Origin: Caldicellulosiruptor morganii
GTDB lineage: Bacteria; Bacillota; Thermoanaerobacteria; Caldicellulosiruptorales; Caldicellulosiruptoraceae
Direction: 5' to 3'
Length of the DNA stretch: 64,000 bases
NCBI RefSeq assembly: GCF_026810225.1
Contig: NZ_CP113865.1
Span: 124,001 to 188,000, forward strand
Shown: in pieces, positions 1 through 64,000 of the stretch
How positions within the stretch are numbered: position 1 is the stretch's first letter
Layout of the letters: the number at the start of each line of letters is the position of its first letter
The notes under the pieces: generated by a model
The model's input: only the letters and a program-made list of their open reading frames with translations
Told to the model about the DNA's origin: nothing
Databases searched by the model: none
Position numbers and translations under genes: made by a program

Positions 1-70
1 CATCATTTTCAAAACACAATTTATTTAAAAAGATTTTCTTCACAAAAACTCCACAGTTTCTTCACATCAG

Positions 71-98
71 TTTCACAAAGCACCTTTATATTTATAAT
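71..98 (+). promoter_or_regulatory. Putative sigma-A promoter of the secreted protein gene
   Basis: A TATAAT at 93-98 is preceded, 16 bases upstream, by TTTCAC at 71-76. It lies about 40 bases before the ATG at 137. The -35 match is weak, so the call rests mostly on the perfect -10 and its position. Confidence 0.4.
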
Positions 99-136
99 TG
101 CAAAACAAAATTTTAGTTTTTGGGAGGTTGATTCAA

Positions 137-688
137 ATGAAAAGGAAAATAGGTTTTGTTTTGGCAGCGGCTTTTTTGGTACTTGCCCTGAACTTGGCTG
201 CTTTTGCTGCAACAGGCGTTTCAAACAATAGCTCAACATCAGCAGCTAATGCCACAGTTTTGCACATGGCAAGAGGGTATGGTGCTCAGTTTATGGCTTC
301 AATTGTAGCAAAGCTCACAGGTCTTACAGTTGATGAGGTTGTAGCTTTGAGGTCACAGGGACAGACTTTTTATCAGATAGCTCTGTCAAAGGGTGTGACA
401 GCTGAGAAGTTTAAAGATGCTGTGTATCAGGAAAAAGCTGCTTTGGTTGACCAAAAAGTAAAAGATGGCATCATCACCAAAGAGCAGGCAGATAGCATAA
501 AGGCACAGATGAAATCACGAATTGGCAGCTGCAACGGACAGGGCTATACAAACAGACCACAAACCGGGTATGGAATATTTGGTGGTAAAAACGGGCAAAA
601 GCAGGATATAGGGCAAGGCAGAGGCTTTGGCAACGGCAGAGGCATAAGAAGCTTTGCAAATGCAAATTCTTCAAATCAATCAAAATAA
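137..688 (+). CDS. Small secreted protein, DUF2680-like
   Basis: A 183-residue exported protein of unknown function. The start is the ATG at 137, 9 bases after GGGAGG; an in-frame ATG at 98 has no ribosome site and would mask the signal peptide. Residues 1-26 form a classic signal peptide (MKRK, a hydrophobic core, then AFA). The middle has two helical motifs, one with LTVDEVVALRSQGQTF and one with VKDGIITKEQADSIKAQM; the second is typical of DUF2680-type secreted proteins. The tail after residue 140 is Gly/Gln/Asn-rich and low in complexity. It is followed by a strong terminator and is probably monocistronic. Substrate or partner cannot be told from the sequence. Confidence 0.8.
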   Translation: MKRKIGFVLAAAFLVLALNLAAFAATGVSNNSSTSAANATVLHMARGYGAQFMASIVAKLTGLTVDEVVALRSQGQTFYQIALSKGVTAEKFKDAVYQEKAALVDQKVKDGIITKEQADSIKAQMKSRIGSCNGQGYTNRPQTGYGIFGGKNGQKQDIGQGRGFGNGRGIRSFANANSSNQSK

Positions 689-704
689 GTTAAGTAGACA
701 TTTG

Positions 705-740
705 GGCTTAGCAGGGTGGTTTGCTCTGCTAAGCCTATTA
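705..740 (+). terminator. Rho-independent terminator after the secreted protein gene
   Basis: The 10-bp perfect stem GGCTTAGCAG (705-714) / CTGCTAAGCC (726-735) is followed by TATTATTTAT. It begins 17 bases after the stop codon. Confidence 0.75.
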
Positions 741-775
741 TTTATAGCAATTTAAAATTTTATCTATTTTGTATT

Positions 776-1082
776 TTACGAAAATACCTCGACATGATAG
801 GGATAAATTACAACAGCCTTTATTTCGTCTTTTGCTGTATCAAAAATGAGAACAAAACCTTCATCGAGTTTTGTTGCAAAGAAAGATTCTTTTTCATCTA
901 AAAAGTATGCTTTGATTTCACCCTTTAAAACATTTTTTGTTGTAATGAAGCCTCAGATAATTCATCTGTAGGAAAGTTAATCGGCAGCTCCAAAAATGAA
1001 ATCTGGTTGGTTCCTATGTAATGCTTTATAAAGAAATTCTTAACTGGTAATAAATATGGATGAAATGGGAAATACAATAACT
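776..1082 (-). pseudogene. Chimeric 3' remnant of the tandem paralogue family
   Basis: No start codon and a broken frame. Read from 1082 downwards, the first part (to about 955) matches an internal stretch of the gene at 8455-9849, around bases 8690-8800, in one frame (for example LPVKNFFIKHYIGTNQISF). It then switches frame and matches the last 55 or so codons of the gene at 7010-8365 (FLDEKESFFATKLDEGF), ending at a TAA at 776-778. The junction is near 953-957. The remnant therefore joins pieces resembling two different members of the array. It is not expected to make a functional protein. Confidence 0.8.
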
Positions 1083-1101
1083 AACTATAGAAAAAAGCAT
1101 A

Positions 1102-1602
1102 TTATAATTTAATAGAATACCTTAATTCTCTCAAATTTACTCCTGCAATATTAATTATTCTTACTTTATTATCACTTCTGAACCCATACTTTTCGTAAAA
1201 ATTCAAAGCTCTCGTATTACCTTCCAAAACCCAAAGGTGACAATAATCAAAATTTTGCTTTTTCAATCTATTTAAAGCAAAATTCATTAATTCATAACCT
1301 TGCCCTGTTGACCAATATGCTGGTAAAACATATATAGATATAATCTCTCCATATCCAGCTTCTCCATCACGCGATTTACCAAAACAAACACATCCAGTAT
1401 CAGTTTCTCCGTTATTTATTATCGCCGCTTCATGCAATTTGTTAGATAACGCCTCAATAAATGGCTTGATCCACCTATCTTCCGAAATCCCATTTAGATA
1501 TTCTTGCGGTATCAAACCTTTATAAGCTTCTTTCCACGTTAAAGCGTGTATTCTACTCATAATAGCTGCATCTTCAATTTTAGCTAACCTTATATAACTC
1601 AA
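1102..1602 (-). CDS. GNAT family N-acetyltransferase
   Basis: A GCN5-related acetyltransferase of about 166 residues, predicted to move an acetyl group from acetyl-CoA to an amine; the substrate is unknown. The acetyl-CoA-binding region is visible as IISIYVLPAYWSTGQGYEL, where the usual R/QxxGxG/A loop appears in modified form, followed by the C-terminal signature NTRALNFYEKYGFR. The TTG at 1602-1600 is preferred as start because GGGGGAG lies 5 bases upstream; a TTG at 1623 has no ribosome site. It stands alone between remnants of the paralogue array and may be accessory cargo. Confidence 0.8.
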   Translation of the reverse strand: MSYIRLAKIEDAAIMSRIHALTWKEAYKGLIPQEYLNGISEDRWIKPFIEALSNKLHEAAIINNGETDTGCVCFGKSRDGEAGYGEIISIYVLPAYWSTGQGYELMNFALNRLKKQNFDYCHLWVLEGNTRALNFYEKYGFRSDNKVRIINIAGVNLRELRYSIKL

Positions 1603-1879
1603 TTTTTCTCCCCCATTACTCAAGTATTTATTATCTGCTGTTTTATAATTTAAGCAGAAACTTTTTTTACCTCAAAATTCATACAAAATAAAGCCACTCA
1701 AAATCAAATTCAAAAAGGCTAAAGATAGTTACGTGGGTTTGGAACCTGTTATAACTTGCTATTTATATTGCTCGCATTCTTCAGCTATTTTGTAAATATG
1801 CAAATTATCTCAATTATACTATTATCTATAATTCTTTTATCTTTTGACCTCTGAATTGATTGAAAAGCATTTGTATTAT
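1603..1879. other. Intergenic stretch with no gene seen
   Basis: AT-rich sequence between the acetyltransferase and the duplicated paralogue fragment. I see no open frame with a ribosome site, no long hairpin and no RNA-gene signature. Confidence 0.5.
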
Positions 1880-1938
1880 TGTTATTTTCCCTTTTTTATA
1901 TATTCATTGCTTTCAAAACCCAAATTAAAGATTCTGTG

Positions 1939-2240
1939 TCAGTATGGAATAACCAGAACTTCTTCATTGTTTAGAGGATTGCTAAAATAAAGAATTTTTG
2001 AACAGGGTCTGGTTTGCAGCAGCAAGCTTTTGTCCCAGGGCGAAAAGAACCTGAAGATAAAACCGTCTGTCTGTGAAAATTTTGCTGTTACAAGATAGCC
2101 ATCGCTTTCACAAATATCAAAGCATCTTTCATTTCTGTCAAACGTGAAGGTGTTGTAATTTTTGATGTGTATTTTTTCACCCGGATATAGAGCTTCAATA
2201 GTGCTTGCTTCTTGAATTTAATCATATCAGTTCCCTTTTA
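1939..2240 (-). pseudogene. 3' remnant of a paralogue of the 11458-12759 gene
   Basis: About 95 codons, open to a TGA at 1939-1941 but with no start codon, nearly identical to the C-terminus of the gene at 11458-12759. Both encode NYNTF-FDRNERCFDICESD and the ending NNEEVLVIPY. DNA similarity also runs about 60 bases past the stop (roughly 1880-1938 against 11400-11457), so this is a segmental copy and not convergent sequence. It lacks the N-terminal three quarters of the protein. Confidence 0.85.
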
Positions 2241-2302
2241 GAATCTCAATACTGTTTTGCATCCTTTTGAGCTGAAGCAAAAATTTTATAAAAGGCAAGA
2301 TA

Positions 2303-3654
2303 TCAAAATAGTAATAGCAAATGTTCCTCAGGGTTAAGAAAATTATTGATTAAACCATATACACAGTGTAAAAATACAAGGTGTTTTGTATTAAATTCAT
2401 AAACAGGTTTTCTGTTTTTTGTGGAGTATATTTTTATTCTATAGTGTTTCGGATTGATAAAATCAATCTTTGGTGAAGCAGTTAATACAAAGCCGCTTAT
2501 GAAATTTTCAAATACCAGAGAGAAATTGTATGCAAATAATAATTGTTCGTCATTACTGATATCAATATCTACCGTGTGTTTTTTATTTTTAAAAACAGAA
2601 TGGTTAACAATCTTTAGTTTTCTTTTGTCATTTTCTTGTTCTTCCAAACATTGGAATACACAAAAGTTTCCCTCTCTATCCCTTAAAAGAGGATAAACAA
2701 TTCCATCTAACACATAGCAATCCTGCTTTGTGAGGTTGTGCAAATTTATTTTTATGAGTTCTGTTTTATTTTTGTCAAATTTATATTTGGTGTAAAAATA
2801 ATATTGTCCGTCAATAAAATTGTAAAAATCAAATGATAAATTTCTCAATGAGCAATCAACCAGATATGAGTCAAAATAGGGTTTTTGCAAAATTATATCC
2901 TGTATGAATTTACTTTGAGGATAAAGTATAAAGGTTTCCAATGCATCCACTATGCGTTCTATCTTATGGTTATCCCAGAGCATTTTTTTTCATGTGGCTC
3001 AATTTTACCTGTTTTAATAAGTATGTAACCGTCGTTATTATTAACAGGTGGTATATAATCCATAAATGAGAAGGTGTAAAGAAGGTAATCTCCACAGCAA
3101 TTTCTGGGTTCATAAACATAATATTTCTCATTTATCATGTCGATGAGAATAATCCTGAAGCCTTTTTGTTCTGAATTTTCAACAAAGATTATAATATACC
3201 GGTGGTTAATCATTTTGATATTTGAGAGGATGTCTGGCAATTGATTGGTATTATCCAGGTCCATAATTGGCACTTCCATCAGGGTTCTTTCTATAGTTTT
3301 GCGAAGGTTAACTTCACAGATGTTTATTTTTAATTGGTTATCATTGACTGCATAAATACATCCATAAAAAGTATAATTTTTATCATCAAAAAACAGCATT
3401 TTGTAATAGCTGTTCTTAAAAAAGTATAGCCTGGTTTCAAAAGTTGAGAGGTTACACAAAAATAGTCCAATCATATTGTTTACTTCGCCGATGGCAGAGG
3501 GATTTTTTAATATACTTGCAACCAGAATATCTCCAATTTTTTGCGGCACACTTATGGAAAAATTGTTTTCAAATCTGGCATGGGGTTCAAATGTTTTTAA
3601 GAATTCTTTGTAATCCGAGCAGATGTCATGCATGTATAAAACTTGAAATGACAT
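2303..3654 (-). pseudogene. Frameshifted member of the tandem paralogue family
   Basis: Two overlapping frames together make one family-length protein of about 450 residues. The first starts at the ATG 3654-3652 (ribosome site GGGAGGT at 3670-3661) and carries the family motif YILIKTGKIEPHEK, then runs into a short unrelated tail. The second frame picks up at 2983 (MLWDNHKIER) and aligns with the rest of the sister genes. The switch falls exactly in an eight-A run (complement of T8 at 2983-2990); one extra A, or a -1 slip, would restore a continuous protein. It may be a simple pseudogene, a sequencing error, or a gene read by slippage. No signal peptide or membrane segment. Function unknown. 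Confidence 0.75.
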
Positions 3655-3743
3655 CAAAATACCTCCCTGCAACAGTTTTGCCTGGCAATCATAAGATCTT
3701 GAGTTTATCAAATGTGAATAAAGATAATCCAGGAAGCTTATCA

Positions 3744-4979
3744 TCATAATATTAGTAAAAATTCATCCCTGTCTTTATTTTTTTCAACAAGTGTAATTAG
3801 AAAAGGATTTGAAAAAGGGTATTTTGTAATGAATTCAAGTAAAACAGAAGAAGATTCCAATGAGTACAGCTTTATTTTATAGTGTTTGGGGGTGTCTTTA
3901 TAGTCAAAACCGGGTGAAATGGTCCCAAAAAGATTGTATTTTGCTATATACTTGTATGTTATATCTACAAACTGCTCTTCTTTGCTCAGAATAAAACTTG
4001 CACTTTTTGCGTTATTTCCATTAAGATATTCTTTGCTTATTTTTAACAGATTTTGTTTGTCATTTATCTCTTCAATTGATGAAGAAATAGCCATCAATAA
4101 CCCATTGTCATAAAACAAAAATTTACTGTCAGGATCAATTGAAGGTTTAATAACTTCTTTGGCAAAGGTTTTAAGATCTAATTTTATAAGCCTTGATGAA
4201 CCGGTTTTTAAAGATTTTTTAATATAGTAGAAGCAAAAATCTTTTATTGATTCAATATCATCTAAATAGCGAAAAGAAAAATTTTCTGAGATACGTTCAA
4301 CAATATAATTGTCAAAAAATAGGCTTTGATTTTTAATATCTTCTATGAATTTATTCAGCGGGTAGAATGCAAAAGCCTCCCGGAAATGCTCAGCCATTTT
4401 AAAACTTTCGGGAGGATAATACATTTCCTTTTCGTCAGCATCAATTTGTCCAAATTTGATAAAAACAAAGCCATCAGTCTTGCTAACAGGAAAATACCTT
4501 ATATAGCATAAAGGAAAGAACTTTTGAGGATTATTGTCGAAGACGTAACTGTAAAATTTACTCTCAAAAAGATCTATTACATAAATTTGCCATTTATTGC
4601 TTGAAACAAAAGGAAAAATCTTATCATGTATAATTATTGCATAGCGAGGATTTACCATTTCAAAAAAGAAAGGATGAGGCGAAAAGAAATTATCTACTCC
4701 CTCCTGCTTCAAATGACTTTCCCAGAGCTTTGATTCAACAATGGGAATTTCAAAAATGTCTTTTTCGTATCTGTTCAGCAGATTGATACTCCTGATAATA
4801 ATTTTAACATACTGGTCATCAGTATTCCAGTAATAACCGTAAAGTATGCTGTTTGATTCATCAAAGTAAATAATTTTCTCCAGCTCTTTTTCAAAAAAGT
4901 AAGTTTTAAGTTCAAGATTAAATAAATTTACAAAGCATATACCAGAAACTTTATATGTTCCCTGCTTTGCTATACCTCT
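3744..4979 (-). pseudogene. C-terminal part of a family gene split by the IS110 element
   Basis: An open frame of 411 codons without a start, running from the left edge of the IS to the stop at 3744. It carries the family hallmark FVFIKFGQIDADEKEMYY (compare IKTGRI-x-EKR in sister genes) and aligns with them throughout. A TTG at 4712 is the first usable start in the fragment, but homology extends about 90 codons upstream of it. The missing N-terminus is found beyond the IS, at 6864-6980. Joining the two at one CGT copy gives a 450-residue protein in frame. Inactive as a full-length gene unless the element leaves. Confidence 0.85.
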
Positions 4980-5219
4980 CGTATAATATGATTATCAAAT
5001 CACTTAAAACTTCATATCTCAATTGGTACATTAAATTATTAGTACCAATTGATTACTGGAAACTGACCTTGATAACAAAGCTTTTCTTAACACATTCACT
5101 TCTTAAAAAATTGAATATTAAAATTGACTGCTACAGTTTAAATTTGCCCTTTATCTCTGGTAAACTAATATCAGAAAAAGTTTAAGCCTGATTTAGTTTA
5201 TTTGGATATTTTTTGACCA

Positions 5220-5430
5220 CCTCCTGCTGGACGTGCTTTGATATCTGCACGCCACAGCTTGAGAAAGACTGAACCCCAAAGGATTACATGAGTAATGTTT
5301 ACTCGTTTGCTGTGCACGGTCAGTTTACCACATCTGATTTGAGCATGTCAGATGTGTGCACCCTGTAAACTGCTCCGTAGCTCTAATATCGGCGAGGCTG
5401 CATTACATGTAATCCCCAGGGATAAAGGGC
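5220..5430 (+). ncRNA. Candidate bridge RNA of the IS110 element
   Basis: The non-coding region before the transposase folds into nested, mostly perfect stems. GGATTACATG (5281-5290) pairs with CATGTAATCC (5406-5415). ACGG plus CAGTTTAC (5316-5328) pairs with GTAAACTG plus CCGT (5365-5378). Inside that, CACATCTGA (5329-5337) pairs with TCAGATGTG (5348-5356). A further imperfect hairpin lies at 5229-5252. IS110-group recombinases are known to use such 5' RNAs to pair with both target and donor DNA. The ends of the transcript are guesses. Confidence 0.6.
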
Positions 5431-5476
5431 AAAACTTTTTTCTAACACCACACACTTTAGAAAGGAGGCCTTTAAA

Positions 5477-6721
5477 TTGCCAAATACTTTAATCGTGGGC
5501 ATTGATATCAGTAGTCAGTCAAATTCTATCTTCTTCATCGATGATGCCGGAAATCACTTGATTAAAAAACCCTTTTCCTTGCCTAACGATCAAGAAGGTG
5601 CTAATGAATTAATCAAAAGAGTCATTGACTGCCTCAGCCAGTATAATCTGTCCTACGTTAAATTCGGCATGGAAGCAACTTCACATTACGGTTGGCATCT
5701 GCATTTGTATCTTGCTTCCTCTTCTGAATTACTACCTTACAAACCAACCTTTTACGTGCTCAACCCAAGCATCGTCAAAGGATTTAAAAAGATCTACACT
5801 TTCTTGCCTAAAACAGATAACATCGACGCTGTCGTTATTGCTGAATGCGTCAGGTTCAGTAAGCTAAATCCAACACCTTTGCCTGACTTCAAATATGCTG
5901 CACTACAACGCCTTACCAGAATGCGCTATCACCTTGTTCATAATCTAACTCGCGAAAAAAACAGAGCTCTCAATCTCATATACCTTAAATTCTCCACTTA
6001 TTCTCAAGACTGCCCATTTTCTGATATCTTCGGTAAGGCATCTTGCGCTATCATCGAAAACTTCACCCCAGATGATATTGCTTCCATGCCTTTAGAAGAT
6101 TTAATTAAATTTGTATCTGACAACGGCAACAACAGATTATCAGATGTCAATAAAATCGCTGAAATACTTAAAACCGCTGCTAATCGTTCATACAGATTAC
6201 ATCCTCTGTTGGCTGAGGCAAATGACTTAGCTTTGTCTATGACTCTTGAAAACATTAGATTTATGCAAGAACAACTTAAAAAACTCGACAAAGAAATCTC
6301 AAAACTTCTTAAAGCTTTCTCCCAAACCTTGACCACCATCCCTGGCATAGGAGATGTTCTTGCAGCCGGCATCATCGCTGAAATCGGTGATATCAAGCGC
6401 TTCAAAAATGAAGCTGCTTTAGCTAAATACTCCGGCCTTGTTTGGACTCAATACCAATCAGGCAATTTCAATGCCCAGGAAACCTCATTGGCTAAGTGTG
6501 GTAACCAATACCTGAGATACTATCTTGTTGAGGCTGCTAACTGTGTTAGGGTGCACACAGTCCGTTATAAAGCCTTCTACAACAAGAAGTTCTCAGAGGT
6601 TACCAAACATCAGCATAAACGTGCCCTCGTCCTCACCGCAAGACGATTAATTCCTCTGATCTTTGCAATGCTCAGCAAAGGTCAAATATATCAAGAAAGA
6701 GGTGATGTTTACAATACTTAG
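5477..6721 (+). CDS. IS110-family transposase (bridge-RNA-guided recombinase type)
   Basis: A 414-residue recombinase predicted to insert and excise the element. The N-terminal RuvC-like DEDD domain shows D10 (VGIDIS), E66 (GMEATSH), D114 and D117 (KTDNIDAVV). The C-terminal Tnp domain has the helix-hairpin-helix TIPGIGDVLAAGIIAEIG (287-304) and SGLVWTQYQSG, where S328 is the likely catalytic serine. All signature residues are present, so the enzyme looks intact. It starts with TTG at 5477, after AAAGGAGG and 8 bases. Length is normal for the family. The structured RNA lies just upstream and would be co-transcribed. Confidence 0.93.
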   Translation: MPNTLIVGIDISSQSNSIFFIDDAGNHLIKKPFSLPNDQEGANELIKRVIDCLSQYNLSYVKFGMEATSHYGWHLHLYLASSSELLPYKPTFYVLNPSIVKGFKKIYTFLPKTDNIDAVVIAECVRFSKLNPTPLPDFKYAALQRLTRMRYHLVHNLTREKNRALNLIYLKFSTYSQDCPFSDIFGKASCAIIENFTPDDIASMPLEDLIKFVSDNGNNRLSDVNKIAEILKTAANRSYRLHPLLAEANDLALSMTLENIRFMQEQLKKLDKEISKLLKAFSQTLTTIPGIGDVLAAGIIAEIGDIKRFKNEAALAKYSGLVWTQYQSGNFNAQETSLAKCGNQYLRYYLVEAANCVRVHTVRYKAFYNKKFSEVTKHQHKRALVLTARRLIPLIFAMLSKGQIYQERGDVYNT

Positions 6722-6863
6722 TTAATCCCATTTCTTAATTTAATAATCTTCTCAAAACAAGCTGCCAGTTAAATTTTTCCAGGCTGAGCGGCTCGGTATT
6801 CTATTGCCTTTTTTGCCCTAATTATCTAAAAAATTTTTTTAAAAAACCCCCTTGACATTATAC

Positions 6864-6980
6864 CGTTTGTCTTAATAAAAAATTTTTGCAATCTACGGGT
6901 AAACTGCCAGGTTGATTATTTTTTAAAATGTTGTGTATTTCAGGTGATAAATCCTGAATGTAAACAACGTCAATGTTCAT
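6864..6980 (-). pseudogene. N-terminal part of the family gene split by the IS110 element
   Basis: It begins with an ATG at 6980-6978, 7 bases after AGGAGGG, and encodes 39 residues (starting MNIDVVYIQDLSPEI) before the IS junction; beyond that the frame meets a stop two codons on. The start resembles the N-termini of the sister genes (MSFQVLYMHDI, MRNVAILNIHNL). The remainder of the gene is at 3744-4979. Its normal ribosome site shows that the gene was functional before insertion. Confidence 0.8.
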
Positions 6981-7009
6981 TATTTTGCCCTCCTGATTCT
7001 TAGAATGAT

Positions 7010-8365
7010 TTAGCAGAGAAAAAAGGGATAGATTACAAAAGCCTTTATCTCATTTTTGTTTGCATCAAAAATGGGTACAAAACCCTCATCAAGTTTTGTT
7101 GCAAAGAAAGATTCTTTTTCATCTAAAAAGTATACTTTGATTTTGCCCTTTAAAACATTTTTTGTTGTGATAAAGCCTGCAGATGAAAATGAATATATGT
7201 TTTCAAATACTTCATCTTTTTCAACAAAGAATTCCAGTTTTTCTTTCTGGTGATTTTCAATGTATATTTTTTCAACAGTTAATTTTTGCAGCTTTGAACC
7301 TGGCAGATCAGAGTAGCTTGTTTCTACCAGAAAATATCCTTTTTCATCGCAGTATATAAAAGGGATTTCACTTTCAGAAGTTATTAATTTTGATGTTATT
7401 CTCTTATTCAAATCAAATTTGAAAATTTCTATACTGTCTCTGTCAAAGTTTTCCTTTGAATACAAAATGAAAGGCGAGTTTTTAGCTATTTCTGGTGAGA
7501 AAATGTCATCAGCATTTAAAAAAGGTTCAAATTCAATAGACTGATTTTCATCCGCAGTTGTGATGATGTATCTGGAAAAATCCACTTTTTTCTGGCTCAT
7601 TGCTTCATCGAGAACATCTTCAACAGGTGCCACAATTAAAGTTTCAATCTTATCTTTGTAATCAGAATTTGAATTGTAAAAGTGTCTTTTTTCAAATGAG
7701 CATATTCGACCGGTTTTTATCAAGATGTATTTGTTGTTCCTGTGCTTTTGAATAACCTTTAAGTCTGCTATCTCAAATATGTCATGTTCTTCAAATAGAT
7801 AGGGATTGATTGGAAATTCCTCTTTGCTTTCCATGTCAATAATTTTGGCAATCTTTTTCGGGTAATCAGGTATGTTTGGAGTAATAACTAAAAGATACCT
7901 TTGATTTAAAGCGCTTATATACAGGGGTTTTATAAAATCATCTTCCGGGCTTTTATCAAAATAGTCTATTGAAAAATTGAAAATTACACTTTCAATAGAA
8001 TTTATAAGATCAGCTTTAATAATTTTTATTTCCACTAAATTTTTGTTTGGCTTTTGGGCTGTGTATACGTATAATATACAGTTTTCATCATCGAATAGCA
8101 GAATCTTGTCAATTTTGTTTAAAAACCTGTAGAATTTGCAGCTCAAATCTTTCCCTCTGACAATGAATATATTTTCGGTTGTAATTTTGGGAAGGTATTT
8201 TACCATTTCAAACAGAATATCAGCATTTGAAGTAAATCTTGGCTTTAGCACAAAAGTGTTATCGGTTGATTGCAAAAATGGTGATATCCCATCACTTTTG
8301 CAGGGCTTATATTTTGATATTTCTTCGCAAAGGTTATGTATATTCAAAATAGCTACATTTCTCAT
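7010..8365 (-). CDS. Tandem paralogue family protein (unknown function)
   Basis: A 451-residue member of the local family, apparently intact. The ATG at 8365 lies 6 bases after GGTGAGG; the longer frame to 8440 lacks a ribosome site. There is no signal peptide, membrane helix or known catalytic motif. The sequence alternates short hydrophobic strands with polar turns along its length (for example ILLFDDENCILYVYT and KYILIKTGRICSFEKR), which suggests an all-beta, possibly propeller-like fold; that is inference. The IKTGRI-x-EKR motif near residue 210-220 is the best family marker. Its own C-terminus resembles the remnant at 776-955. I do not recognise the family. Confidence 0.75.
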   Translation of the reverse strand: MRNVAILNIHNLCEEISKYKPCKSDGISPFLQSTDNTFVLKPRFTSNADILFEMVKYLPKITTENIFIVRGKDLSCKFYRFLNKIDKILLFDDENCILYVYTAQKPNKNLVEIKIIKADLINSIESVIFNFSIDYFDKSPEDDFIKPLYISALNQRYLLVITPNIPDYPKKIAKIIDMESKEEFPINPYLFEEHDIFEIADLKVIQKHRNNKYILIKTGRICSFEKRHFYNSNSDYKDKIETLIVAPVEDVLDEAMSQKKVDFSRYIITTADENQSIEFEPFLNADDIFSPEIAKNSPFILYSKENFDRDSIEIFKFDLNKRITSKLITSESEIPFIYCDEKGYFLVETSYSDLPGSKLQKLTVEKIYIENHQKEKLEFFVEKDEVFENIYSFSSAGFITTKNVLKGKIKVYFLDEKESFFATKLDEGFVPIFDANKNEIKAFVIYPFFLC

Positions 8366-8454
8366 AGGCTGCCTCACCTTTCTTCTCTTTAAACCAAAAT
8401 TGCGCAGATTGCAAATATTACATGATTGCAAAAAATTCACACTGCACAGGAAAA

Positions 8455-9849
8455 TCAGGGGTTATAGGATTTTATCAGGAATCTGGGATAGATTACAATA
8501 GCGTTTAACTCATCAGTCTCAAAATTTACAATTAATGAGAAAAATTCCTGTAAATAATCTATCTTCACTATTGGTATGTTATCATTCATTGAATAAATGG
8601 ATATATACTTTTCTTCAGGGTTTAGCGTGACGAAAATGGGAAAGTTTTTTAAAAGGTAAAACTCTTCTATTAGCTCCTTTGTAGGGAAATTAATTGGTAG
8701 TTCCAAAAATGAAATCTGGTTTGTTCCTATGTAATGCTTTATAAAGAAATTTTTAACTGGTAGTAGATATGGATGAAACGGGGAATACAATAAAAAATAT
8801 TTGTTGTCTTCTCTGTATACAGGGCTTACTCTTTCTGAAGGAAAAGGGAGAGAGCCTATGAAACTTTTATTTTTTGTCTCCAGATCAAAAGCAAAGATAT
8901 CAGTTGTTTTTGTCAAAAAGTTTTCTTTTTTGTAAGGTATAAATGGTGAATCAATGTCCTGGGAATAACTTTTTATACTGTAATAAAAACCATAGCCGGG
9001 TTTTCCACAATTTAAAAAATCCAATGTCTCATGATACTCGGCTTTATCAATTAGGTATTTGGAAAAAGAGGGCATTGTGCCACTGTCAATGTGTTGAATT
9101 AATTCTTCACAGGGAATTATCAGTAATGTTTCAACCTTGTTGATGATGTCTGCACCACAATTGAAATAGTTTCGTTTTTCATCTGGAGTTATTCTGCCAG
9201 TTTTAACAAACAAGTAACTTTTATTTTTAAATCTCCCTATATCTGCATGAGAAATCTCAAAAATAGAGTGATGGTCAGTTATAAATGGATCAAGATAAAA
9301 TTCAGATTTATTATGAAGATCAACTATCAGAGCGGATTTGTCTCTGAATTTTTCATCAATATTTACTAGCATTATATACCTTTTATTGAGTGCAAATGTG
9401 TAAATTAAAAGTGAATCTGAAGGTTCATAGCTTTTGTCCATACCTGAAAGTTCCATTGCAAAACTGTAGATCAGCCTTTCTTCTTTTTCTTCTATGTCAA
9501 TGCTATATAATTGTAATTCAGCAAATCTGGTGTTATTTGAAGATATTTTGTATCCAAGTAAGGTAAAATTCTGGTCATCAAAAGATATTATTCTAAAAAT
9601 TTTGTTTTTCAGTTTGTAATTAATAATTTGTTCAACTTTGTTATTTTTAAAGGATAAAACAATAATAGATTCAATAACATCCTGTCTGTCGCTTTTTTCC
9701 ACAATGAACACTATGCTATTACAGCTCTGATAAATAGGATAAACACAAAACCTGTCTTTTTTGTCCGAAGAAAAAGTATAAGTTTCCCATGGAATTTTAT
9801 AATAGTTCTTTAATGCTTCTGATAAATCCACTACCGGAATTTCAGACAT
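8455..9849 (-). CDS. Tandem paralogue family protein (unknown function)
   Basis: A 464-residue intact family member. The ATG at 9849 follows GGGAG by about 11 bases; the frame extends upstream to 9912 but without support. It has the family marker as YLFVKTGRITPDEKRNYF near residue 210-225, and the following region ETLLIIPCEELI matches the same position in the neighbouring gene (ETLIVAPVEDVL). Many aromatic and acidic residues in short beta-like segments, no export signal. A hairpin in the gap upstream (9881-9919) separates it from the previous gene. Function unknown. Confidence 0.75.
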   Translation of the reverse strand: MSEIPVVDLSEALKNYYKIPWETYTFSSDKKDRFCVYPIYQSCNSIVFIVEKSDRQDVIESIIVLSFKNNKVEQIINYKLKNKIFRIISFDDQNFTLLGYKISSNNTRFAELQLYSIDIEEKEERLIYSFAMELSGMDKSYEPSDSLLIYTFALNKRYIMLVNIDEKFRDKSALIVDLHNKSEFYLDPFITDHHSIFEISHADIGRFKNKSYLFVKTGRITPDEKRNYFNCGADIINKVETLLIIPCEELIQHIDSGTMPSFSKYLIDKAEYHETLDFLNCGKPGYGFYYSIKSYSQDIDSPFIPYKKENFLTKTTDIFAFDLETKNKSFIGSLPFPSERVSPVYREDNKYFLLYSPFHPYLLPVKNFFIKHYIGTNQISFLELPINFPTKELIEEFYLLKNFPIFVTLNPEEKYISIYSMNDNIPIVKIDYLQEFFSLIVNFETDELNAIVIYPRFLIKSYNP

Positions 9850-9880
9850 GATATTAAAAACTCCCTTCGATTTTTTAAAA

Positions 9881-9919
9881 TTGAGGGCTGTCAAAGTGAA
9901 TAATAGTGACAACCCTCAA
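9881..9919 (-). terminator. Hairpin between two family genes, possible terminator
   Basis: TTGAGGGCTGTCA (9881-9893) pairs with TGACAACCCTCAA (9907-9919) with one mismatch. Read on the minus strand it follows the 9962-11341 gene and is trailed by TTTT. It could end that transcript or act as a leader of the next gene. Confidence 0.45.
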
Positions 9920-9961
9920 AAAAATTTTTCACACAGAAACATGCGTAATTTTAGATAAAAG

Positions 9962-11341
9962 TCAGTAAAAATAAATCAAAATCTCATCTTTTTTATCCGG
10001 ATTTTCATAGATAAAGATATTATAGCACATATGAACAGAATCCAGCCTGTCAATTAACTTCTGTGTGCTCAGCAAATACACTTTGTAAGTTAGAAGGAGT
10101 TTATCATGATTGCTAAAAGCAGCCTCATCCAAATTAAAGTGAGCAGTAGCAGTAATGAAAAAGTTTTTGCAAAGATTTAACAGATAAATAGATTCATTTT
10201 CTTCAAGTAGAGGTTCAATCCTTTTTATTTTTGTTTTTTCACCAAAATAAAATATTTCAAGCTGTTCGGGTTTGTTAGTCTTGAATGATTTTACAATATA
10301 AAACAGTTCTCTGCCTTTTATTTTTCCCGAGTCCAGTATTTGATATACTGTAAATATTGAATTTAAGATTATTCTTTCATCAAAGGAATAAATAACCTCT
10401 TTTTCAGCAATACCTCTTTCTGAAAGTTTAAGCTTTATAAGATCGGATTTGTCCTGTTCTGTATATGTTTTGACATAATAGTAACAATCATTTTCAAACC
10501 ACCCAAGATAAGAAGAATTTAAAACAGCTTCATAGTCAGCAAAGTCAACCAAATATCTGGAGAATTCTATCTGGTTGTTTTTTAAGTCCATTAAAAATTG
10601 TTCAAAAGGAAGAATATATATTTGCTGTTTTACATTAAGAGTTTTGGGGTCAAAAACTTCCTTTTTCATTTCATCCATAACAATATCTAACTTTTCACAA
10701 TCACCTATCTTGCCTGTTTTAAACAGAATATGCTTATTATTATATAAAACAGTAGATTGTATTTCAAGTTCAGCCAAAAAATTCTGCTCTTGTGAAGGTA
10801 ACTGATACAGACTTTTATTCTCTATATCAAAAATAAATACACTCTTATAAATTGGAATATCAAGCTTATCTGTAGGCTCTAAAGAAAAAATTAGAAATCT
10901 GTCTGAAAGTTCCTTTGCCTCAACAAAGAAGATGGAAACAGCTCTGTTTTTTTCTTTTAAGTGCGCATTGTAAATATTATTTTTGCACATTATATTCTCT
11001 CTTTTGTTAATAATATCAATTTCCAGAATATAGATTTCAGACTTTTTTTCATCAATAGCAAGAGCGTATAATAGTTTTTTGCTGTCATCAATTTTTAAGA
11101 TTCTATCAACAGGTATTTCTGGCTTGTATGAATATACAGGATGCCACGTTTTATTTTTTTGCCATTCATATATGTCAATATTATCAATTTTGTTTGATAA
11201 GCTCAAAGTATCTTTTTTCGCAGTGATAATTAATCGATTGGAAAAGCATAGAATCAAACGATGGAATGAATATTTTGAGAAATTTGTTTCTAAGTTTTTC
11301 TGAGGTTCAAATAAAAAGCCGGCAAAATTTATTTTTTTCAT
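9962..11341 (-). CDS. Tandem paralogue family protein (unknown function)
   Basis: A 459-residue intact family member. The ATG at 11341 lies 9 bases after GGAAGGTG; an in-frame GTG at 11353 overlaps that site and is less likely. The family marker appears as HILFKTGKIGDCEKLDIV near residue 205-220. The ending matches the others only loosely (ILIYFY). The protein is Lys/Glu-rich, with no signal peptide and no membrane segment, so a cytoplasmic location is likely. It is among the more divergent members, which argues that the array is old and not a recent amplification. Function not recognised. Confidence 0.73.
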   Translation of the reverse strand: MKKINFAGFLFEPQKNLETNFSKYSFHRLILCFSNRLIITAKKDTLSLSNKIDNIDIYEWQKNKTWHPVYSYKPEIPVDRILKIDDSKKLLYALAIDEKKSEIYILEIDIINKRENIMCKNNIYNAHLKEKNRAVSIFFVEAKELSDRFLIFSLEPTDKLDIPIYKSVFIFDIENKSLYQLPSQEQNFLAELEIQSTVLYNNKHILFKTGKIGDCEKLDIVMDEMKKEVFDPKTLNVKQQIYILPFEQFLMDLKNNQIEFSRYLVDFADYEAVLNSSYLGWFENDCYYYVKTYTEQDKSDLIKLKLSERGIAEKEVIYSFDERIILNSIFTVYQILDSGKIKGRELFYIVKSFKTNKPEQLEIFYFGEKTKIKRIEPLLEENESIYLLNLCKNFFITATAHFNLDEAAFSNHDKLLLTYKVYLLSTQKLIDRLDSVHMCYNIFIYENPDKKDEILIYFY

Positions 11342-11457
11342 TATTGTTTTCACCTTCCACTCAGTCTCATTACTACATCAGAAAATAAAAAATTTGCAGT
11401 TGTTATTCTCACTGTTTATATATTCACTATCTTCAAAAACCAATTAAAGATTTTGTG

Positions 11458-12759
11458 TCAGTATGGAATAACCAGAACTTCTTCATTGTTTAGAGGATTG
11501 CTGAAATACAGGATTTTTGAACAGGGTCTAGTTTGCAGCAGCAAGCTTTTATCAAAGAGCGAAAAGAACCTGAAGATAAAACCGTCTGTCTGTGAAAATT
11601 TTGCTGTTACAAGATAGCCATCGCTTTCACAAATATCAAAGCATCTTTCATTTCTGTCAAACCTGAACGTGTTGTAATTTTTGGTAAGCATTTTTTCACC
11701 TATGTAGAGAGATTCAATAGTGCTTACCCGTTGACTTTCAATTATTTCTCTTGCAATGTAAAGGACATCTTTTTTATCAATTTTCCTTCCTTTGATAATT
11801 CTGTAATTGGTAAAACGGGAATTTTCCAGTATTCTTTCTCTGGTTGAACAAATGAGGATTGGATTATTGCTATTCTCAGAAAGATTGATTTTGTAGAATT
11901 CGGATTTATTTTCATTTACGTATGTTTTAAGGTAGTAATAATTATCGTCTTCAATGAAGTAGAAAGGTAAAACGGCTTCGGTTTGAGCAGTTGTGAGTGT
12001 GTATTTTTCCAAATCCACAGAGTTTTTTATAACATCAGCTTTAAACTGTTCAAAAGGGTATATTATGTGTTTTTGTGTATAATAATTGACAGAAGAAATA
12101 TCACTTTCTTCATTGCTGATAAGAAGGTCATACTTTTCAGAGTTTCCCAGATTGCTAATCTCAAAGAATAAGTATTTGGAATCGAACAAATGAACTTCTG
12201 TCATATTGATATTTTTTATTGTTCTTGATAGGGAGCATGGCAATTGATAATATTCTTTTGCTGCAATATCGATGAGAAAAAACAATGGTTCGAATGTTTC
12301 TGAGTAGTTTTTATAAGAAGAATATGGTATTAATTTGACAAAGATATATTTTTTATCCAACAATTTTGCATATACTGAATATTCAGCTTTGCAAATAAGG
12401 TAATTATTAAAGGTTTCTGATTCTGAAAGTGGAATGTCTATTATGTCTTCCTCTTCAAGCTCAGAACTCATCTTTTTTATACTGAGTTTAGGAAAAGGAG
12501 TAGGAAAGCTATGAATTGTAAATATATCTTCACAAGTATCATTATATAGAATTATAATATCATTGGGAAGGTTAAAGTATTTGCATTTAAACTTTTTGGT
12601 CTCAATACAAAATACTCCTATCCGGTATAATTTAAATGGATGTTTATAAGTGAAGCAAAAAACTTTGTTATTTTTAAAATGACAGAAGTTTGAAAAATCT
12701 CCGGTATTACAATCTGACAAATATTCTCTTAAGCCATCAAATAAGCAAATTTTCTTCAA
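11458..12759 (-). CDS. Tandem paralogue family protein (unknown function)
   Basis: A 433-residue member at the 5' end of the array. The likely start is the TTG at 12759-12757, 8 bases after GGGGG. The family marker is weaker here (LFFEISNLGNSEKYDLL), but the downstream region, including HIIYPFEQFKADVIKNSVDLEKYTL with spaces removed to the neighbours' IYILPFEQFLMDLKNN, clearly aligns. Its last 95 codons and 60 bases of downstream DNA are duplicated at 1880-2240. There is no export signal. If the array is an operon this is its first gene, but no convincing promoter is visible upstream. Confidence 0.7.
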   Translation of the reverse strand: MKKICLFDGLREYLSDCNTGDFSNFCHFKNNKVFCFTYKHPFKLYRIGVFCIETKKFKCKYFNLPNDIIILYNDTCEDIFTIHSFPTPFPKLSIKKMSSELEEEDIIDIPLSESETFNNYLICKAEYSVYAKLLDKKYIFVKLIPYSSYKNYSETFEPLFFLIDIAAKEYYQLPCSLSRTIKNINMTEVHLFDSKYLFFEISNLGNSEKYDLLISNEESDISSVNYYTQKHIIYPFEQFKADVIKNSVDLEKYTLTTAQTEAVLPFYFIEDDNYYYLKTYVNENKSEFYKINLSENSNNPILICSTRERILENSRFTNYRIIKGRKIDKKDVLYIAREIIESQRVSTIESLYIGEKMLTKNYNTFRFDRNERCFDICESDGYLVTAKFSQTDGFIFRFFSLFDKSLLLQTRPCSKILYFSNPLNNEEVLVIPY

Positions 12760-12796
12760 TTAGTTAACCCCCTAATTTATTATTTATTATCAGCAC

Positions 12797-12990
12797 ATAG
12801 AGGCACCTATCTCAAAAAATTTTAAGTAGCGTTTAAAAATAGGTGCCTCACTTAATCCCGGTGCAATTGGCAACGCTATAGCAAACTGCGCCGTAACAGT
12901 ATCCGAATCACCAATATTATACTCTTCCTTTGTTTTTTCATCAATCAGTTTTGCTTTTAGATTCTCACCGTTAACAAACTTCTGATGCCT
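12797..12990 (-). pseudogene. Unidentified gene remnant with an internal inverted repeat
   Basis: About 60 codons of open minus-strand frame with protein-like composition (ENLKAKLIDEKTKEEYNIG, then TVTAQFAIALPIAPG), ending at a TGA at about 12790. No start codon or ribosome site. Within it GAGGCACCTAT (12800-12810) and ATAGGTGCCTC (12839-12849) form an 11-bp perfect inverted repeat with a 28-base spacer. I do not recognise the parent protein. Confidence 0.4.
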
Positions 12991-13009
12991 TCCTTTGTTT
13001 CAATAAAGC

Positions 13010-13038
13010 TTTACTTAACTCAAGGAAAGAGGTATAAT
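13010..13038 (+). promoter_or_regulatory. Putative sigma-A promoter of the antitoxin-like gene
   Basis: TTTACT (13010-13015) and TATAAT (13033-13038) are 17 bases apart, about 43 bases before the GTG at 13081. Confidence 0.55.
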
Positions 13039-13080
13039 AATACAGTGAATAGAAAAATAAATAAAGTGGTGATATTAGCT

Positions 13081-13266
13081 GTGTCAGAATTAATTAAGGA
13101 TATAGACAATGTAAGGAAAATATCAATTCCAGTGGACACATTAAAATATATTATAGAAAAACTTGAAAATGATATAATATGGGACTATGACTATATAACA
13201 GGTGAATTAATTATTATGAAACGTCCTGAGTCTTATGTAGATGCTCTGGCAGGCTTAGGGCAATAG
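13081..13266 (+). pseudogene. Antitoxin-like small protein with a premature stop
   Basis: A 61-codon frame starting with GTG at 13081 (GTGGTGA 7 bases upstream). It ends in ESYVDALAGLGQ and then TAG. Translation past the TAG continues in the same frame as IWEKLESKEFIKNIARRL to a TAA near 13332. Many small antitoxins carry the pattern LxGLGKxIW-x-K, so the TAG most likely interrupts a longer antitoxin. The partner would be the truncated PIN-like frame at 14676-14750, now on the other side of the TnpB element. The antitoxin assignment is inference from this motif and context. Confidence 0.5.
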
Positions 13267-13383
13267 ATATGGGAAAAGCTTGAGAGTAAAGAATTTATTA
13301 AGAATATAGCAAGAAGACTCCATCTTCTGTAAGAAGGAGATGAATTGCTAAAAATGTGATAAAATATTTCTGGGTGATGTTAA

Positions 13384-14601
13384 ATGTACAAAACACAAAA
13401 AAATCATATAAGATGTGATAAACAAACATACAAAATTTTGCGAAAGCTTTGTCACTTTTCAAAAAATCTATACAACTGTGCCCTGTATCATATAAGACAG
13501 CACTATTTTCAAACCCACGAACACCTGCGATATGAAAGTGTATATCACATTGCAAAAAGCAACGAAAACTACAGACTTTTGCCATCACAGATTGCCCAGC
13601 AGACACTTATTTCGGTTGATGAAACTTTTAAATCTTTTTTGAGCTTGTTGAAAGCCAAAAAAGAAGGAAAGGTAAAAGAAAAAGTTCTAATGCCAAAGTA
13701 TCTGCCCAAGGATGGGATGTATCAGATAGTTTTTCCAAAAGACCAGTTCAAGATAGAAGATAAGAAAGTGAGACTGAGCCTAGGCAGAAACTTTTCAAAG
13801 GAGTTTGGGGTAAGATACCTATATTTTGATTTACCAAAAAACATTGCAGGCAAAAAGATTAAGGAAGTCAGGATAATTCCAAGATACCATGGGAAATGGT
13901 TTGAGATTGAGTATGTGTATGAGGAAAAAGAGCAGGATTATGAGCTTGACATAAGCAGGATTTTGGCAATAGACTTAGGATTAAACAACTTTGCAGCGCT
14001 TACGGATACCATTGGGACTGCCTTTTTGATAGAGGGCAGGTTTTTAAAATCAGTCAACCGATGGTACAATAAAGAAAAAGCAAGGCTGCAAAGTGTATAC
14101 TCCAAACAGGGAATCAAATATGGTTCAAAACTTGCTCAAATTTCTCTTAAAAGACAGCATATAGTTGAGAACTTTTTAAATCAGGCTGTAAACGTTGTAG
14201 TTAAGCACTGTCTGGAAAATAAAATAGGAATAGTTGTTGTGGGTAATATGAAAGAGATAAAGAATGGTATAGAGCTGGGGAAGGTGAACAATCAGAACTT
14301 TGTGGGAATACCATACAAGAGGTTTAAGGGAAAATTAGAAGCAAAGTGCAGGTTATATGGAATAGAGTATGTGGAGGTAGAGGAAAGCTATACGTCACAG
14401 AGGTGCAGCAGATGTGGGGTGGTTGACAAAAGTAACAGAAAGCATAGGGGCTTGTATGTATGCAAGAATTGTGGGAATGTGGTGAATGCGGATATAAATG
14501 GGGCGATAAACATACTTTTAAAGGTAGCTGGTGAGTCTGCGATAAAGCAGATAACCAGTAGTGGGTGTGTGAACCATCCTGTGAGAATAAGGGTAGCTTA
14601 A
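13384..14601 (+). CDS. tnpB: TnpB, RNA-guided transposon-associated nuclease
   Basis: A 405-residue TnpB. The N-terminal part (1-180) is the helix-turn-helix/wedge region. RuvC-I is ILAIDLGLNNFAAL with D197. The RuvC-II strand reads IVVVGNMKEIK (283-293) and lacks the usual glutamate, while EVEESYTSQRC further on supplies E333/E334. The zinc ribbon has C341, C344, C360 and C363. RuvC-III is NADINGAINIL with D370. It is full length and looks intact. Known TnpB proteins cut DNA matching a guide in the omega RNA made from the element's right end. The ATG at 13384 has only a weak ribosome site (GGGTGATG). Confidence 0.92.
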   Translation: MYKTQKNHIRCDKQTYKILRKLCHFSKNLYNCALYHIRQHYFQTHEHLRYESVYHIAKSNENYRLLPSQIAQQTLISVDETFKSFLSLLKAKKEGKVKEKVLMPKYLPKDGMYQIVFPKDQFKIEDKKVRLSLGRNFSKEFGVRYLYFDLPKNIAGKKIKEVRIIPRYHGKWFEIEYVYEEKEQDYELDISRILAIDLGLNNFAALTDTIGTAFLIEGRFLKSVNRWYNKEKARLQSVYSKQGIKYGSKLAQISLKRQHIVENFLNQAVNVVVKHCLENKIGIVVVGNMKEIKNGIELGKVNNQNFVGIPYKRFKGKLEAKCRLYGIEYVEVEESYTSQRCSRCGVVDKSNRKHRGLYVCKNCGNVVNADINGAINILLKVAGESAIKQITSSGCVNHPVRIRVA

Positions 14602-14665
14602 GATGCTACCAAACTTCTCACGAAGCCTTCACCTCTTCAGGTGGATGGTAGTTCACTGAAGAGAT
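14560..14665 (+). ncRNA. Probable omega RNA (right-end scaffold) of the TnpB element
   Basis: Overlapping the end of tnpB and running past it: GTGAGAA (14581-14587) pairs with TTCTCAC (14615-14621) and encloses GGTAGC (14592-14597) / GCTACC (14605-14610). A second hairpin is CTCTTCAG (14633-14640) / CTGAAGAG (14656-14663). Omega RNAs lie at this position in known elements, with the guide just beyond the right end. The 5' limit is arbitrary. Confidence 0.6.
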
Positions 14666-14675
14666 GAGAGAAGAA

Positions 14676-14750
14676 TGGGAACATTAAAAGCGGGGCAAAA
14701 ACTTGCGTTGGATACTAATTTACTATATGAGTTGCTTGATTCTGACTGAA
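14676..14750 (+). pseudogene. Truncated PIN-domain toxin start
   Basis: An ATG at 14676 opens a 24-codon frame containing LALDTNLLYELLDSD, the first strand of PIN-domain ribonucleases with their first catalytic aspartate (LDTN), then TGA. The rest of a PIN domain is absent in this frame. Together with the antitoxin-like frame at 13081-13266 it suggests a VapBC-like pair disrupted by the TnpB element and later decay. Confidence 0.5.
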
Positions 14751-14891
14751 AGAGTAAATATGGCTCAAAAGCAGAATTAAGTTTACTGATATAGTCAGAA
14801 TAATTTGTATGGCACCACGAAGGTGCTGTAAATATTTAGAGGTATTGGGCAGGATAAAATTGATATAAGTAAAACCGAAGATTTCGAGAAC

Positions 14892-14942
14892 AAAGCCCAC
14901 GAAGGGTGAGATTTTCGCCTTTCTGTGGGCTTTATTATTTTA
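14892..14942 (+). terminator. Terminator upstream of the metal ABC operon
   Basis: AAAGCCCAC (14892-14900) pairs with GTGGGCTTT (14925-14933) and is followed by ATTATTTTATTT. It ends 40 or so bases before the substrate-binding protein gene, so it isolates the operon from the TnpB region or acts as an attenuator in its leader. The motif GCCCACGAAGGG recurs in the terminator at 40435. Confidence 0.65.
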
Positions 14943-14976
14943 TTTATAAATTCATACAGAGGAGGTAAATAAGTTA

Positions 14977-16122
14977 ATGAGAGGCAGAAGCTTTAATCCA
15001 AATTATTTTAAGGCAAAAAAGAGCATAGTAAGTGTTTTTCTAATTGCAAGTCTTTTCTTGCTGATTGTGTCAGGTGCGCTTTCGGGTTATGCAAAACAGG
15101 AAAAAGCACCTTCAAAGCTAATTGTGACTGACCTTCTTGGCAGAAAAGTGGAGATTGAAAACAAGAAGAACAAAAGAATTGTGGCAATAGGACCTGGGGC
15201 GCTCAGGCTTGTTTTGTATGTAAATGGCACAAAGAACATAGTTGGAGTTGAAAATGCAGAAAAGGCATGGGAAGAGGGTTCAAGAACATATATAATGGCA
15301 TACCCTGAACTCAAAAAACTGCCTGTAATAGGTCAGGGCGGGGCAGACTCATCACCTGACCCGGAAAAACTTATTTCTGTAAAACCTGATGTTATTTTTG
15401 CCGCAAGTTTTTTAGACAGAGCAAAGGCAGATGCCCTTCAGGCAAAAACAAAAACTCCTGTTGTTGTGCTTGACTATGGTACAAAGCTTCTTTTTGATGA
15501 GAATGTCTACAAATCACTAAGACTTATTGGTAAAATTGTAGAAAGGCAGCAGCGCGCAGAGGATCTTATCAGCTTTATGCAAAGGTGCAAAGCGTTTTTG
15601 AATGAAAGGACGAGAAACATTCCTGATTCCAAAAAGCCAAGGGTGTATGTTGGAGCTATCAGCTTCAAAGGCGGGCATGGTTTTGAGAGCACAATGGGCA
15701 AGTACTTTCCGTTTTTGGCGACAAACGCAGTAAATGTAGCAGATAGCGCCAACAAAGAAGGATGGTTCATGGTTGAAAAAGAAAAGATTTTAGAGTGGGA
15801 CCCTGACATTGTATTTATTGATGAGGCGAATATAGATCTTGTAAAACAGGACTACAGGAAAAACCCCGAGTTTTACAAATCACTTTCAGCTTTCAAATAT
15901 GGAAAAGTCTATGGTCAGCTTCCTTACAACTTCTACTGGACAAACATTGACACTGTTTTGGCAGACACATTCTGGATTGCAAAGGTTGTGTACCCTGACA
16001 GGTTCAGAGATGTTGACCCAATCAAGAAAGCTGATGAGATTTACAAGTTCTTCTTAGGAAAGCCACTTTACAGCAAGATGGCAAAGAAATTTGGTGGATT
16101 TGTAAGAATTAAGCTTGACTAA
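14977..16122 (+). CDS. Metal-chelate ABC transporter, substrate-binding protein
   Basis: A 381-residue extracellular binding protein of the FepB/BtuF type. It has a signal peptide: basic N-terminus, hydrophobic segment about residues 19-40, then GYAKQ. No lipobox cysteine is visible. The family start VTDLLGRKVEI is clear, followed by two lobes joined by a helix. The ATG at 14977 follows GAGGAGG. It heads an operon with a permease, ATPase, TrmO and FmdE-family protein. The ligand could be an iron, molybdate/tungstate or corrinoid complex; the neighbouring FmdE gene, linked to molybdenum or tungsten enzymes, tips the inference to the metal side, but this is not proven. Confidence 0.85.
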   Translation: MRGRSFNPNYFKAKKSIVSVFLIASLFLLIVSGALSGYAKQEKAPSKLIVTDLLGRKVEIENKKNKRIVAIGPGALRLVLYVNGTKNIVGVENAEKAWEEGSRTYIMAYPELKKLPVIGQGGADSSPDPEKLISVKPDVIFAASFLDRAKADALQAKTKTPVVVLDYGTKLLFDENVYKSLRLIGKIVERQQRAEDLISFMQRCKAFLNERTRNIPDSKKPRVYVGAISFKGGHGFESTMGKYFPFLATNAVNVADSANKEGWFMVEKEKILEWDPDIVFIDEANIDLVKQDYRKNPEFYKSLSAFKYGKVYGQLPYNFYWTNIDTVLADTFWIAKVVYPDRFRDVDPIKKADEIYKFFLGKPLYSKMAKKFGGFVRIKLD

Positions 16123-16157
16123 AAGATATAAAATATAACAAAAGAGGTTTTGCGAAT

Positions 16158-17234
16158 ATGACTCAAAGCAAAGAAAGACAGCAAAATTTAAAGCTTGGCT
16201 ACAAAAAGCTTATCTTTGAAAAAGTGCTGTTTTTGCTTGTGGTTGTTTTTCTAACAGTGCTTCTTTCAATCTATGCAATATCCTCAGGTTCATCGGATTT
16301 GAGCTTTTCGGATGTTTTAAAGGCTTTTTTGGGGAAGTGCGATGAGAGAACAGCTCTTATAGTCTTTGACATAAGACTTGTAAGAGTTGTTGCTGCAATT
16401 TTAGCAGGGATTGGTCTTGCAATTGGCGGAGCTGCTATTCAGAGCCTTTTTCACAATCCCTTGGCTTCGCCTTTCACTCTTGGAATTTCGCAGGGTGCTG
16501 CGTTTGGCGCAGCAGTTGGGATAATTGTTCTGGGCGGCGGTGCTACATCTTCTGCCGCCTCTGACTCTGTTACAATTTTGCATCCGTCAGTGGTTGTTGC
16601 ATGTGCTTTTTTGGGGTCAATGCTGTCAACTATAGTTGTGCTTGCTTTGGCGCAAATAAAGAGGTTTTCACCCGAGGCTGTTGTGCTCTCCGGTGTTGCT
16701 CTTAGTTCTTTGTTTGGTGCTGCAACAACAATGATTCAGTATTTTGCATCGGATGTCAAAATTGCTGCGCTTGTGTTCTGGACGTTTGGCGATATTGGAA
16801 GAGCCACATGGAGCGATGTAAAATTGATGGCAATTTTTGTAATTCTGGCGTGGGTGTACTTTCTGGTAAATTCATGGAACTACAATGCAATTGCAAGCGG
16901 TGAGGATATTGCAAAAAGCCTTGGTGTAAATGTCGAAAGGACAAGATTTCTGGGGATTTTAGTAAGCAGCTTTATAACATCTGTGATTGTCTCCTTCCTG
17001 GGAATTATAGGTTTTATATGTTTGGTTGCACCTCACATAGCACGAAGGTTTATAGGGAATGACCAGAGGTTTTTGACAATAGCATCCGGGCTTGTGGGTG
17101 CGTTTTTGCTTCTTTTGTCAGACACAGTGGCAAGACTTATAATAAAACCGGTTGTTCTGCCGGTTGGTGCTGTCACAGCTTTTCTTGGTGCACCGCTTTT
17201 TATGTATCTTTTAATCCGCGGAAAGAAGGTATGA
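16158..17234 (+). CDS. Metal-chelate ABC transporter permease, FecCD family
   Basis: A 358-residue membrane protein with nine to ten hydrophobic segments, forming the channel of the importer as a dimer. Family motifs are clear: RLVRVVAAILAGIGLAIGG and NPLASPFTLGISQGA near residue 75-115, and LGIIGFICLVAPHIARR (about 275-291), the cytoplasmic loop that docks the ATPase. The start at 16158 lies after AAAGAGG. It is 35 bases downstream of the binding protein gene and 4 bases upstream of the ATPase gene. Length is typical. Confidence 0.93.
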   Translation: MTQSKERQQNLKLGYKKLIFEKVLFLLVVVFLTVLLSIYAISSGSSDLSFSDVLKAFLGKCDERTALIVFDIRLVRVVAAILAGIGLAIGGAAIQSLFHNPLASPFTLGISQGAAFGAAVGIIVLGGGATSSAASDSVTILHPSVVVACAFLGSMLSTIVVLALAQIKRFSPEAVVLSGVALSSLFGAATTMIQYFASDVKIAALVFWTFGDIGRATWSDVKLMAIFVILAWVYFLVNSWNYNAIASGEDIAKSLGVNVERTRFLGILVSSFITSVIVSFLGIIGFICLVAPHIARRFIGNDQRFLTIASGLVGAFLLLLSDTVARLIIKPVVLPVGAVTAFLGAPLFMYLLIRGKKV

Positions 17235-17238
17235 TAAA

Positions 17239-18003
17239 ATGCTGAAGGTAGATAACCTTGAGTTCAGCTTCAAAGACTTTCAGGTTTTGAGTGGAATTTC
17301 TTTTGAAGCAGGAAGAGGCAGTATTGTGTCAATTTTAGGAAACAACGGCGCGGGAAAATCCACGCTTTTGAGATGCATAGCAAGGCTTTTGAAGCCAGAA
17401 AGTGGAGCTATTTTTATAGATGGCAGGGACGCAAATAGTTTTTCGCACATCCAGCTTTCAAAGACTGTTGCATATGTTCCGCAAAGATACACTGCAAACA
17501 GGATAACAGTGTATGAAGCAATCCTTCTTGGCAGAAAGCCGCATTTTACAGGGCTTGTTCCCTCTTCAGAAGATTTGGAAAAGGTTGAAATGGCGCTTGA
17601 ACTTTTTCAGCTAAAACACCTTGCTTTCAGATACTTGGATGAGATAAGCGGCGGTGAGCTTCAAAAGGTGGTGATAGCACGTGCGTTTGTTCAAGACCCG
17701 AAGGTTTTGCTTCTGGATGAGCCAATAAACAACCTTGATTTGAAGAATCAAATAGAGGTTTTGAAGATTTTAAAAATGCTCTCAAAACAAAAAGGTATTC
17801 TGGTGGTTGTAATTCTGCACGACCTGAATTTAGCAATCAGATTTTCTGACTGGTTTGTCTTTGTTAAGGATGGCAGGATATTTGCCTCGGGTTCAAAAGA
17901 GATAATTACAGCCGATGTGATTTCAAGGGTATATGGAATAGATGTAAAAGTAGAAAAACATGGCAATGAAATATTTGTTGTACCGGAGGTTTCTGCTATT
18001 TAA
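17239..18003 (+). CDS. Metal-chelate ABC transporter ATP-binding protein, FecE-like
   Basis: A 254-residue ATPase that powers the importer. Walker A is GNNGAGKST (about 34-42), the signature is EISGGELQKV, Walker B is VLLLDEP, and the switch histidine is in LHDLN. All catalytic motifs are intact. It starts 4 bases after the permease stop. The end overlaps nothing, and the trmO gene begins 38 bases further on with its own ribosome site, so the five genes 14977-19039 probably form one transcript. Confidence 0.93.
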   Translation: MLKVDNLEFSFKDFQVLSGISFEAGRGSIVSILGNNGAGKSTLLRCIARLLKPESGAIFIDGRDANSFSHIQLSKTVAYVPQRYTANRITVYEAILLGRKPHFTGLVPSSEDLEKVEMALELFQLKHLAFRYLDEISGGELQKVVIARAFVQDPKVLLLDEPINNLDLKNQIEVLKILKMLSKQKGILVVVILHDLNLAIRFSDWFVFVKDGRIFASGSKEIITADVISRVYGIDVKVEKHGNEIFVVPEVSAI

Positions 18004-18040
18004 ACAAAAGTTAATTTTTAAAAGAGGTGATTTTGATCTG

Positions 18041-18475
18041 ATGGAACTTGTAAAAATAGGAATAATTCACAGCCCATATAAAACAAAAGAACAGGCGCCG
18101 CGCCAGGGTGCGGATTCAGAAGAGGTTTGCTATATAGAAATATTTGAAAAATACATTGAAGGGCTGAAGGATATTGAAGAGGCAAGATATTTGATTGTTT
18201 TGTACTGGGGTCATCAATCAAGCAGAGAAGTTTTAACAACTTTGACTCCGTTTTCTGATGTACCAAAGGGTGTTTTTGCATGCAGGTCTCCAAACAGACC
18301 CAATCCAATTCTGCTTGATATTGCAGAACTGATAGATATAAAAGGCAATGTTCTTGTTGTCAAAGGTATTGATGCAATAGACGGCTCACCTGTAATAGAC
18401 ATAAAGCCTTATTATGAAAGAATTGATATTCCCAAAGGGTTAAAAGAGGAAATTTTCAAAGTGCAAAGCAAATGA
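18041..18475 (+). CDS. trmO: TrmO-like tRNA (t6A37) methyltransferase
   Basis: A 144-residue single-domain protein of the TsaA/YaeB/TrmO family, which methylates threonylcarbamoyladenosine-37 of tRNA using S-adenosylmethionine. Motifs seen are IGIIHSPY at the start, YLIVLYWGHQSSRE, and VFACRSPNRPNPI, the conserved SAM-binding stretch. The ATG at 18041 follows AAAAGAGGTGA; the frame upstream to 17960 overlaps the ATPase gene and is not used. Short TrmO-like proteins often sit in metal or molybdenum-cofactor clusters of anaerobes, so the substrate could differ from tRNA here. Confidence 0.85.
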   Translation: MELVKIGIIHSPYKTKEQAPRQGADSEEVCYIEIFEKYIEGLKDIEEARYLIVLYWGHQSSREVLTTLTPFSDVPKGVFACRSPNRPNPILLDIAELIDIKGNVLVVKGIDAIDGSPVIDIKPYYERIDIPKGLKEEIFKVQSK

Positions 18476-18499
18476 CATGTTTGAAAGGTGGTGTTAATT

Positions 18500-19039
18500 A
18501 TGACATGGGAAAAAGAAATGCTCTGGAAAAAAGCAGCTAAGTTTCACGGGCATGTATGTCCCGGGCTTGCAATTGGTTTTAGGGCATGTGAGGCAGCAGT
18601 AAAAAAGCTTTCGCTCAGGTTTTCTCACGATGAAGAGATAGTTTGCATTGCAGAAAATGATGCGTGTGGTGTTGATGCCATTCAGGCAATTCTGGGCTGC
18701 AGTGCCGGCAAAGGCAATCTTATTTTCAAAGACAGGGGCAAACAGGCATTTACTTTTTTCAGAAGGGATACAAATCAGGGTATCAGAATTGTTTTCAGAG
18801 GTTTTAATGAAAACAGATCAAGAGAAGAAAACCTGCAGTATATCCTTTCTGCAGATTTGGATGAGATTTTCGAGTACAAAGAACCAAAAGACAAACTTCC
18901 AAATATGGCACGCATTTTCAGGTCTTTGAAATGTGAAAACTGCGGCGAGATGGCAGCAGAGCACAGAATAAGAATTTTGGAAGGCAAATTTTTGTGCCTT
19001 GATTGCTATGAAGACTACTCAAGAGGATGGGGAAGATAA
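18500..19039 (+). CDS. FmdE-family protein with C-terminal zinc ribbon
   Basis: A 179-residue protein of the FmdE (formylmethanofuran dehydrogenase subunit E) family. The N-terminal FHGHVCPGLAIGFR (about 14-27) is the family's metal-binding motif, followed by ENDACGVDAIQ and SAGKGNL. The C-terminus has a zinc ribbon, CENCGEM and CLDCYEDY. The organism shows no sign of methanogenesis; in bacteria the family is linked by genome context to molybdenum or tungsten enzymes and metal uptake. The ATG at 18500 lies after GAAAGGTGG. The last 25 bases overlap the convergent gene at 19015. Confidence 0.88.
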   Translation: MTWEKEMLWKKAAKFHGHVCPGLAIGFRACEAAVKKLSLRFSHDEEIVCIAENDACGVDAIQAILGCSAGKGNLIFKDRGKQAFTFFRRDTNQGIRIVFRGFNENRSREENLQYILSADLDEIFEYKEPKDKLPNMARIFRSLKCENCGEMAAEHRIRILEGKFLCLDCYEDYSRGWGR

Positions 19040-19473
19040 AGCTTTTCCTCATCCTCTTTTTTCAAAGCCTCTTTTATATCCTCAATTATCTGTGAAAATA
19101 TCTCTTTCATGGATAGATTAACTGTTCCGGGAATAAATATTCCGTGAAGATTCAAGGGTATTATGTACTTTTTGCAATCAAGGCTGAAAACCAGATGTGC
19201 TATCTTTGCAGTGATTTCACCATTTATGCCACCGCAGCTCAGAATACCAATAGGTCCAACAATTGCATCGGGCACAAAGTTTGTTAAAAAATAGACAATT
19301 TCATCTTCACCACAATATCCGCTATCTGCTCCGCTTTTTAGCATGTTCTGCACTGCAACTTCGTTTGTTCCAAGTGCCACGATTTTTACATCATCTTTAA
19401 GCTCTTTTTTAAGTCTTTTAATAAATGATTTCCCAAGTCCTGCACCCTGTCCGTCCATCACAGCTATTACCAT
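19015..19473 (-). CDS. DUF3842 family protein
   Basis: A 152-residue protein of unknown function, conserved in anaerobic Firmicutes. It opens with a nucleotide-binding-like strand and loop, IAVMDGQGAGLGKS, then ALGTNEVAVQNMLKSGAD and a Gly/Cys-rich stretch GPIGILSCGGINGEIT. No membrane segment. The ATG at 19473 follows AGGA by about 13 bases. Its 3' end overlaps that of the FmdE gene, tail to tail, by 25 bases. In related genomes this family is often next to metal-uptake genes, but its role is open. Confidence 0.8.
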   Translation of the reverse strand: MVIAVMDGQGAGLGKSFIKRLKKELKDDVKIVALGTNEVAVQNMLKSGADSGYCGEDEIVYFLTNFVPDAIVGPIGILSCGGINGEITAKIAHLVFSLDCKKYIIPLNLHGIFIPGTVNLSMKEIFSQIIEDIKEALKKEDEEKLYLPHPLE

Positions 19474-19582
19474 TTTGGCAGTGATATCCTTTTCGTTTTA
19501 ATTTGCTGAAATCTATTATACAATAAAAATAAGTGAAATTAAATATTGGACTTTTTTGACAGATTTATGACAAAAAAATCAA

Positions 19583-19612
19583 TTGATTTTTTATAAATTT
19601 TATTAGTATAAT
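19583..19612 (+). promoter_or_regulatory. Putative promoter of cheB
   Basis: TTGATT (19583-19588) and TATAAT (19607-19612) are 18 bases apart, 52 bases before the cheB ATG. The intergenic region is very AT-rich, so chance matches are possible. Confidence 0.4.
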
Positions 19613-19663
19613 TTTCAATGATTAAGATTTAACAAAATGTGTGTACCAGTGGGGAACAGAATT

Positions 19664-20758
19664 ATGAAAAGAGTGCTAATAGTTGATGATTCAGAGCTTA
19701 TGTGTGAATTTATAAAAAATTGCATAGGGAAGAGGATAGAGGATGCTGTAATTTTTACTGCAAAAAATCCATTAATTGCAATCAGAAAAGCAAGGACGTT
19801 CAAAATGGACCTTGCTTTGATAGATTTTGAAATGCCTTTCATGAATGGGCTTTTGCTTATAGATTATTTGAAAGAGATAAATCATTTTACAAGAATAATA
19901 ATGGTTTCGGCTTTTACAGAACCTGGTGCCAGGATTACCGTTGAAGCTTTGAGCAAAGGTGCTCTTGATTACATTTTAAAACCATCCGGTTTGGAAGATG
20001 CAAAAAGATTTGAAGAAGAGTTGGTGGAAAAAGTAAAGTGGGCATTGGGCGATGTTGATTATAAAAAGAAGAAAAGGGTATCAAAATTAGATGTTGAATC
20101 AAATGGCGTTCAGGTAGTTTCACGGGCACCTTCTGTTGTTATTCCAAAACCCAGGATTTCAAAACAGGATGATTTGGTGCAAAGGGTGAAAAACAGCGAA
20201 GTTATTGCCATTGGAATCTCAACAGGTGGACCTCCTGTGCTTGAAAAGATATTTACAAATTTAAAAAGCGATTTCAAAATTCCCATCCTTGTTGTTCAGC
20301 ACATGCCTCCAACCTTCACAAAAGCCTTAGCTGACAGGCTTGCCAGAATTTCAAAAAGAGAGATAAAAGAAGCCGAGGATAGAGAAGAGATAAGACAGGG
20401 GGTAATTTATATTGCTAAGGGCGGAGTCCATTTGGCTGTTGAAAGGGTGCTCGGCAGGTTCTATACAAGACTGCTTGACAATGTTGAAAAAGTAAATAGC
20501 CACAAGCCCTCCTGTGATATACTTTTTAGCTCTGTTGCAGAATGGTACCAGGACAGAGCAACAGGAATTATCATGACCGGTATGGGTTGTGATGGTGCCC
20601 AGGGGCTTTTGGAGATGAGAAATCAGGGAGCGCTTACAATTGCTCAGGACAGAGAATCATGTGTTGTGTACGGTATGCCACGGGTTGCTGTAGAAAAAGG
20701 AGCGGCAGAAGTGGTTATGAGCGTTGATGAGATAATAAAGCTTTTAAATAGTGTTTAA
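19664..20758 (+). CDS. cheB: CheB, chemoreceptor glutamate methylesterase
   Basis: A 364-residue two-domain protein. The receiver domain (1-120) has acidic D8/D9, phospho-acceptor D54 (ALIDFEMP) and the conserved lysine in ILKPSG (K106). The methylesterase domain has the catalytic triad S186 (GISTGGPP), H213 (VQHMPP) and D310 (MGCDG). It removes methyl groups from chemoreceptors, here plausibly the one at 41269. The ATG at 19664 follows GGGGAA; the frame upstream adds nine unsupported residues. No cheR, cheA or cheW is nearby, so it is an isolated che gene. Its stop overlaps the end of the convergent gene by 4 bases. Confidence 0.93.
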   Translation: MKRVLIVDDSELMCEFIKNCIGKRIEDAVIFTAKNPLIAIRKARTFKMDLALIDFEMPFMNGLLLIDYLKEINHFTRIIMVSAFTEPGARITVEALSKGALDYILKPSGLEDAKRFEEELVEKVKWALGDVDYKKKKRVSKLDVESNGVQVVSRAPSVVIPKPRISKQDDLVQRVKNSEVIAIGISTGGPPVLEKIFTNLKSDFKIPILVVQHMPPTFTKALADRLARISKREIKEAEDREEIRQGVIYIAKGGVHLAVERVLGRFYTRLLDNVEKVNSHKPSCDILFSSVAEWYQDRATGIIMTGMGCDGAQGLLEMRNQGALTIAQDRESCVVYGMPRVAVEKGAAEVVMSVDEIIKLLNSV

Positions 20759-21126
20759 ATATGGTTATCTTTTTCAGCACAGCAGGATGAAGATGCATGT
20801 ATTTTCCGGGTAAGCAAATACATCTGCTGCAGAGTATTTTCGAGCCTGAAGTAGTAAATAATATAGGCAACTGTCAAGACCAGAAATAAAGTATCCAGAG
20901 CGTACAAAAGAAGTAGATTATCTGCTCTTATGACAAGGGTGAGCAAAAAGCCGGCAAAGGTAAGCAGTGAAAAAAACAGAGTTATTATCAGGTGAACAAG
21001 TCTTTCGTGCTGAAAATATGATATCATCTCATGGTTGAATTTTAAAAAGTCTTTGGATTGTTCTGAATTACTTCTATTGATTTGTTTTAGCATTTCCAAA
21101 TGTTCTTTCATGAGTTTGAGCAGCAT
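20755..21126 (-). CDS. Small membrane protein of unknown function
   Basis: A 123-residue protein. The N-terminal 42 residues are polar and helical (heptad-like Leu/Met), followed by two membrane segments, about 44-66 and 70-92, and a short cytoplasmic tail with two cysteines (SSCCAEK). The ATG at 21126 follows GGAGG. It is the convergent neighbour of cheB. Not recognised; homologues would be expected in related thermophilic Clostridia. Confidence 0.65.
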   Translation of the reverse strand: MLLKLMKEHLEMLKQINRSNSEQSKDFLKFNHEMISYFQHERLVHLIITLFFSLLTFAGFLLTLVIRADNLLLLYALDTLFLVLTVAYIIYYFRLENTLQQMYLLTRKIHASSSCCAEKDNHI

Positions 21127-21342
21127 TTAATAAAACCTCCACTTTCAGCTGCAGCCTCTTTTTTTATACTTTCATATTTTCCTCATCTCTTTTTACGCTT
21201 GTTTTTTAATTATCGTATTCTGATTAAATTATACCACAATCCAATTCAAAAAGATTTCTAAAAATATGTATATCTTTTTTGTAAAGTATGTGGTATATAT
21301 AAAGTTAAAATAAACTTTTGCGGGAAGATTGTGATTTTGAAG

Positions 21343-21648
21343 ATGAACAGGCACACACAGATACCCGAAAAATTTAAAAAATTCTTCTGGGATGTTGAAT
21401 TTGAAGACTTAGACATTCAAAGGAACAAAACATTCATTATAACAAGGCTTTTGAATTTTGGAGACCAGGATTGTATAAAGTGGCTATTTAGCACATATTC
21501 AAAAGAAGAGATTAAAGATGTAGTAAAAAATAGCAGAGGGCTTTTGAAAAAACCTGCAAGGTTCTGGCAGCTATATTTCAACTTGAAAGAGGATGAAATG
21601 AAATGTTTTGAGGTATTTAAAAAGATGGAGGGATTGTATCCATTTTAG
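21343..21648 (+). CDS. DUF6922-like protein, probable antitoxin of an AbiE-type pair
   Basis: A 101-residue protein that reads RHTQIPEKFKKFFWDVEFEDLDI at its start and SRGLLKKPARFWQLYF near the middle, typical of small DUF6922-type proteins encoded before AbiEii-like nucleotidyltransferases. Start choice is uncertain: the ATG at 21343 lies 15 bases after GGGAAG, a TTG at 21337 9 bases after, and a GTG at 21331 3 bases after. It is followed 30 bases later by the nucleotidyltransferase gene, so the two are very likely co-transcribed. The antitoxin role is inferred from this pairing. Confidence 0.75.
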   Translation: MNRHTQIPEKFKKFFWDVEFEDLDIQRNKTFIITRLLNFGDQDCIKWLFSTYSKEEIKDVVKNSRGLLKKPARFWQLYFNLKEDEMKCFEVFKKMEGLYPF

Positions 21649-21678
21649 TGGTATTTTAAAATGGAGGTTAGCTTTAAG

Positions 21679-22317
21679 ATGTTTTTTAATGTTTTAGAAT
21701 ATCAAAGATATGAAGTTCTAAATAAGATTGTAAAAAGTGATGTTGTTGGAGAGTCTTACCTGGCTGGTGGAACAGGACTTGCTTTGCAGCTTGGGCATAG
21801 AGTTTCTGAAGATTTTGACTTTTTCTCACCAGTAGAATTTTCAGGTGATGATATAATATACAAATTAGAAAAGGTGGGCGACGTAAACATATTGTATTCA
21901 TCCAAAGATACTCTTCATTTGCTTTTAGATGGAGTTAGGGTAACATGGCTATATTATTCCAATCCGTTGTTAGATAATCTTGTAATACCGGCTGAAATAA
22001 AAGGTTTGAGAATTGCTTCAAAAAAAGATATAGGCGTGATGAAACTGGTTGCCATTTCTTCAAGAGGGACAAGAAAGGATTTTATTGATTTGTACTGTAT
22101 ATGCCAGTCAGGAATAGAGCTTGATGAGCTTTTTAAACTTCTTCCACAAAAATTTCCAAACAAAGTGATAAATCTTTATCATATTCTTATTAGCCTTTGC
22201 TACTTTGATGATGCAGAGAATGAAGCAATGCCTAAAATGCTCATTAGACTTGATTGGGATGATGTCAAGAAATTTTTCTTAGATAATTGTAAGAAATTAA
22301 TCAAACTGATAGAATGA
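21679..22317 (+). CDS. AbiEii/AbiGii-type nucleotidyltransferase toxin
   Basis: A 212-residue protein with the nucleotidyltransferase core GGTGLALQLGHRVSEDFDFF (30-49), where GG and DFD supply nucleotide and metal binding. The later KKDIGVMKLVAISSRGTRKDF, with spaced K, D and K residues, is the family's second motif. AbiEii toxins are GTP- or CTP-using enzymes that modify tRNA and act in type IV toxin-antitoxin and phage-abortive systems. The ATG at 21679 follows GGAGG by 11 bases; an in-frame ATG at 21661 overlaps that ribosome site. All motif residues are present, so the enzyme is likely active. Confidence 0.87.
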   Translation: MFFNVLEYQRYEVLNKIVKSDVVGESYLAGGTGLALQLGHRVSEDFDFFSPVEFSGDDIIYKLEKVGDVNILYSSKDTLHLLLDGVRVTWLYYSNPLLDNLVIPAEIKGLRIASKKDIGVMKLVAISSRGTRKDFIDLYCICQSGIELDELFKLLPQKFPNKVINLYHILISLCYFDDAENEAMPKMLIRLDWDDVKKFFLDNCKKLIKLIE

Positions 22318-22347
22318 AATTATTTTCGAGAAAGAAGGTGTGCTTCC

Positions 22348-23076
22348 TTGAATATAGTTGCATTTTCACACTACAAAGAAGTAGCTTCTGAAGATTTAAA
22401 AGATTCATATGCGATTGTCATTGACCTTCTGAGGGCTACCTCTACCATGATATGGGCTATTTCAAACGGTGCAAAGAGGATAATTCCGGTTGAAAAGGTT
22501 GAAGAAGCCCTTCTTTTTAAAAAGCTTGATGAAAGCGTTCTTCTTGGTGGAGAAAGAGGCGGCTTGAAGATAGACGGTTTTGACCTTGACAACTCACCTC
22601 TTTCGTACAAAAGTGAAGTTGTGTCTGGCAGAACCATTGTGATGACAACAACAAATGGCACAAGAGCGCTGAAAAAAGCAGCAGGTGCAAAGCGCATTTT
22701 TCCCGGTTCATTTATAAACGCCAGAAAAACTGCAGAGTATATTATAAAAGAGGCTCTGTGCCATGATATTCACACAATTTCAATTGTGTGTGCCGGGACA
22801 GAAGAGAAATTTACACTTGAAGATATTCTCTGTGCAGGCTATTTTGTCCATTTGCTTAAAAAGCATTTTCCAGATGCTTTTTTGGATGACCTTTCCATTG
22901 CTTCATACGAGCTTTATAAAAAATTTGAAAATGACCCTCACGAAATATTAAAATATTCATATCACTATAACAACTTAAAAAAGCTTGGCTTTGTTTCTGA
23001 CCTTGAGTTCTGTCTCAAAAAAGACTTTGTTGACATGGTGTGCGAGTACAAAAACCTTGTGGTAGAGAAGGTGTGA
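22348..23076 (+). CDS. comB: 2-phosphosulfolactate phosphatase family protein (ComB)
   Basis: A 242-residue ComB-family enzyme. Family motifs are YAIVIDLLRATSTM near the start, LLGGERGGLKIDGFDLDNSP, and TTTNGTRALKKA. In methanogens ComB acts in coenzyme M synthesis; in Firmicutes the natural substrate is unclear. It starts with TTG at 22348 after GAAGGTG. It lies 30 bases after the AbiE-like toxin gene and overlaps nothing downstream. It begins a same-strand run through metG, tatD and a radical SAM gene. Confidence 0.88.
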   Translation: MNIVAFSHYKEVASEDLKDSYAIVIDLLRATSTMIWAISNGAKRIIPVEKVEEALLFKKLDESVLLGGERGGLKIDGFDLDNSPLSYKSEVVSGRTIVMTTTNGTRALKKAAGAKRIFPGSFINARKTAEYIIKEALCHDIHTISIVCAGTEEKFTLEDILCAGYFVHLLKKHFPDAFLDDLSIASYELYKKFENDPHEILKYSYHYNNLKKLGFVSDLEFCLKKDFVDMVCEYKNLVVEKV

Positions 23077-23078
23077 AA

Positions 23079-23639
23079 ATGTATGAGATTTATCTTTCCT
23101 CATACTCAAAGAGAATTTACAGGAAAAGAGCTAAAATAGTTTCTGCTGCTGGTATGTTTGCAATCCTTGCAATAGCCAGCCTGCTTCACTTTGGATTTGA
23201 GTTTTTTGGAAAGGTCAAACCTACCGCTATTATTTTTGCTGTTAATGAGAGTGTATGGGAGCATCTTAAAATTGGCTTTTTCGGGGGGTTGATTTTTTAC
23301 ATAATTGAATTTATCATTTATGGAAAGAAGTTTGACAATTTCATAGTGGGAAAATCGGTTGCGCTGTTTCTGATCCCATTTTTGACGGCAGTGTTTTTCT
23401 ACACCTACACCGCATTTTTGAATGACAATCTGATTCTGGACATACTCACCCTTGTTCTGGCAGTTGTCATTGCCCAGCTTGTCTCCTTAAGGATTATACT
23501 TTCAAACAGGAAGATAAAAAAGCTACCTTTTGTTATATTGATAATTATCCTTTTAATAATATTTCCACTTTTTACATACTTTCCACCAAAAATTCCACAG
23601 CTTTTTTACGACTTTGCACACAGGCGCTGGGGAATGTAG
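23079..23639 (+). CDS. DUF6512-like membrane protein
   Basis: A 186-residue integral membrane protein with five or six hydrophobic segments. The first contains HFGFEFFG and is followed by the conserved AVNESVWEHLKIGFF, a hallmark of the family. The C-terminal segments are Ile/Leu-rich, and the tail ends YDFAHRRWGM. The ATG at 23079 lies after GAGAAGGTG, 2 bases past the comB stop. Its function is unknown; position suggests co-transcription with comB and metG. Confidence 0.8.
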   Translation: MYEIYLSSYSKRIYRKRAKIVSAAGMFAILAIASLLHFGFEFFGKVKPTAIIFAVNESVWEHLKIGFFGGLIFYIIEFIIYGKKFDNFIVGKSVALFLIPFLTAVFFYTYTAFLNDNLILDILTLVLAVVIAQLVSLRIILSNRKIKKLPFVILIIILLIIFPLFTYFPPKIPQLFYDFAHRRWGM

Positions 23640-23696
23640 GTGCTAAAGTATGTTTTTGATTTTCGAAAGATTTTACAAAGGGGAGTGGGAAGACAT

Positions 23697-25661
23697 ATGG
23701 AAAAACCAAAGTTTTATATAACAACGCCCATATACTATCCATCTGATAAACTTCATATAGGACACACATACTGCACGGTTGCAGCAGACACCATTGCAAG
23801 GTACAAAAGGCTAAGGGGCTTTGATGTGTTTTTCCTGACCGGCACAGATGAGCACGGGCAGAAGATAGAAAGAAAGGCTCAGGAAGCTGGCAAGACACCT
23901 CAGGAGTATGTTGATGAGATAGTTGCCTCAATCAAAGATCTCTGGAAGCTTATGAACATCTCATACGATGACTTTATAAGAACAACAGAAGAGAGACACA
24001 AGAAGGTTGTCCAGAAGATATTCACAAAGCTTTATGAGCAGGGAGATATTTACAAAAGCGAGTATGAGGGCTGGTACTGCACACCGTGCGAGTCCTTCTG
24101 GCTTGACAGGCAGCTTGTTGATGGCAAGTGCCCTGACTGTGGCAGACCTGTTGAGAGGGCAAGAGAAGAGAGCTACTTTTTCAGGCTTTCAAAATACCAG
24201 GATGCGCTTGTTAAATACATTGAGGAACATCCGGACTTTATTGTTCCGCAGTCGCGCGCAAATGAGATGATAAACAACTTTATAAAGCCAGGGCTTGAGG
24301 ATGTGTGCGTTTCAAGGACAACCTTGAAATGGGGAATCCCTGTGCCGTTTGACCAGAAGCATGTAATCTATGTGTGGATAGACGCACTTTCAAACTATAT
24401 AACTGCACTGGGGTATATGAGCGAGGATGACAGCAGGTTCAAAAGATACTGGCCGGCAGATGTTCACCTTGTTGGGAAAGAGATTGTCAGGTTCCACACA
24501 ATTATCTGGCCGGCAATGCTGATGGCACTGGGGCTTCCGCTTCCCAAAATGGTTTTTGGTCATGGCTGGCTGCTTTTGGAAGGCGGTAAGATGTCAAAAT
24601 CAAAAGGAAATGTTGTTGACCCTGTAATCCTTGCACAAAAATACGGGGTTGACAGCTTAAGGTATTTTCTTTTGCGCGAGATTCCGTTTGGCGCAGATGG
24701 ACACTTTTCAGAAGATGCACTGAAGACAAGGCACAATAGCGACCTTGCAAACGACCTTGGAAATCTTCTGTCACGAACAGTTGCGATGATTGAAAAATAC
24801 TTTGATGGGGTTGTGCAACTTCCTGAAGAAAAAGATGAGCTTGATAATGAGATCATAACACTGGCAAAACAGGTTTATGATAATGTATGCAAATATTTGG
24901 ATGAGCTTCAATTTTCAAATGCACTGATTGAAATCTGGAAGCTGATTGCAAGGGCAAACAAATATATAGATGAGACAATGCCATGGGTGCTTGGCAAAGA
25001 TAAGTCAAAGTATCCGCGCCTTAAGACAGTTTTGTACAACCTGGCAGAGGTTTTGAGGATTGTTGCAATACTCATTGAGCCTTTTATGCCACAGACAACA
25101 CCAAAGATGCTTTCTCAGCTTGGGATTTCAAAAGAAGAAAATCCGGATATAACAGCCTGGGAGTCGGCTGCAAATTTTGGACTTATCAAAGAGGGCACAA
25201 GGGTGAGAAAAGACCAGCCACTTTTCCCGAGAATTATTGATGATGAGGAGGAGAAAAAGGTGCAAGAACAAAGCAAAGATCTTACAAAAATAGAAGGTGC
25301 TGTGCCTGCAGATGACAAAAAAGAAGAGGAAAAGAAAGAGTATATTTCAATAGAGGATTTTGCAAAGATTGAACTTAAAGTTGCAAAAGTTTTAGAAGCA
25401 GAAAAGATAGAAGGTGCTGACAAGCTTTTGAAACTCATTGTTGACCTTGGTGATGAGAAGCGTCAGATAGTTGCGGGCATTGCAAAGCACTACAGCCCGG
25501 AAGAGCTTGTTGGCAAGAAGATTGTGGTTGTTGCAAATCTAAAGCCTGCAAAGCTTCGCGGAGTTGAGTCGCAGGGTATGCTTCTGGCAGCGTCGATTGG
25601 CGATGAGCTTTGTATAATTTCGCCTGAAAAAGACATCAAAGAGGGTGCCAGAGTAAAGTGA
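23697..25661 (+). CDS. metG: Methionyl-tRNA synthetase
   Basis: A 654-residue class I synthetase that charges tRNA-Met. HIGH is at 20-23 (LHIGH), the zinc knuckle has CTPCESF and CPDCGRP (about 125-148), and KMSKS is in GGKMSKSKGN (about 298-303). The anticodon-binding helical domain follows. After a charged Glu/Lys linker the C-terminal 110 residues form a tRNA-binding OB domain (FAKIELKVAKVLEAEKI, LRGVESQGM). The ATG at 23697 follows GGGGAGTGGGAAG; the frame upstream to 23640 is unused. The gene overlaps the start of tatD. Confidence 0.97.
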   Translation: MEKPKFYITTPIYYPSDKLHIGHTYCTVAADTIARYKRLRGFDVFFLTGTDEHGQKIERKAQEAGKTPQEYVDEIVASIKDLWKLMNISYDDFIRTTEERHKKVVQKIFTKLYEQGDIYKSEYEGWYCTPCESFWLDRQLVDGKCPDCGRPVERAREESYFFRLSKYQDALVKYIEEHPDFIVPQSRANEMINNFIKPGLEDVCVSRTTLKWGIPVPFDQKHVIYVWIDALSNYITALGYMSEDDSRFKRYWPADVHLVGKEIVRFHTIIWPAMLMALGLPLPKMVFGHGWLLLEGGKMSKSKGNVVDPVILAQKYGVDSLRYFLLREIPFGADGHFSEDALKTRHNSDLANDLGNLLSRTVAMIEKYFDGVVQLPEEKDELDNEIITLAKQVYDNVCKYLDELQFSNALIEIWKLIARANKYIDETMPWVLGKDKSKYPRLKTVLYNLAEVLRIVAILIEPFMPQTTPKMLSQLGISKEENPDITAWESAANFGLIKEGTRVRKDQPLFPRIIDDEEEKKVQEQSKDLTKIEGAVPADDKKEEEKKEYISIEDFAKIELKVAKVLEAEKIEGADKLLKLIVDLGDEKRQIVAGIAKHYSPEELVGKKIVVVANLKPAKLRGVESQGMLLAASIGDELCIISPEKDIKEGARVK

Positions 25662-26425
25662 TGATAGTTGATGTTCATGCACACTATGACGATGAGGCAT
25701 TTTTGGAAGATTTGGAGGATGTGATGGCAAAGCTAAAGAGAGAGGGGATTGTTGCCATCTCATCCTCTTCATCTATTGAATCATCAAAGGAGAATATTGA
25801 AATTGCAAAAAAGTATGATCACATTTATATAAATGTGGGGATTCATCCGCATGAGGCAAAGGATGCACCGAAGGATTTTGAGGATGATCTTTTTGAGCTT
25901 GCAGGGTTTGAAAAGAATGTTGCAATAGGTGAGATAGGGCTTGATTATCATTATGATTTTTCGCCCAGGGATGTTCAAAAAGAGGTTTTTATTCGCCAGA
26001 TAGAGGTTGCAAAAAGGCTTAATCTTCCAGTTGTTGTTCACTCAAGAGAGGCACACAAAGACACGCTTGATATTTTAAATGAGCATGCGATTGGGAAAAT
26101 ACCGGTTTTGATTCACTGCTATTCAGGTAGTGTTGAGATGAGCAGGATTTTGAGAAAACATGGGGTATACATCTCTGTTGGCGGGGTTGTGACTTTCCAG
26201 AATGCCAAAAAGCTCATAGAGGTTGTGAAAGAATACCCGCTTGAGCTTTTGATGCTTGAGACAGACAGCCCCTATCTTACCCCTCATCCTCACAGAGGAA
26301 AGCGCAATGATTCAACATATTTAAAGTATGTAATATCAAAGATTGCGCAGATTAAAGAGATTTCCGAAGAAAAAGTGATAGAAATCACTACAAAAAATGC
26401 CAGAGATGTATTTGGCATCAGGTGA
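25661..26425 (+). CDS. tatD: TatD family metal-dependent deoxyribonuclease
   Basis: A 254-residue TIM-barrel hydrolase. Metal ligands are visible in VDVHAHYDD at the start, AIGEIGLDYHYD (Glu ligand), VVVHSREAHKDT, IHCYSGS and ETDSPYLTPHPHRGKRN. TatD proteins act as 3'-5' DNases in repair and degradation. The ATG at 25661 overlaps the metG stop; a GTG at 25658 is an alternative. The metG-tatD order is common in Firmicutes. A TatD-linked radical SAM gene follows. Confidence 0.93.
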   Translation: MIVDVHAHYDDEAFLEDLEDVMAKLKREGIVAISSSSSIESSKENIEIAKKYDHIYINVGIHPHEAKDAPKDFEDDLFELAGFEKNVAIGEIGLDYHYDFSPRDVQKEVFIRQIEVAKRLNLPVVVHSREAHKDTLDILNEHAIGKIPVLIHCYSGSVEMSRILRKHGVYISVGGVVTFQNAKKLIEVVKEYPLELLMLETDSPYLTPHPHRGKRNDSTYLKYVISKIAQIKEISEEKVIEITTKNARDVFGIR

Positions 26426-26461
26426 TGAAAAAAGAAGGATAGGAGATGAGTCAAAGTAAAG

Positions 26462-27058
26462 ATGGGAATGATAACATACACAATTGACAGCAGGCTATAT
26501 ATCAATGTCACAAACAAGTGCACAAACTCATGCATATTCTGTATAAGAAACACTGAAAGAGGTCTTGGTGATGGGTATGACCTGTGGCTGGACCATGACC
26601 CAACAGCAGATGAGATTTTAAATGAGATAAAAGACCCGCAAAAGTATGATGAGATAATCTTCTGTGGCTATGGTGAGCCTTTGATAAGACTTGATGTTGT
26701 AATTGAGGTTGCAAAGAGGCTAAAAGAGAAAACAACAGTGCCCTTGAGGGTTAACACAAACGGGCATGCATCATTTATACACAGGAAAAATGTGCCACAG
26801 CTTCTTTCCGGGCTTATTGACAGGATTTCGATAAGTCTCAATGCCTCCAGCAAGCAGAAATACAATGAAATTTGCAGACCTTTTAATGAGGATATTTATG
26901 ACCATGTGATTGAGTTTATAAAAGAGAGCAAAAAATATATAAAAGAAGTGTGGGTTTCATGTGTGGACACCATAATAGATGAAGAGGAAATAGAAAGGTG
27001 CAGAGAACTTGCAAAGCAGCTTGGTGTGAATTTTAAATTGAGAGCGTATGAGGGATAA
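26462..27058 (+). CDS. TatD-linked radical SAM protein
   Basis: A 198-residue radical SAM protein with the iron-sulfur motif CTNSCIFC (about 20-27) and the SAM-binding glycine stretch IFCGYGEPLIR. The protein is short and lacks a C-terminal auxiliary cluster domain, as in the TatD-linked radical SAM family (TIGR04038). It lies 36 bases after tatD, its usual neighbour. The ATG at 26462 lies about 17 bases after GGAG, so an ATG at 26468 is also possible. The reaction is unknown. Confidence 0.9.
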   Translation: MGMITYTIDSRLYINVTNKCTNSCIFCIRNTERGLGDGYDLWLDHDPTADEILNEIKDPQKYDEIIFCGYGEPLIRLDVVIEVAKRLKEKTTVPLRVNTNGHASFIHRKNVPQLLSGLIDRISISLNASSKQKYNEICRPFNEDIYDHVIEFIKESKKYIKEVWVSCVDTIIDEEEIERCRELAKQLGVNFKLRAYEG

Positions 27059-27112
27059 TATAGAATAAAGGTGAATTTATTAGGAGTAAAAAATAAATTG
27101 AGGTGTCTTTTA

Positions 27113-28351
27113 ATGAAGTTAAAAAGTTTAAGCGTTAAAAACTTCAAAAGTTTCAAAGAAATGAATATAGAACTAAAAGATTTCAACGTGGTTATTGGTG
27201 CGAATGCTTCGGGAAAGTCAAATTTTGTTCAAGTATTTAAATTTCTACGCGATATTATAAATCTTGGCTTAGAAAATGCTGTATCCATCCAGGGGGACAT
27301 TGAATATCTTACTAATCTAAAAGAGGGCCAAGGTGAAGAATTGTCAATTGGTATAGTATGTGAAATAGAGGATGATGGGAAATTTGCAAATACAAAGCAA
27401 AACATTGAAATGACTTTCCATGAAATGAAGTATGAGTTTTCTTTAAAAGAGAAAAAAGGATCGCCAGGTTTTAAAATTGTTAACGATTGTTTGCTTCTAA
27501 AGTTTAAATTTAAGGATGAAAACGGGAAAATTATTGAGGGTGAAATCAGACTGTCTCATAAAAAAGATAAATTAGTGTATGAAATTTTTCCAAAAGGTAT
27601 TGAGGATAAAGTGGCAAGTCTTGTCCCGCTTTTATATTTAAAAATGGATTCATTACCCCAGAACCTTCTGCTAATTCAAACGCCTTTATTTTTTATATGG
27701 CGGCGCTTGACGATAGATGATATATTCCGTAATATTTCAATTTACGATTTTGAGCCCAAAAAGTCCAAAGAGGCTGCTCCAATTACAGGTAAGGCTGAAT
27801 TAGAAGAAAATGGCAGCAATCTTGCAAAAGTAGTAAAAAACATTTTGGAAAATGAGGAAAAAAGAAGAAAACTTTTTAATTTAGTAAGTGACATTTTGCC
27901 TTTTGTCAATAATCTCTTTGTAGAAAAGTTACCTGATAAGTCCTTGCTTTTCAAGCTCCAGGAATCATACTTTGAAAAAAAGGATATTCCTGCATCATTG
28001 CTTTCTGATGGGACTATTAATGTAATAGCAATGATAATTGCATTATATTTTGAAAAGAAAAAGTTTGTTATCTTTGAAGAGCCAGAAAGGAATATTCATC
28101 CTTTTCTTATTTCAAAGGTTATTGAAATGATGAAAGAAATTTCACGAAAAAAGCAAATTATTGTTACTACACATAATCCTGAAGTTGTCAAATATGCGGG
28201 GATTGATAATCTTCTTTTGGTTTCTCGTGGTAGAGATGGTTTTTCAAGAATTTATCGTCCACTTGAGAAAGACCAAATAAAGATATTTTTAGAAAATGAT
28301 TTGGGAATAGAAGAACTCTTTATTCAAAATCTTCTTGAGGTAGGAGCGTAA
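27113..28351 (+). CDS. AAA15-type ATPase (RecF/SMC-like), possible defence component
   Basis: A 412-residue ABC-like ATPase. Walker A is GANASGKSN (29-37) after the strand SVKNFKSFKEM. The late motifs are LLSDGTINVIAM (signature region), FVIFEEPERNIHP (Walker B and D-loop) and TTHNPEVV (switch histidine). No long coiled coil or transmembrane segment. The ATG at 27113 lies after GAGGTG; the frame upstream to 27071 is not needed. It is paired, 4 bases apart, with a TOPRIM-like gene. AAA15 plus TOPRIM is the architecture of OLD- and PARIS-like anti-phage systems; that function is inference. Confidence 0.85.
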   Translation: MKLKSLSVKNFKSFKEMNIELKDFNVVIGANASGKSNFVQVFKFLRDIINLGLENAVSIQGDIEYLTNLKEGQGEELSIGIVCEIEDDGKFANTKQNIEMTFHEMKYEFSLKEKKGSPGFKIVNDCLLLKFKFKDENGKIIEGEIRLSHKKDKLVYEIFPKGIEDKVASLVPLLYLKMDSLPQNLLLIQTPLFFIWRRLTIDDIFRNISIYDFEPKKSKEAAPITGKAELEENGSNLAKVVKNILENEEKRRKLFNLVSDILPFVNNLFVEKLPDKSLLFKLQESYFEKKDIPASLLSDGTINVIAMIIALYFEKKKFVIFEEPERNIHPFLISKVIEMMKEISRKKQIIVTTHNPEVVKYAGIDNLLLVSRGRDGFSRIYRPLEKDQIKIFLENDLGIEELFIQNLLEVGA

Positions 28352-28355
28352 GTAA

Positions 28356-28904
28356 ATGAACTGTGGCAAAGGTATATACGTTTTGGTGGAAGGTATAGAT
28401 GATGAGAGGTTTTTCGAACGTATATTAAAACCCATGCTCTCTTCTAAATATTCTTTTATTCATATTATAAAATACTCTGGTGATGAGTTTAAAAGCCCAA
28501 AAAGTTTACAAAAGTATTCCAATTACATAAGGGCTTTTGCAGAAAGTAATAATGATTATATTTTTATAACAGATATAGATGACTCACCATGTGTTACACA
28601 TAAAAAAGAGCAAATTGCAAAGTTGATGAAGAATATAAACAAAGAAAAAGTAGTTATAGTTAAAAAGGAGATAGAAAGCTGGTACTTGGCAGGTGCAGAA
28701 GATAATTTTTGTTCAAAATTTGGAATTTCAGAGTTTCAAATTGGTAACACCGAAAAGTTGTCAAAAGAAGATTTTAATAAATTTATCCCCCGGAATTTTG
28801 ACAGAACAGATTTCATGATAGAGCTTACAAAAAATTTTTCAATAGAAAAGGCAAAAAACCGAAATGCCTCTTTTAAATACTTTATGGAAAAGTACATCGA
28901 ATAG
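28356..28904 (+). CDS. Small TOPRIM-like protein partnered with the AAA15 ATPase
   Basis: A 182-residue protein that reads as a compact TOPRIM-type nuclease: YVLVEGIDDERFF near the start gives the catalytic Glu (E12), FITDIDDSP gives the DxD motif (D73, D75), and VKKEIESWYLAG matches a motif of DUF4276-like proteins. The ATG at 28356 is 4 bases after the ATPase stop, and its ribosome site lies inside the ATPase gene (GAGGTAGGAG). This tight coupling suggests a two-subunit machine. It is shorter than AriB or OLD nuclease domains. The exact family was not identified. Confidence 0.7.
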   Translation: MNCGKGIYVLVEGIDDERFFERILKPMLSSKYSFIHIIKYSGDEFKSPKSLQKYSNYIRAFAESNNDYIFITDIDDSPCVTHKKEQIAKLMKNINKEKVVIVKKEIESWYLAGAEDNFCSKFGISEFQIGNTEKLSKEDFNKFIPRNFDRTDFMIELTKNFSIEKAKNRNASFKYFMEKYIE

Positions 28905-29219
28905 GAATTCTAATTTTTAGAAAGTTTTTCTAACAATGATGTTTGAAAGTTTTCGTATATGTCTAAAATATATAAAAGAAAAAAAATATTTTATTAAAAT
29001 AGGTCAATTATTCACATAACCACATTTACAAAAATAAAATACAAATTTATAAAAAGTTCATTTATTTTTGGTATTGATTGGTGTATACAAAAAACATATA
29101 ATTAGTAATGTAAAGAGCAGCTGAGCAAAAAATGAAAAGTGGCTGCGGACAACCCCCTTGGTTTTTTAAAATACATAAGAGGTAGAATCCCCCCCGTTCA
29201 TTTCCTCCTTTTATATAGA
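28905..29219. other. Intergenic stretch, no gene accepted
   Basis: Very AT-rich up to about 29090, then less so. An open minus-strand frame crosses it (29062-29355) but has no ribosome site and runs through the perfect hairpin at 29220-29259, so it is not accepted as a gene. Confidence 0.5.
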
Positions 29220-29259
29220 AAGCGGGCAAGGACGCAAAAAGGTGCGTCCTTGCCCGCTT
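29220..29259. terminator. Perfect 17-bp hairpin
   Basis: AAGCGGGCAAGGACGCA (29220-29236) pairs perfectly with TGCGTCCTTGCCCGCTT (29243-29259) around a 6-base loop. It is far richer in G and C than its surroundings. No T-run follows directly on the plus strand, so it may be a terminator without a clean tail, or a mobile or structural element. Confidence 0.5.
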
Positions 29260-29356
29260 GCGATTTTGGGGGAATTTTTTTAATGCAAGCTTTTTAAAAA
29301 ATATTGTAAAATAGAATAAGGCATCTTTTTTGTCAAAGGAGAAATTCAAACGCAAA

Positions 29357-30820
29357 ATGGCAAGATATAAGATAGGTTCTCAAAGGAGCGGGGTTTTCAG
29401 GAAGACTCAAAAAGAGAAGAAAAGAAGATTTAAACGCAAATACATACTCTACATCTTTGCTGCCTGGATTCTGGCAAATGTTCTTTTGTTTCTGGCAAGA
29501 GAATATATCTCAAACTACTACTTTTCAACCCAGCTACCTGCACTTTCTCCTGAAAATTATAAAAGAATACTCATATTTGCACCCCACTGTGATGACGAGA
29601 CATTGTCTTCTGCTGGTGTTATACAAAAAGCCTTAGCAGGCGGTAGCAGGATAAAAGTTGTTGTAATGACAAACGGTGATGGCTTTACAAGAGCAGCCGG
29701 TCAAAACTTTGGGAAAATCAGACTAAAACCGGAGGATTATATACGATTTGGCTACCTTCGCCAGAACGAGACCATTCATGCTCTTGAAGACCTGGGTGTT
29801 GACAGAAAAGATATTATATTTCTGGGGTATCCGGATAGGGGTTTGAGGTATCTCTGGGAAAAATACTTCGACTCAAAAGTGAGTTATTTCAATTCTCTTA
29901 CAAGGACTTTTCATAGTCCATATTCAAATTCTTATGAAAAGAATGTCCAGTACAAAGGTGTAAACGTTGTGAGAAATATAGAGAGTATTATAAAGTCATT
30001 TGCTCCAGATTTGATAATCTATCCATATTCGCGCGACCAGCATCCTGACCACTGGGCAACCTCTGCATTTGTAAAATTTACCATCCTGAAAATGGGTTAC
30101 AAATGTGAGCAGTGGCAGTACCTTGTGCACAGAGGTGACTGGCCAACACCGTTTGGCAGGCACCCGGACATGTTCCTGGTGCCACCTTTCAAGCTTGCAT
30201 TTACAGACACCAACTGGTATCAGGTGATGCTTGATGATTTTATGATAGAGAAAAAGACAAACTCCATTTCTGATTATCACTCTCAAATGAAGGTTATGAG
30301 AGGGTTTCTGGAAGCCTTTGTAAGACAGAATGAGCTTTTTGCAAAGGTTGATGACATCATTGCAAGAAAGTATCAGGGAGATGATTTATTCTCCTCAAAG
30401 TATATTATTATGAAAGAGCCAACACATGACATCTGGTCGATCATTTTCGAAAAAGGTGCGGACATAGACAGTATCTACGCTGCACATGACAGCAGGAATA
30501 TATATATTGGAATAAAGATGGCCGGGTCGGCAAAAAGACTTATCGGCTATTATCTGCACATCCGTGCATTTAAAGACCAGAAATATCTTGGGAGGATGTA
30601 CATCCAGATTTCGGGAAGTAAAATGAAAAGCGAAAAAAATATGACAACCCCTCAGTTTTCTTTAGAGAATTCAAAATTTAAGAGAAACAAAAACTATATG
30701 ATGGTGACTCTTCCAAAGAAAGATTTACAGAATCCAAACATGCTTTTTTTGAGTCTTCGAACAGAATTTTTGGGCCGTCAGCTTGACAGAAGTGCATGGA
30801 AAGTTGTTTTGCTAAAATGA
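29357..30820 (+). CDS. Membrane-anchored PIG-L family deacetylase
   Basis: A 487-residue protein. A very basic N-terminus precedes one membrane segment (about 30-50), so the enzyme is probably outside the membrane. The PIG-L/LmbE domain has the metal-binding APHCDDETLSSAG (His, Asp, Asp) and, later, YPYSRDQHPDHWAT with the third histidine. The family deacetylates N-acetyl-sugars. A C-terminal region of about 120 residues, from DIWSIIFEKGADI, looks like a beta-rich accessory domain. The ATG at 29357 lies 15 bases after AGGAG; a TTG at 29330 would add nine residues. It converges on the nuclease gene, with 5 bases between stops. Confidence 0.85.
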   Translation: MARYKIGSQRSGVFRKTQKEKKRRFKRKYILYIFAAWILANVLLFLAREYISNYYFSTQLPALSPENYKRILIFAPHCDDETLSSAGVIQKALAGGSRIKVVVMTNGDGFTRAAGQNFGKIRLKPEDYIRFGYLRQNETIHALEDLGVDRKDIIFLGYPDRGLRYLWEKYFDSKVSYFNSLTRTFHSPYSNSYEKNVQYKGVNVVRNIESIIKSFAPDLIIYPYSRDQHPDHWATSAFVKFTILKMGYKCEQWQYLVHRGDWPTPFGRHPDMFLVPPFKLAFTDTNWYQVMLDDFMIEKKTNSISDYHSQMKVMRGFLEAFVRQNELFAKVDDIIARKYQGDDLFSSKYIIMKEPTHDIWSIIFEKGADIDSIYAAHDSRNIYIGIKMAGSAKRLIGYYLHIRAFKDQKYLGRMYIQISGSKMKSEKNMTTPQFSLENSKFKRNKNYMMVTLPKKDLQNPNMLFLSLRTEFLGRQLDRSAWKVVLLK

Positions 30821-30825
30821 AACTC

Positions 30826-31242
30826 TTACTGTGGTATGAGCTCTTCGTATTTATAGGTAAATTCTATAAGTTTTGGTGTCATGTAAATGGGAGAATTTGT
30901 TCTTAAAGCAAGTGCAATTGCATCGCTTGGTCTTGAATCTATGACAGATATGACATTGTTGTAGTCTTTTAAATAAAGCTCTGCAAAGTATGTTCCATCT
31001 TTGATATCAGTGATTACAACCTTTTGTATTGAAATGCCAAATTTTTGAAAGATGTTAATCATCAAATCGTGCGTGACCGGGCGTGGCAGCTGCTGCTTTT
31101 CAAGTGCAAGCGCGATGGACTGAGCTTCTAAAGGACCGATAAAGATGGGAAGCACCATTTTGTTGTTCCTGTCGCAAAGCAGGACTGCAAAACCTCCGCC
31201 TTCCTGGAAGAATGCAACGTTTAAAACATACATCTCAATCAT
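30826..31242 (-). CDS. Bifunctional nuclease family protein (DUF151)
   Basis: A 138-residue protein of the DUF151 family. Characteristic segments are VLPIFIGPLEAQSIALAL, HDLMINIFQKFGI and DSRPSDAIALALRT, which holds the conserved SRPSDA core. Homologues in thermophiles have been described as nucleases. The ATG at 31242 follows GAGGTG by about 9 bases; the frame runs upstream to 31326 but overlaps the terminator of the preceding gene. Single-gene unit. Confidence 0.9.
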   Translation of the reverse strand: MIEMYVLNVAFFQEGGGFAVLLCDRNNKMVLPIFIGPLEAQSIALALEKQQLPRPVTHDLMINIFQKFGISIQKVVITDIKDGTYFAELYLKDYNNVISVIDSRPSDAIALALRTNSPIYMTPKLIEFTYKYEELIPQ

Positions 31243-31289
31243 TGCAAACAGCACCTCTTTAAAGTTTTTTCTAAATTTGCTCCACAGTA

Positions 31290-31336
31290 AAAAGCAAAAA
31301 CCCCTTACTTTAATATTATGACACAAAGTAAGGGGT
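31290..31336 (-). terminator. Terminator of the metal-transporting ATPase gene
   Basis: On the minus strand ACCCCTTACTTT (31336-31325) pairs perfectly with AAAGTAAGGGGT (31311-31300) and is followed by TTTTTGCTTTTT. It starts 30 bases after the stop codon of the ATPase gene. Confidence 0.85.
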
Positions 31337-31366
31337 AAAATAAAGATTTCAATGAAAAAATTGTTT

Positions 31367-33460
31367 TTAGTTTTTCAGGATTCTGAGTGAATTCAGGATG
31401 GCAATCAATGCAACACCTACATCTGCCAAAACAGCCTCCCAGAGGTTTGCAAAACCTGCTGTACCAAGGAGCATCACCAGAAACTTTACAGACAGCGAGA
31501 TTGCAATGTTCTGGATTACAATTTTGCGTACAAATCTTGAAATGTCTATCAAATCCAGAATCCTGGTGGTTGAATTTTCAAGCAAAATCACATCTGCTGC
31601 TTCACCTGCAATGCTTGACGCACCACGTGCAAAAGAAATTCCAACATCGCACAAGGCAAGAGCAGGAGAGTCGTTTATTCCATCACCCACAAATACTGTA
31701 GCAGCTTTTCCGGCTTCTTTTTTAATGCTTTGTGCAATCCTTGCTTTATCCTGTGGGAGAAGATTTGCAAAAACTACGTCAAAATCAAGCTTATTTGCAA
31801 CTTCTTCAGCAGCTTCCTTCCTGTCGCCGGTGAGAAGAAAGGTTTTTATTCCAAGTTGTTTTAACCTTTGCAATGTTTCCTTTATATCTTCTTTGAGAAA
31901 ATCCTTCAAAACAACATATCCACAAAACCTGCCATCAACGGCCATATAAACTGCTGTTGCAAAAAGCAAATTTTTTTCTTCTTCTGGTTCAAGATCAATC
32001 ACTATGCCCTTTTCCTGTAAAAACTCCTTTGTCCCGGCAATGACCATTTTGCTGTCCACAACACCTTCTATTCCCCTGCCGGCATACTCTTTTATCTCTT
32101 TTACTGACTCTGCATCCACTTTTACTTTAAATTCATTGGTTATGGAAATTGCAATTGGATGATTTGAAAAGCTTTCTACGTGGCAAAGAAGTCTTATAAA
32201 CTCTTTGCTGGAAATACCTTTTGGCATAACACTTTCCACTTTCAGGGTGGCACTGGTAATGGTTCCGGTTTTGTCAAACAAAATGGCATGGATTTTACCT
32301 GCCATCCTGTCAATGTACTGTGTGCCTTTCACAAGGATTGAAGATCTGGACAGTCTTGCAACCCCTGCAAAATAAGAAAGCGGGATGGATATAACAAGGC
32401 TGCACGGGCATGAGACAATGAGAAATATCAGGCTGCGGTATGCCCACGTCTTAAATGGCTCAGAGGACAAAAGTGGAGGTATTAGCGCTACCAGAATAGC
32501 AATAATGGTTACAGCAGGAGTATAGACTTTTGCAAAAGAGGTAATAAACCTCTCTGTCTGTGATTTTTTAGATGCTGCATTTTCTACAATTTCGATTATC
32601 TTTGCAATTGTAGAGTCCTTGTAAAAGCTCTTTGCCAGAACCTCAATTGTCCCATCAAGGCTTATTGACCCCGAAAACACCTCATCATTTTCCCTGATGG
32701 GGACCGGATGTGACTCACCTGTGATTGCGGATGTGTCAAGAAAACAGCTGCCTGCCACTACAATTCCGTCAACAGGAATTTTTTCACCGGCCCTGACAAC
32801 TACTAAGTCACCCGGAACAATATCTTTCGGACTTACTCTTTTTATCTGGTTTTCAATTTTGAGGTTTGCATATTCAATTTCAAGATTTTTCAAAGAATTT
32901 ATGGTTTTTCTTGACCTTCTGATTGCAATCTCTTCAAGCAGCTCTCCTATCCTGTAAAGAAGCATAACAAGTACTGCTTCGGGATATTCTTTTAGCAAAA
33001 ATGCAGAGATTGTCGCAACCGTCATCAAAAAGTTCTCATCAAAGATTTTTAGCTGAATTAAATTTTTAAAAAACTTCCTTATGACATTCTCTCCTGCCAG
33101 AATATAGGAGAGTAGAAAAAGTCCTATTTGCCACCATGAGCTTTCAGAAGCAAAAAGTCCTGCTGTAAAGAGTAAAATTGAAGTTATTATCAAAAAAAGC
33201 TCTTTTATATCAATCACAGGTTTTTCGTCGGGCACTTGCAGAACTTTGACATCCGGTTCAATTTCATTTACAATCCTGTTCACACTTTCTAAAAACAGCT
33301 TATAATCTTTCCGGTCAATCTCTGCTGTTAGCTTTTTTGTCACAAAGTTCAAACTTGCATTTTTAACAAAGTCAAGAGAATTTACCTTTTGCTCAATTCT
33401 GGATGCACAGTACGCACACAAAAGATTTTCCAGTAAAAGCTCAACCTTAACAATTGCCAA
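31367..33460 (-). CDS. cadA: Heavy-metal P1B-type ATPase (CadA/ZntA-like exporter)
   Basis: About 697 residues. An N-terminal ferredoxin-like metal-binding domain has CAYC near residue 15. Membrane helices are followed by the actuator motif TGES, the metal-binding helix with CPC (IVSCPCSLV), the phosphorylation site DKTGT, the HP motif (SNHPIAI) and the hinge GDGIND. CPC plus the neighbouring CadC-like regulator points to efflux of Zn, Cd or Pb. The TTG at 33460 lies 9 bases after GGAG; the ATG at 33469 overlaps that ribosome site. It is transcribed with the repressor gene, which ends about 45 bases upstream. Confidence 0.93.
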   Translation of the reverse strand: MAIVKVELLLENLLCAYCASRIEQKVNSLDFVKNASLNFVTKKLTAEIDRKDYKLFLESVNRIVNEIEPDVKVLQVPDEKPVIDIKELFLIITSILLFTAGLFASESSWWQIGLFLLSYILAGENVIRKFFKNLIQLKIFDENFLMTVATISAFLLKEYPEAVLVMLLYRIGELLEEIAIRRSRKTINSLKNLEIEYANLKIENQIKRVSPKDIVPGDLVVVRAGEKIPVDGIVVAGSCFLDTSAITGESHPVPIRENDEVFSGSISLDGTIEVLAKSFYKDSTIAKIIEIVENAASKKSQTERFITSFAKVYTPAVTIIAILVALIPPLLSSEPFKTWAYRSLIFLIVSCPCSLVISIPLSYFAGVARLSRSSILVKGTQYIDRMAGKIHAILFDKTGTITSATLKVESVMPKGISSKEFIRLLCHVESFSNHPIAISITNEFKVKVDAESVKEIKEYAGRGIEGVVDSKMVIAGTKEFLQEKGIVIDLEPEEEKNLLFATAVYMAVDGRFCGYVVLKDFLKEDIKETLQRLKQLGIKTFLLTGDRKEAAEEVANKLDFDVVFANLLPQDKARIAQSIKKEAGKAATVFVGDGINDSPALALCDVGISFARGASSIAGEAADVILLENSTTRILDLIDISRFVRKIVIQNIAISLSVKFLVMLLGTAGFANLWEAVLADVGVALIAILNSLRILKN

Positions 33461-33504
33461 GTTTGCCATCTCCTTTATGCTGTTATTGATGCTATTGAGA
33501 TAAT

Positions 33505-33867
33505 TTAAGCTTTCTCAGCAAGGTGCAAAAGCCCAAGCTCCAAAATGCTTTTTACATGTTCATCATTTAAGCTGTAATAGACAACCTTTCCTTCTTTTCT
33601 GCTTCTGACAAGCCTGAATGCCTTCAAAAGCCGCAGCTGGTGGGATATTGCCGACTGCGTTACCGAAAGCAGCGCCGCCAGATCGCATACGCACATCTCT
33701 GATATCAAAAGTGCGCTCAAAATCTTGACTCTTGTGGAGTCAGAAAACACCTTGAAAAACTCGGACAGATCAAACAGCTTCTCTTCATCCGGCAGCTCTT
33801 TTTTCACTTTTTCAAGGATATCCTGATGAATCACTGTGCATGTACAAGTTTCAATTTTTTTTGACAT
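33505..33867 (-). CDS. ArsR/SmtB-family metal-sensing repressor (CadC-like)
   Basis: A 120-residue winged-helix repressor. The N-terminal ETCTCTVIH plus the alpha-3 motif EMCVCDLAALL supply cysteines matching the CadC type metal site. The recognition helix is in SVTQSAISHQLRLLK, followed by the wing RKEGKVVYYSL. When metal binds, such proteins leave their operator and allow exporter expression. The ATG at 33867 follows TGAGGTGA. A palindromic operator overlaps its promoter at 33927-33952. It is the first gene of the two-gene metal-efflux unit. Confidence 0.92.
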   Translation of the reverse strand: MSKKIETCTCTVIHQDILEKVKKELPDEEKLFDLSEFFKVFSDSTRVKILSALLISEMCVCDLAALLSVTQSAISHQLRLLKAFRLVRSRKEGKVVYYSLNDEHVKSILELGLLHLAEKA

Positions 33868-33926
33868 TTTTTCACCTCAAATCAAGAATTGATTGTAGAT
33901 AGAGGTAATCAAATTCTATAAAATAA

Positions 33927-33983
33927 AACATATGAGCAATTATTCATATGTTTATTATATATCCTTTTGTGTCAAATTGTCAA
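33927..33983 (-). promoter_or_regulatory. Promoter and operator of the cadC-cadA unit
   Basis: On the minus strand TTGACA (33983-33978) and TATAAT (33959-33954) are 18 bases apart. Directly downstream is a 9-bp perfect palindrome, AACATATGA (33927-33935) / TCATATGTT (33944-33952), of the size and position expected for an ArsR/SmtB operator at the transcription start. Confidence 0.75.
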
Positions 33984-34044
33984 TGACAGCAGAATTCTCA
34001 GCAGAAAAAATAGCCTTATGGTTTTGAAATCCTTGACTCAAAAT

Positions 34045-34069
34045 CTTTTCAAGTGCTACACTTGAAAAG
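34045..34069. repeat. Perfect 11-bp hairpin before the glycosyltransferase gene
   Basis: CTTTTCAAGTG (34045-34055) and CACTTGAAAAG (34059-34069) with a 3-base loop. No T-run follows on either strand. It could be an operator or a leader hairpin of the gene at 34109. Confidence 0.5.
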
Positions 34070-34108
34070 AAGAGGATTTGTAAAAAAATTTTTCTGGGGG
34101 TTTGACAG

Positions 34109-35386
34109 GTGAACATAGTCCTTCTTACAATTGGCTATCCCCATCCCAAAAGGGATGTGTTTGTTGCAAACGAGATGGAGTTTCTTTGCAAAGCTTTCGA
34201 CAGGGTTTTTATCTTGCCGGTTCAGGCAGGCAGGGTTTTGCCAGAGAAATTAAAAAACGGTGATAGATACAAACCCCACGAAAAGGTTAGGGTATGGGAT
34301 GTTGAGTACACAATAAAAGATGTTTTGTTTATTTCACCAAAGCTAATGGGGCTTGCGATAAAGGAAGCTATCAGGGCAGTTTTTCAAAGAAGTACAATCA
34401 GATATAAAATGCTGCATCTCTGGATGATTTTCAGATGGATTTTTCTGACAAACATTACATTGAAAAATCTTAAAAAGCTGTTTGAAAAAGAAGGGATTGA
34501 CCCGGAAGATACTGTGCTTTATTCATACTGGTTTCATTTTCTGGCTTTGAGCATTGCTCTTTTTGAAAAACCTGTTTTGCTAAAAGTTTCAAGAGCACAC
34601 AGGTCAGAGCTATATGAAGAAGTTTATCCTCAGCCATTTAAAAGGTTTATTGTGAAAAAAATTGACAGAGTTTTTGCATGCTCTAAGATGGGTGCAGATT
34701 ATATAAATGAAAAGTATAACACAGACAAAGCAGCCATTTCATACCTTGGAACTTTCAACGGCTATGAAGTAAATCCTGACAAAAAAAGGTTAAAGCCTTT
34801 TAAGATAGTCAGCTGTGCAAGGGTTGTCCCTGTAAAAAGGCTTGAGAAAATAGTGGATAGCCTTGAGAAAATAGAAAACCATAAGATTTCGTGGACACAC
34901 ATTGGAGATGGCGAGCTTTTTGAAAGTCTAAAAGAATATGCTCAAAGAAAACTTTCAAAAAAAGAAAATATCAAATACAATTTTATGGGATTTTTGCCAA
35001 ATGACAAGATTATAGAATTTTATGCTAAAGAAGATTTCAACCTGTTTGTAAATACAAGCTCATCCGAAGGTCTACCTGTTTCAATCATGGAGGCAATATC
35101 ATTTGGAATACCTGTTGTTGCAACAGATGTTGGAGGGGTGCGCGAGATAGTGATTGATGGTGTAAACGGCTATCTGCTAAAAAGAGACTTTGCAGAAGAG
35201 GATCTTGCAGGGCTCATAAAAAGGTTTATTGAAATGCCTGAAGAAGAGTACAGAAGATTTTGTATGGGGGCAATAAAGATATGGGAAGAGAAGTTCAATG
35301 CCAAAAGCGCCTATGAGAAATTTGTGTTTGAGATATTGAAGCTTGCAAACTCAAAAAAGGAGCTGGGCTTAAAGGATGAAAGATAA
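34109..35386 (+). CDS. Glycosyltransferase family 4 protein
   Basis: A 425-residue GT-B fold glycosyltransferase. The C-terminal donor-binding lobe shows SCARVVPVKRLEKIVD, HIGDGELFESL, and SSSEGLPVSIMEAISFGIPVVATD with spaces as written only for the core: the EGLPVSIMEA glutamate motif of retaining GT4 enzymes. The N-terminal lobe contains a Rossmann start (VLLTIGYPHPKRDVF). The sugar donor and acceptor are unknown; surface polysaccharide is likely. It starts with GTG at 34109, 8 bases after GGGGG. The next gene overlaps its end by 11 bases, so the two are co-expressed. Confidence 0.9.
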   Translation: MNIVLLTIGYPHPKRDVFVANEMEFLCKAFDRVFILPVQAGRVLPEKLKNGDRYKPHEKVRVWDVEYTIKDVLFISPKLMGLAIKEAIRAVFQRSTIRYKMLHLWMIFRWIFLTNITLKNLKKLFEKEGIDPEDTVLYSYWFHFLALSIALFEKPVLLKVSRAHRSELYEEVYPQPFKRFIVKKIDRVFACSKMGADYINEKYNTDKAAISYLGTFNGYEVNPDKKRLKPFKIVSCARVVPVKRLEKIVDSLEKIENHKISWTHIGDGELFESLKEYAQRKLSKKENIKYNFMGFLPNDKIIEFYAKEDFNLFVNTSSSEGLPVSIMEAISFGIPVVATDVGGVREIVIDGVNGYLLKRDFAEEDLAGLIKRFIEMPEEEYRRFCMGAIKIWEEKFNAKSAYEKFVFEILKLANSKKELGLKDER

Positions 35387-36212
35387 TAAATTTGAGGTGC
35401 TATTAAAAGTAGAACTTTTTATACTTGACATGGATGGCACAATCTACCTTGGTGACAGGCTCTTTGAAGGAAGCAGGGAGTTTGTAGAGCTTTTGAAAGA
35501 AAACAGAAAAGAGTTTTTATTCCTGACAAACAATTCATCAAAAAGCTCTGATGAATATTTAAAAAAGTTATCAAAAATGGGAATAGATATTGCAAAAGAA
35601 AATCTGCTAACTTCCGGTCAGGCAACTGCCATTTATCTCAATGGCATTGCAAAAAAGACTATTAGAGCATATGTTGTTGGCACGGTTTCTTTGAAAAAAG
35701 AGCTTGAGAGTTTCGGGATAAATATTGCCGAGGATATAGAAAAAGAAGAGGTGGATTACCTGATTGTGGGGTTTGACACAGAGCTCACTTACAAAAAGCT
35801 TTTGGATGCCTGCGAGCTTATAAGAAAAGGGATACCTTTTCTGGCAACAAACCCTGATCTGGTCTGCCCTCTTGATGGTGGCAAATACATTCCGGACTGC
35901 GGTTCAATCTGCATAATGCTTGAAAATGCCACAAAAAAAAAACCTCTTTTCATTGGAAAACCATCTTCGATAATTGTGGATGTGATTTCAAAATTGAAAA
36001 ATGTTGAGAAGAGCAGGATAGCCATGATTGGCGACAGGCTCTATACAGACATTAAGATGGCAAATGACAATGGCATGGTTTCCATTCTTGTCCTGTCAGG
36101 CGAGACAGCTTTTGAGGATATAGAAAAATCCCGGTTAAAACCAACCTTTGTATATAACTCAATCAGGGATATCTATGAGGATTTGAAGACTGTGTACAGA
36201 GGTGCAGGTTAA
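35376..36212 (+). CDS. HAD-IIA family hydrolase (NagD-like)
   Basis: A 278-residue phosphatase of the HAD superfamily. Motif I is ILDMDGTIYLG, motif II is FLTNNSSKSS, the lysine is in LFIGKPSS, and the acidic motif is MIGDRLYTDIKMA. The large C2-type cap lies between motifs II and III, as in NagD and p-nitrophenyl phosphatases. Typical substrates are small phosphorylated sugars or nucleotides. The ATG at 35376 lies inside the end of the glycosyltransferase gene; the SRAP gene begins 1 base after its stop. Confidence 0.9.
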   Translation: MKDNKFEVLLKVELFILDMDGTIYLGDRLFEGSREFVELLKENRKEFLFLTNNSSKSSDEYLKKLSKMGIDIAKENLLTSGQATAIYLNGIAKKTIRAYVVGTVSLKKELESFGINIAEDIEKEEVDYLIVGFDTELTYKKLLDACELIRKGIPFLATNPDLVCPLDGGKYIPDCGSICIMLENATKKKPLFIGKPSSIIVDVISKLKNVEKSRIAMIGDRLYTDIKMANDNGMVSILVLSGETAFEDIEKSRLKPTFVYNSIRDIYEDLKTVYRGAG

Positions 36213-36213
36213 A

Positions 36214-36837
36214 ATGTGCGGAAGATATCTGTTTTTGCCAGATAGACAGATTGAAGAGATAAAAAACATCCTGCAAAGAATCAATCAGAAATTTCAGGGC
36301 AGCTCATTTTTGAGCAAGCTCAAAACAGGAGAGATTTTTCCAACAGATCTTGCAGCTGTGGTGGTTGCAGGCGATACTGAAAAAGATGCCACAATTGCGC
36401 GCTGGGGCTTTCCTATTGAGGGCAAAAAGCAGGTGATAATAAACGCAAGGGCAGAGACTTTGCTTGAAAAGTGGACTTTTAAAAAGATTGCAAATCAAAG
36501 ATGCTTAATTCCGGCTGCTGGATTTTACGAGTGGCAGAAGAAGGGGGATGGCAAGCAAAAACTTTTAATAAAACCCAGGGAAACACCAGTTTTTTACATG
36601 GCAGGGCTTTATGACAGAATCAAGTTGGAAGACGGTGGAGAAATTGACGCATTTGTGATTATTACAACAGAGGCAAACTCCCAGATAAAGCCAGTTCACA
36701 GCAGAATGCCAGCAATACTGAAAAAAGAACATGAGGATATCTGGCTTTTTGAAAAGGGGAATGAGAAATACTTAAAAAAGCTTTTTTGTACTGTGTTAAA
36801 GCCGTTTGATAATGAGATGGAAATTGAAAGTGTTTAG
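36214..36837 (+). CDS. SRAP domain protein (HMCES/YedK family)
   Basis: A 207-residue protein that forms a covalent bond with abasic sites in single-stranded DNA, protecting them. The ATG at 36214 is chosen because the catalytic cysteine must be residue 2 (MCGRYLF) after Met removal. Other family residues are INARAETL (Asn and Arg), PAAGFYEWQK (Glu) and PVHSRMPAIL (His). All are intact. An in-frame GTG-like start at 36202 would bury the cysteine and is rejected. Ribosome site AGAGGTG. Confidence 0.93.
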   Translation: MCGRYLFLPDRQIEEIKNILQRINQKFQGSSFLSKLKTGEIFPTDLAAVVVAGDTEKDATIARWGFPIEGKKQVIINARAETLLEKWTFKKIANQRCLIPAAGFYEWQKKGDGKQKLLIKPRETPVFYMAGLYDRIKLEDGGEIDAFVIITTEANSQIKPVHSRMPAILKKEHEDIWLFEKGNEKYLKKLFCTVLKPFDNEMEIESV

Positions 36838-37078
36838 AAAACTGCTACATCACAACTTATATGGTATATGATTGCTATGGCTATCTTTTTGAGTGTTACA
36901 GGTGCAGAATAATAAAATCCTCAATATGAAATGTTCACAAACAACTTTGTAAAATTTGATATAGAAAAATTCAAGTGTTGGTGCTACAATAAATTCTATG
37001 CGCCTTTTGTTAAAAAAATGACCAGAAATAAAATTGGTATTAAAATTCATAGCAGGTGGTAGAAGGGGTTGAATTGCC

Positions 37079-38470
37079 ATGAAGAGAATCTTCTTCACAG
37101 AAACAGTTTTAAGGGATGCCCAGCAATCACTGATTGCAACCAGAATGGCTTTTGAAGATTTTGAAGGAATTTTAGAAAAAATAGACTCTGCGGGGTATTA
37201 TTCAATTGAGTGCTGGGGCGGTGCAACGTTTGATTCATGCCTCAGATATTTAAACGAAGATCCCTGGGAGCGCCTGAGAAAGATAAAGTCAAAGGTGAAA
37301 AATACAAAGCTTCAGATGCTCCTTCGCGGGCAAAATCTTCTGGGCTACAGGCATTACCCGGACGATGTTGTGAGAATGTTTGTCCAAAAATCTATTGAAA
37401 ATGGTATGGATATAATTAGGATATTTGATGCTTTAAATGACCTTAGAAACATTGAAGTTGCAGTTGATGAGACAATCAAGGCAGGTGGACACGCCCAGGG
37501 CACAATTGTGTACACTCTAAGCCCAATTCACAACCTTGAGATGTATATAAAGATTGGCAAAGATCTTGAGAGCATGGGTGTGCACTCCATCTGCATAAAA
37601 GACATGGCAGGGATCATGAGCCCCAAAGAGGCTTACGAACTTGTAAAAGCGCTGAAAGAAAACGTAAAGGTACCAGTTTTCCTTCACACACACTCCACAA
37701 CAGGGCTTGGGATTCTGACATACTTAAAAGCAGTTGAAGCCGGAGTTGATGGTATTGACACAGCAATCTCAAGCTTTTCAGGTGGGACTTCACAGCCACC
37801 AACAGAGACTCTGGACTATGCACTCAGGCAAATGGGCTTTGACACAGGGCTAAACAGCAGGGTACTGAAAGAGATAAACGACTTTTTCAAGCCGGTAAAA
37901 GACAGGTTCATCAAGAATGGAACTTTGAATCCTTTTGTTCTTTCAACAGATACAGATGCGCTCATTTACCAGATACCCGGTGGTATGCTCTCAAATCTCA
38001 TTGCTCAGCTAAAGCAGCAAAACGCATTGGACAGGCTTGATGAGGTTTTAATGGAGGTGCCAAGAGTCAGAGAGGATCTGGGGTATCCGCCGCTTGTGAC
38101 ACCAATGAGTCAGATGGTTGGCACGCAGGCTGCTGCAAACGTCCTTGCCGGTGAGAGATACAGGGTAATCCTCAAAGAAGTCAAGGCGTATATAAGAGGG
38201 GAGTATGGAAGACCACCCGGCAGAATAAATCCCGAGCTTGTAAAAAAAGTACTGGGTGATGAAAAGCCCATTGAAGTGAGGTTTGCAGATACACTTGAGC
38301 CCATTTTTGAGACAACAAAAGAGAAGATTAAGGACTTTGCAAAGACTGATGAGGATGTTCTATCTTATATTTTGTTCCCGCAGGTTGCCGAAGAGTTTTT
38401 GAAAAACAGAGGAAAGAAAAAGCCTGAAGTAAGAAAGATTGAATACACAATTGAAGGTTTGAGATCATAA
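37079..38470 (+). CDS. oadA: Oxaloacetate decarboxylase-type carboxyltransferase, alpha subunit
   Basis: A 463-residue carboxyltransferase that moves CO2 from oxaloacetate (or a related acid) to biotin. TIM-barrel motifs are ETVLRDAQQSLIATRM, IIRIFDALNDLRN, CIKDMAGIMSP (catalytic Lys) and FLHTHSTTGLG (metal-binding His pair). It lacks the C-terminal biotin domain found in many OadA proteins; that domain is encoded separately at 38908. The ATG at 37079 follows AAGGGG. It is the first of four genes for a sodium-translocating decarboxylase complex. Confidence 0.93.
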   Translation: MKRIFFTETVLRDAQQSLIATRMAFEDFEGILEKIDSAGYYSIECWGGATFDSCLRYLNEDPWERLRKIKSKVKNTKLQMLLRGQNLLGYRHYPDDVVRMFVQKSIENGMDIIRIFDALNDLRNIEVAVDETIKAGGHAQGTIVYTLSPIHNLEMYIKIGKDLESMGVHSICIKDMAGIMSPKEAYELVKALKENVKVPVFLHTHSTTGLGILTYLKAVEAGVDGIDTAISSFSGGTSQPPTETLDYALRQMGFDTGLNSRVLKEINDFFKPVKDRFIKNGTLNPFVLSTDTDALIYQIPGGMLSNLIAQLKQQNALDRLDEVLMEVPRVREDLGYPPLVTPMSQMVGTQAAANVLAGERYRVILKEVKAYIRGEYGRPPGRINPELVKKVLGDEKPIEVRFADTLEPIFETTKEKIKDFAKTDEDVLSYILFPQVAEEFLKNRGKKKPEVRKIEYTIEGLRS

Positions 38471-38492
38471 AATTTTGAGAAGGTGAGAGAAT

Positions 38493-38861
38493 ATGCACTA
38501 TGCCTACAGCACAATAGGTGAAAGGCTCATCTTGGGGTTTGAAGTTACTATTATTGGTGTGCTGATTGTCTTTGCTGTTCTGGCACTTTTGAGCCTGATT
38601 ATAAGCCTTCTTTCAAAGGTTTTGCAAAAGATTTCAAAAGCAGATCAAAAAGAAACTGATGTGCCTGCCGAGTTGAGTTTTGATATGGACCTGACAGAAG
38701 AGGTAAAGCCTCCTGACAAAGCAGGTTTTGTATCAGGTGAGGCAGTGGTTTTTGGTGCGGATGATGAGGAGGTTGCTGCAATTCTGGCTGCAATTTCGTT
38801 TGATAGTGATATTCCGCTTTCTGAAATGAGAATAAAGTCTATTAAATACATGGAAAAATAA
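38493..38861 (+). CDS. oadG: Sodium-pump decarboxylase gamma subunit
   Basis: A 122-residue OadG-type protein with one N-terminal membrane helix (about 13-40, GFEVTIIGVLIVFAVLALL), then a charged cytoplasmic tail ending in VAAILAAISFDSD, the usual conserved segment. It anchors the carboxyltransferase to the beta subunit. The ATG at 38493 follows GAGAAGGTG. Located 22 bases after oadA. Confidence 0.85.
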   Translation: MHYAYSTIGERLILGFEVTIIGVLIVFAVLALLSLIISLLSKVLQKISKADQKETDVPAELSFDMDLTEEVKPPDKAGFVSGEAVVFGADDEEVAAILAAISFDSDIPLSEMRIKSIKYMEK

Positions 38862-38907
38862 AAAAATTAAATCATAAAAATCAATTTTGCGGAAGGTGAT
38901 TTTTTAA

Positions 38908-39261
38908 ATGATGAAATATATTGTAACAGTCAACGGTAAAAAATTTGAGGTTGAAGTGGAAAGGATTGGCAATGGCAATGGTTCAAAGCAGGTAAATGAG
39001 ACTCCAGAGAAAGTGACAGCAAATGATATTGAGCAGAAAATAGCAGGCGGTATTAAAATTTCTGCACCAATGCCCGGCAAGATACTATCTGTGAATATAA
39101 AAGAAGGGCAGAAGGCTAAAAAAGGTGATGTTCTTTTTATCCTGGAGGCAATGAAAATGGAAAATGAGATCATGGTGCCCGAGGATGGCATGGTAGAGAA
39201 GGTTTTGGTATCGAAAGGTGCACAGGTTTCAAGCGGTGATATTCTTGCAATCTTAAAGTAA
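38908..39261 (+). CDS. Biotin carrier protein of the decarboxylase
   Basis: A 117-residue biotinyl domain protein. The biotin-accepting lysine is in EAMKMENEI (about residue 82-90). The N-terminal half is KYIVTVNGKKFEVEVERI, then a linker, then APMPGKILSVNI, which starts the barrel. It carries CO2 from the alpha subunit to the membrane. The ATG at 38908 follows GGAAGGTGA; a second ATG is at 38911. It lies between the gamma and beta genes. Confidence 0.92.
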   Translation: MMKYIVTVNGKKFEVEVERIGNGNGSKQVNETPEKVTANDIEQKIAGGIKISAPMPGKILSVNIKEGQKAKKGDVLFILEAMKMENEIMVPEDGMVEKVLVSKGAQVSSGDILAILK

Positions 39262-39286
39262 CAACCGGAGAAGGGGAGAAGCATAG

Positions 39287-40423
39287 ATGGAATTTTTCAG
39301 CATGATAGCAAAGGCAATTACTGATATACTCACAGCATCTGGGTTTGCGAAGATAACTGCTGGTCAGGCGATAATGCTTGGTATATCATGCATTTTGATG
39401 TACCTTGCAATTGGCAAAAAATTTGAACCGCTTTTGCTTTTGCCCATTGCGTTCGGGATGATGCTTGCAAACCTGCCGTTTTCTTTTCTGTCAAGCCATG
39501 ATAAGGGCGGGCTTGTTTATTACCTGTATCAGGGCGTAAAGCTTGGAATCTACCCGCCGCTCATTTTCCTTGGCGTTGGAGCGATGACAGACTTTGGTCC
39601 GCTGATTGCAAGACCGAGCAGTCTTTTTCTTGGTGCTGCTGCCCAGTTTGGAATATACTTTGCATTCATGGTTGCGCTGCTTATTGGTTTTACACCGCAG
39701 GAGGCAGCTTCCATTGGCATAATTGGTGGTGCGGATGGTCCAACTGCAATCTTTCTCACAACCAAGCTTGCACCGCACCTTCTTGGTGCGATTGCAATTG
39801 CAGCATACTCCTATATGGCTTTGATTCCTCTTATTCAGCCGCCTATAATGAGGCTTTTGACAACAAAACAGGAACGGATGGTCAGGATGGATCAGCTGCG
39901 AGAGGTTTCAAAGCTTGAAAAAATTGTTTTCCCTGTGGCAGTTACAATAATTGTGTCGCTGCTTTTGCCGTCTGTTGCGCCACTTATTGGTATGCTCATG
40001 CTCGGGAATCTTTTCAGGGAATGCGGGGTTGTCGAGAGGTTATCCGATACTGCACAGAATGCACTGATCAACATCATCACAATCTTTCTGGGGCTTTCTG
40101 TTGGTGCAACGGCAAGTGCAGAGAGATTTTTGAATCCCAAAACACTTGCGATAATCTTTTTGGGACTTCTGGCGTTCATATTTGCAACAGTTGGCGGTGT
40201 TATATTTGGAAAGATAATGTACAAACTCTCGGGTGGAAAGATCAACCCCCTGATTGGTTCGGCAGGTGTTTCGGCTGTTCCAATGGCAGCACGTGTTTCT
40301 CAGGTTGTCGGGCAAAAGGAAAACCCATCAAACTTTCTTTTGATGCATGCAATGGGTCCAAACGTGGCAGGGGTTATCGGCTCTGCAGTTGCAGCAGGTG
40401 TGCTGCTGACTCTGTTTAAATGA
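39287..40423 (+). CDS. oadB: Sodium ion-translocating decarboxylase, beta subunit
   Basis: A 378-residue polytopic membrane protein with about nine hydrophobic segments. The key family motif [20 protein letters not shown] (about 145-165) holds the aspartate used for sodium transport, and [18 protein letters not shown] (about 320-338) is the second conserved region. It decarboxylates carboxybiotin and exports sodium. The ATG at 39287 lies 25 bases after the biotin carrier gene. A terminator closes the operon directly behind. Confidence 0.95.
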
Positions 40424-40434
40424 TAAAATGAAAA

Positions 40435-40488
40435 AGAGCCCACGAAGGGAAGTAGCCTTATTACCATTTCCTTTGTGGGCTTTTTTGT
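40435..40488 (+). terminator. Terminator of the decarboxylase operon
   Basis: AGCCCACGAAGGGAA (from 40437) pairs with TTCCTTTGTGGGCT (to 40481) with one bulge and is followed by TTTTTTG. It begins 14 bases after the oadB stop. Confidence 0.85.
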
Positions 40489-40543
40489 ATTTTGCACAGA
40501 GTTTGTTCAATATGATAGCTTATAAAAAAAGGTGGAGATGAAC

Positions 40544-41149
40544 ATGGATGTAAAAGAATATTTTGATATGCTTGCAGAGAAGTGGGATGAGATTGTATGG
40601 CATGCTCCTGAAAAATTAAATAAAATTATAGAAAAAATCCAGCTAAAAATAGGTGATAAGGTTCTGGATGTTGGATGTGGAACTGGAGTTCTTGTGGAAT
40701 ACATTTTAAAATCTGTCGGGCAGCAGGGAAGCTATCTTGGTGTTGACATCTCAGAAAAGATGATTGAAAAGGCAAAAGAAAAGTATAAAGGGATAGAAAA
40801 TGTAGATTTTGTTTGCAGCGATGCAACAGAGCTTTTTTTCAGGGAGCACTTTGACGCTATCATATGCTACTCGGTTTTTCCCCATATACAGGACAAGGAA
40901 ATGGCAGTAAAAAAGTTTTCACAGATGCTAAAAGAAGGTGGCAGACTTGCAATTGCACATTCGGAGTCAAGAGATAAAATAAATAGCCTTCACAAAAACC
41001 TTCCAGAGCCTGTAAAAAGTCACTTTCTGCCACCAATGAGTAAGATCATAAACATGTGCCAGAATGCAAAGCTAAAAATTGTTTGCAGTATTGACAGCAG
41101 TGAGATGTTTTTGCTAATTGCCCGGAAGACAAATATTAATGATGTTTAG
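40544..41149 (+). CDS. SAM-dependent class I methyltransferase
   Basis: A 201-residue methyltransferase. Motif I is VLDVGCGTGVLVEYI, motif II is LGVDISEKMIEKAK, then FVCSDATELF and FDAIICYSVFPHI. No membrane segment. The substrate is unknown. The ATG at 40544 lies 6 bases after GGTGGAG; upstream in-frame starts overlap that site. It is a single gene between the decarboxylase terminator and the chemoreceptor. Confidence 0.88.
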   Translation: MDVKEYFDMLAEKWDEIVWHAPEKLNKIIEKIQLKIGDKVLDVGCGTGVLVEYILKSVGQQGSYLGVDISEKMIEKAKEKYKGIENVDFVCSDATELFFREHFDAIICYSVFPHIQDKEMAVKKFSQMLKEGGRLAIAHSESRDKINSLHKNLPEPVKSHFLPPMSKIINMCQNAKLKIVCSIDSSEMFLLIARKTNINDV

Positions 41150-41200
41150 TTGCTCATGAAATATTTATATTTTTATTCAGGCAAAAACTCTTCAATTATA

Positions 41201-41229
41201 TTGTGCACAAAGGTAATTTGGAGTATAAT
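41201..41229 (+). promoter_or_regulatory. Putative promoter of the chemoreceptor gene
   Basis: TTGTGC (41201-41206) and TATAAT (41224-41229) are 17 bases apart, 40 bases before the GTG at 41269. Confidence 0.5.
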
Positions 41230-41268
41230 CAAAAATAATGAAGTAATTTTTAAAGGGTGGGGTTGTTT

Positions 41269-43407
41269 GTGAAAAGGGAAAAGAAAAATGTAGAGAAAAA
41301 GCAATCTCTTAAATTTAAACGTCCAGGTTTCAGCAAAGGCGGGCGACTTGCCAAAAAATTTGCTCTGCTGATTATTTCTATTTTAGTCATACCCATTTTG
41401 ATTATTGATGTGATTTCAATCTCTACTTCAGTAAATTCAGTGTTAAACGAGAGTAAAAAGTCATATCTTGCTGCAACCACTGCTACTTCAAGCTACTTTC
41501 AGCTTGCATTCAAGACTGCTCAAAACAATGGCACACAGCTGATGGCAAATGAGCTTGTACAGAGGCTTTACTCCGAGTCCAAACAGGCAGCACTGGACGA
41601 ATTTCAAAAGTTTACTTTGCAATCAGATGCTTTGAAGGTGGTACAGAATTTAATTGTTGCAGACAACATGATTGCAGGAGTTTATATTTTTGTTGATAAG
41701 GAGAGATCTTTATTTGTTCCTTCTTTACCGTTTGAAATAAACTACGATAAATTAAAAAAGACATCATGGTATCAGAAGATAATAGAAGCTGGCGCACCTG
41801 TACTTTTTGAGTCACATTCAGAGGAGTTTGACAGCATAGCAAAGTCAAACAATGCCAACATGCCTGAGTATGCATTTTCTATAGGTATGCCTTTTAGAGA
41901 TATACAAACCAATGAAACTCTTGGTGTTATGGTTCTTGATATCAAGAAACAATGGATGCAAGAAACATTGCAAAACACTCAAATCAGCCAGAATGGTGGA
42001 TATATGCTTGCGGTAAGCCCATCTGGAAATGTCATTTTGCCATCTGAATGGGAAAATAGCTTTAAATCTTTGCCTGATAGAAACACCGAGTTTGTGAAAA
42101 AGATTTTGCAGCAGCAATCAGCCCAGAAAACGGATGGTGCTTTTGATTCTATTTTCAGTGGCAAACCATTTTTGATTACATACTCACAGGTTCCCGACAC
42201 AGGCTGGACTATAGTTGGGATGATTCCAATTTCTCAGCTTGTTTCTTCAGCGCGAAAACTTGAAATTTTGATTATAGTTCTCACAGTTTTGTTCACTATA
42301 GCAGCGCTTGCAGTTGGTATTTACTTTGCACTGAGGATTGTAAGAGATTTAGAAAAAGTGACAAACATCTTTGCCATCGCTGAAAAAGGCGACCTGACTG
42401 TTACACTGGATATCAAAAGGGATGATGAGATAGGGCTTCTTGCTCACAGCTTTAACAATATGGCAAAAAATATAAAGTCTCTGGTAGAAAAAGGTGTGAG
42501 CTTAAGTGGCGAGGTTACAGGGGCTATTTCAACCCTTGCAACGGTTGCCTCAGAGACGGCTACTGCGTCCAATGAGGTTGCAAAAGCCATTTCTGAAATA
42601 GCAGAGGGTGCCTCCAATCAGGCAAGAGAGGCGACAAACGTTGCTCAGACAGTTTCAAAGTTTGGTGAGAGGATAGAGACAATTGTCAGCTCTGCTGAAC
42701 AGATGAGGGCGCTTTCACAAAATGTTGCTCAGCTTTCAACAAGTGGTACTGATGCTGTTGCAACCCTCAACAGTGTTACGCATGACACAGTGCATATAAC
42801 AGATACAATGATTAAAACAATTAACCAGCTTGCAGAGTATTCAAGGTCTATAGGCAAGATTATTCAGGTTTTGGGCAGCATCTCTGAGCAGACAAAACTT
42901 CTTGCATTAAATGCATCCATTGAGGCTGCAAAGGCAGGGGAAGCTGGACGTGGCTTTGCGGTTGTTGCCCAGGAGATTCGAAAGCTTGCCGACCAGTCAA
43001 AAGAGTCAACAAGAGAAGTTGAGGAGATGATAAAGAAAATTGTAAATCAAACAAAAACTGCACAGGAGGTTGCAGACAGGGTAGAAAATGTCATTGATCA
43101 GCAAAATGAAGCGGTTGAAAATGTTGCTTCTGCATTTTCAAATATAAAAGGTGCAATGGATGAACTTGTAGAAGGGATTGAGAACATTACTGAGTCAATT
43201 TCTGCAATTGACAGAGAAAAGGATGTTATCATCCAGAGCATTGAAAATATTTCTGCAATCTCGCAGCAAACAGCAGCATCGTCTGAAGAGGTTTCTGCAT
43301 CAACCGAGGAGCAGCTTGCAGCAATAGAAGAGCTCAGGGCCATGGCAGAGAGCTTGAATAAGCTTGCACAGGACCTGAAAGATGCTATGAGCACCTTCAA
43401 GGTATAA
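41269..43407 (+). CDS. Methyl-accepting chemotaxis protein
   Basis: A 712-residue transmembrane receptor. A basic start is followed by TM1 (about 30-55), an extracellular Cache-like sensor (about 60-335), TM2 (about 338-362), HAMP, and the long signalling coiled coil. The tip reads [23 protein letters not shown], diagnostic of MCPs. Candidate methylation sites are Gln/Glu-rich stretches on each side. The GTG at 41269 lies 6 bases after GGGTGGGG; a GTG at 41257 overlaps this site. The ligand is unknown. CheB at 19664 could adjust its methylation; no other che genes are in view. Confidence 0.95.
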
Positions 43408-43477
43408 AAGAGTTTTAAAAGCTTTTGCAAAATTATTTCACCAATTTTACAGTTTGGTTACAGATTGAGAAGTTATC

Positions 43478-43549
43478 TTGACTTTGAGAATATGAGTTGA
43501 TAAAATGTTAGCTGTAAGTGAGAGGGTAGTAAAAAGACTATCCTCTCAC
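43478..43549 (+). promoter_or_regulatory. Promoter and 5' stem-loop of the S-layer gene
   Basis: TTGACT (43478-43483) and TAAAAT (43501-43506) are 17 bases apart. Transcription would start near 43513, and the transcript would begin almost directly with a 13-bp hairpin, GTGAGAGGGTAGT (43518-43530) / ACTATCCTCTCAC (43537-43549), with one G-U pair. 5' hairpins of this kind stabilise mRNAs of highly expressed genes. Confidence 0.65.
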
Positions 43550-43583
43550 TAAAAAATAACACAGGGAGGTTTGGTGAGTAGTT

Positions 43584-46500
43584 ATGAAAAGATTTAAAAG
43601 ACTCATCGCTATTGTAACAGTAATGCTTTTTGCCCTCTCAATTATTGCTCCTGCGTTTGCACAGGACGAAGCAACAACAGAAGAGACAGGTTCTGTGTAT
43701 GAGCAGGCAGCAAAGGTTCTTCAGGAAAAGGGTATCTTAAAAGGTAATGAGCAGGGTGACCTGATGCTTAACAAGTCACTCACAAGAGCAGAAATCCTTG
43801 CAATGATTATCAGAGCAACAGGTCAGGAAGATGTCGTCGAAAACTACAAGGATGTAGAACCATCATTCACAGATGTTTCACAAGATCACTGGGCATTTGC
43901 ATATGTTGAGGCAGGAAAGGACCTCGGCATTGTAAATGGGTATCCGAATGGAACATTCAAACCAGACAAACCGGTTAAGTTTGAAGAGCTTTGCAAGATG
44001 CTTGTTGCTGCAAAAGGCGAAAGCCCGGCAGCAGGAAAGTGGCCTTTGAACTATGTAAGAAAAGCTCTTGAACTTGGATTTTTCAATGGAATCGAAGATG
44101 AAGTTGGAATTGGTGATGTTGTAATCAGAGGCCAAGCAGCGGTAGCATTTGCAAATGCATTCTTCCAGCCAGAAAAGACAATAGTTGTGAAAGACGTAAA
44201 GCCGGTTGCAAATGACACAATTGAGGTTTATGTTGATGCATATCTTGGAGATGAAGCAGCAACACTTGAAGATGGAGATGTAATTCCTCTTGACTTTGAG
44301 ATCAAGGATGCATCTGATGAGACAAAGACAGTTGCTGTGACATTGATTGATTCTCAGGCATCAGACTTTGGTGCAGGAAAGCTTGTATTGAAGACAGCAG
44401 CACAGACAGAAGGAGCTACTTATAAGCTTTATTACAAGGGCAATGATACAGGTAAGACTTTTGTAGCTGTACCGGTTCAACTTCAAGTTGTAAAAGTTGA
44501 AGTTCCAAACCTGAAACAGGTTGTTGTAACATTCAACAGAGATGTAAAGGATGTTTATGCACAGGATACAAATAACTATGAGATTAAAGTTGGAGATGCA
44601 GTTAAAAACATTGGCGCTGTTAAACTTAGTGAAGACAAGAAGGTTGTTACATTAAACTTGAAAGATGATTTGGCGAACCAGGACAAAGTAAAAGTTACCT
44701 TGAAAACAGGATTGGGATTGAAAGCAGATTATACAGCAGAAATAGGACCGGTTGTTGATGCACAGGCACCTTCAATTGCAAAAGTAACAGCTATCAATCC
44801 ACAGAAGATTCAGATTGAATTCAGTGAGCCTGTTAAAAATTATGGTACTTCATCAAATTACACAGTCAATGGTATGTATCTTGTAAAACAAGTAAAAGGG
44901 TTTGCAGAGGACAGCTCAATTGATCCGAATGTTATTGTGTTGTACCTGTATACTCCACTTAATGTTGGCAGCAATACTCTCAGTGTTGCAGGCGTAACGG
45001 ATATTGCAGGAAATACTGTTGTTAATCCTAGAGTAAGCTTCAATGTTGCTGAAGATAAATCACCAATTGAGCTAAAGAATGTAAGTGCAACAATGACCCA
45101 GATCAAATTTGAATTCAGCAAAGCTATACAGAATATTGTAAGCATCTCACTATCAAATGGAACAGTTACAGGAACATCAATTGATGGTAATGTAGTAACA
45201 ATCTCACTTGGCGATGACATTACAAGCTGCATACCAGTATCTGGTGCTAGTGTTTCACTTCAAGTGGGTGATTATGCAGGACAAACGGCTACATTTAACA
45301 AGTACATTGTTCCTACAATAGATACAGAAAGACCAACCATTAAATCTGTCAATGTGGCTGATTCAACTACAGTAAAGATAACATTCAGTGAAGATGTAAG
45401 AGTACCAAGTGTGTCGGATAACAAAATAGTTGTGAAAGATAAGGACGGAAATCAAAGAGTAATCAGTGCTATTACATGGGATACAGATGACAGTGGTAAC
45501 CAGATTAAGAACACCTTAAAAGTTACGGTTGCTTCACCGCTGCCGGCGGGTGTTGTGACAGTTGTGGTAAGTGGTGTTGAAGATGCATCACCTCTCAAAA
45601 ATGCAAGCTTACCACAGACTGTAACAGCAACCTTAAGTGATACAACACCACCAAGTGTTGTTGCACCTATTGTTTACAATGATGTTGCCGGTGACACGAC
45701 AGAACTTTATATAACATTTGACAAAACATTGAATGCGGCAAGTGCTAATGCTGTTGCAAATTATAAGTACCTGGATAGCACATATGTAACAAGGGACTTC
45801 AGCGGAGCTTCAGCAACTTTACTTTCCAACGGCAAAACAGTAAAGCTGGTTGTGAAAGACAGCGAATTTGCAAGCATGACATATCTGCAAATAATGGGTG
45901 TTGCTGACACAAATGGTAACAAACTTACAACCGCAGTGCTAAAGAATGGTTCCAATTTTGTCAATGCTGGTGCTGCTATAGTCACAGTTGATGCAAATAA
46001 ATTGCCTGAGGCTGTTTCAACAAATAAGATTAAAGTTTACCTAACAGGTCCTATAAATGAGTATACAATTTACGGTGGCGATTTTGAAGTTAAAGCTGGA
46101 TCAAGTACAATAGACATACTTTATGCAAAGTGGCTGGGCGATGAGAAAGCAGTTGAGCTTAATCTGGCAACTGCTGTAGGCGCTGATGCTAAGAGGGATG
46201 GTAATCCAGTTACTGTTTCAGTAAAGGCTAACTCTGTAACAAAAGATTTGCTTGGAAGATCACTTAATAACGGTTCAGCAGTTGGTCCATTTACAGTTGC
46301 TGATAAGATTGCACCAACAATTTCCTCAGTAGAAGCAGTATTCAATACTACAGCTAATCAGACATATGTAACTGTAAACTTCAGTGAAAATATTACTGTT
46401 GGCAATGTGCTTGATCAGTTCAAGGTTTATATCGGTGGGGCGTTGACACAACCAGATGATATAACAGTTGGTCAGAACAATATTGTTTTCAAGTTTAATG

Positions 46501-46622
46501 GTGACAAGAGATACAGTGCAATCAAAGTTGATTATATACCACATTACAATGGATCTTACAGAGTAAAAGATGGTGCTTCAAACGAGCTTGGACAGACAAG
46601 TGTAACAGCTACATGGAAGTAA
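43584..46622 (+). CDS. SLH-domain surface protein with Ig-like repeats, likely S-layer protein
   Basis: A 1012-residue exported protein. Signal peptide 1-27 (ending AFAQ). Three SLH motifs fill about 35-200 (for example FTDVSQDHWAFAYVEAGKDL and GYPNGTFKPDKPV), binding secondary wall polymer. Then come repeated Ig-like modules with the pattern VKITFSEDV or VTVNFSENI (seen at about 345, 410, 500, 590, 700, 920). It is rich in Val, Thr, Asp and Lys, with almost no Cys. ATG at 43584, ribosome site GGGAGG 17 bases before with a closer GGTGAG. The strong promoter, stable leader hairpin and terminator fit a very abundant protein. Confidence 0.9.
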   Translation: MKRFKRLIAIVTVMLFALSIIAPAFAQDEATTEETGSVYEQAAKVLQEKGILKGNEQGDLMLNKSLTRAEILAMIIRATGQEDVVENYKDVEPSFTDVSQDHWAFAYVEAGKDLGIVNGYPNGTFKPDKPVKFEELCKMLVAAKGESPAAGKWPLNYVRKALELGFFNGIEDEVGIGDVVIRGQAAVAFANAFFQPEKTIVVKDVKPVANDTIEVYVDAYLGDEAATLEDGDVIPLDFEIKDASDETKTVAVTLIDSQASDFGAGKLVLKTAAQTEGATYKLYYKGNDTGKTFVAVPVQLQVVKVEVPNLKQVVVTFNRDVKDVYAQDTNNYEIKVGDAVKNIGAVKLSEDKKVVTLNLKDDLANQDKVKVTLKTGLGLKADYTAEIGPVVDAQAPSIAKVTAINPQKIQIEFSEPVKNYGTSSNYTVNGMYLVKQVKGFAEDSSIDPNVIVLYLYTPLNVGSNTLSVAGVTDIAGNTVVNPRVSFNVAEDKSPIELKNVSATMTQIKFEFSKAIQNIVSISLSNGTVTGTSIDGNVVTISLGDDITSCIPVSGASVSLQVGDYAGQTATFNKYIVPTIDTERPTIKSVNVADSTTVKITFSEDVRVPSVSDNKIVVKDKDGNQRVISAITWDTDDSGNQIKNTLKVTVASPLPAGVVTVVVSGVEDASPLKNASLPQTVTATLSDTTPPSVVAPIVYNDVAGDTTELYITFDKTLNAASANAVANYKYLDSTYVTRDFSGASATLLSNGKTVKLVVKDSEFASMTYLQIMGVADTNGNKLTTAVLKNGSNFVNAGAAIVTVDANKLPEAVSTNKIKVYLTGPINEYTIYGGDFEVKAGSSTIDILYAKWLGDEKAVELNLATAVGADAKRDGNPVTVSVKANSVTKDLLGRSLNNGSAVGPFTVADKIAPTISSVEAVFNTTANQTYVTVNFSENITVGNVLDQFKVYIGGALTQPDDITVGQNNIVFKFNGDKRYSAIKVDYIPHYNGSYRVKDGASNELGQTSVTATWK

Positions 46623-46633
46623 TTGTAGATAAC

Positions 46634-46672
46634 AAAAAGAGGGTGAGTTGAATACTCACCCTCTTTTTATTT
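46634..46672 (+). terminator. Terminator of the S-layer gene
   Basis: A 15-bp perfect stem, AAAAAGAGGGTGAGT (46634-46648) / ACTCACCCTCTTTTT (46654-46668), with a 5-base loop and T-run. Confidence 0.92.
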
Positions 46673-46689
46673 TGGGCTCTATAATAAAT

Positions 46690-46824
46690 AGGCTCTATAA
46701 TAAATATTGGGGTGGGGGAAAAAGGAAAAAATATAGCGCTTATTCTGAATGCCTGCTATAATAGAAACTGTTTTATGACAGAAAACACTCAAAAAGAGAA
46801 GGGAAGCATCCAGAATAAGTGCTT
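46690..46824. repeat. Inverted repeat resembling decayed ISL3-type ends
   Basis: AGCGCTTATTCTGAATGC (46735-46752) faces GCATCCAGAATAAGTGCTT (46806-46824), with two mismatches. Just before it, GGCTCT and TTGGGGTGGG (46691-46717) resemble GGCTCTTTGTC and GTGGGGTGG at 56520-56544, where TTATTCTGAATGCC also follows. It may be a non-autonomous or relic element. Confidence 0.5.
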
Positions 46825-47224
46825 AAGTATGATAAGTATAATTATATCACTGAACTTTTAAAATCTAAGAATATTATTTTTTACCAAATGAATTAGAATT
46901 AAAGTGAAATTAATATATATAAGTGATTGCATATGGTATTGTTTTTTAAGATTGTATTACCAAAATAAGTGTTTATAACATTTAACGCATAATTGAAAAA
47001 GTTAAGAATGGGAAACATTCAGAAAATCCACTTTACTGCTTGACAAAGAGTGTTTTAAGGATAGTTAATTTATAAATACTGATCAATTTGATAGGAAATT
47101 TGTATTGCTTTTAAAAAGATATACATAACAGATCATATAGCTACAAGTAATAGAAGTATTACACTAAAAAAGAAGAATATTAGTAACAGAAAGATATTTA
47201 AATAAAAAGTCAAAAATCTGAGGA
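46825..47224. other. Intergenic stretch with no gene seen
   Basis: AT-rich sequence between the inverted repeat and the convergent end of the gene at 47225. I see no ribosome-site-led frame, tRNA or long hairpin. Confidence 0.5.
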
Positions 47225-48043
47225 TTAAGGCAAAAGAAGCGGATCGCCCACACAGATGCAAGTATCACCCATGTCATTAGCGGTTATTCGTTCAAATTGC
47301 AGTGTTAATGTGTTTACATTTTCAACAGTTACTTCAGCATATACAGGTTTTTTGTTCAGCTCAATTTTGTATTCGCCAATAAGTCTATCATCACCAAATA
47401 TCCTGACCACACCTTTTGAGCCGCTGGTTGAGCAATCAGCAATGACGAGCCAGCAGCTGAATTTTTTAAACTTTCCGTCAATCTTGTATGAAAGGCTAAA
47501 TTTTGCACCATTTGTCCAGTGCTTCCACCAGATGTTTTTGAAAAACTTTTGATAGTTTACAGTAATATTTTCATCATTAAAACCAAATGAAGTATACATC
47601 CCAATGGGTGAAGCACTGAGGTCGGTCAGCCATGTGCCCTCCTTTTTTTTGAACGAGGACATTATTTTAACCTGTTTAGATTTGTCATCAAAAACGTAAT
47701 CCTTTTTTGTTATATTCAGAAATGTAGTAATGATCGATTCAAAATGAACATATCTACGTCCTTTGTAACTCAGGAATGGAAGCTTTTCTGAAATGGTAAT
47801 ATCATCTTTTACAAGGTCGTATTCATATTCCTTTGGCATGTTTGCAAGCTTTTGATTTAATAATTTTACCTGGCTTTGCAGTGAGGAAATTTGCTTTTTG
47901 AGGTTTGCATTTTCAGACTTTAAGTTGTTGTACTGCTTTAGAAGATTTTCATAAAGCTGCCTGTAATCTGGCTTGGTTGAAGCAAGCCCATAAACTGACA
48001 CAAGGAGAAAGAGAGTTGATACCAAAAACATATACTTTTTCAA
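47225..48043 (-). CDS. Secreted coiled-coil protein with NPCBM-like C-terminal domain
   Basis: A 272-residue exported protein. Signal peptide about 1-22 (ending GLAS). A coiled coil at about 30-70 shows a heptad pattern (YNNLKSENANLKKQISSL). The C-terminal 130 residues look like an NPCBM carbohydrate-binding module: SYKIDGKFKKFSCWLV, VRIFGDD, VENVNTLTLQFERI, and the ending CICVGDPLLLP. It starts with TTG at 48043 after AGGAGATGA. Possibly binds plant or cell-wall sugars. It is a single gene, divergent from the export operon at 48456. Confidence 0.78.
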   Translation of the reverse strand: MKKYMFLVSTLFLLVSVYGLASTKPDYRQLYENLLKQYNNLKSENANLKKQISSLQSQVKLLNQKLANMPKEYEYDLVKDDITISEKLPFLSYKGRRYVHFESIITTFLNITKKDYVFDDKSKQVKIMSSFKKKEGTWLTDLSASPIGMYTSFGFNDENITVNYQKFFKNIWWKHWTNGAKFSLSYKIDGKFKKFSCWLVIADCSTSGSKGVVRIFGDDRLIGEYKIELNKKPVYAEVTVENVNTLTLQFERITANDMGDTCICVGDPLLLP

Positions 48044-48433
48044 CAGAAATCATCTCCTTTCAATGTGTAAGATTTTAAATACACTTTGTTACTAAAAATA
48101 TAATTAAATCATGCAAAAATATCAACAAAATAAAATTACATAAAATAAATTTTATATATGTAATGTAAATAATAACTTAAAAATTCAACATTTAGAGACG
48201 ATAATGGCTCATACCAGAAGTATCCAAAACATTAGATGTATCGTTGTGTATTAACCACATAATTGAATAAAATGTATATCTAATTAAGCAAATAATTATC
48301 TTTGCTATGCACTACCAGTTATAGAGGCTATTTAGGTCTACTTTTACATTCCCCTAGATTTTCACATTTCATTAAAATTTGTTTATAGAAATTTAAAAAT
48401 TTATTCATAAATTTTTAAAGAGGAAAAATTTTC
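48044..48433. other. Intergenic stretch between divergent genes
   Basis: Very AT-rich, with runs such as AAATAAATTTTATATATG, and presumably holding promoters for both directions. No single promoter stands out. An ATG at 48434 with AAGAGG upstream opens an overlapping frame into the next gene. Confidence 0.45.
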
Positions 48434-48455
48434 ATGAATAAGGCTAAAGTAAAGT

Positions 48456-49277
48456 ATGAAAATATTCAAATTACTGAAAGCCTGCATAAGCTTCATACTT
48501 GTATTTACTTTTATTTTTGCAATGTTAGTCTTACCATGGGATATATCACATGCCCAATCCAATAGCTCACAAAATTCACAGTCAGATTTAATTGATGTTG
48601 TAAAAAGCTTATCTGGCAGCAAAATCACAATCTACATTGCAAAGCTCTCATCCCAGAGCGATGGCAGAGGTTTTGGAAGAGGTCGAATTGAGCTGACAGG
48701 CAAGACACAAACAATTACAGTTTCAAACAAGACAACAATTGTAACAAGATCATTTCAAAACGGTCAGGTGGTTGAAAAGAAGCTATCAACAAAGGACTTA
48801 AAGACAAACAATATCCTGTACATCTGGTATGCAGATAGCAAAAAGAAAACCATCTCAAAAATACTTGTCCAGGGCACATACGACCCGTATCAGACGCCGG
48901 AGCTGATAGGCATTATTAAAAAAGTTGAGTCAGGCAAAATCACGGTAGTGGTTGCAACAATCGAAAGGCCACAGCCACCACAGAACACATCAAACAATCA
49001 AGCCCAGCAAAGAACAAATCCTCAGCCGCCACAGGGCGGGTTTAGAAGAGGCATGATGAATTTGAAACTATCAAATCAAACAAAGACAGTAGCAATTTCA
49101 AAATCAACAGAAATTGTAACAAGAAATTTTCAAAACGGTCAGATGACAGAAAAGAAGCTGGCAGTAAAGGATTTAAAAGCAAACAACATAGTGTACATCT
49201 GGTATTCTGACAGTAAAAAGACAACTGCAAAAAGGATTATGGTAATGGGAACATATAACCAGAACAGTTCAAAATAA
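48456..49277 (+). CDS. Secreted protein with two repeats, head of export operon
   Basis: A 273-residue exported protein. Signal peptide about 1-33 (ending SHAQ). Two similar domains follow, each with SGKIT, then IVTRxFQNGQxxEKKL, then NNIxYIWYxDSKK, at about 50-145 and 155-265, separated by a Pro/Gln/Asn-rich linker. The repeats resemble small OB-like domains of the DUF5666 type. It shares its transcript direction with the adaptor, ATPase, permease and SLH genes that follow. The start ATG has only a weak ribosome site, AAAGTAAAG. Confidence 0.7.
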   Translation: MKIFKLLKACISFILVFTFIFAMLVLPWDISHAQSNSSQNSQSDLIDVVKSLSGSKITIYIAKLSSQSDGRGFGRGRIELTGKTQTITVSNKTTIVTRSFQNGQVVEKKLSTKDLKTNNILYIWYADSKKKTISKILVQGTYDPYQTPELIGIIKKVESGKITVVVATIERPQPPQNTSNNQAQQRTNPQPPQGGFRRGMMNLKLSNQTKTVAISKSTEIVTRNFQNGQMTEKKLAVKDLKANNIVYIWYSDSKKTTAKRIMVMGTYNQNSSK

Positions 49278-49309
49278 CACAGTAAAAAAGCGAAAGGAAG
49301 GGTGTGCAT

Positions 49310-51313
49310 ATGGCAGAGAAAGTAAAGCCTCTAAAAACTTCTAAGTTAAAGTTCAGCTTAAAAAGCAAGGCTTTAAAGAAAGTTGTAATATCCATAGCAA
49401 TTGTTGCAATTCTGGCAGGAGCAGGGTTTGGGGTATACAGGTTTGTCCAGGTAAGAAAAAATCAAAATCAGACCATTCAGCAGCGGACTGCAAGGGTAAC
49501 CAGGGGAGATATCACAGTTAGCGTTACAGGCTCCGGTCCGATTGAGTCAGCTCAAAGTGTAGATTTAACATCTACTGTCAGCTCAAACATTACAAAGGTC
49601 AACTTTAACGATGGCGACAGGGTTAAAAAAGGAGATGTAATTTTTGAGCTTGAAAACCAGGATGCAAAGGATAAGATAGACTCAATCAAAAGCCAGATAG
49701 ACGATGTCCAGTCGTCAATTTTGGATGTTGAAGATAGCATCAAAAACCTCAATGTCACGGCACCGATTTCCGGGTATGTAAAAAACCTCAACCTATCAGA
49801 AGGTGACAGGGTCGCAAAAGGCTCAAATTTACTCACAATAATAGATACATCAAAGCTGAAAGTCACATTGCCATTTTCAGCAGCTCTTTTTGGCAAAGTC
49901 AAAATAGGCACGCCAGCAGTTGTTTATATTCCAGACATATCCCAGTCAGTCCAGGGTACAGTTAGCTATCTTGGGAACATAACTTACACAAATGAATACG
50001 GTGGCAGGGTTTTTGATGTTGAGATAACAATCTCAAATCCAGGTGCTCTGCAGGAAGGCATGAAAGCAAGTGCCGAGATAAAGGCAGGAAATGATGTGTA
50101 TCTTAGCACACAGGATGCAGCAATGGAGTATGTAAACAAAGAAAATGTCAAAGCAAAGGTTGATGGTGAGGTTGAAGAGATTTTTGCAAAAAACAACCAG
50201 TTTGTTGAAAAAGGTGCGCTGCTACTGAAGCTTTCAAACGATGACCTGTCAAAACAGCTCAAGAACTATCAGACACAGCTTAAAAACTTGCAACAGCAGC
50301 TGAAAGAGGCAGAGGACAATTTGGAAAACTACTACATCAAAGCTCCATTTGACGGAGTTGTGACGAATATCAACTTCAAAAAAGGTGATAACATAAAAGC
50401 AGGAGAAGTGCTTGCAACCATATTTGACGACAAAAATTTGGTATTCAAGGTTGACATAGATGAACTTGATATTGCTAAAATAAAAGTAGGGCAAAAAGTA
50501 AATATAACAGTTGATGCACTGACAGACACCCAGACAAACCCGCTGACAGGAAAAGTTGCTAAAATCCCGCTTGAAGGTACAACACAAAACGGTGTTACAA
50601 CATATTCTGTTACAATCTCGATTGACAATCCAAAAGATCTCAAGATTGGCATGAATGCAAACGCAGAGATAATTGTAAACCAGAAACAGAATGTGTTGAT
50701 GGTACCGCTTGAAGCTGTGCAGAAATTTGGTAACAGGTACTTTGTGTTTGTAAAATCATCTGAACAAAATGGCTCTCAAGAAGGAGAGACCGGTGGATTT
50801 TTCCCGCAGGGAGGCTTTGAAAGCAGTCAGCAAAGCCAGGGCTCACAAAGCTGGCGACAAAGATGGCAGCAGGAAGGTGGCAGCACACAGAATGCACAGC
50901 AGTGGTCAAACAGCCAAACAAGAGGTTCATGGTCACAAAACAGCCAAACTGCAGGCAGCTTTTCACAGCAGCGAGCAAGAAGAATGGCAAGCCTTCTTAA
51001 CAACAGCTATTACAAGGGCGCAGTTTTACGACCTGTTGAGGTTGGAATCAACAATGATTCTTATATTGAAATTGTAAGTGGTCTTAGCGAAGGGGATATT
51101 GTTGTGCTGCCACCACTTTCAACAGGCTCAACAAGCACACAGACGCAAACTCAGCAAGGATTTAATATAATGGGCGGATTTGGCGCCCCGGGTGGTGGAA
51201 TGCCGGGCGAGTTCAGACAATACAGGCAGTTCAGACAGAACCAGAGTTCAGGAGGCAGCGGTACAACAAACAGAAATTCAACCGGTAATCAGGGCAGTTC
51301 TACACAAAGATAA
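49310..51313 (+). CDS. Efflux periplasmic-adaptor-type protein (MacA/HlyD-like)
   Basis: A 667-residue adaptor anchored by one N-terminal membrane helix (about 24-43). It has two lipoyl/barrel-sandwich halves (TSTVSSNITKVNFNDGDRVKKGD region and APFDGVVTNINFKKGDNIKAGE region, each cited in part), coiled-coil hairpins, and a beta-barrel domain (NITVDALTD). Two low-complexity stretches rich in Gln, Ser, Gly, Trp and Asn interrupt the C-terminal part (about 485-560 and the last 70). Such adaptors couple an ABC pump to export. ATG at 49310, ribosome site GAAAGGAAGGG. It is unusually long for the family. Confidence 0.85.
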   Translation: MAEKVKPLKTSKLKFSLKSKALKKVVISIAIVAILAGAGFGVYRFVQVRKNQNQTIQQRTARVTRGDITVSVTGSGPIESAQSVDLTSTVSSNITKVNFNDGDRVKKGDVIFELENQDAKDKIDSIKSQIDDVQSSILDVEDSIKNLNVTAPISGYVKNLNLSEGDRVAKGSNLLTIIDTSKLKVTLPFSAALFGKVKIGTPAVVYIPDISQSVQGTVSYLGNITYTNEYGGRVFDVEITISNPGALQEGMKASAEIKAGNDVYLSTQDAAMEYVNKENVKAKVDGEVEEIFAKNNQFVEKGALLLKLSNDDLSKQLKNYQTQLKNLQQQLKEAEDNLENYYIKAPFDGVVTNINFKKGDNIKAGEVLATIFDDKNLVFKVDIDELDIAKIKVGQKVNITVDALTDTQTNPLTGKVAKIPLEGTTQNGVTTYSVTISIDNPKDLKIGMNANAEIIVNQKQNVLMVPLEAVQKFGNRYFVFVKSSEQNGSQEGETGGFFPQGGFESSQQSQGSQSWRQRWQQEGGSTQNAQQWSNSQTRGSWSQNSQTAGSFSQQRARRMASLLNNSYYKGAVLRPVEVGINNDSYIEIVSGLSEGDIVVLPPLSTGSTSTQTQTQQGFNIMGGFGAPGGGMPGEFRQYRQFRQNQSSGGSGTTNRNSTGNQGSSTQR

Positions 51314-51334
51314 AAAAGAAGGTGAAAGCTTGCT

Positions 51335-52012
51335 ATGATTGAACTTATAGACATATACAAAATTTACAAAATGGGCGATAGCGAAGTGTATGCTTTAAAC
51401 GGTGTTAGCTTAAAAATCAACCCTCACGAGTTTGTTGCCATAGTGGGACCATCCGGTTCAGGAAAATCAACCCTGATGAACATAATAGGCTGTCTTGACA
51501 CACCTACATCTGGCACATATATACTGGATGGTCATGAGGTTAGCAGGCTGAATGACAATCAGCTTGCCGAGATTCGAAACAGCAAGATAGGTTTTGTGTT
51601 TCAGAGTTTTAACTTAATTCCACAGCTCACAGCGCTTGAAAATGTTGAACTTCCTCTGATTTACAAAGGCATGCCTGCATCGGCAAGGCACAGGCTTGCA
51701 AAGGAAGCCTTGGCAAGGGTTGGCTTGGAGCAAAGAATGCATCACAGACCAAGGCAGCTGTCTGGCGGGCAGCAGCAGAGGGTTGCAATTGCAAGGGCGC
51801 TTGTCACAAACCCGGCAATAATTCTTGCAGATGAGCCAACAGGAAACCTGGATTCAAAGTCAGGTGCTGAAATAATACAAATATTCAAGGAACTTCATGT
51901 ACAGGGCAGCACAATTGTTTTGATCACGCATGACAATAATATAGCCACTCAGGCAAAAAGGATTGTGAGAATTCAGGATGGTCAGATAATAGAAGACAGG
52001 GAGGTGAGCTGA
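51335..52012 (+). CDS. MacB-type ABC transporter ATP-binding protein
   Basis: A 225-residue ATPase. Walker A is GPSGSGKST, the signature is [15 protein letters not shown], Walker B is [16 protein letters not shown], and the switch is ITHDN. This LolD/MacB type powers a mechanotransmission pump and not a simple channel. The ATG at 51335 lies 21 bases after the adaptor stop; the permease gene begins 3 bases after its own stop. Full length and intact. Confidence 0.93.
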
Positions 52013-52015
52013 CAG

Positions 52016-53194
52016 GTGGCACAGTTTATTTTAGCTTTTAGAATGGCAATAAAAAGTATACTTTCAAATAAGCTGAGGTCCTTTTTGACAATGCTTGGTG
52101 TTATCATAGGTATCTGGGCGGTAATTGCAGTTGTTGGACTTGCGCAGGGGAGTACAAAAAGCATAACAGACAGGCTTCAGAGGCTTGGGACAAATCTAAT
52201 ACAGATAAACATAACAGGAAGAAACAGCAACAGAAATGTCACATTTGAGGAACTTCAGCAGTTTGCCGACCAGCATGCAGATGATATAGAAGCAATTGCA
52301 CCGACTGTGTCAAGCTCTGTTACACTGAAGTATGGAACAACCACACATGACACCACTCTTATCGGGACAACTGCGGACTACAGCACAGTCAGAGATGTAA
52401 ATGTCAGCAGTGGAAGGTTTATATTGCCTATTGATGTGGACTATCGTCAAAAAGTTGCGCTTGTTGGCACTTACATTGTGAAAGATTTGTTCAATGGTGA
52501 AAATCCAATAGGAAAAAAGTTAAAGATAAACGGGCAGATATTCACGGTTGTTGGTGTTTTGGAGGAGCGTGCAAATTCACAGGAGCAGTCAGACGACGAC
52601 CAGGTGATAGTGCCGGTGACTGTTGCGCAAAGACTCACACGAAACGCGATCATCCGAAACTTTGCGATAAAAATCACAGACGGAAACAAAAGTGACACTG
52701 TTATGAACTACCTGAATAATTTTCTGTACAAAATCTACAACGACACAACTGCATACAGGGTATTTAACACAGCCCAGCTCCTTGACACCTTAAACAGCGT
52801 AACGCAAACACTTACACTCATGCTTGCAGGAATTGCCGCAATCTCACTAATTGTTGGTGGAATTGGAATCATGAATATCATGCTTGTATCTGTGACTGAG
52901 AGAACAAGAGAAATAGGAATCAGAAAAGCAATTGGCGCAAAGAGAAGAAATATTCTTGTTCAGTTTTTAATAGAGGCATCTGTTGTGACAGGGCTTGGAG
53001 GAATAATTGGGATTATTTTGGGGTATGTGACAATTAATTTGTTCTCAAAGCTAAATGTTGCAACGGCAATATTCTCTGTACCATGGGCAATTTTAGCATT
53101 TACCATTTCACTTGCGATTGGGATAGTCTTTGGGCTGTTCCCGGCTTCAAAGGCGTCCAGACTGAATCCAATTGAAGCTTTAAGATATGAATAA
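52016..53194 (+). CDS. MacB-type ABC transporter permease
   Basis: A 392-residue permease. One membrane helix at about 20-43 is followed by a large extracellular MacB_PCD domain (45-265), and then three FtsX-like helices, including NIMLVSVTERTREIGIRKAIGA, the coupling helix after TM2, and LGLFPASKASRLNPIEALRYE in shortened form at the end. It starts with GTG at 52016, 8 bases after GGGAGGTGA. Together with the adaptor and ATPase it should export a substrate or signal across the membrane; the substrate is unknown, but secreted proteins flank it. Confidence 0.92.
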   Translation: MAQFILAFRMAIKSILSNKLRSFLTMLGVIIGIWAVIAVVGLAQGSTKSITDRLQRLGTNLIQINITGRNSNRNVTFEELQQFADQHADDIEAIAPTVSSSVTLKYGTTTHDTTLIGTTADYSTVRDVNVSSGRFILPIDVDYRQKVALVGTYIVKDLFNGENPIGKKLKINGQIFTVVGVLEERANSQEQSDDDQVIVPVTVAQRLTRNAIIRNFAIKITDGNKSDTVMNYLNNFLYKIYNDTTAYRVFNTAQLLDTLNSVTQTLTLMLAGIAAISLIVGGIGIMNIMLVSVTERTREIGIRKAIGAKRRNILVQFLIEASVVTGLGGIIGIILGYVTINLFSKLNVATAIFSVPWAILAFTISLAIGIVFGLFPASKASRLNPIEALRYE

Positions 53195-53215
53195 AACCTT
53201 GGAGGGATTTGAAAG

Positions 53216-56200
53216 ATGAGAAAAAAGTTGATAACAGCTTTCGTGATGCTTTGTTTTGTGATTGTCAGCACCGGTGTTTTTTCTGCTTTTGCTGCATACA
53301 GGGACATTCCATCAAATGCAAGTTACAAGCAGGCTGTAGAAAAGCTAAATAAGCTTGGAATTCTTGTTTACAGGGACTATTTCAAGCCAGGTGCCAGTGT
53401 AACACGCGGTGAATTTGCAGCTGCAATTGTCAGGATTTCAAACGCAGAGGATGAAGCAAACCTGTTAAAAGGTTATTCGCAGTATCCCGACATAAAACCA
53501 AACACAGCCCTGTGTGGATTTGTCAACTGGGCTGTGAAGAAAAAATACATGACACCAATGGCAGACGGCAAATTTAATCCCAACGGCCCACTAACCTTTG
53601 CACAGGCGACAACTGCTATTGTTAGAATGCTCGGGTATTCTGACTCAGACCTCTCTGGCATCTGGCCACAAAGCTATATCGACAGGGCATCTGAACTTGG
53701 ACTTATAAAAGGAATAAACCTTTCAGCTTCTCAAAAGGTTCCGCGCTGGGCTCTTGCCTTGATGCTATCAAGGCTTCTTGACACTGAGGTCAAAACTGGT
53801 GGGAGTCAAGCGCAGGGCAGCCAGTCAGCTTCAAGTTTAGTCACAGCATCAAACCAGAGTAGCAGTGGTATAAAATTTTCTGAGTATGTTGGGCTTTACA
53901 AATCGTATGTTGTGCTTGATACTGGAAAGACATCTTCAAAGCTTCTTTCGAATGAGGTTCTGACAGATAGCGGTGTGCTTGTGAACACAACAAAAGCCCA
54001 GCTGGAAGCTGGAAAAAGGTATATGCTTCAGGTTGATGGCAGCAAAATCACAAAGGTGTTTGGAGTTGAAACTGATTCTTTTCAGATTATCAGCACAAAG
54101 GTTGATGGAAAGACTGTATATTACAAAGAAAGTGGAAAGACAAAGTCAATAACTTTGCCATCTTCAGCAACATACTATTACAATGGCTCAAAACAAAGCT
54201 ACGATGCAATAGAAAATGTTCTAAAACCAAACCAGAAGATAAGCTTTATATATTCTGAGGATAGAAGCAAAGTGGACTGTATTGTAATCAAAGACATATA
54301 TTCACCAGAAGTTTATGGAAACTATGATGAGCTGCTGGTTCTGGCAACTTACAAAACATCATCGGCACTGGATCCAAATCAGGTTCAGACAGACAGGGGA
54401 ATATACTTTGTTGCACCTTCTATAAAACCTGATAGCCTTGAAATAGGTACAAAGTATGGAGTGTATATAAAGAATGACACAATTACAGCAGTTTCTCAGA
54501 AAGTGTGGACATCTGATAAGTTTACCATCAAAAATATAGATAATTATACACTTAATGCTGTTCAAGATGACAAAACACAGAAGATTCAGCTAAGCAGTAA
54601 GCCTTTGTATTACTATCAGGGGACGAAGCAGAGCTATGAGAATCTGCCAAACATTTTAAAAGAAGGTCAGATACTCTATGTATCAAAAGACATAGACACA
54701 GGCAGGGTTATGGCATATGTTATTCAGGACCCATACGGCAGTGAGTACGGAAACTACATTGAGGCAATAGTTTTGCAAAATGCACTTTTAAATTCAAGCC
54801 TTGAGAACAACCAGGTGCTTACCGACAAGGGCATATACTACCTTCCATCTGAAGATACAAAGCTTGAGATAGGAGCAAAGTATGGGTTTTATGTTAAAGA
54901 CGATAAAATAACGCTTGTTATAAAGAAGCTGAATGCTACTTTGCAGTATGAGGTAACAGATGTTATAAGCGATACCAACGTCAAGCTAAAGGGTGCTCAG
55001 GGGCAGGAGAATTTGATTTTGCCTCAAAAGCCAGCTTACTATTACAATGGAGCAAAGATGAACTATACAGAACTCAAAAATGTGCTAAAAGCAGGGCAGA
55101 AAATCTACTTTGGCTATGCAAAGGATGGCAGGACATGCGAATATGTTGTAATCCAGGATCCATATTCTTCTGAGTATGGCACATATGCAGAAGTGATAGT
55201 GATGGCTGATAGCATTTCGTCAAGCAAGCTTGCAACAGGTGAGGTTCTGACAGACAGGGGCATATATGTTGTGGGAAGATCTGCAGGAAAGCTTTCTGTT
55301 GGAGCAAAGTATGGTGTGTATATCAAAAATGATACAATCACAAAGGTTGTGAAAAAGCTCAATAATAGCGAACAGGCAGAGATCACAGCGGTTGTGAGCG
55401 ATACAAATGTGAAGCTCAAAAAAGGCAGCACTGAGAACACCATGTTCCTTCCACAAAAACCCACGTATTACTATAATGGAAACAAAGTAAGTTATGACCA
55501 GCTAAAGAGCATTCTCAAGATGGGGCAGAAGATATATTTTGGTTACAACCAGTCAGGAAGTTCTTATGAGTACGCAATCATCCAGGACCCATACTATGAT
55601 GAATACGGAACATACATGGAAGTTATTGTGATGGGCACAAGCAAGGTAACAAAAGGTCTTGCAGAGGATGAAGTTCTGACAGACAGGGGTATTTTGAGCT
55701 TGCCATCGAGTCAGAACACAAGCTTGGAGCTTGGCGCAAAGTATGGGCTTTATGTTGACTCAAGTAACAATATAACATATGTGTACAAAAAGTTTAACTC
55801 AACCGATGGCATGACAGTTGTATACGCACTTGGGAGCAAAGTAACAGTTGATAAGGGCGGAACACAGGTTGATATGAACCTGCCACAGAACATAACCTAC
55901 TATTACAATGGTGCAAAGATAGATTATCAAACGGCGCTGCAAAAGATTGTAAGGAACACATCGCTTGTGTTTGGGATGTCAGCACAGAAGCAGGGCAAAT
56001 ATGACTACTGTGTTATATTTGACCCGGTATACAGCAAACCATATCTTGCAGATGAGCAAACCTACCTGACTTTGAAAGCAGGTGATCTGGATATAAGTGG
56101 TAGCAGTAAAGTTATAAAAGATGGGGATGTTGTTGATTACAGCTACATCCAGAAAAATGATGTTGTATATGCTGTGACAGACATCTGGGGTGGCAACAAG

Positions 56201-56446
56201 TTCATACTTGTTGTAGATAATAAGGTTGAAGGTTATATCAAAAGCTACCAGCCAACAAGACTAACGCCAAGATTTATTGTTGCAACTGTATTTGACCCGA
56301 CATCAGGAAAGCTTGTGGACAGGACGTATGAGGTGAGCGAGGATTTTGACCCGTCTGTGCTTCTGGCAGACACATTCAAAGTTGGTCAGAGAGTGTATCT
56401 CATCCTGGGGTATGATGGCAGGGTGGTAAATATGGTAAAACCGTAA
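53216..56446 (+). CDS. SLH-domain surface protein with five long repeats
   Basis: A 1076-residue exported protein. Signal peptide about 1-24 (ending AFAA). Three SLH segments at about 25-190 (GDFAAAIVRI-like and ADGKFNPNGPLTFAQATTAI in part) anchor it to the wall. Then five tandem repeats of 143-144 residues follow from about 223, each with YGxYxExIV, VLTDRGIY, GAKYGxYVKND, YYYNGxK and a QDPY end. A unique C-terminal region of about 140 residues ends RVVNMVKP. ATG at 53216 after GGAGG. It is the last gene of the export operon, so it may be the substrate or the surface receptor of the pump. Confidence 0.88.
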   Translation: MRKKLITAFVMLCFVIVSTGVFSAFAAYRDIPSNASYKQAVEKLNKLGILVYRDYFKPGASVTRGEFAAAIVRISNAEDEANLLKGYSQYPDIKPNTALCGFVNWAVKKKYMTPMADGKFNPNGPLTFAQATTAIVRMLGYSDSDLSGIWPQSYIDRASELGLIKGINLSASQKVPRWALALMLSRLLDTEVKTGGSQAQGSQSASSLVTASNQSSSGIKFSEYVGLYKSYVVLDTGKTSSKLLSNEVLTDSGVLVNTTKAQLEAGKRYMLQVDGSKITKVFGVETDSFQIISTKVDGKTVYYKESGKTKSITLPSSATYYYNGSKQSYDAIENVLKPNQKISFIYSEDRSKVDCIVIKDIYSPEVYGNYDELLVLATYKTSSALDPNQVQTDRGIYFVAPSIKPDSLEIGTKYGVYIKNDTITAVSQKVWTSDKFTIKNIDNYTLNAVQDDKTQKIQLSSKPLYYYQGTKQSYENLPNILKEGQILYVSKDIDTGRVMAYVIQDPYGSEYGNYIEAIVLQNALLNSSLENNQVLTDKGIYYLPSEDTKLEIGAKYGFYVKDDKITLVIKKLNATLQYEVTDVISDTNVKLKGAQGQENLILPQKPAYYYNGAKMNYTELKNVLKAGQKIYFGYAKDGRTCEYVVIQDPYSSEYGTYAEVIVMADSISSSKLATGEVLTDRGIYVVGRSAGKLSVGAKYGVYIKNDTITKVVKKLNNSEQAEITAVVSDTNVKLKKGSTENTMFLPQKPTYYYNGNKVSYDQLKSILKMGQKIYFGYNQSGSSYEYAIIQDPYYDEYGTYMEVIVMGTSKVTKGLAEDEVLTDRGILSLPSSQNTSLELGAKYGLYVDSSNNITYVYKKFNSTDGMTVVYALGSKVTVDKGGTQVDMNLPQNITYYYNGAKIDYQTALQKIVRNTSLVFGMSAQKQGKYDYCVIFDPVYSKPYLADEQTYLTLKAGDLDISGSSKVIKDGDVVDYSYIQKNDVVYAVTDIWGGNKFILVVDNKVEGYIKSYQPTRLTPRFIVATVFDPTSGKLVDRTYEVSEDFDPSVLLADTFKVGQRVYLILGYDGRVVNMVKP
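53885..56032 (+). repeat. Five tandem coding repeats of about 430 bp
   Basis: Unit starts at 53885, 54314, 54746, 55175 and 55604 (spacing 429, 432, 429, 429). The third and fourth are the most alike (LTDxGIYxLP, GAKYG, VSDTNVKLK, LPQKPxYYYNG). The first is the most divergent. Repeats lie in frame within the SLH protein gene. Confidence 0.85.
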
Positions 56447-56476
56447 AAAGTGACTTTTAACTGGCTCAATAACTAA

Positions 56477-56519
56477 AAGGGACTTGCCACAATTTTCTGG
56501 CACAGTCCCTTGTTTTTTT
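56477..56519 (+). terminator. Terminator of the export operon
   Basis: AAGGGACT-TGCC (from 56477) pairs with GGCA-C-AGTCCCTT (to 56511) with one bulge and is followed by GTTTTTTT. A close copy stands at 59527-59565. Confidence 0.85.
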
Positions 56520-57210
56520 GGCTCTTTGTCAAGTAGTGGGGTGGTTATTCTGAATGCCCACCTTTTTAGCTTTTTCAAGCATGCATTAAATGTTATTAGT
56601 GTATATTATAGGTAATAAAATCTAAAAAACTAATACCACTCTCGCCCACTCATATAGTGGGTTTTTAAATATTCAGCTTTTTCAATTTATCTACCACAAC
56701 TGTACAAAATCTTCTTCCTGAATCTTTCAAAATTCCTGTATCCAAATCCATCCTCTTAGGTAACCTTTATTTTGTTATTAAAACCATCAGTCGTACTATT
56801 TGTATGCCGAACAAAAAAATGCATTTTACTGTTTCCAAAAAACCAGCTTCTAAAAACTCTTACACATCTCATAAATTCAGAAAGTCCACTTCGCTTCTTC
56901 TACTCTCTATCCACTTTTTTAATACAAGTCTTGCTTCTTCTGAATTTACTTCTCTTTAACACTTTCTTAAATGCTTCTTTGAGCTGATGGGCTTTTCTCA
57001 AATCTTGGCTGCAGCAAAACATTACCTCTAATTCTTCTCTTAACACAGTTTCAAGTTCTTCGTAAGCCTTCGATAATAATTTCCTGCTCCTTTCAAAAGA
57101 CTATACAAAATTACTTTCTAATTCTTCTTGTATCCTTTTTCTCACATTTTCTAAAGCCAAATAAACATATCGGATTGATATCTGTATACGGTTATTTTTA
57201 AATTTTTTAA
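56520..57210 (-). pseudogene. Decayed ISL3-family transposase and terminal repeat
   Basis: The plus strand at 56519-56545 reads GGCTCTTTGTC, then GTGGGGTGG, then TTCTGAATGCC, like an ISL3-type terminal repeat. On the minus strand from about 57200 down to 56640 a transposase is readable through stops and frameshifts: YVYLALENVRKRIQEEL, then HQLKEAFKKVLKRS, then TTDGFNNKIKVT and DGFGYRNFERFRKKIL. The last two match the conserved C-terminal end of ISL3 transposases (GxNNKIKxxKRxxYGYRN). It has lost activity through at least three interruptions. Confidence 0.75.
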
Positions 57211-57263
57211 AATACATTTTGTAATTACTACAAATTACCATATGAAATATTTTTTACAAACTC

Positions 57264-57291
57264 TTGACACTATGTACATAAAAATTATGTT
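57264..57291 (+). promoter_or_regulatory. Putative promoter of the HD-domain gene
   Basis: TTGACA (57264-57269) and TATGTT (57286-57291) are 16 bases apart, about 120 bases before the ATG. A TATAAT-like TATAATAA further on has no good -35. Confidence 0.35.
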
Positions 57292-57408
57292 TGAAAAAAT
57301 TTATTCAATTTATTATAATAAAAATGAAGAACATATTTTCTTTTGTTGCCAAAAATTATGCTTTGTAAAAAATATTCAGGCAAACTATTTTGATAGTGGA
57401 GAGGCAAA

Positions 57409-58695
57409 ATGAGTGCAAATGAAATCTATGAATTCAGAGATCCAGTTCATGGTTTTATTCAGGTTAATGATTTAGAGCTGAAAATCATAGATTCCTATCC
57501 ATTTCAGAGATTAAGAAATATAAAACAACTGGCATTTTCCCATTACGTCTATCATGGAGCAGAACATTCAAGATTTGGACATTCATTGGGCGTTATGCAT
57601 CTTGTTACAAAAGCTTTCAGGACAGTTGTTGAGAAGACAAATATTTTTGATATTCCTCGAAAAGAATGGTATACTCAGATATTGAGACTTATAGCTTTAA
57701 TTCATGATATCGGACATGCTCCCTTTTCCCACGCTACAGAAGAGCTTTTTCCGGATGATTTGAAACATGAAGATTACAGTTGCATGATAGCAACTCAAAC
57801 AGAGATAAAAGATTACATTTATGAAATTGGAGAGAGATTAAAAAAACTCTACGGTGAAGACTATGATATTACTCCTGAGCTGATTTGTTCTATATACAAA
57901 GGTGAAAATATAGAAAATCCTGATTTCATGTTTTTAAGAAAGTTTATGGACAGTGAATTAGACTGTGACAAGATGGATTATCTTTTACGAGATTCGCTTT
58001 ACTGTGGTGTAAGCTATGGAAAATTTGATCTGGAGAGGTTAATAAATACTCTTACCATTTGGAAGAATGATGAAGGCATACTTCATCTTGCTGTTGAAAA
58101 AGGCGGAATGCACGCTTTTGAAGAATTTGTTTTAGCACGATATTTTATGTTTACACAGGTTTACTTTCACAAAACCCGAAGGTTCTTGGATAATATGCTT
58201 TTCTCTTTTTTGAAGTCTACTTTGAAAGAGGGTAAATATCCCAGAGATATTAATGAATTTTTACAATATGACGATGTAACAATCAGTAAACTTATCAGAG
58301 AAAAGAGCAAGGAAAATGAATGTGCAGAAAGACTTTTAAAGAGAAAGATAATGAGCTGTATTTATGAAACACCACCACATGCTAACAAAGATCAAGAATC
58401 TATCTATAACATTGTCAAAAACGAACTCAAACAAAAAGTTGGCGAAGAGAACTTGCTTTTTGATTCAGCAGACAAAATGATTCATCAGATACCTGTAAAA
58501 TATGAACTTGATAGCGAAAAAGCAATCCCTATAATAGACGAGAAAAACAGAGAAGTGATGTCTATAAGCATTGCTTCAGAGGTTATAAAAAAGATGACTG
58601 AACCAATAAATATAAAAAGGATATATGTTACTGAGGATAAAAGAAAAGAGGCAGAAAAGATAGTAAATGGAATATTTAACAAAATGAAACATTAA
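57409..58695 (+). CDS. HD-domain phosphohydrolase (YwfO-like)
   Basis: A 428-residue protein of the dGTPase-like HD superfamily. Motifs are RDPVHGFI, FQRLRNIKQL, AEHSRFGHSLGVMH, LIHDIGHAPFSHATE (the HD pair) and DSELDCDKMDYLLRD (last metal-binding Asp). Members hydrolyse nucleoside triphosphates or related phosphates. The ATG at 57409 follows GTGGAGAGG. The next gene, 29 bases on, encodes a YwgA-like protein; ywfO and ywgA are also neighbours in Bacillus. Full length and intact. Confidence 0.9.
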   Translation: MSANEIYEFRDPVHGFIQVNDLELKIIDSYPFQRLRNIKQLAFSHYVYHGAEHSRFGHSLGVMHLVTKAFRTVVEKTNIFDIPRKEWYTQILRLIALIHDIGHAPFSHATEELFPDDLKHEDYSCMIATQTEIKDYIYEIGERLKKLYGEDYDITPELICSIYKGENIENPDFMFLRKFMDSELDCDKMDYLLRDSLYCGVSYGKFDLERLINTLTIWKNDEGILHLAVEKGGMHAFEEFVLARYFMFTQVYFHKTRRFLDNMLFSFLKSTLKEGKYPRDINEFLQYDDVTISKLIREKSKENECAERLLKRKIMSCIYETPPHANKDQESIYNIVKNELKQKVGEENLLFDSADKMIHQIPVKYELDSEKAIPIIDEKNREVMSISIASEVIKKMTEPINIKRIYVTEDKRKEAEKIVNGIFNKMKH

Positions 58696-58724
58696 AATTA
58701 GGAAGACAAGGGGGTAGCTACCTC

Positions 58725-59285
58725 ATGAAAGAAAATAAAGACCTGATATTGTGGTATTTGATAAAAGAGTTAACTGACCATTGCTCATGTACCGGCAACA
58801 AGGTTGGTAAGAAATTTTTGCAAAAAGTGGTTTATTTGTTGCAGAGAAAGGGCTTAAACCTCAACTATAATTTTTCAATCCACTATTATGGACCGTACAG
58901 TAGCCAGTTAGAATATGATATACACAGATTAGAAATGAATGGTTTGGTAAAGATTGATCCAAAAGATGGATATACTCATGAAATAATTCCTGTAGAACTA
59001 TCTAATGATGAAAAATACTTTAGCAATATTATAGAAACAATAGAATCAAAAGAGATTAAAGATTTAATAAAAAACTTGTCGAGCTTTAACGCTTATGAAT
59101 TGGAATTAGTTGCAACAGTGGACTATGTGATAAATCAACTAAAAATTCAGGGTATGAATGAACTAAATAAAAGAGAAATTATAGAAAAAGTGAAAAGGTT
59201 AAAAGGAAGTAAATATACTGAGGAAAAAATAGGTGAAGTCATTAAGTTTTTGGAAGACAATGGTTTTGTAAAAATAGAAGTTTAA
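58725..59285 (+). CDS. YwgA-like protein
   Basis: A 186-residue protein resembling YwgA: GKKFLQKVVYLLQRKGL near residue 30-45, IHYYGPYSSQLEYDIHRLE, then winged-helix-like C-terminal segments. The N-terminal pattern KKLQKxxYLL with HxYGPYS is shared with Panacea-type antitoxin domains, so a regulatory or inhibitory role toward the HD enzyme is possible. ATG at 58725, ribosome site GGGGG 12 bases upstream with GGTAG nearer. Cytoplasmic. Confidence 0.75.
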   Translation: MKENKDLILWYLIKELTDHCSCTGNKVGKKFLQKVVYLLQRKGLNLNYNFSIHYYGPYSSQLEYDIHRLEMNGLVKIDPKDGYTHEIIPVELSNDEKYFSNIIETIESKEIKDLIKNLSSFNAYELELVATVDYVINQLKIQGMNELNKREIIEKVKRLKGSKYTEEKIGEVIKFLEDNGFVKIEV

Positions 59286-59526
59286 ACAGATGAAGAGAAT
59301 AAATTAAAAGGGATGCTTTTCAACCTTGTTCAATAGCTTGTTTTTATATATGCTCAATTTTTTCTGGTTTTTTATAACCAAGGGTGGGTATTTAATTTAG
59401 TCCGCCTTTTTTGTTTGGTTTCATTGTCAATCAGCTGGATAGATATACTTGAATGTCTATCTTTTTTATGCTTTATCAGAGGTAACCTTTGATTTAAAAG
59501 AAAAAATTGAAGGTAAAGATAAATTA
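59286..59526. other. Intergenic stretch with a diverged repeat of the ISL3-type end
   Basis: At 59415-59470, GGTTTCATTGTCAAT, then CTTGAATG, then CTTTTTT resembles the ISL3-type end at 56519-56570 with many mismatches. There is no accepted gene. Confidence 0.4.
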
Positions 59527-59567
59527 AAGGGACTTGCCTCAATTTTTTGGCACAGTCCCTTGTTTTG
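59527..59567. terminator. Terminator between convergent genes, copy of the one at 56477
   Basis: AAGGGACT (59527-59534) pairs with AGTCCCTT (59554-59561), extended by TGCC/GGCA with a bulge, then GTTTTG. It lies between the YwgA-like gene and the convergent Uma2 gene. Confidence 0.75.
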
Positions 59568-59570
59568 TAA

Positions 59571-60146
59571 TTATCTTATCACACAAAATATTTCATCAAC
59601 ATCCAAAATAAGATTGTCAAATACCTTTATTCTCATACCTTTCCTGTATTTATTAATAGAGCAGTACCTACCATTGATGTTATTACCGTAAACTTCAATG
59701 CACTCATTTGAAATATCAACTATCCAGTATTCAGGTACTTGAAATTTCTCATAAACAGAAAGTTTGATTGTTCTGTCACGGTGCTCTGTAGAATATGATA
59801 GTATTTCAACAACCAAGCGGGGAATTCCCCTGTATTTGGGTCCATGAAAAAGTTTGGTGTTGCAGCATATCATTACATCTGGCTGAAATTCATAAATTTC
59901 ATTTTGATTTTCAAACACAACAGCAACATCGCTTGTAAAAACTTCGCACATGCCACCAAATCCCAGGTGATTTATAAAAGCCATTGCGATTTTGTTCTTT
60001 ACCCTATCATGGTTTGGATGAGCAGGGGCCATAGAAAAGATAAAGCCATTGTCATATTCAATTTTAAATCGGGTTTCCTCTTTTTGGAGAGTCAAAAATT
60101 CTTCGTAGGTGTAATACTCATATTTGTTGGGAAAGCTTGTTTCCAA
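59571..60146 (-). CDS. Uma2 family endonuclease (DUF820)
   Basis: A 191-residue PD-(D/E)xK-fold protein. Motifs include RFKIEYDNGFIFSM (start of core), HPNHDRVKNKI, YEFQPDVMICC (catalytic Asp), PRLVVEILSYST (Glu) and YEKFQVPEYWIVD (the Tyr/Trp end of the family). Uma2 proteins are common in multiple copies in thermophilic bacteria; their biological role is unclear. The TTG at 60146 lies 7 bases after AAGGGTGG; the frame upstream to 60188 overlaps that site. Confidence 0.9.
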   Translation of the reverse strand: METSFPNKYEYYTYEEFLTLQKEETRFKIEYDNGFIFSMAPAHPNHDRVKNKIAMAFINHLGFGGMCEVFTSDVAVVFENQNEIYEFQPDVMICCNTKLFHGPKYRGIPRLVVEILSYSTEHRDRTIKLSVYEKFQVPEYWIVDISNECIEVYGNNINGRYCSINKYRKGMRIKVFDNLILDVDEIFCVIR

Positions 60147-60339
60147 TTTACAACCACCCTTGTTCACAATACAAACTTTTCTCTGCAATAATTATACCAC
60201 AAACTTTTGACTCATTACAGAAGAAGTAACAGAAAACCTCAAATTTTTAGAGCAGTGAAAAAGTCAAATAAGTGTTGAAAAATATGAAAATTATCTTTTT
60301 GCTCTGGATAAAAAATTGCTAAACAATTTCCAATAAAGG

Positions 60340-60348
60340 TGATATAAT
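60340..60348 (+). promoter_or_regulatory. Extended -10 promoter of the SLH gene
   Basis: TGATATAAT (60340-60348) is a TGn-extended -10, 60 bases before the ATG. No good -35 is seen. The same nine bases recur before the last gene of the window (63888-63896). Confidence 0.5.
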
Positions 60349-60407
60349 ATTCTCAATAGATTATTTTATAATTTTTCAAACCAATTTTATAAGGAGAGAA
60401 AAAAGAG

Positions 60408-63400
60408 ATGCGCAAAGTATTGAAAAAATTAGCTATTTTTTTCATTTTAGTTTGCTTTACAATCAACATGGCTGCTTTTGCTGGCATAGCAGCAAACACC
60501 CAGGCTTATGAACAGGCAGCACAGGTGTTAAAACAAAAAGGTGTTATGACAGGAGATACAAAGGGGAATCTCAATCTTGACAGGCCTTTAAAAAGGTCAG
60601 AAATTGCAAAAATGATGATAATTCTTCTTGGCAAAAAGCCTCTGGCAGATTTTTATGCAAACCAGAAAAAATCATCATTCAAAGATGTTGCTTCTTCACA
60701 CTGGGCGCTTGGCTACATAGAAGCTTGTAGAAATATAGGGCTTATAACAGGATATCCTGATGGAACATTTAAACCTGACCAGTATCTTAAAATGGAGGAG
60801 CTTACTGCAATTGTCATAAGATCGCTTGGTATAAAGGAAAACGAGCTGAAAGGGAAATATCCTTTAAACTACATCAGAAAAGCATATGATCTGGGCATTT
60901 ATTCTGGCATAGAAGCAGAGATTGAAACAGGGAAGCTTGCAACACGCGGCCAGACAGCTGTGATTTTATACAATGCATTTTTGAACCAGTCCCTGAAAGA
61001 AGCAAAACCTGTTTCAATTGAAGCTATAGACAGTACAACCGTAAAAATCACATTCGACAGAGAACTAAAAACACTTGATAGGTCAAGTTTTGCATTTGAC
61101 AGTGGCCTTTCTGTCCTGGATGTCAGATTTGCCGACTCAACAAAAAAGGTTGTTGAGATAAAGACTGCTACTCAGCAGGAAGGGAAAGAATACACATTTA
61201 TTTATAAAGGACAAACAACTGCATTGAAATTTACATCAAAGGTGATTCCATTTGGTCTAAGTGAGGATATAAAGGCAGAAAACCTTAAAAAGATAGACAT
61301 AAAATTCACAAAGGCAATTTCTCAAAGCCAGATTGATTCATTGCCAATCAAGGTATATGTCAACGACAAGGAAGATTCAACAGCAAAATTTGCAGTATCA
61401 CAGGATTTCAGGACGGTAAGCATAGTCTTCCAAAACAAGCTAAATCAGGGTGACAGGGTTAGAATTGTAATTTCAAACCTCATGTCGGAAACCGGGCAGA
61501 GCTTTAGCGTCACAAAAGAGGTATCATGTATGGATACCATTCAGCCCAAAGTGGTTGATTTTAAGGTTATCAACAGCAAAAAATTTAAAGTCATATTCAA
61601 TGAGCCGGTGGATAGCAGTTCAAATGGAAGTTTTAAGGTGTGTGATATAGCTTCTGCAGGTGCGACAATAAAGGTTGATGGAAACTACCTTTATGCTAAA
61701 GTGACACCGAAGTATGAAGAGAATGCAATCGAGATTGAAAACTACACACCGCTTTCAGATGGCAGCCACACAATAGAGATTTCTGATGCCAAAGATTTTG
61801 CAGGTTATAAAATGGTATATTATACAACCACATTTACAACAACTCTTGACAGAACAGCACCAAAGCATGTTGCTTTGAACTTGCTTGCAAATAATAGGCT
61901 GCAGCTTGTATTTGACGAGGAGATAAGGACAATTGATGGCAGCACTCCAACAGGAGAGTATGAAGTGTATCAGGCATCGGACAGCACAAACCATGCAATT
62001 GGTGCAAAGATAACCCTGCTCTCAGATGGGAAGACAGTTGACATTGCATTAAACCCTGCTTTAAAACTCGATGTCAGAGCGCTTGTATCTTTTGAGGTAA
62101 GGTACAGAAACGTCGAGGACTTACTTGGGAACAAAACTACAGAGTGGACTATAGTTTCCTCAAAAGCAAGTGATGATACAACAAAGCCTTCGGTGAAATC
62201 TGTTGAGGTTTTAGATGGAAATATCGTAAAGGTTACATTTTCAGAAAATGTCAATGCAAAGGACAGGGTATCTTCTTTCAAGCTTCTGTCCTCTGATGGA
62301 CAAACAATTTTGGATCAAGTTGCAAAAAGTGTATCTCAATTAAAAGAAAATGACTATTCAACATATTTGGTTGAATTCAGCTCTCTTGAAAAAGTTAACG
62401 GTGGGTCATACATCTTAAAAATCAGTGGTATTGCAGATGTGTCTGTAAGGGAAAATGTAATGGATGACGCTGCTTTATCTTTTGATGCAAAGGATACACT
62501 GCCGCCGACAATCACAGCTGCAATTGCAAAGTATGACTCTGCTTCTGACAATGATAAAATAGACATCTTCTTCTCAGAGACAATGGATGTTGAGAAATTG
62601 AAAAACCTGAGCAATTACTTTATAGGAAATGGTACTGCAACAATACCTATCTCAAGCATCAGGGGTGCTAAAGTTGATTATATATCGCCTTCGGCAAACA
62701 GGGTGACAATTATTGTCCCGGGTGCTGACGACAGAACACCTGGAAAGTGGTCATCTGCTGGCGGTGTTGTTGACAGGCTTGCAGCACCTACTTTGACCGA
62801 CACAGCAGGGAATTTCTTAGCCAATGCAACAATTGCAATGCCGTATTTGATTCTTGCCAACTTCAAAGGTGTATCACCGCAGGACATTGAGGTTTTGGCA
62901 ATTGACAAAAACACAATCCAGATAAAGGCACTGAATGACTATATATTTGCATCGTTTGACCCGGCTTCGATAATGTTCAGAAATGCCCAGAGCACAACCA
63001 GCCTCAATGGCAATCCTGATAATGACAAAATTATAAGCCTTGGAATTGTAAGCTATGTAATTAGTCCTGATAAAAAGATGGTCACATTAAAAACAGCAGT
63101 TTCGCTAACATCAGATGCCAGAGCCGATACAAATGACACGGGCCAGGAACCCGAGGAGCTAAAGATCTATACAACAGGTTCAGGTATAAAAGACCAGTTT
63201 GATCAGGTACTAACTATTCCGCCTACCTTAGATGTGAACTTTTATCCGAATATAAAACTTAAAGACAGAATTTCATCGCAGCAGCTATCTATATCTGCTG
63301 GCACAGGTCAAAACTCTGATACCATAGTTGTTGCGTTTGATGAGCCCATCATGGCTTTGCCGGGGATAAACAGTACAATTCTGGCAGCAGGAATTGAGCT

Positions 63401-63878
63401 CAAAGACGGCAGCATAACCCTTTTGCCCGATACCGATTATACAGCCTATACACAAAACGGTGTGCTTTATATAAAAGTCAAAAAGCCAGGGATTGTTGAC
63501 AGGTCAATTTCTGTTGAGATAAAAAGACCTGATTTGATTGTAGACTTAAATGGCAACCCGGCTGCTGCTTCAAAAGCTCAGGTTGTCGACCATGTGACAG
63601 AAAGAGTGGCACCTGATGTCTCAGCCGAGTTTTCCACAACTGATACAAGAAAGGTAAAGCTTACATTTTCAGAGCCAATGGACCCGGCAACACTTACTTC
63701 CCAGAACTTCTCCTGCGTTGCAGGCGGAAGTATAACAGGCTTTACAAAATCGCCGGATAACAGAGTGGTTGAAATAACATTTACAAACCCGCTGCCGCAG
63801 GGAAGCATAGTTAACATCTCACCAAATGTCAGGGACTTAGCAGGGAATTCTGTTTTAACGCAAGCTGTGAAGAAGTAA
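60408..63878 (+). CDS. Large SLH-domain surface protein with Ig-like repeats
   Basis: A 1156-residue exported protein of the same plan as the one at 43584. Signal peptide about 1-28. Three SLH motifs at about 30-195 (FKDVASSHWALGYIEACRN, GYPDGTFKPDQYL). Then Ig-like or SbsC-like modules in series, each starting with a strand such as VKITFDREL, FKVIFNEPV, LQLVFDEEI, VKVTFSENV or VKLTFSEPM. The last ends DLAGNSV. ATG at 60408 after AAGGAGAG. Probably a structural surface protein; the partner polymer is inferred from SLH. Confidence 0.9.
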   Translation: MRKVLKKLAIFFILVCFTINMAAFAGIAANTQAYEQAAQVLKQKGVMTGDTKGNLNLDRPLKRSEIAKMMIILLGKKPLADFYANQKKSSFKDVASSHWALGYIEACRNIGLITGYPDGTFKPDQYLKMEELTAIVIRSLGIKENELKGKYPLNYIRKAYDLGIYSGIEAEIETGKLATRGQTAVILYNAFLNQSLKEAKPVSIEAIDSTTVKITFDRELKTLDRSSFAFDSGLSVLDVRFADSTKKVVEIKTATQQEGKEYTFIYKGQTTALKFTSKVIPFGLSEDIKAENLKKIDIKFTKAISQSQIDSLPIKVYVNDKEDSTAKFAVSQDFRTVSIVFQNKLNQGDRVRIVISNLMSETGQSFSVTKEVSCMDTIQPKVVDFKVINSKKFKVIFNEPVDSSSNGSFKVCDIASAGATIKVDGNYLYAKVTPKYEENAIEIENYTPLSDGSHTIEISDAKDFAGYKMVYYTTTFTTTLDRTAPKHVALNLLANNRLQLVFDEEIRTIDGSTPTGEYEVYQASDSTNHAIGAKITLLSDGKTVDIALNPALKLDVRALVSFEVRYRNVEDLLGNKTTEWTIVSSKASDDTTKPSVKSVEVLDGNIVKVTFSENVNAKDRVSSFKLLSSDGQTILDQVAKSVSQLKENDYSTYLVEFSSLEKVNGGSYILKISGIADVSVRENVMDDAALSFDAKDTLPPTITAAIAKYDSASDNDKIDIFFSETMDVEKLKNLSNYFIGNGTATIPISSIRGAKVDYISPSANRVTIIVPGADDRTPGKWSSAGGVVDRLAAPTLTDTAGNFLANATIAMPYLILANFKGVSPQDIEVLAIDKNTIQIKALNDYIFASFDPASIMFRNAQSTTSLNGNPDNDKIISLGIVSYVISPDKKMVTLKTAVSLTSDARADTNDTGQEPEELKIYTTGSGIKDQFDQVLTIPPTLDVNFYPNIKLKDRISSQQLSISAGTGQNSDTIVVAFDEPIMALPGINSTILAAGIELKDGSITLLPDTDYTAYTQNGVLYIKVKKPGIVDRSISVEIKRPDLIVDLNGNPAAASKAQVVDHVTERVAPDVSAEFSTTDTRKVKLTFSEPMDPATLTSQNFSCVAGGSITGFTKSPDNRVVEITFTNPLPQGSIVNISPNVRDLAGNSVLTQAVKK

Positions 63879-63887
63879 GCGAATTTG

Positions 63888-63896
63888 TGATATAAT
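63888..63896 (+). promoter_or_regulatory. Extended -10 promoter of the last gene
   Basis: TGATATAAT (63888-63896), identical to the element at 60340, lies 46 bases before the ATG at 63943. No matching -35. Confidence 0.45.
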
Positions 63897-63942
63897 TGTA
63901 TTTAGAAGAGTTTTTGCTTTATATCAAAGTGAGGTGTTTAAA

Positions 63943-64000
63943 ATGATATTAGATGCCAGAGAAATAATTTCTGACATTGATAAATATATGAAAATTATAG
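63943..64000 (+). CDS. Partial gene at the window edge
   Basis: An ATG at 63943, 6 bases after GAGGTG, opens a frame of 19 codons (starting MILDAREIISDIDKYM) that runs off the end of the window. Too little is present to identify it. Confidence 0.6.
   Translation, partial: MILDAREIISDIDKYMKII

Follow-up and report, generated by a model that had tools for sequence, protein, structure and literature searches.

Two adjacent genes in the 64,000-nucleotide window that we analyzed (positions 124001-188000 of a 2.48-Mb single-contig genome) probably form a self-contained immune module, in which an ABC ATPase would serve as sensor and brake for a compact TOPRIM nuclease effector. Judged by gene content and base composition, this heat-loving bacterium probably belongs to Caldicellulosiruptor. 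The OLD-type ABC (AAA15/AAA21) ATPase gene occupies 27113..28351 on the forward strand and encodes 412 residues from an ATG start, an assignment drawing on motifs, profile matches, and a predicted model. The TOPRIM gene follows on the same strand at 28356..28904, also starts with ATG, and encodes a predicted two-metal nuclease of 182 residues. These open reading frames agree with a preliminary description of this DNA, which had reported two genes of these lengths separated by 4 nucleotides. Cassette G+C content was 30.9% versus 36.8% for the window, only a mild deviation (13th percentile). Both frames were intact in four further genomes of the genus and were under purifying selection within it (dN/dS of 0.06-0.27 for the ATPase and 0.10-0.35 for the TOPRIM protein), and we therefore regard them as real genes. 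An immune role is supported by the pairing of the genes, the TOPRIM fold, the catalytic residues, an accessory distribution, horizontal spread, a phage-borne copy, decay in Halanaerobium, and a match to HEC-01A. Counting against it are few defense neighbors, no plasmid copies, a single viral contig, a near-core status with stable context in one methanogen family, and asparagine at TOPRIM position 75 in 24 of 75 homologues.

The ATPase exceeded the Pfam cut-offs for both AAA_21 (104 bits; cut-off 27) and AAA_15 (84.2 bits; cut-off 32.1), in line with its earlier designation as an AAA15 ATPase. It contains a Walker A motif GANASGKS (K35), a signature motif SDG (298-300), a Walker B motif EE (322-323), and H354. 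K35, S298, G300, E322, and E323 were each present in 72 of 72 homologues and H354 in 70 of 72. The predicted model (pLDDT 87.1) aligned with the heads of SMC, Rad50, and PtuA at Z of ~19-21, indicating an SMC/Rad50/PtuA-like fold. Membership of the OLD family calls for an AAA15/AAA21-type ABC ATPase with intact Walker A, signature, Walker B, and H-loop, and the protein has them. It should bind ATP and would probably hydrolyze it.

No Pfam family reached its cut-off with the TOPRIM protein of the window, the nearest being DUF4276 (27.1 versus 30.2 bits), OLD-like_TOPRIM (19.6 versus 23.2 bits), and DUF3226. Its homologues leaned variously toward these three families or DUF4435, with 25 of 75 matching DUF4276 and 8 of 75 matching DUF4435 at E ≤ 0.01. 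Searching the protein against solved structures by sequence, singly and as a profile, returned nothing meaningful, and fold comparison alone gave relatives. To this end, we used an AlphaFold model built on 75 sequences (pLDDT 92.7). VIA-align ranks 1-20 were all OLD, GajA, AriB, retron-Eco8, or one Pyrococcus protein (Z 8.4-5.6), and rows with unrelated proteins started at Z 5.0, after rank 20. The top match was 2p62, the uncharacterized Pyrococcus protein (Z 8.4, rmsd 4.1, 162 aligned), and other matches included the OLD C-terminal region 6nk8 (Z 8.1, rmsd 4.6, 160 aligned), GajA (Z 7.8), TsOLD (Z 7.5), AriB 8ux9_A (Z 7.4, rmsd 4.8, 157 aligned), and retron-Eco8 (Z 5.7). A single Z of ~8 is middling, but the agreement across the top 20 of these model comparisons is not. 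Foldseek alone gave no match to the model at E ≤ 0.001, its best being GajA at 4.5e-3. The preliminary description had called the small protein TOPRIM-like and named the lack of a TOPRIM fold as grounds for refutation; the model instead matches the TOPRIM domains of OLD, Gabija, and PARIS. The further claim of that description, that the nuclease partner is much smaller than in OLD and PARIS, held relative to AriB (the 306-residue chain 8ux9_A) and failed relative to the C-terminal region of OLD, which spans 198-208 residues.

Across the 75 TOPRIM homologues, the two-metal active site of OLD appears to have been kept complete. In Bp OLD, metal A is bound by E400, D455, and D457 and metal B by E404, T506, and E508, with K562 assisting (PMC6755086). 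TsOLD has the same layout (PMC7049728), and AriB carrying the E26A change does not cleave tRNA (PMC12409363). E12 of the window protein (codon at 28389..28391, forward strand, as for all codons here) falls onto OLD E400 and AriB E26 as long as no gap interrupts the first strand, the structural alignments beginning at 3->391 for Bp OLD and 3->17 for AriB. D73-I74-D75 (28572..28580) form the DxD motif. E12 and D73, which had been singled out beforehand, were invariant wherever covered (73/73 and 75/75), while position 75 was D in 51 homologues and N in 24. D16 was kept in 72 of 73. Invariant in all 75 were E105-I-E107-S-W (28668..28682), a putative metal-B motif within the family signature KEIESWYLAG, and K137 (28764..28766), a candidate catalytic lysine whose role is taken from that of OLD K562 (PMC6755086). 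Spacings agreed with Bp OLD for the acid four residues after the glutamate, the DxD, and the x-E pair. By equivalence with Bp OLD, metal A would be bound by E12, D73, and D75 or its asparagine substitute, and metal B by D16, E105, and E107, with K137 as the lysine. The protein has what the OLD family demands of this partner, namely a TOPRIM fold with the glutamate, DxD, and metal-B/lysine residues, D75 being the one replaced in part of the homologues.

The two genes are an obligate cassette. Scanning 84,980 species genomes yielded 80 loci, which were spread over many bacterial and archaeal phyla and came mostly from thermophiles or anaerobes. The ATPase gene lay immediately upstream of the TOPRIM gene in 72 of the 80, usually with a gap of -4 to +12 nt; among the others, three had a broken or mis-delimited ATPase gene and two were at contig ends. 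Distances between ATPases correlated with those between TOPRIM proteins (Mantel r = 0.85; 0 of 2000 permutations), and both genes were found in the same four genomes of a 398-genome phylum sample. No third shared component was found among the neighbors. Shared neighbors occurred mainly within close lineages, and 165 of 271 were unique.

Within the genus of the window, the cassette is accessory and dispensable. Five of the 12 genomes carry it, all at one and the same site, which was clean and empty in six others, with ~450 bp between the flanking genes. In the window, MetG, TatD, and radical SAM genes lie upstream and a PIG-L family deacetylase gene downstream. The radical SAM gene (26462..27058, forward strand) and the PIG-L gene (29330..30820, forward strand) bound the site and occur in all 12 genomes. 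One genome (G011) has IS200/IS605-like tnpA and tnpB in the cassette's interval (L046, 2128-3730), and the site thus takes different inserts. This distribution of five occupied, six empty, and one IS-bearing site fits the preliminary description of an accessory insertion at the tail of a housekeeping run. The core-genome distribution that it had named as contrary evidence was seen neither in the genus nor in the phylum (4 of 398 genomes), although one archaeal family comes halfway to it (75 of 108). Approximately 5 kb upstream (window 21331-22317), a gene for a DUF6922 protein (105 aa) is followed by one for an AbiEii-like nucleotidyltransferase (218 aa; PF08843, E 5.7e-13). These constitute a type IV toxin-antitoxin-like pair that also looks accessory.

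Comparing the window genome to the others, dS of the ATPase gene was 0.10-0.34 versus 0.65-0.76 for a flanking core gene. A recombination breakpoint zone lies in the 3' flank (29200..29290, unstranded), where G002 and G004 are of the occupied type on the 5' side and of the empty type on the 3' side. The low dS and the breakpoint together imply that homologous recombination in the flanking DNA transfers the cassette from one species to another. The TOPRIM genes of G002 (L037) and G003 (L038) differed by a dS of 1.17 versus 0.22 for their ATPase genes, which suggests separate exchange of the effector or its faster turnover. Located at the breakpoint is a strong inverted repeat that precedes the PIG-L gene (window ~29225-29260; AAGCGGGCAAGGAC / GTCCTTGCCCGCTT in the window). 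It was present in all 11 of the genomes aligned, and changes matched on both arms.

The ATPase tree, a quick one with many weak branches, intermixed bacterial and archaeal phyla. An intact orthologous pair with the same catalytic residues was found on one viral contig, IMGVR_UViG_3300011829_000020 of IMG/VR (L140, 40.5 kb), between ssb and a Holliday junction resolvase gene that is followed by the small terminase gene terS. The contig was found with the 75-sequence alignment, whereas the genus-only alignment found nothing. This phage-borne copy is the strongest single pointer favoring phage conflict, as with P2 old. The phage also encodes a 315-aa protein (phrog_10872; L140 8377-9324) that looks like a nucleotide binder and could be the product of another conflict gene. 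There was no match among 72,556 plasmids and no TOPRIM match among 50,697 phage records. Metabolic genes dominated the neighborhoods of the cassette. Defense families among 268 neighboring ORFs appeared only singly, including at least Cas1, Cas4, type IIG R-M, RT, and DrmMI, a tally that is a lower bound because part of it covers 25 of 92 families. A setting in defense islands was therefore mostly unsupported, as neighbors were mainly metabolic and defense genes isolated.

The cassette neared core status in the family around the Methanoregula genome G402 (taken to be Methanoregulaceae). The TOPRIM gene occurred there in 75 of 108 genomes, at one copy each, and the ATPase gene in 73, with ribosomal protein S2 in 101 as a control. 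Absences were both clade-wise and scattered, and the cassette is therefore dispensable in this family too, yet resident. An FprA-like flavodiiron/ODP gene follows the pair in 12 Methanoregula-type loci (L063, L068, L070, L073, L080, L082, L083, L085, L088, L089, L092, and L113), and a TspO homologue precedes it in eight. In Halanaerobium (L124 and L125, 4948-5255), TOPRIM residues 23-88, including the DxD, are deleted next to an intact ATPase that is 87% identical. Such effector-only decay is what a costly effector would lead one to expect. The archaeal G472 ATPase gene has a true internal TAA. Five archaeal ATPase genes with an in-frame TGA were rejected as further cases, since the TGA is an ordinary stop just before the end of the profile.

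If the pair is an immune module, the ABC ATPase would dimerize or oligomerize on ATP and act as sensor and brake, with the small TOPRIM protein as a two-metal nuclease effector that it keeps inactive. On reading an infection cue, the ATPase would free or activate the nuclease, which might then attack either host RNA, for instance tRNA in the manner of AriB, or DNA in the manner of OLD and GajA. Phage growth would stop, and the cell would probably pay a price. For this pair, we infer the complex, the activation of the nuclease, its substrate, the trigger, and the effect on phage.

Cran1, an archaeal class 5 OLD protein of Saccharolobus, has a proposed cellular role (PMC12796447), so that a housekeeping function deserves serious weight as an alternative. 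The pair could accordingly be a resident cellular module, a split OLD-type ATPase-nickase in chromosome maintenance, the cell cycle, or the stress response. Besides the Cran1 precedent, the single-copy presence in most of the methanogen family, the FprA-like and TspO genes shared there, and the scarcity of defense neighbors are consistent with such a module. We nevertheless consider it unlikely, given that 7 of the 12 genomes of the genus and 394 of the 398 sampled from the phylum lack the cassette, that it has broken or deleted copies, is exchanged between species, and is borne by a phage, and that the family-level pattern can also be that of a vertically inherited defense gene. Less likely still is a reading that combines both roles: in the methanogen family, the pair may be an OLD-type module that is resident, nearly core, and located away from defense islands, with a cellular checkpoint or stress role (Cran1-like, in two proteins), and thermophilic bacteria and a phage may have received it from that family or from a shared pool, to serve there as mobile immunity. 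If true, one protein pair spans housekeeping and defense.

A strict PARIS variant, with an ATPase that senses anti-restriction proteins and a TOPRIM protein that cleaves tRNA, seemed improbable, and we rank it below those two readings. AriB is among the structural matches, 23 of 75 homologues match the PADLOC AriB model, and some match DUF4435, but the window protein lacks the DUF4435 match that the published rule demands, has 182 residues to the 306 of the AriB chain, and is better fit by HEC-01 models. We gave the lowest standing, that of a very improbable explanation, to a selfish or addiction pair akin to toxin-antitoxin modules, which would maintain itself by killing any cell that loses it and would bring no immune benefit. 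A two-gene cassette, a single stable site, and effector-only decay in Halanaerobium would suit an addiction pair. However, deletion of either gene is non-toxic in PARIS, a similar split pair (PMC9122126), clean empty sites are numerous in close relatives, and plasmid carriage is lacking. An immune module remains our preferred reading.

These results define a compact, coherent ortholog group of at least 75 bacterial and archaeal sequences plus one phage copy. The nuclease of the window copy falls below every Pfam cut-off, yet has a complete-looking OLD active site. Guilt-by-association screens likely miss the pair because it is mostly outside defense islands. Thermophile species that are close relatives but differ in whether the site is filled amount to a natural experiment, and in the methanogen family one can test directly whether OLD-type pairs have an immune role, a cellular role, or both.

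Fold comparison and the split ATPase/TOPRIM layout agree with the resemblance to OLD and PARIS noted in the preliminary description. The pair shares with OLD classes 1 and 2 (P2 Old, TsOLD, BpOLD, and GajA) the ATPase type, TOPRIM size, and catalytic pattern, but is split over two proteins and has no GajB helicase gene beside it. Gabija was ruled out, as the ATPase and TOPRIM protein are encoded by separate genes and the flanking genes are not helicases. PARIS (AriA and AriB; OLD class 4) likewise places an ABC ATPase and a TOPRIM nuclease of related folds on separate adjacent genes. By analogy, the pair would work like a split OLD, that is, like PARIS. The published PARIS rule combines AAA_15 or AAA_21 over threshold with a neighboring DUF4435 (PF14491) protein over threshold (PMC9122126). 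The ATPase passes on both AAA families, whereas the window TOPRIM protein had no PF14491 match at E ≤ 1. It is also ~120 residues shorter than the AriB chain, and the ATPase is nearer to HEC-01A and Mad3 than to AriA. PADLOC models of MADS matched the pair (Mad3, E 7.5e-35; Mad4, E 5.1e-7), but MADS was rejected because the NCBIfam Mad3 equivalog scored 140.3 bits against a cut-off of 420 and no further Mad genes adjoin. The best PADLOC match of the ATPase was HEC-01A (E 7.4e-52, residues 1-411). HEC-01B models matched the TOPRIM protein weakly, with partial profile coverage (best E 2.5e-10), and matched 72 of 75 homologues at E ≤ 1e-3. HEC-01 ("Hma-embedded candidate" 1, HEC-01A plus HEC-01B) has the same two-gene plan, although no Hma system surrounds the window copy and its homologues are mostly outside defense loci. 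Embedding in an Hma system is how the group was identified and may not be required of its members. Several Hma-embedded candidates showed antiviral activity (PMC12988326). By the criteria applied here, the pair is neither PARIS, MADS, nor Gabija, and its closest counterpart is the PADLOC candidate HEC-01. Most likely, it serves as an antiviral alarm of a kind already represented by OLD, PARIS, and the candidate HEC-01.
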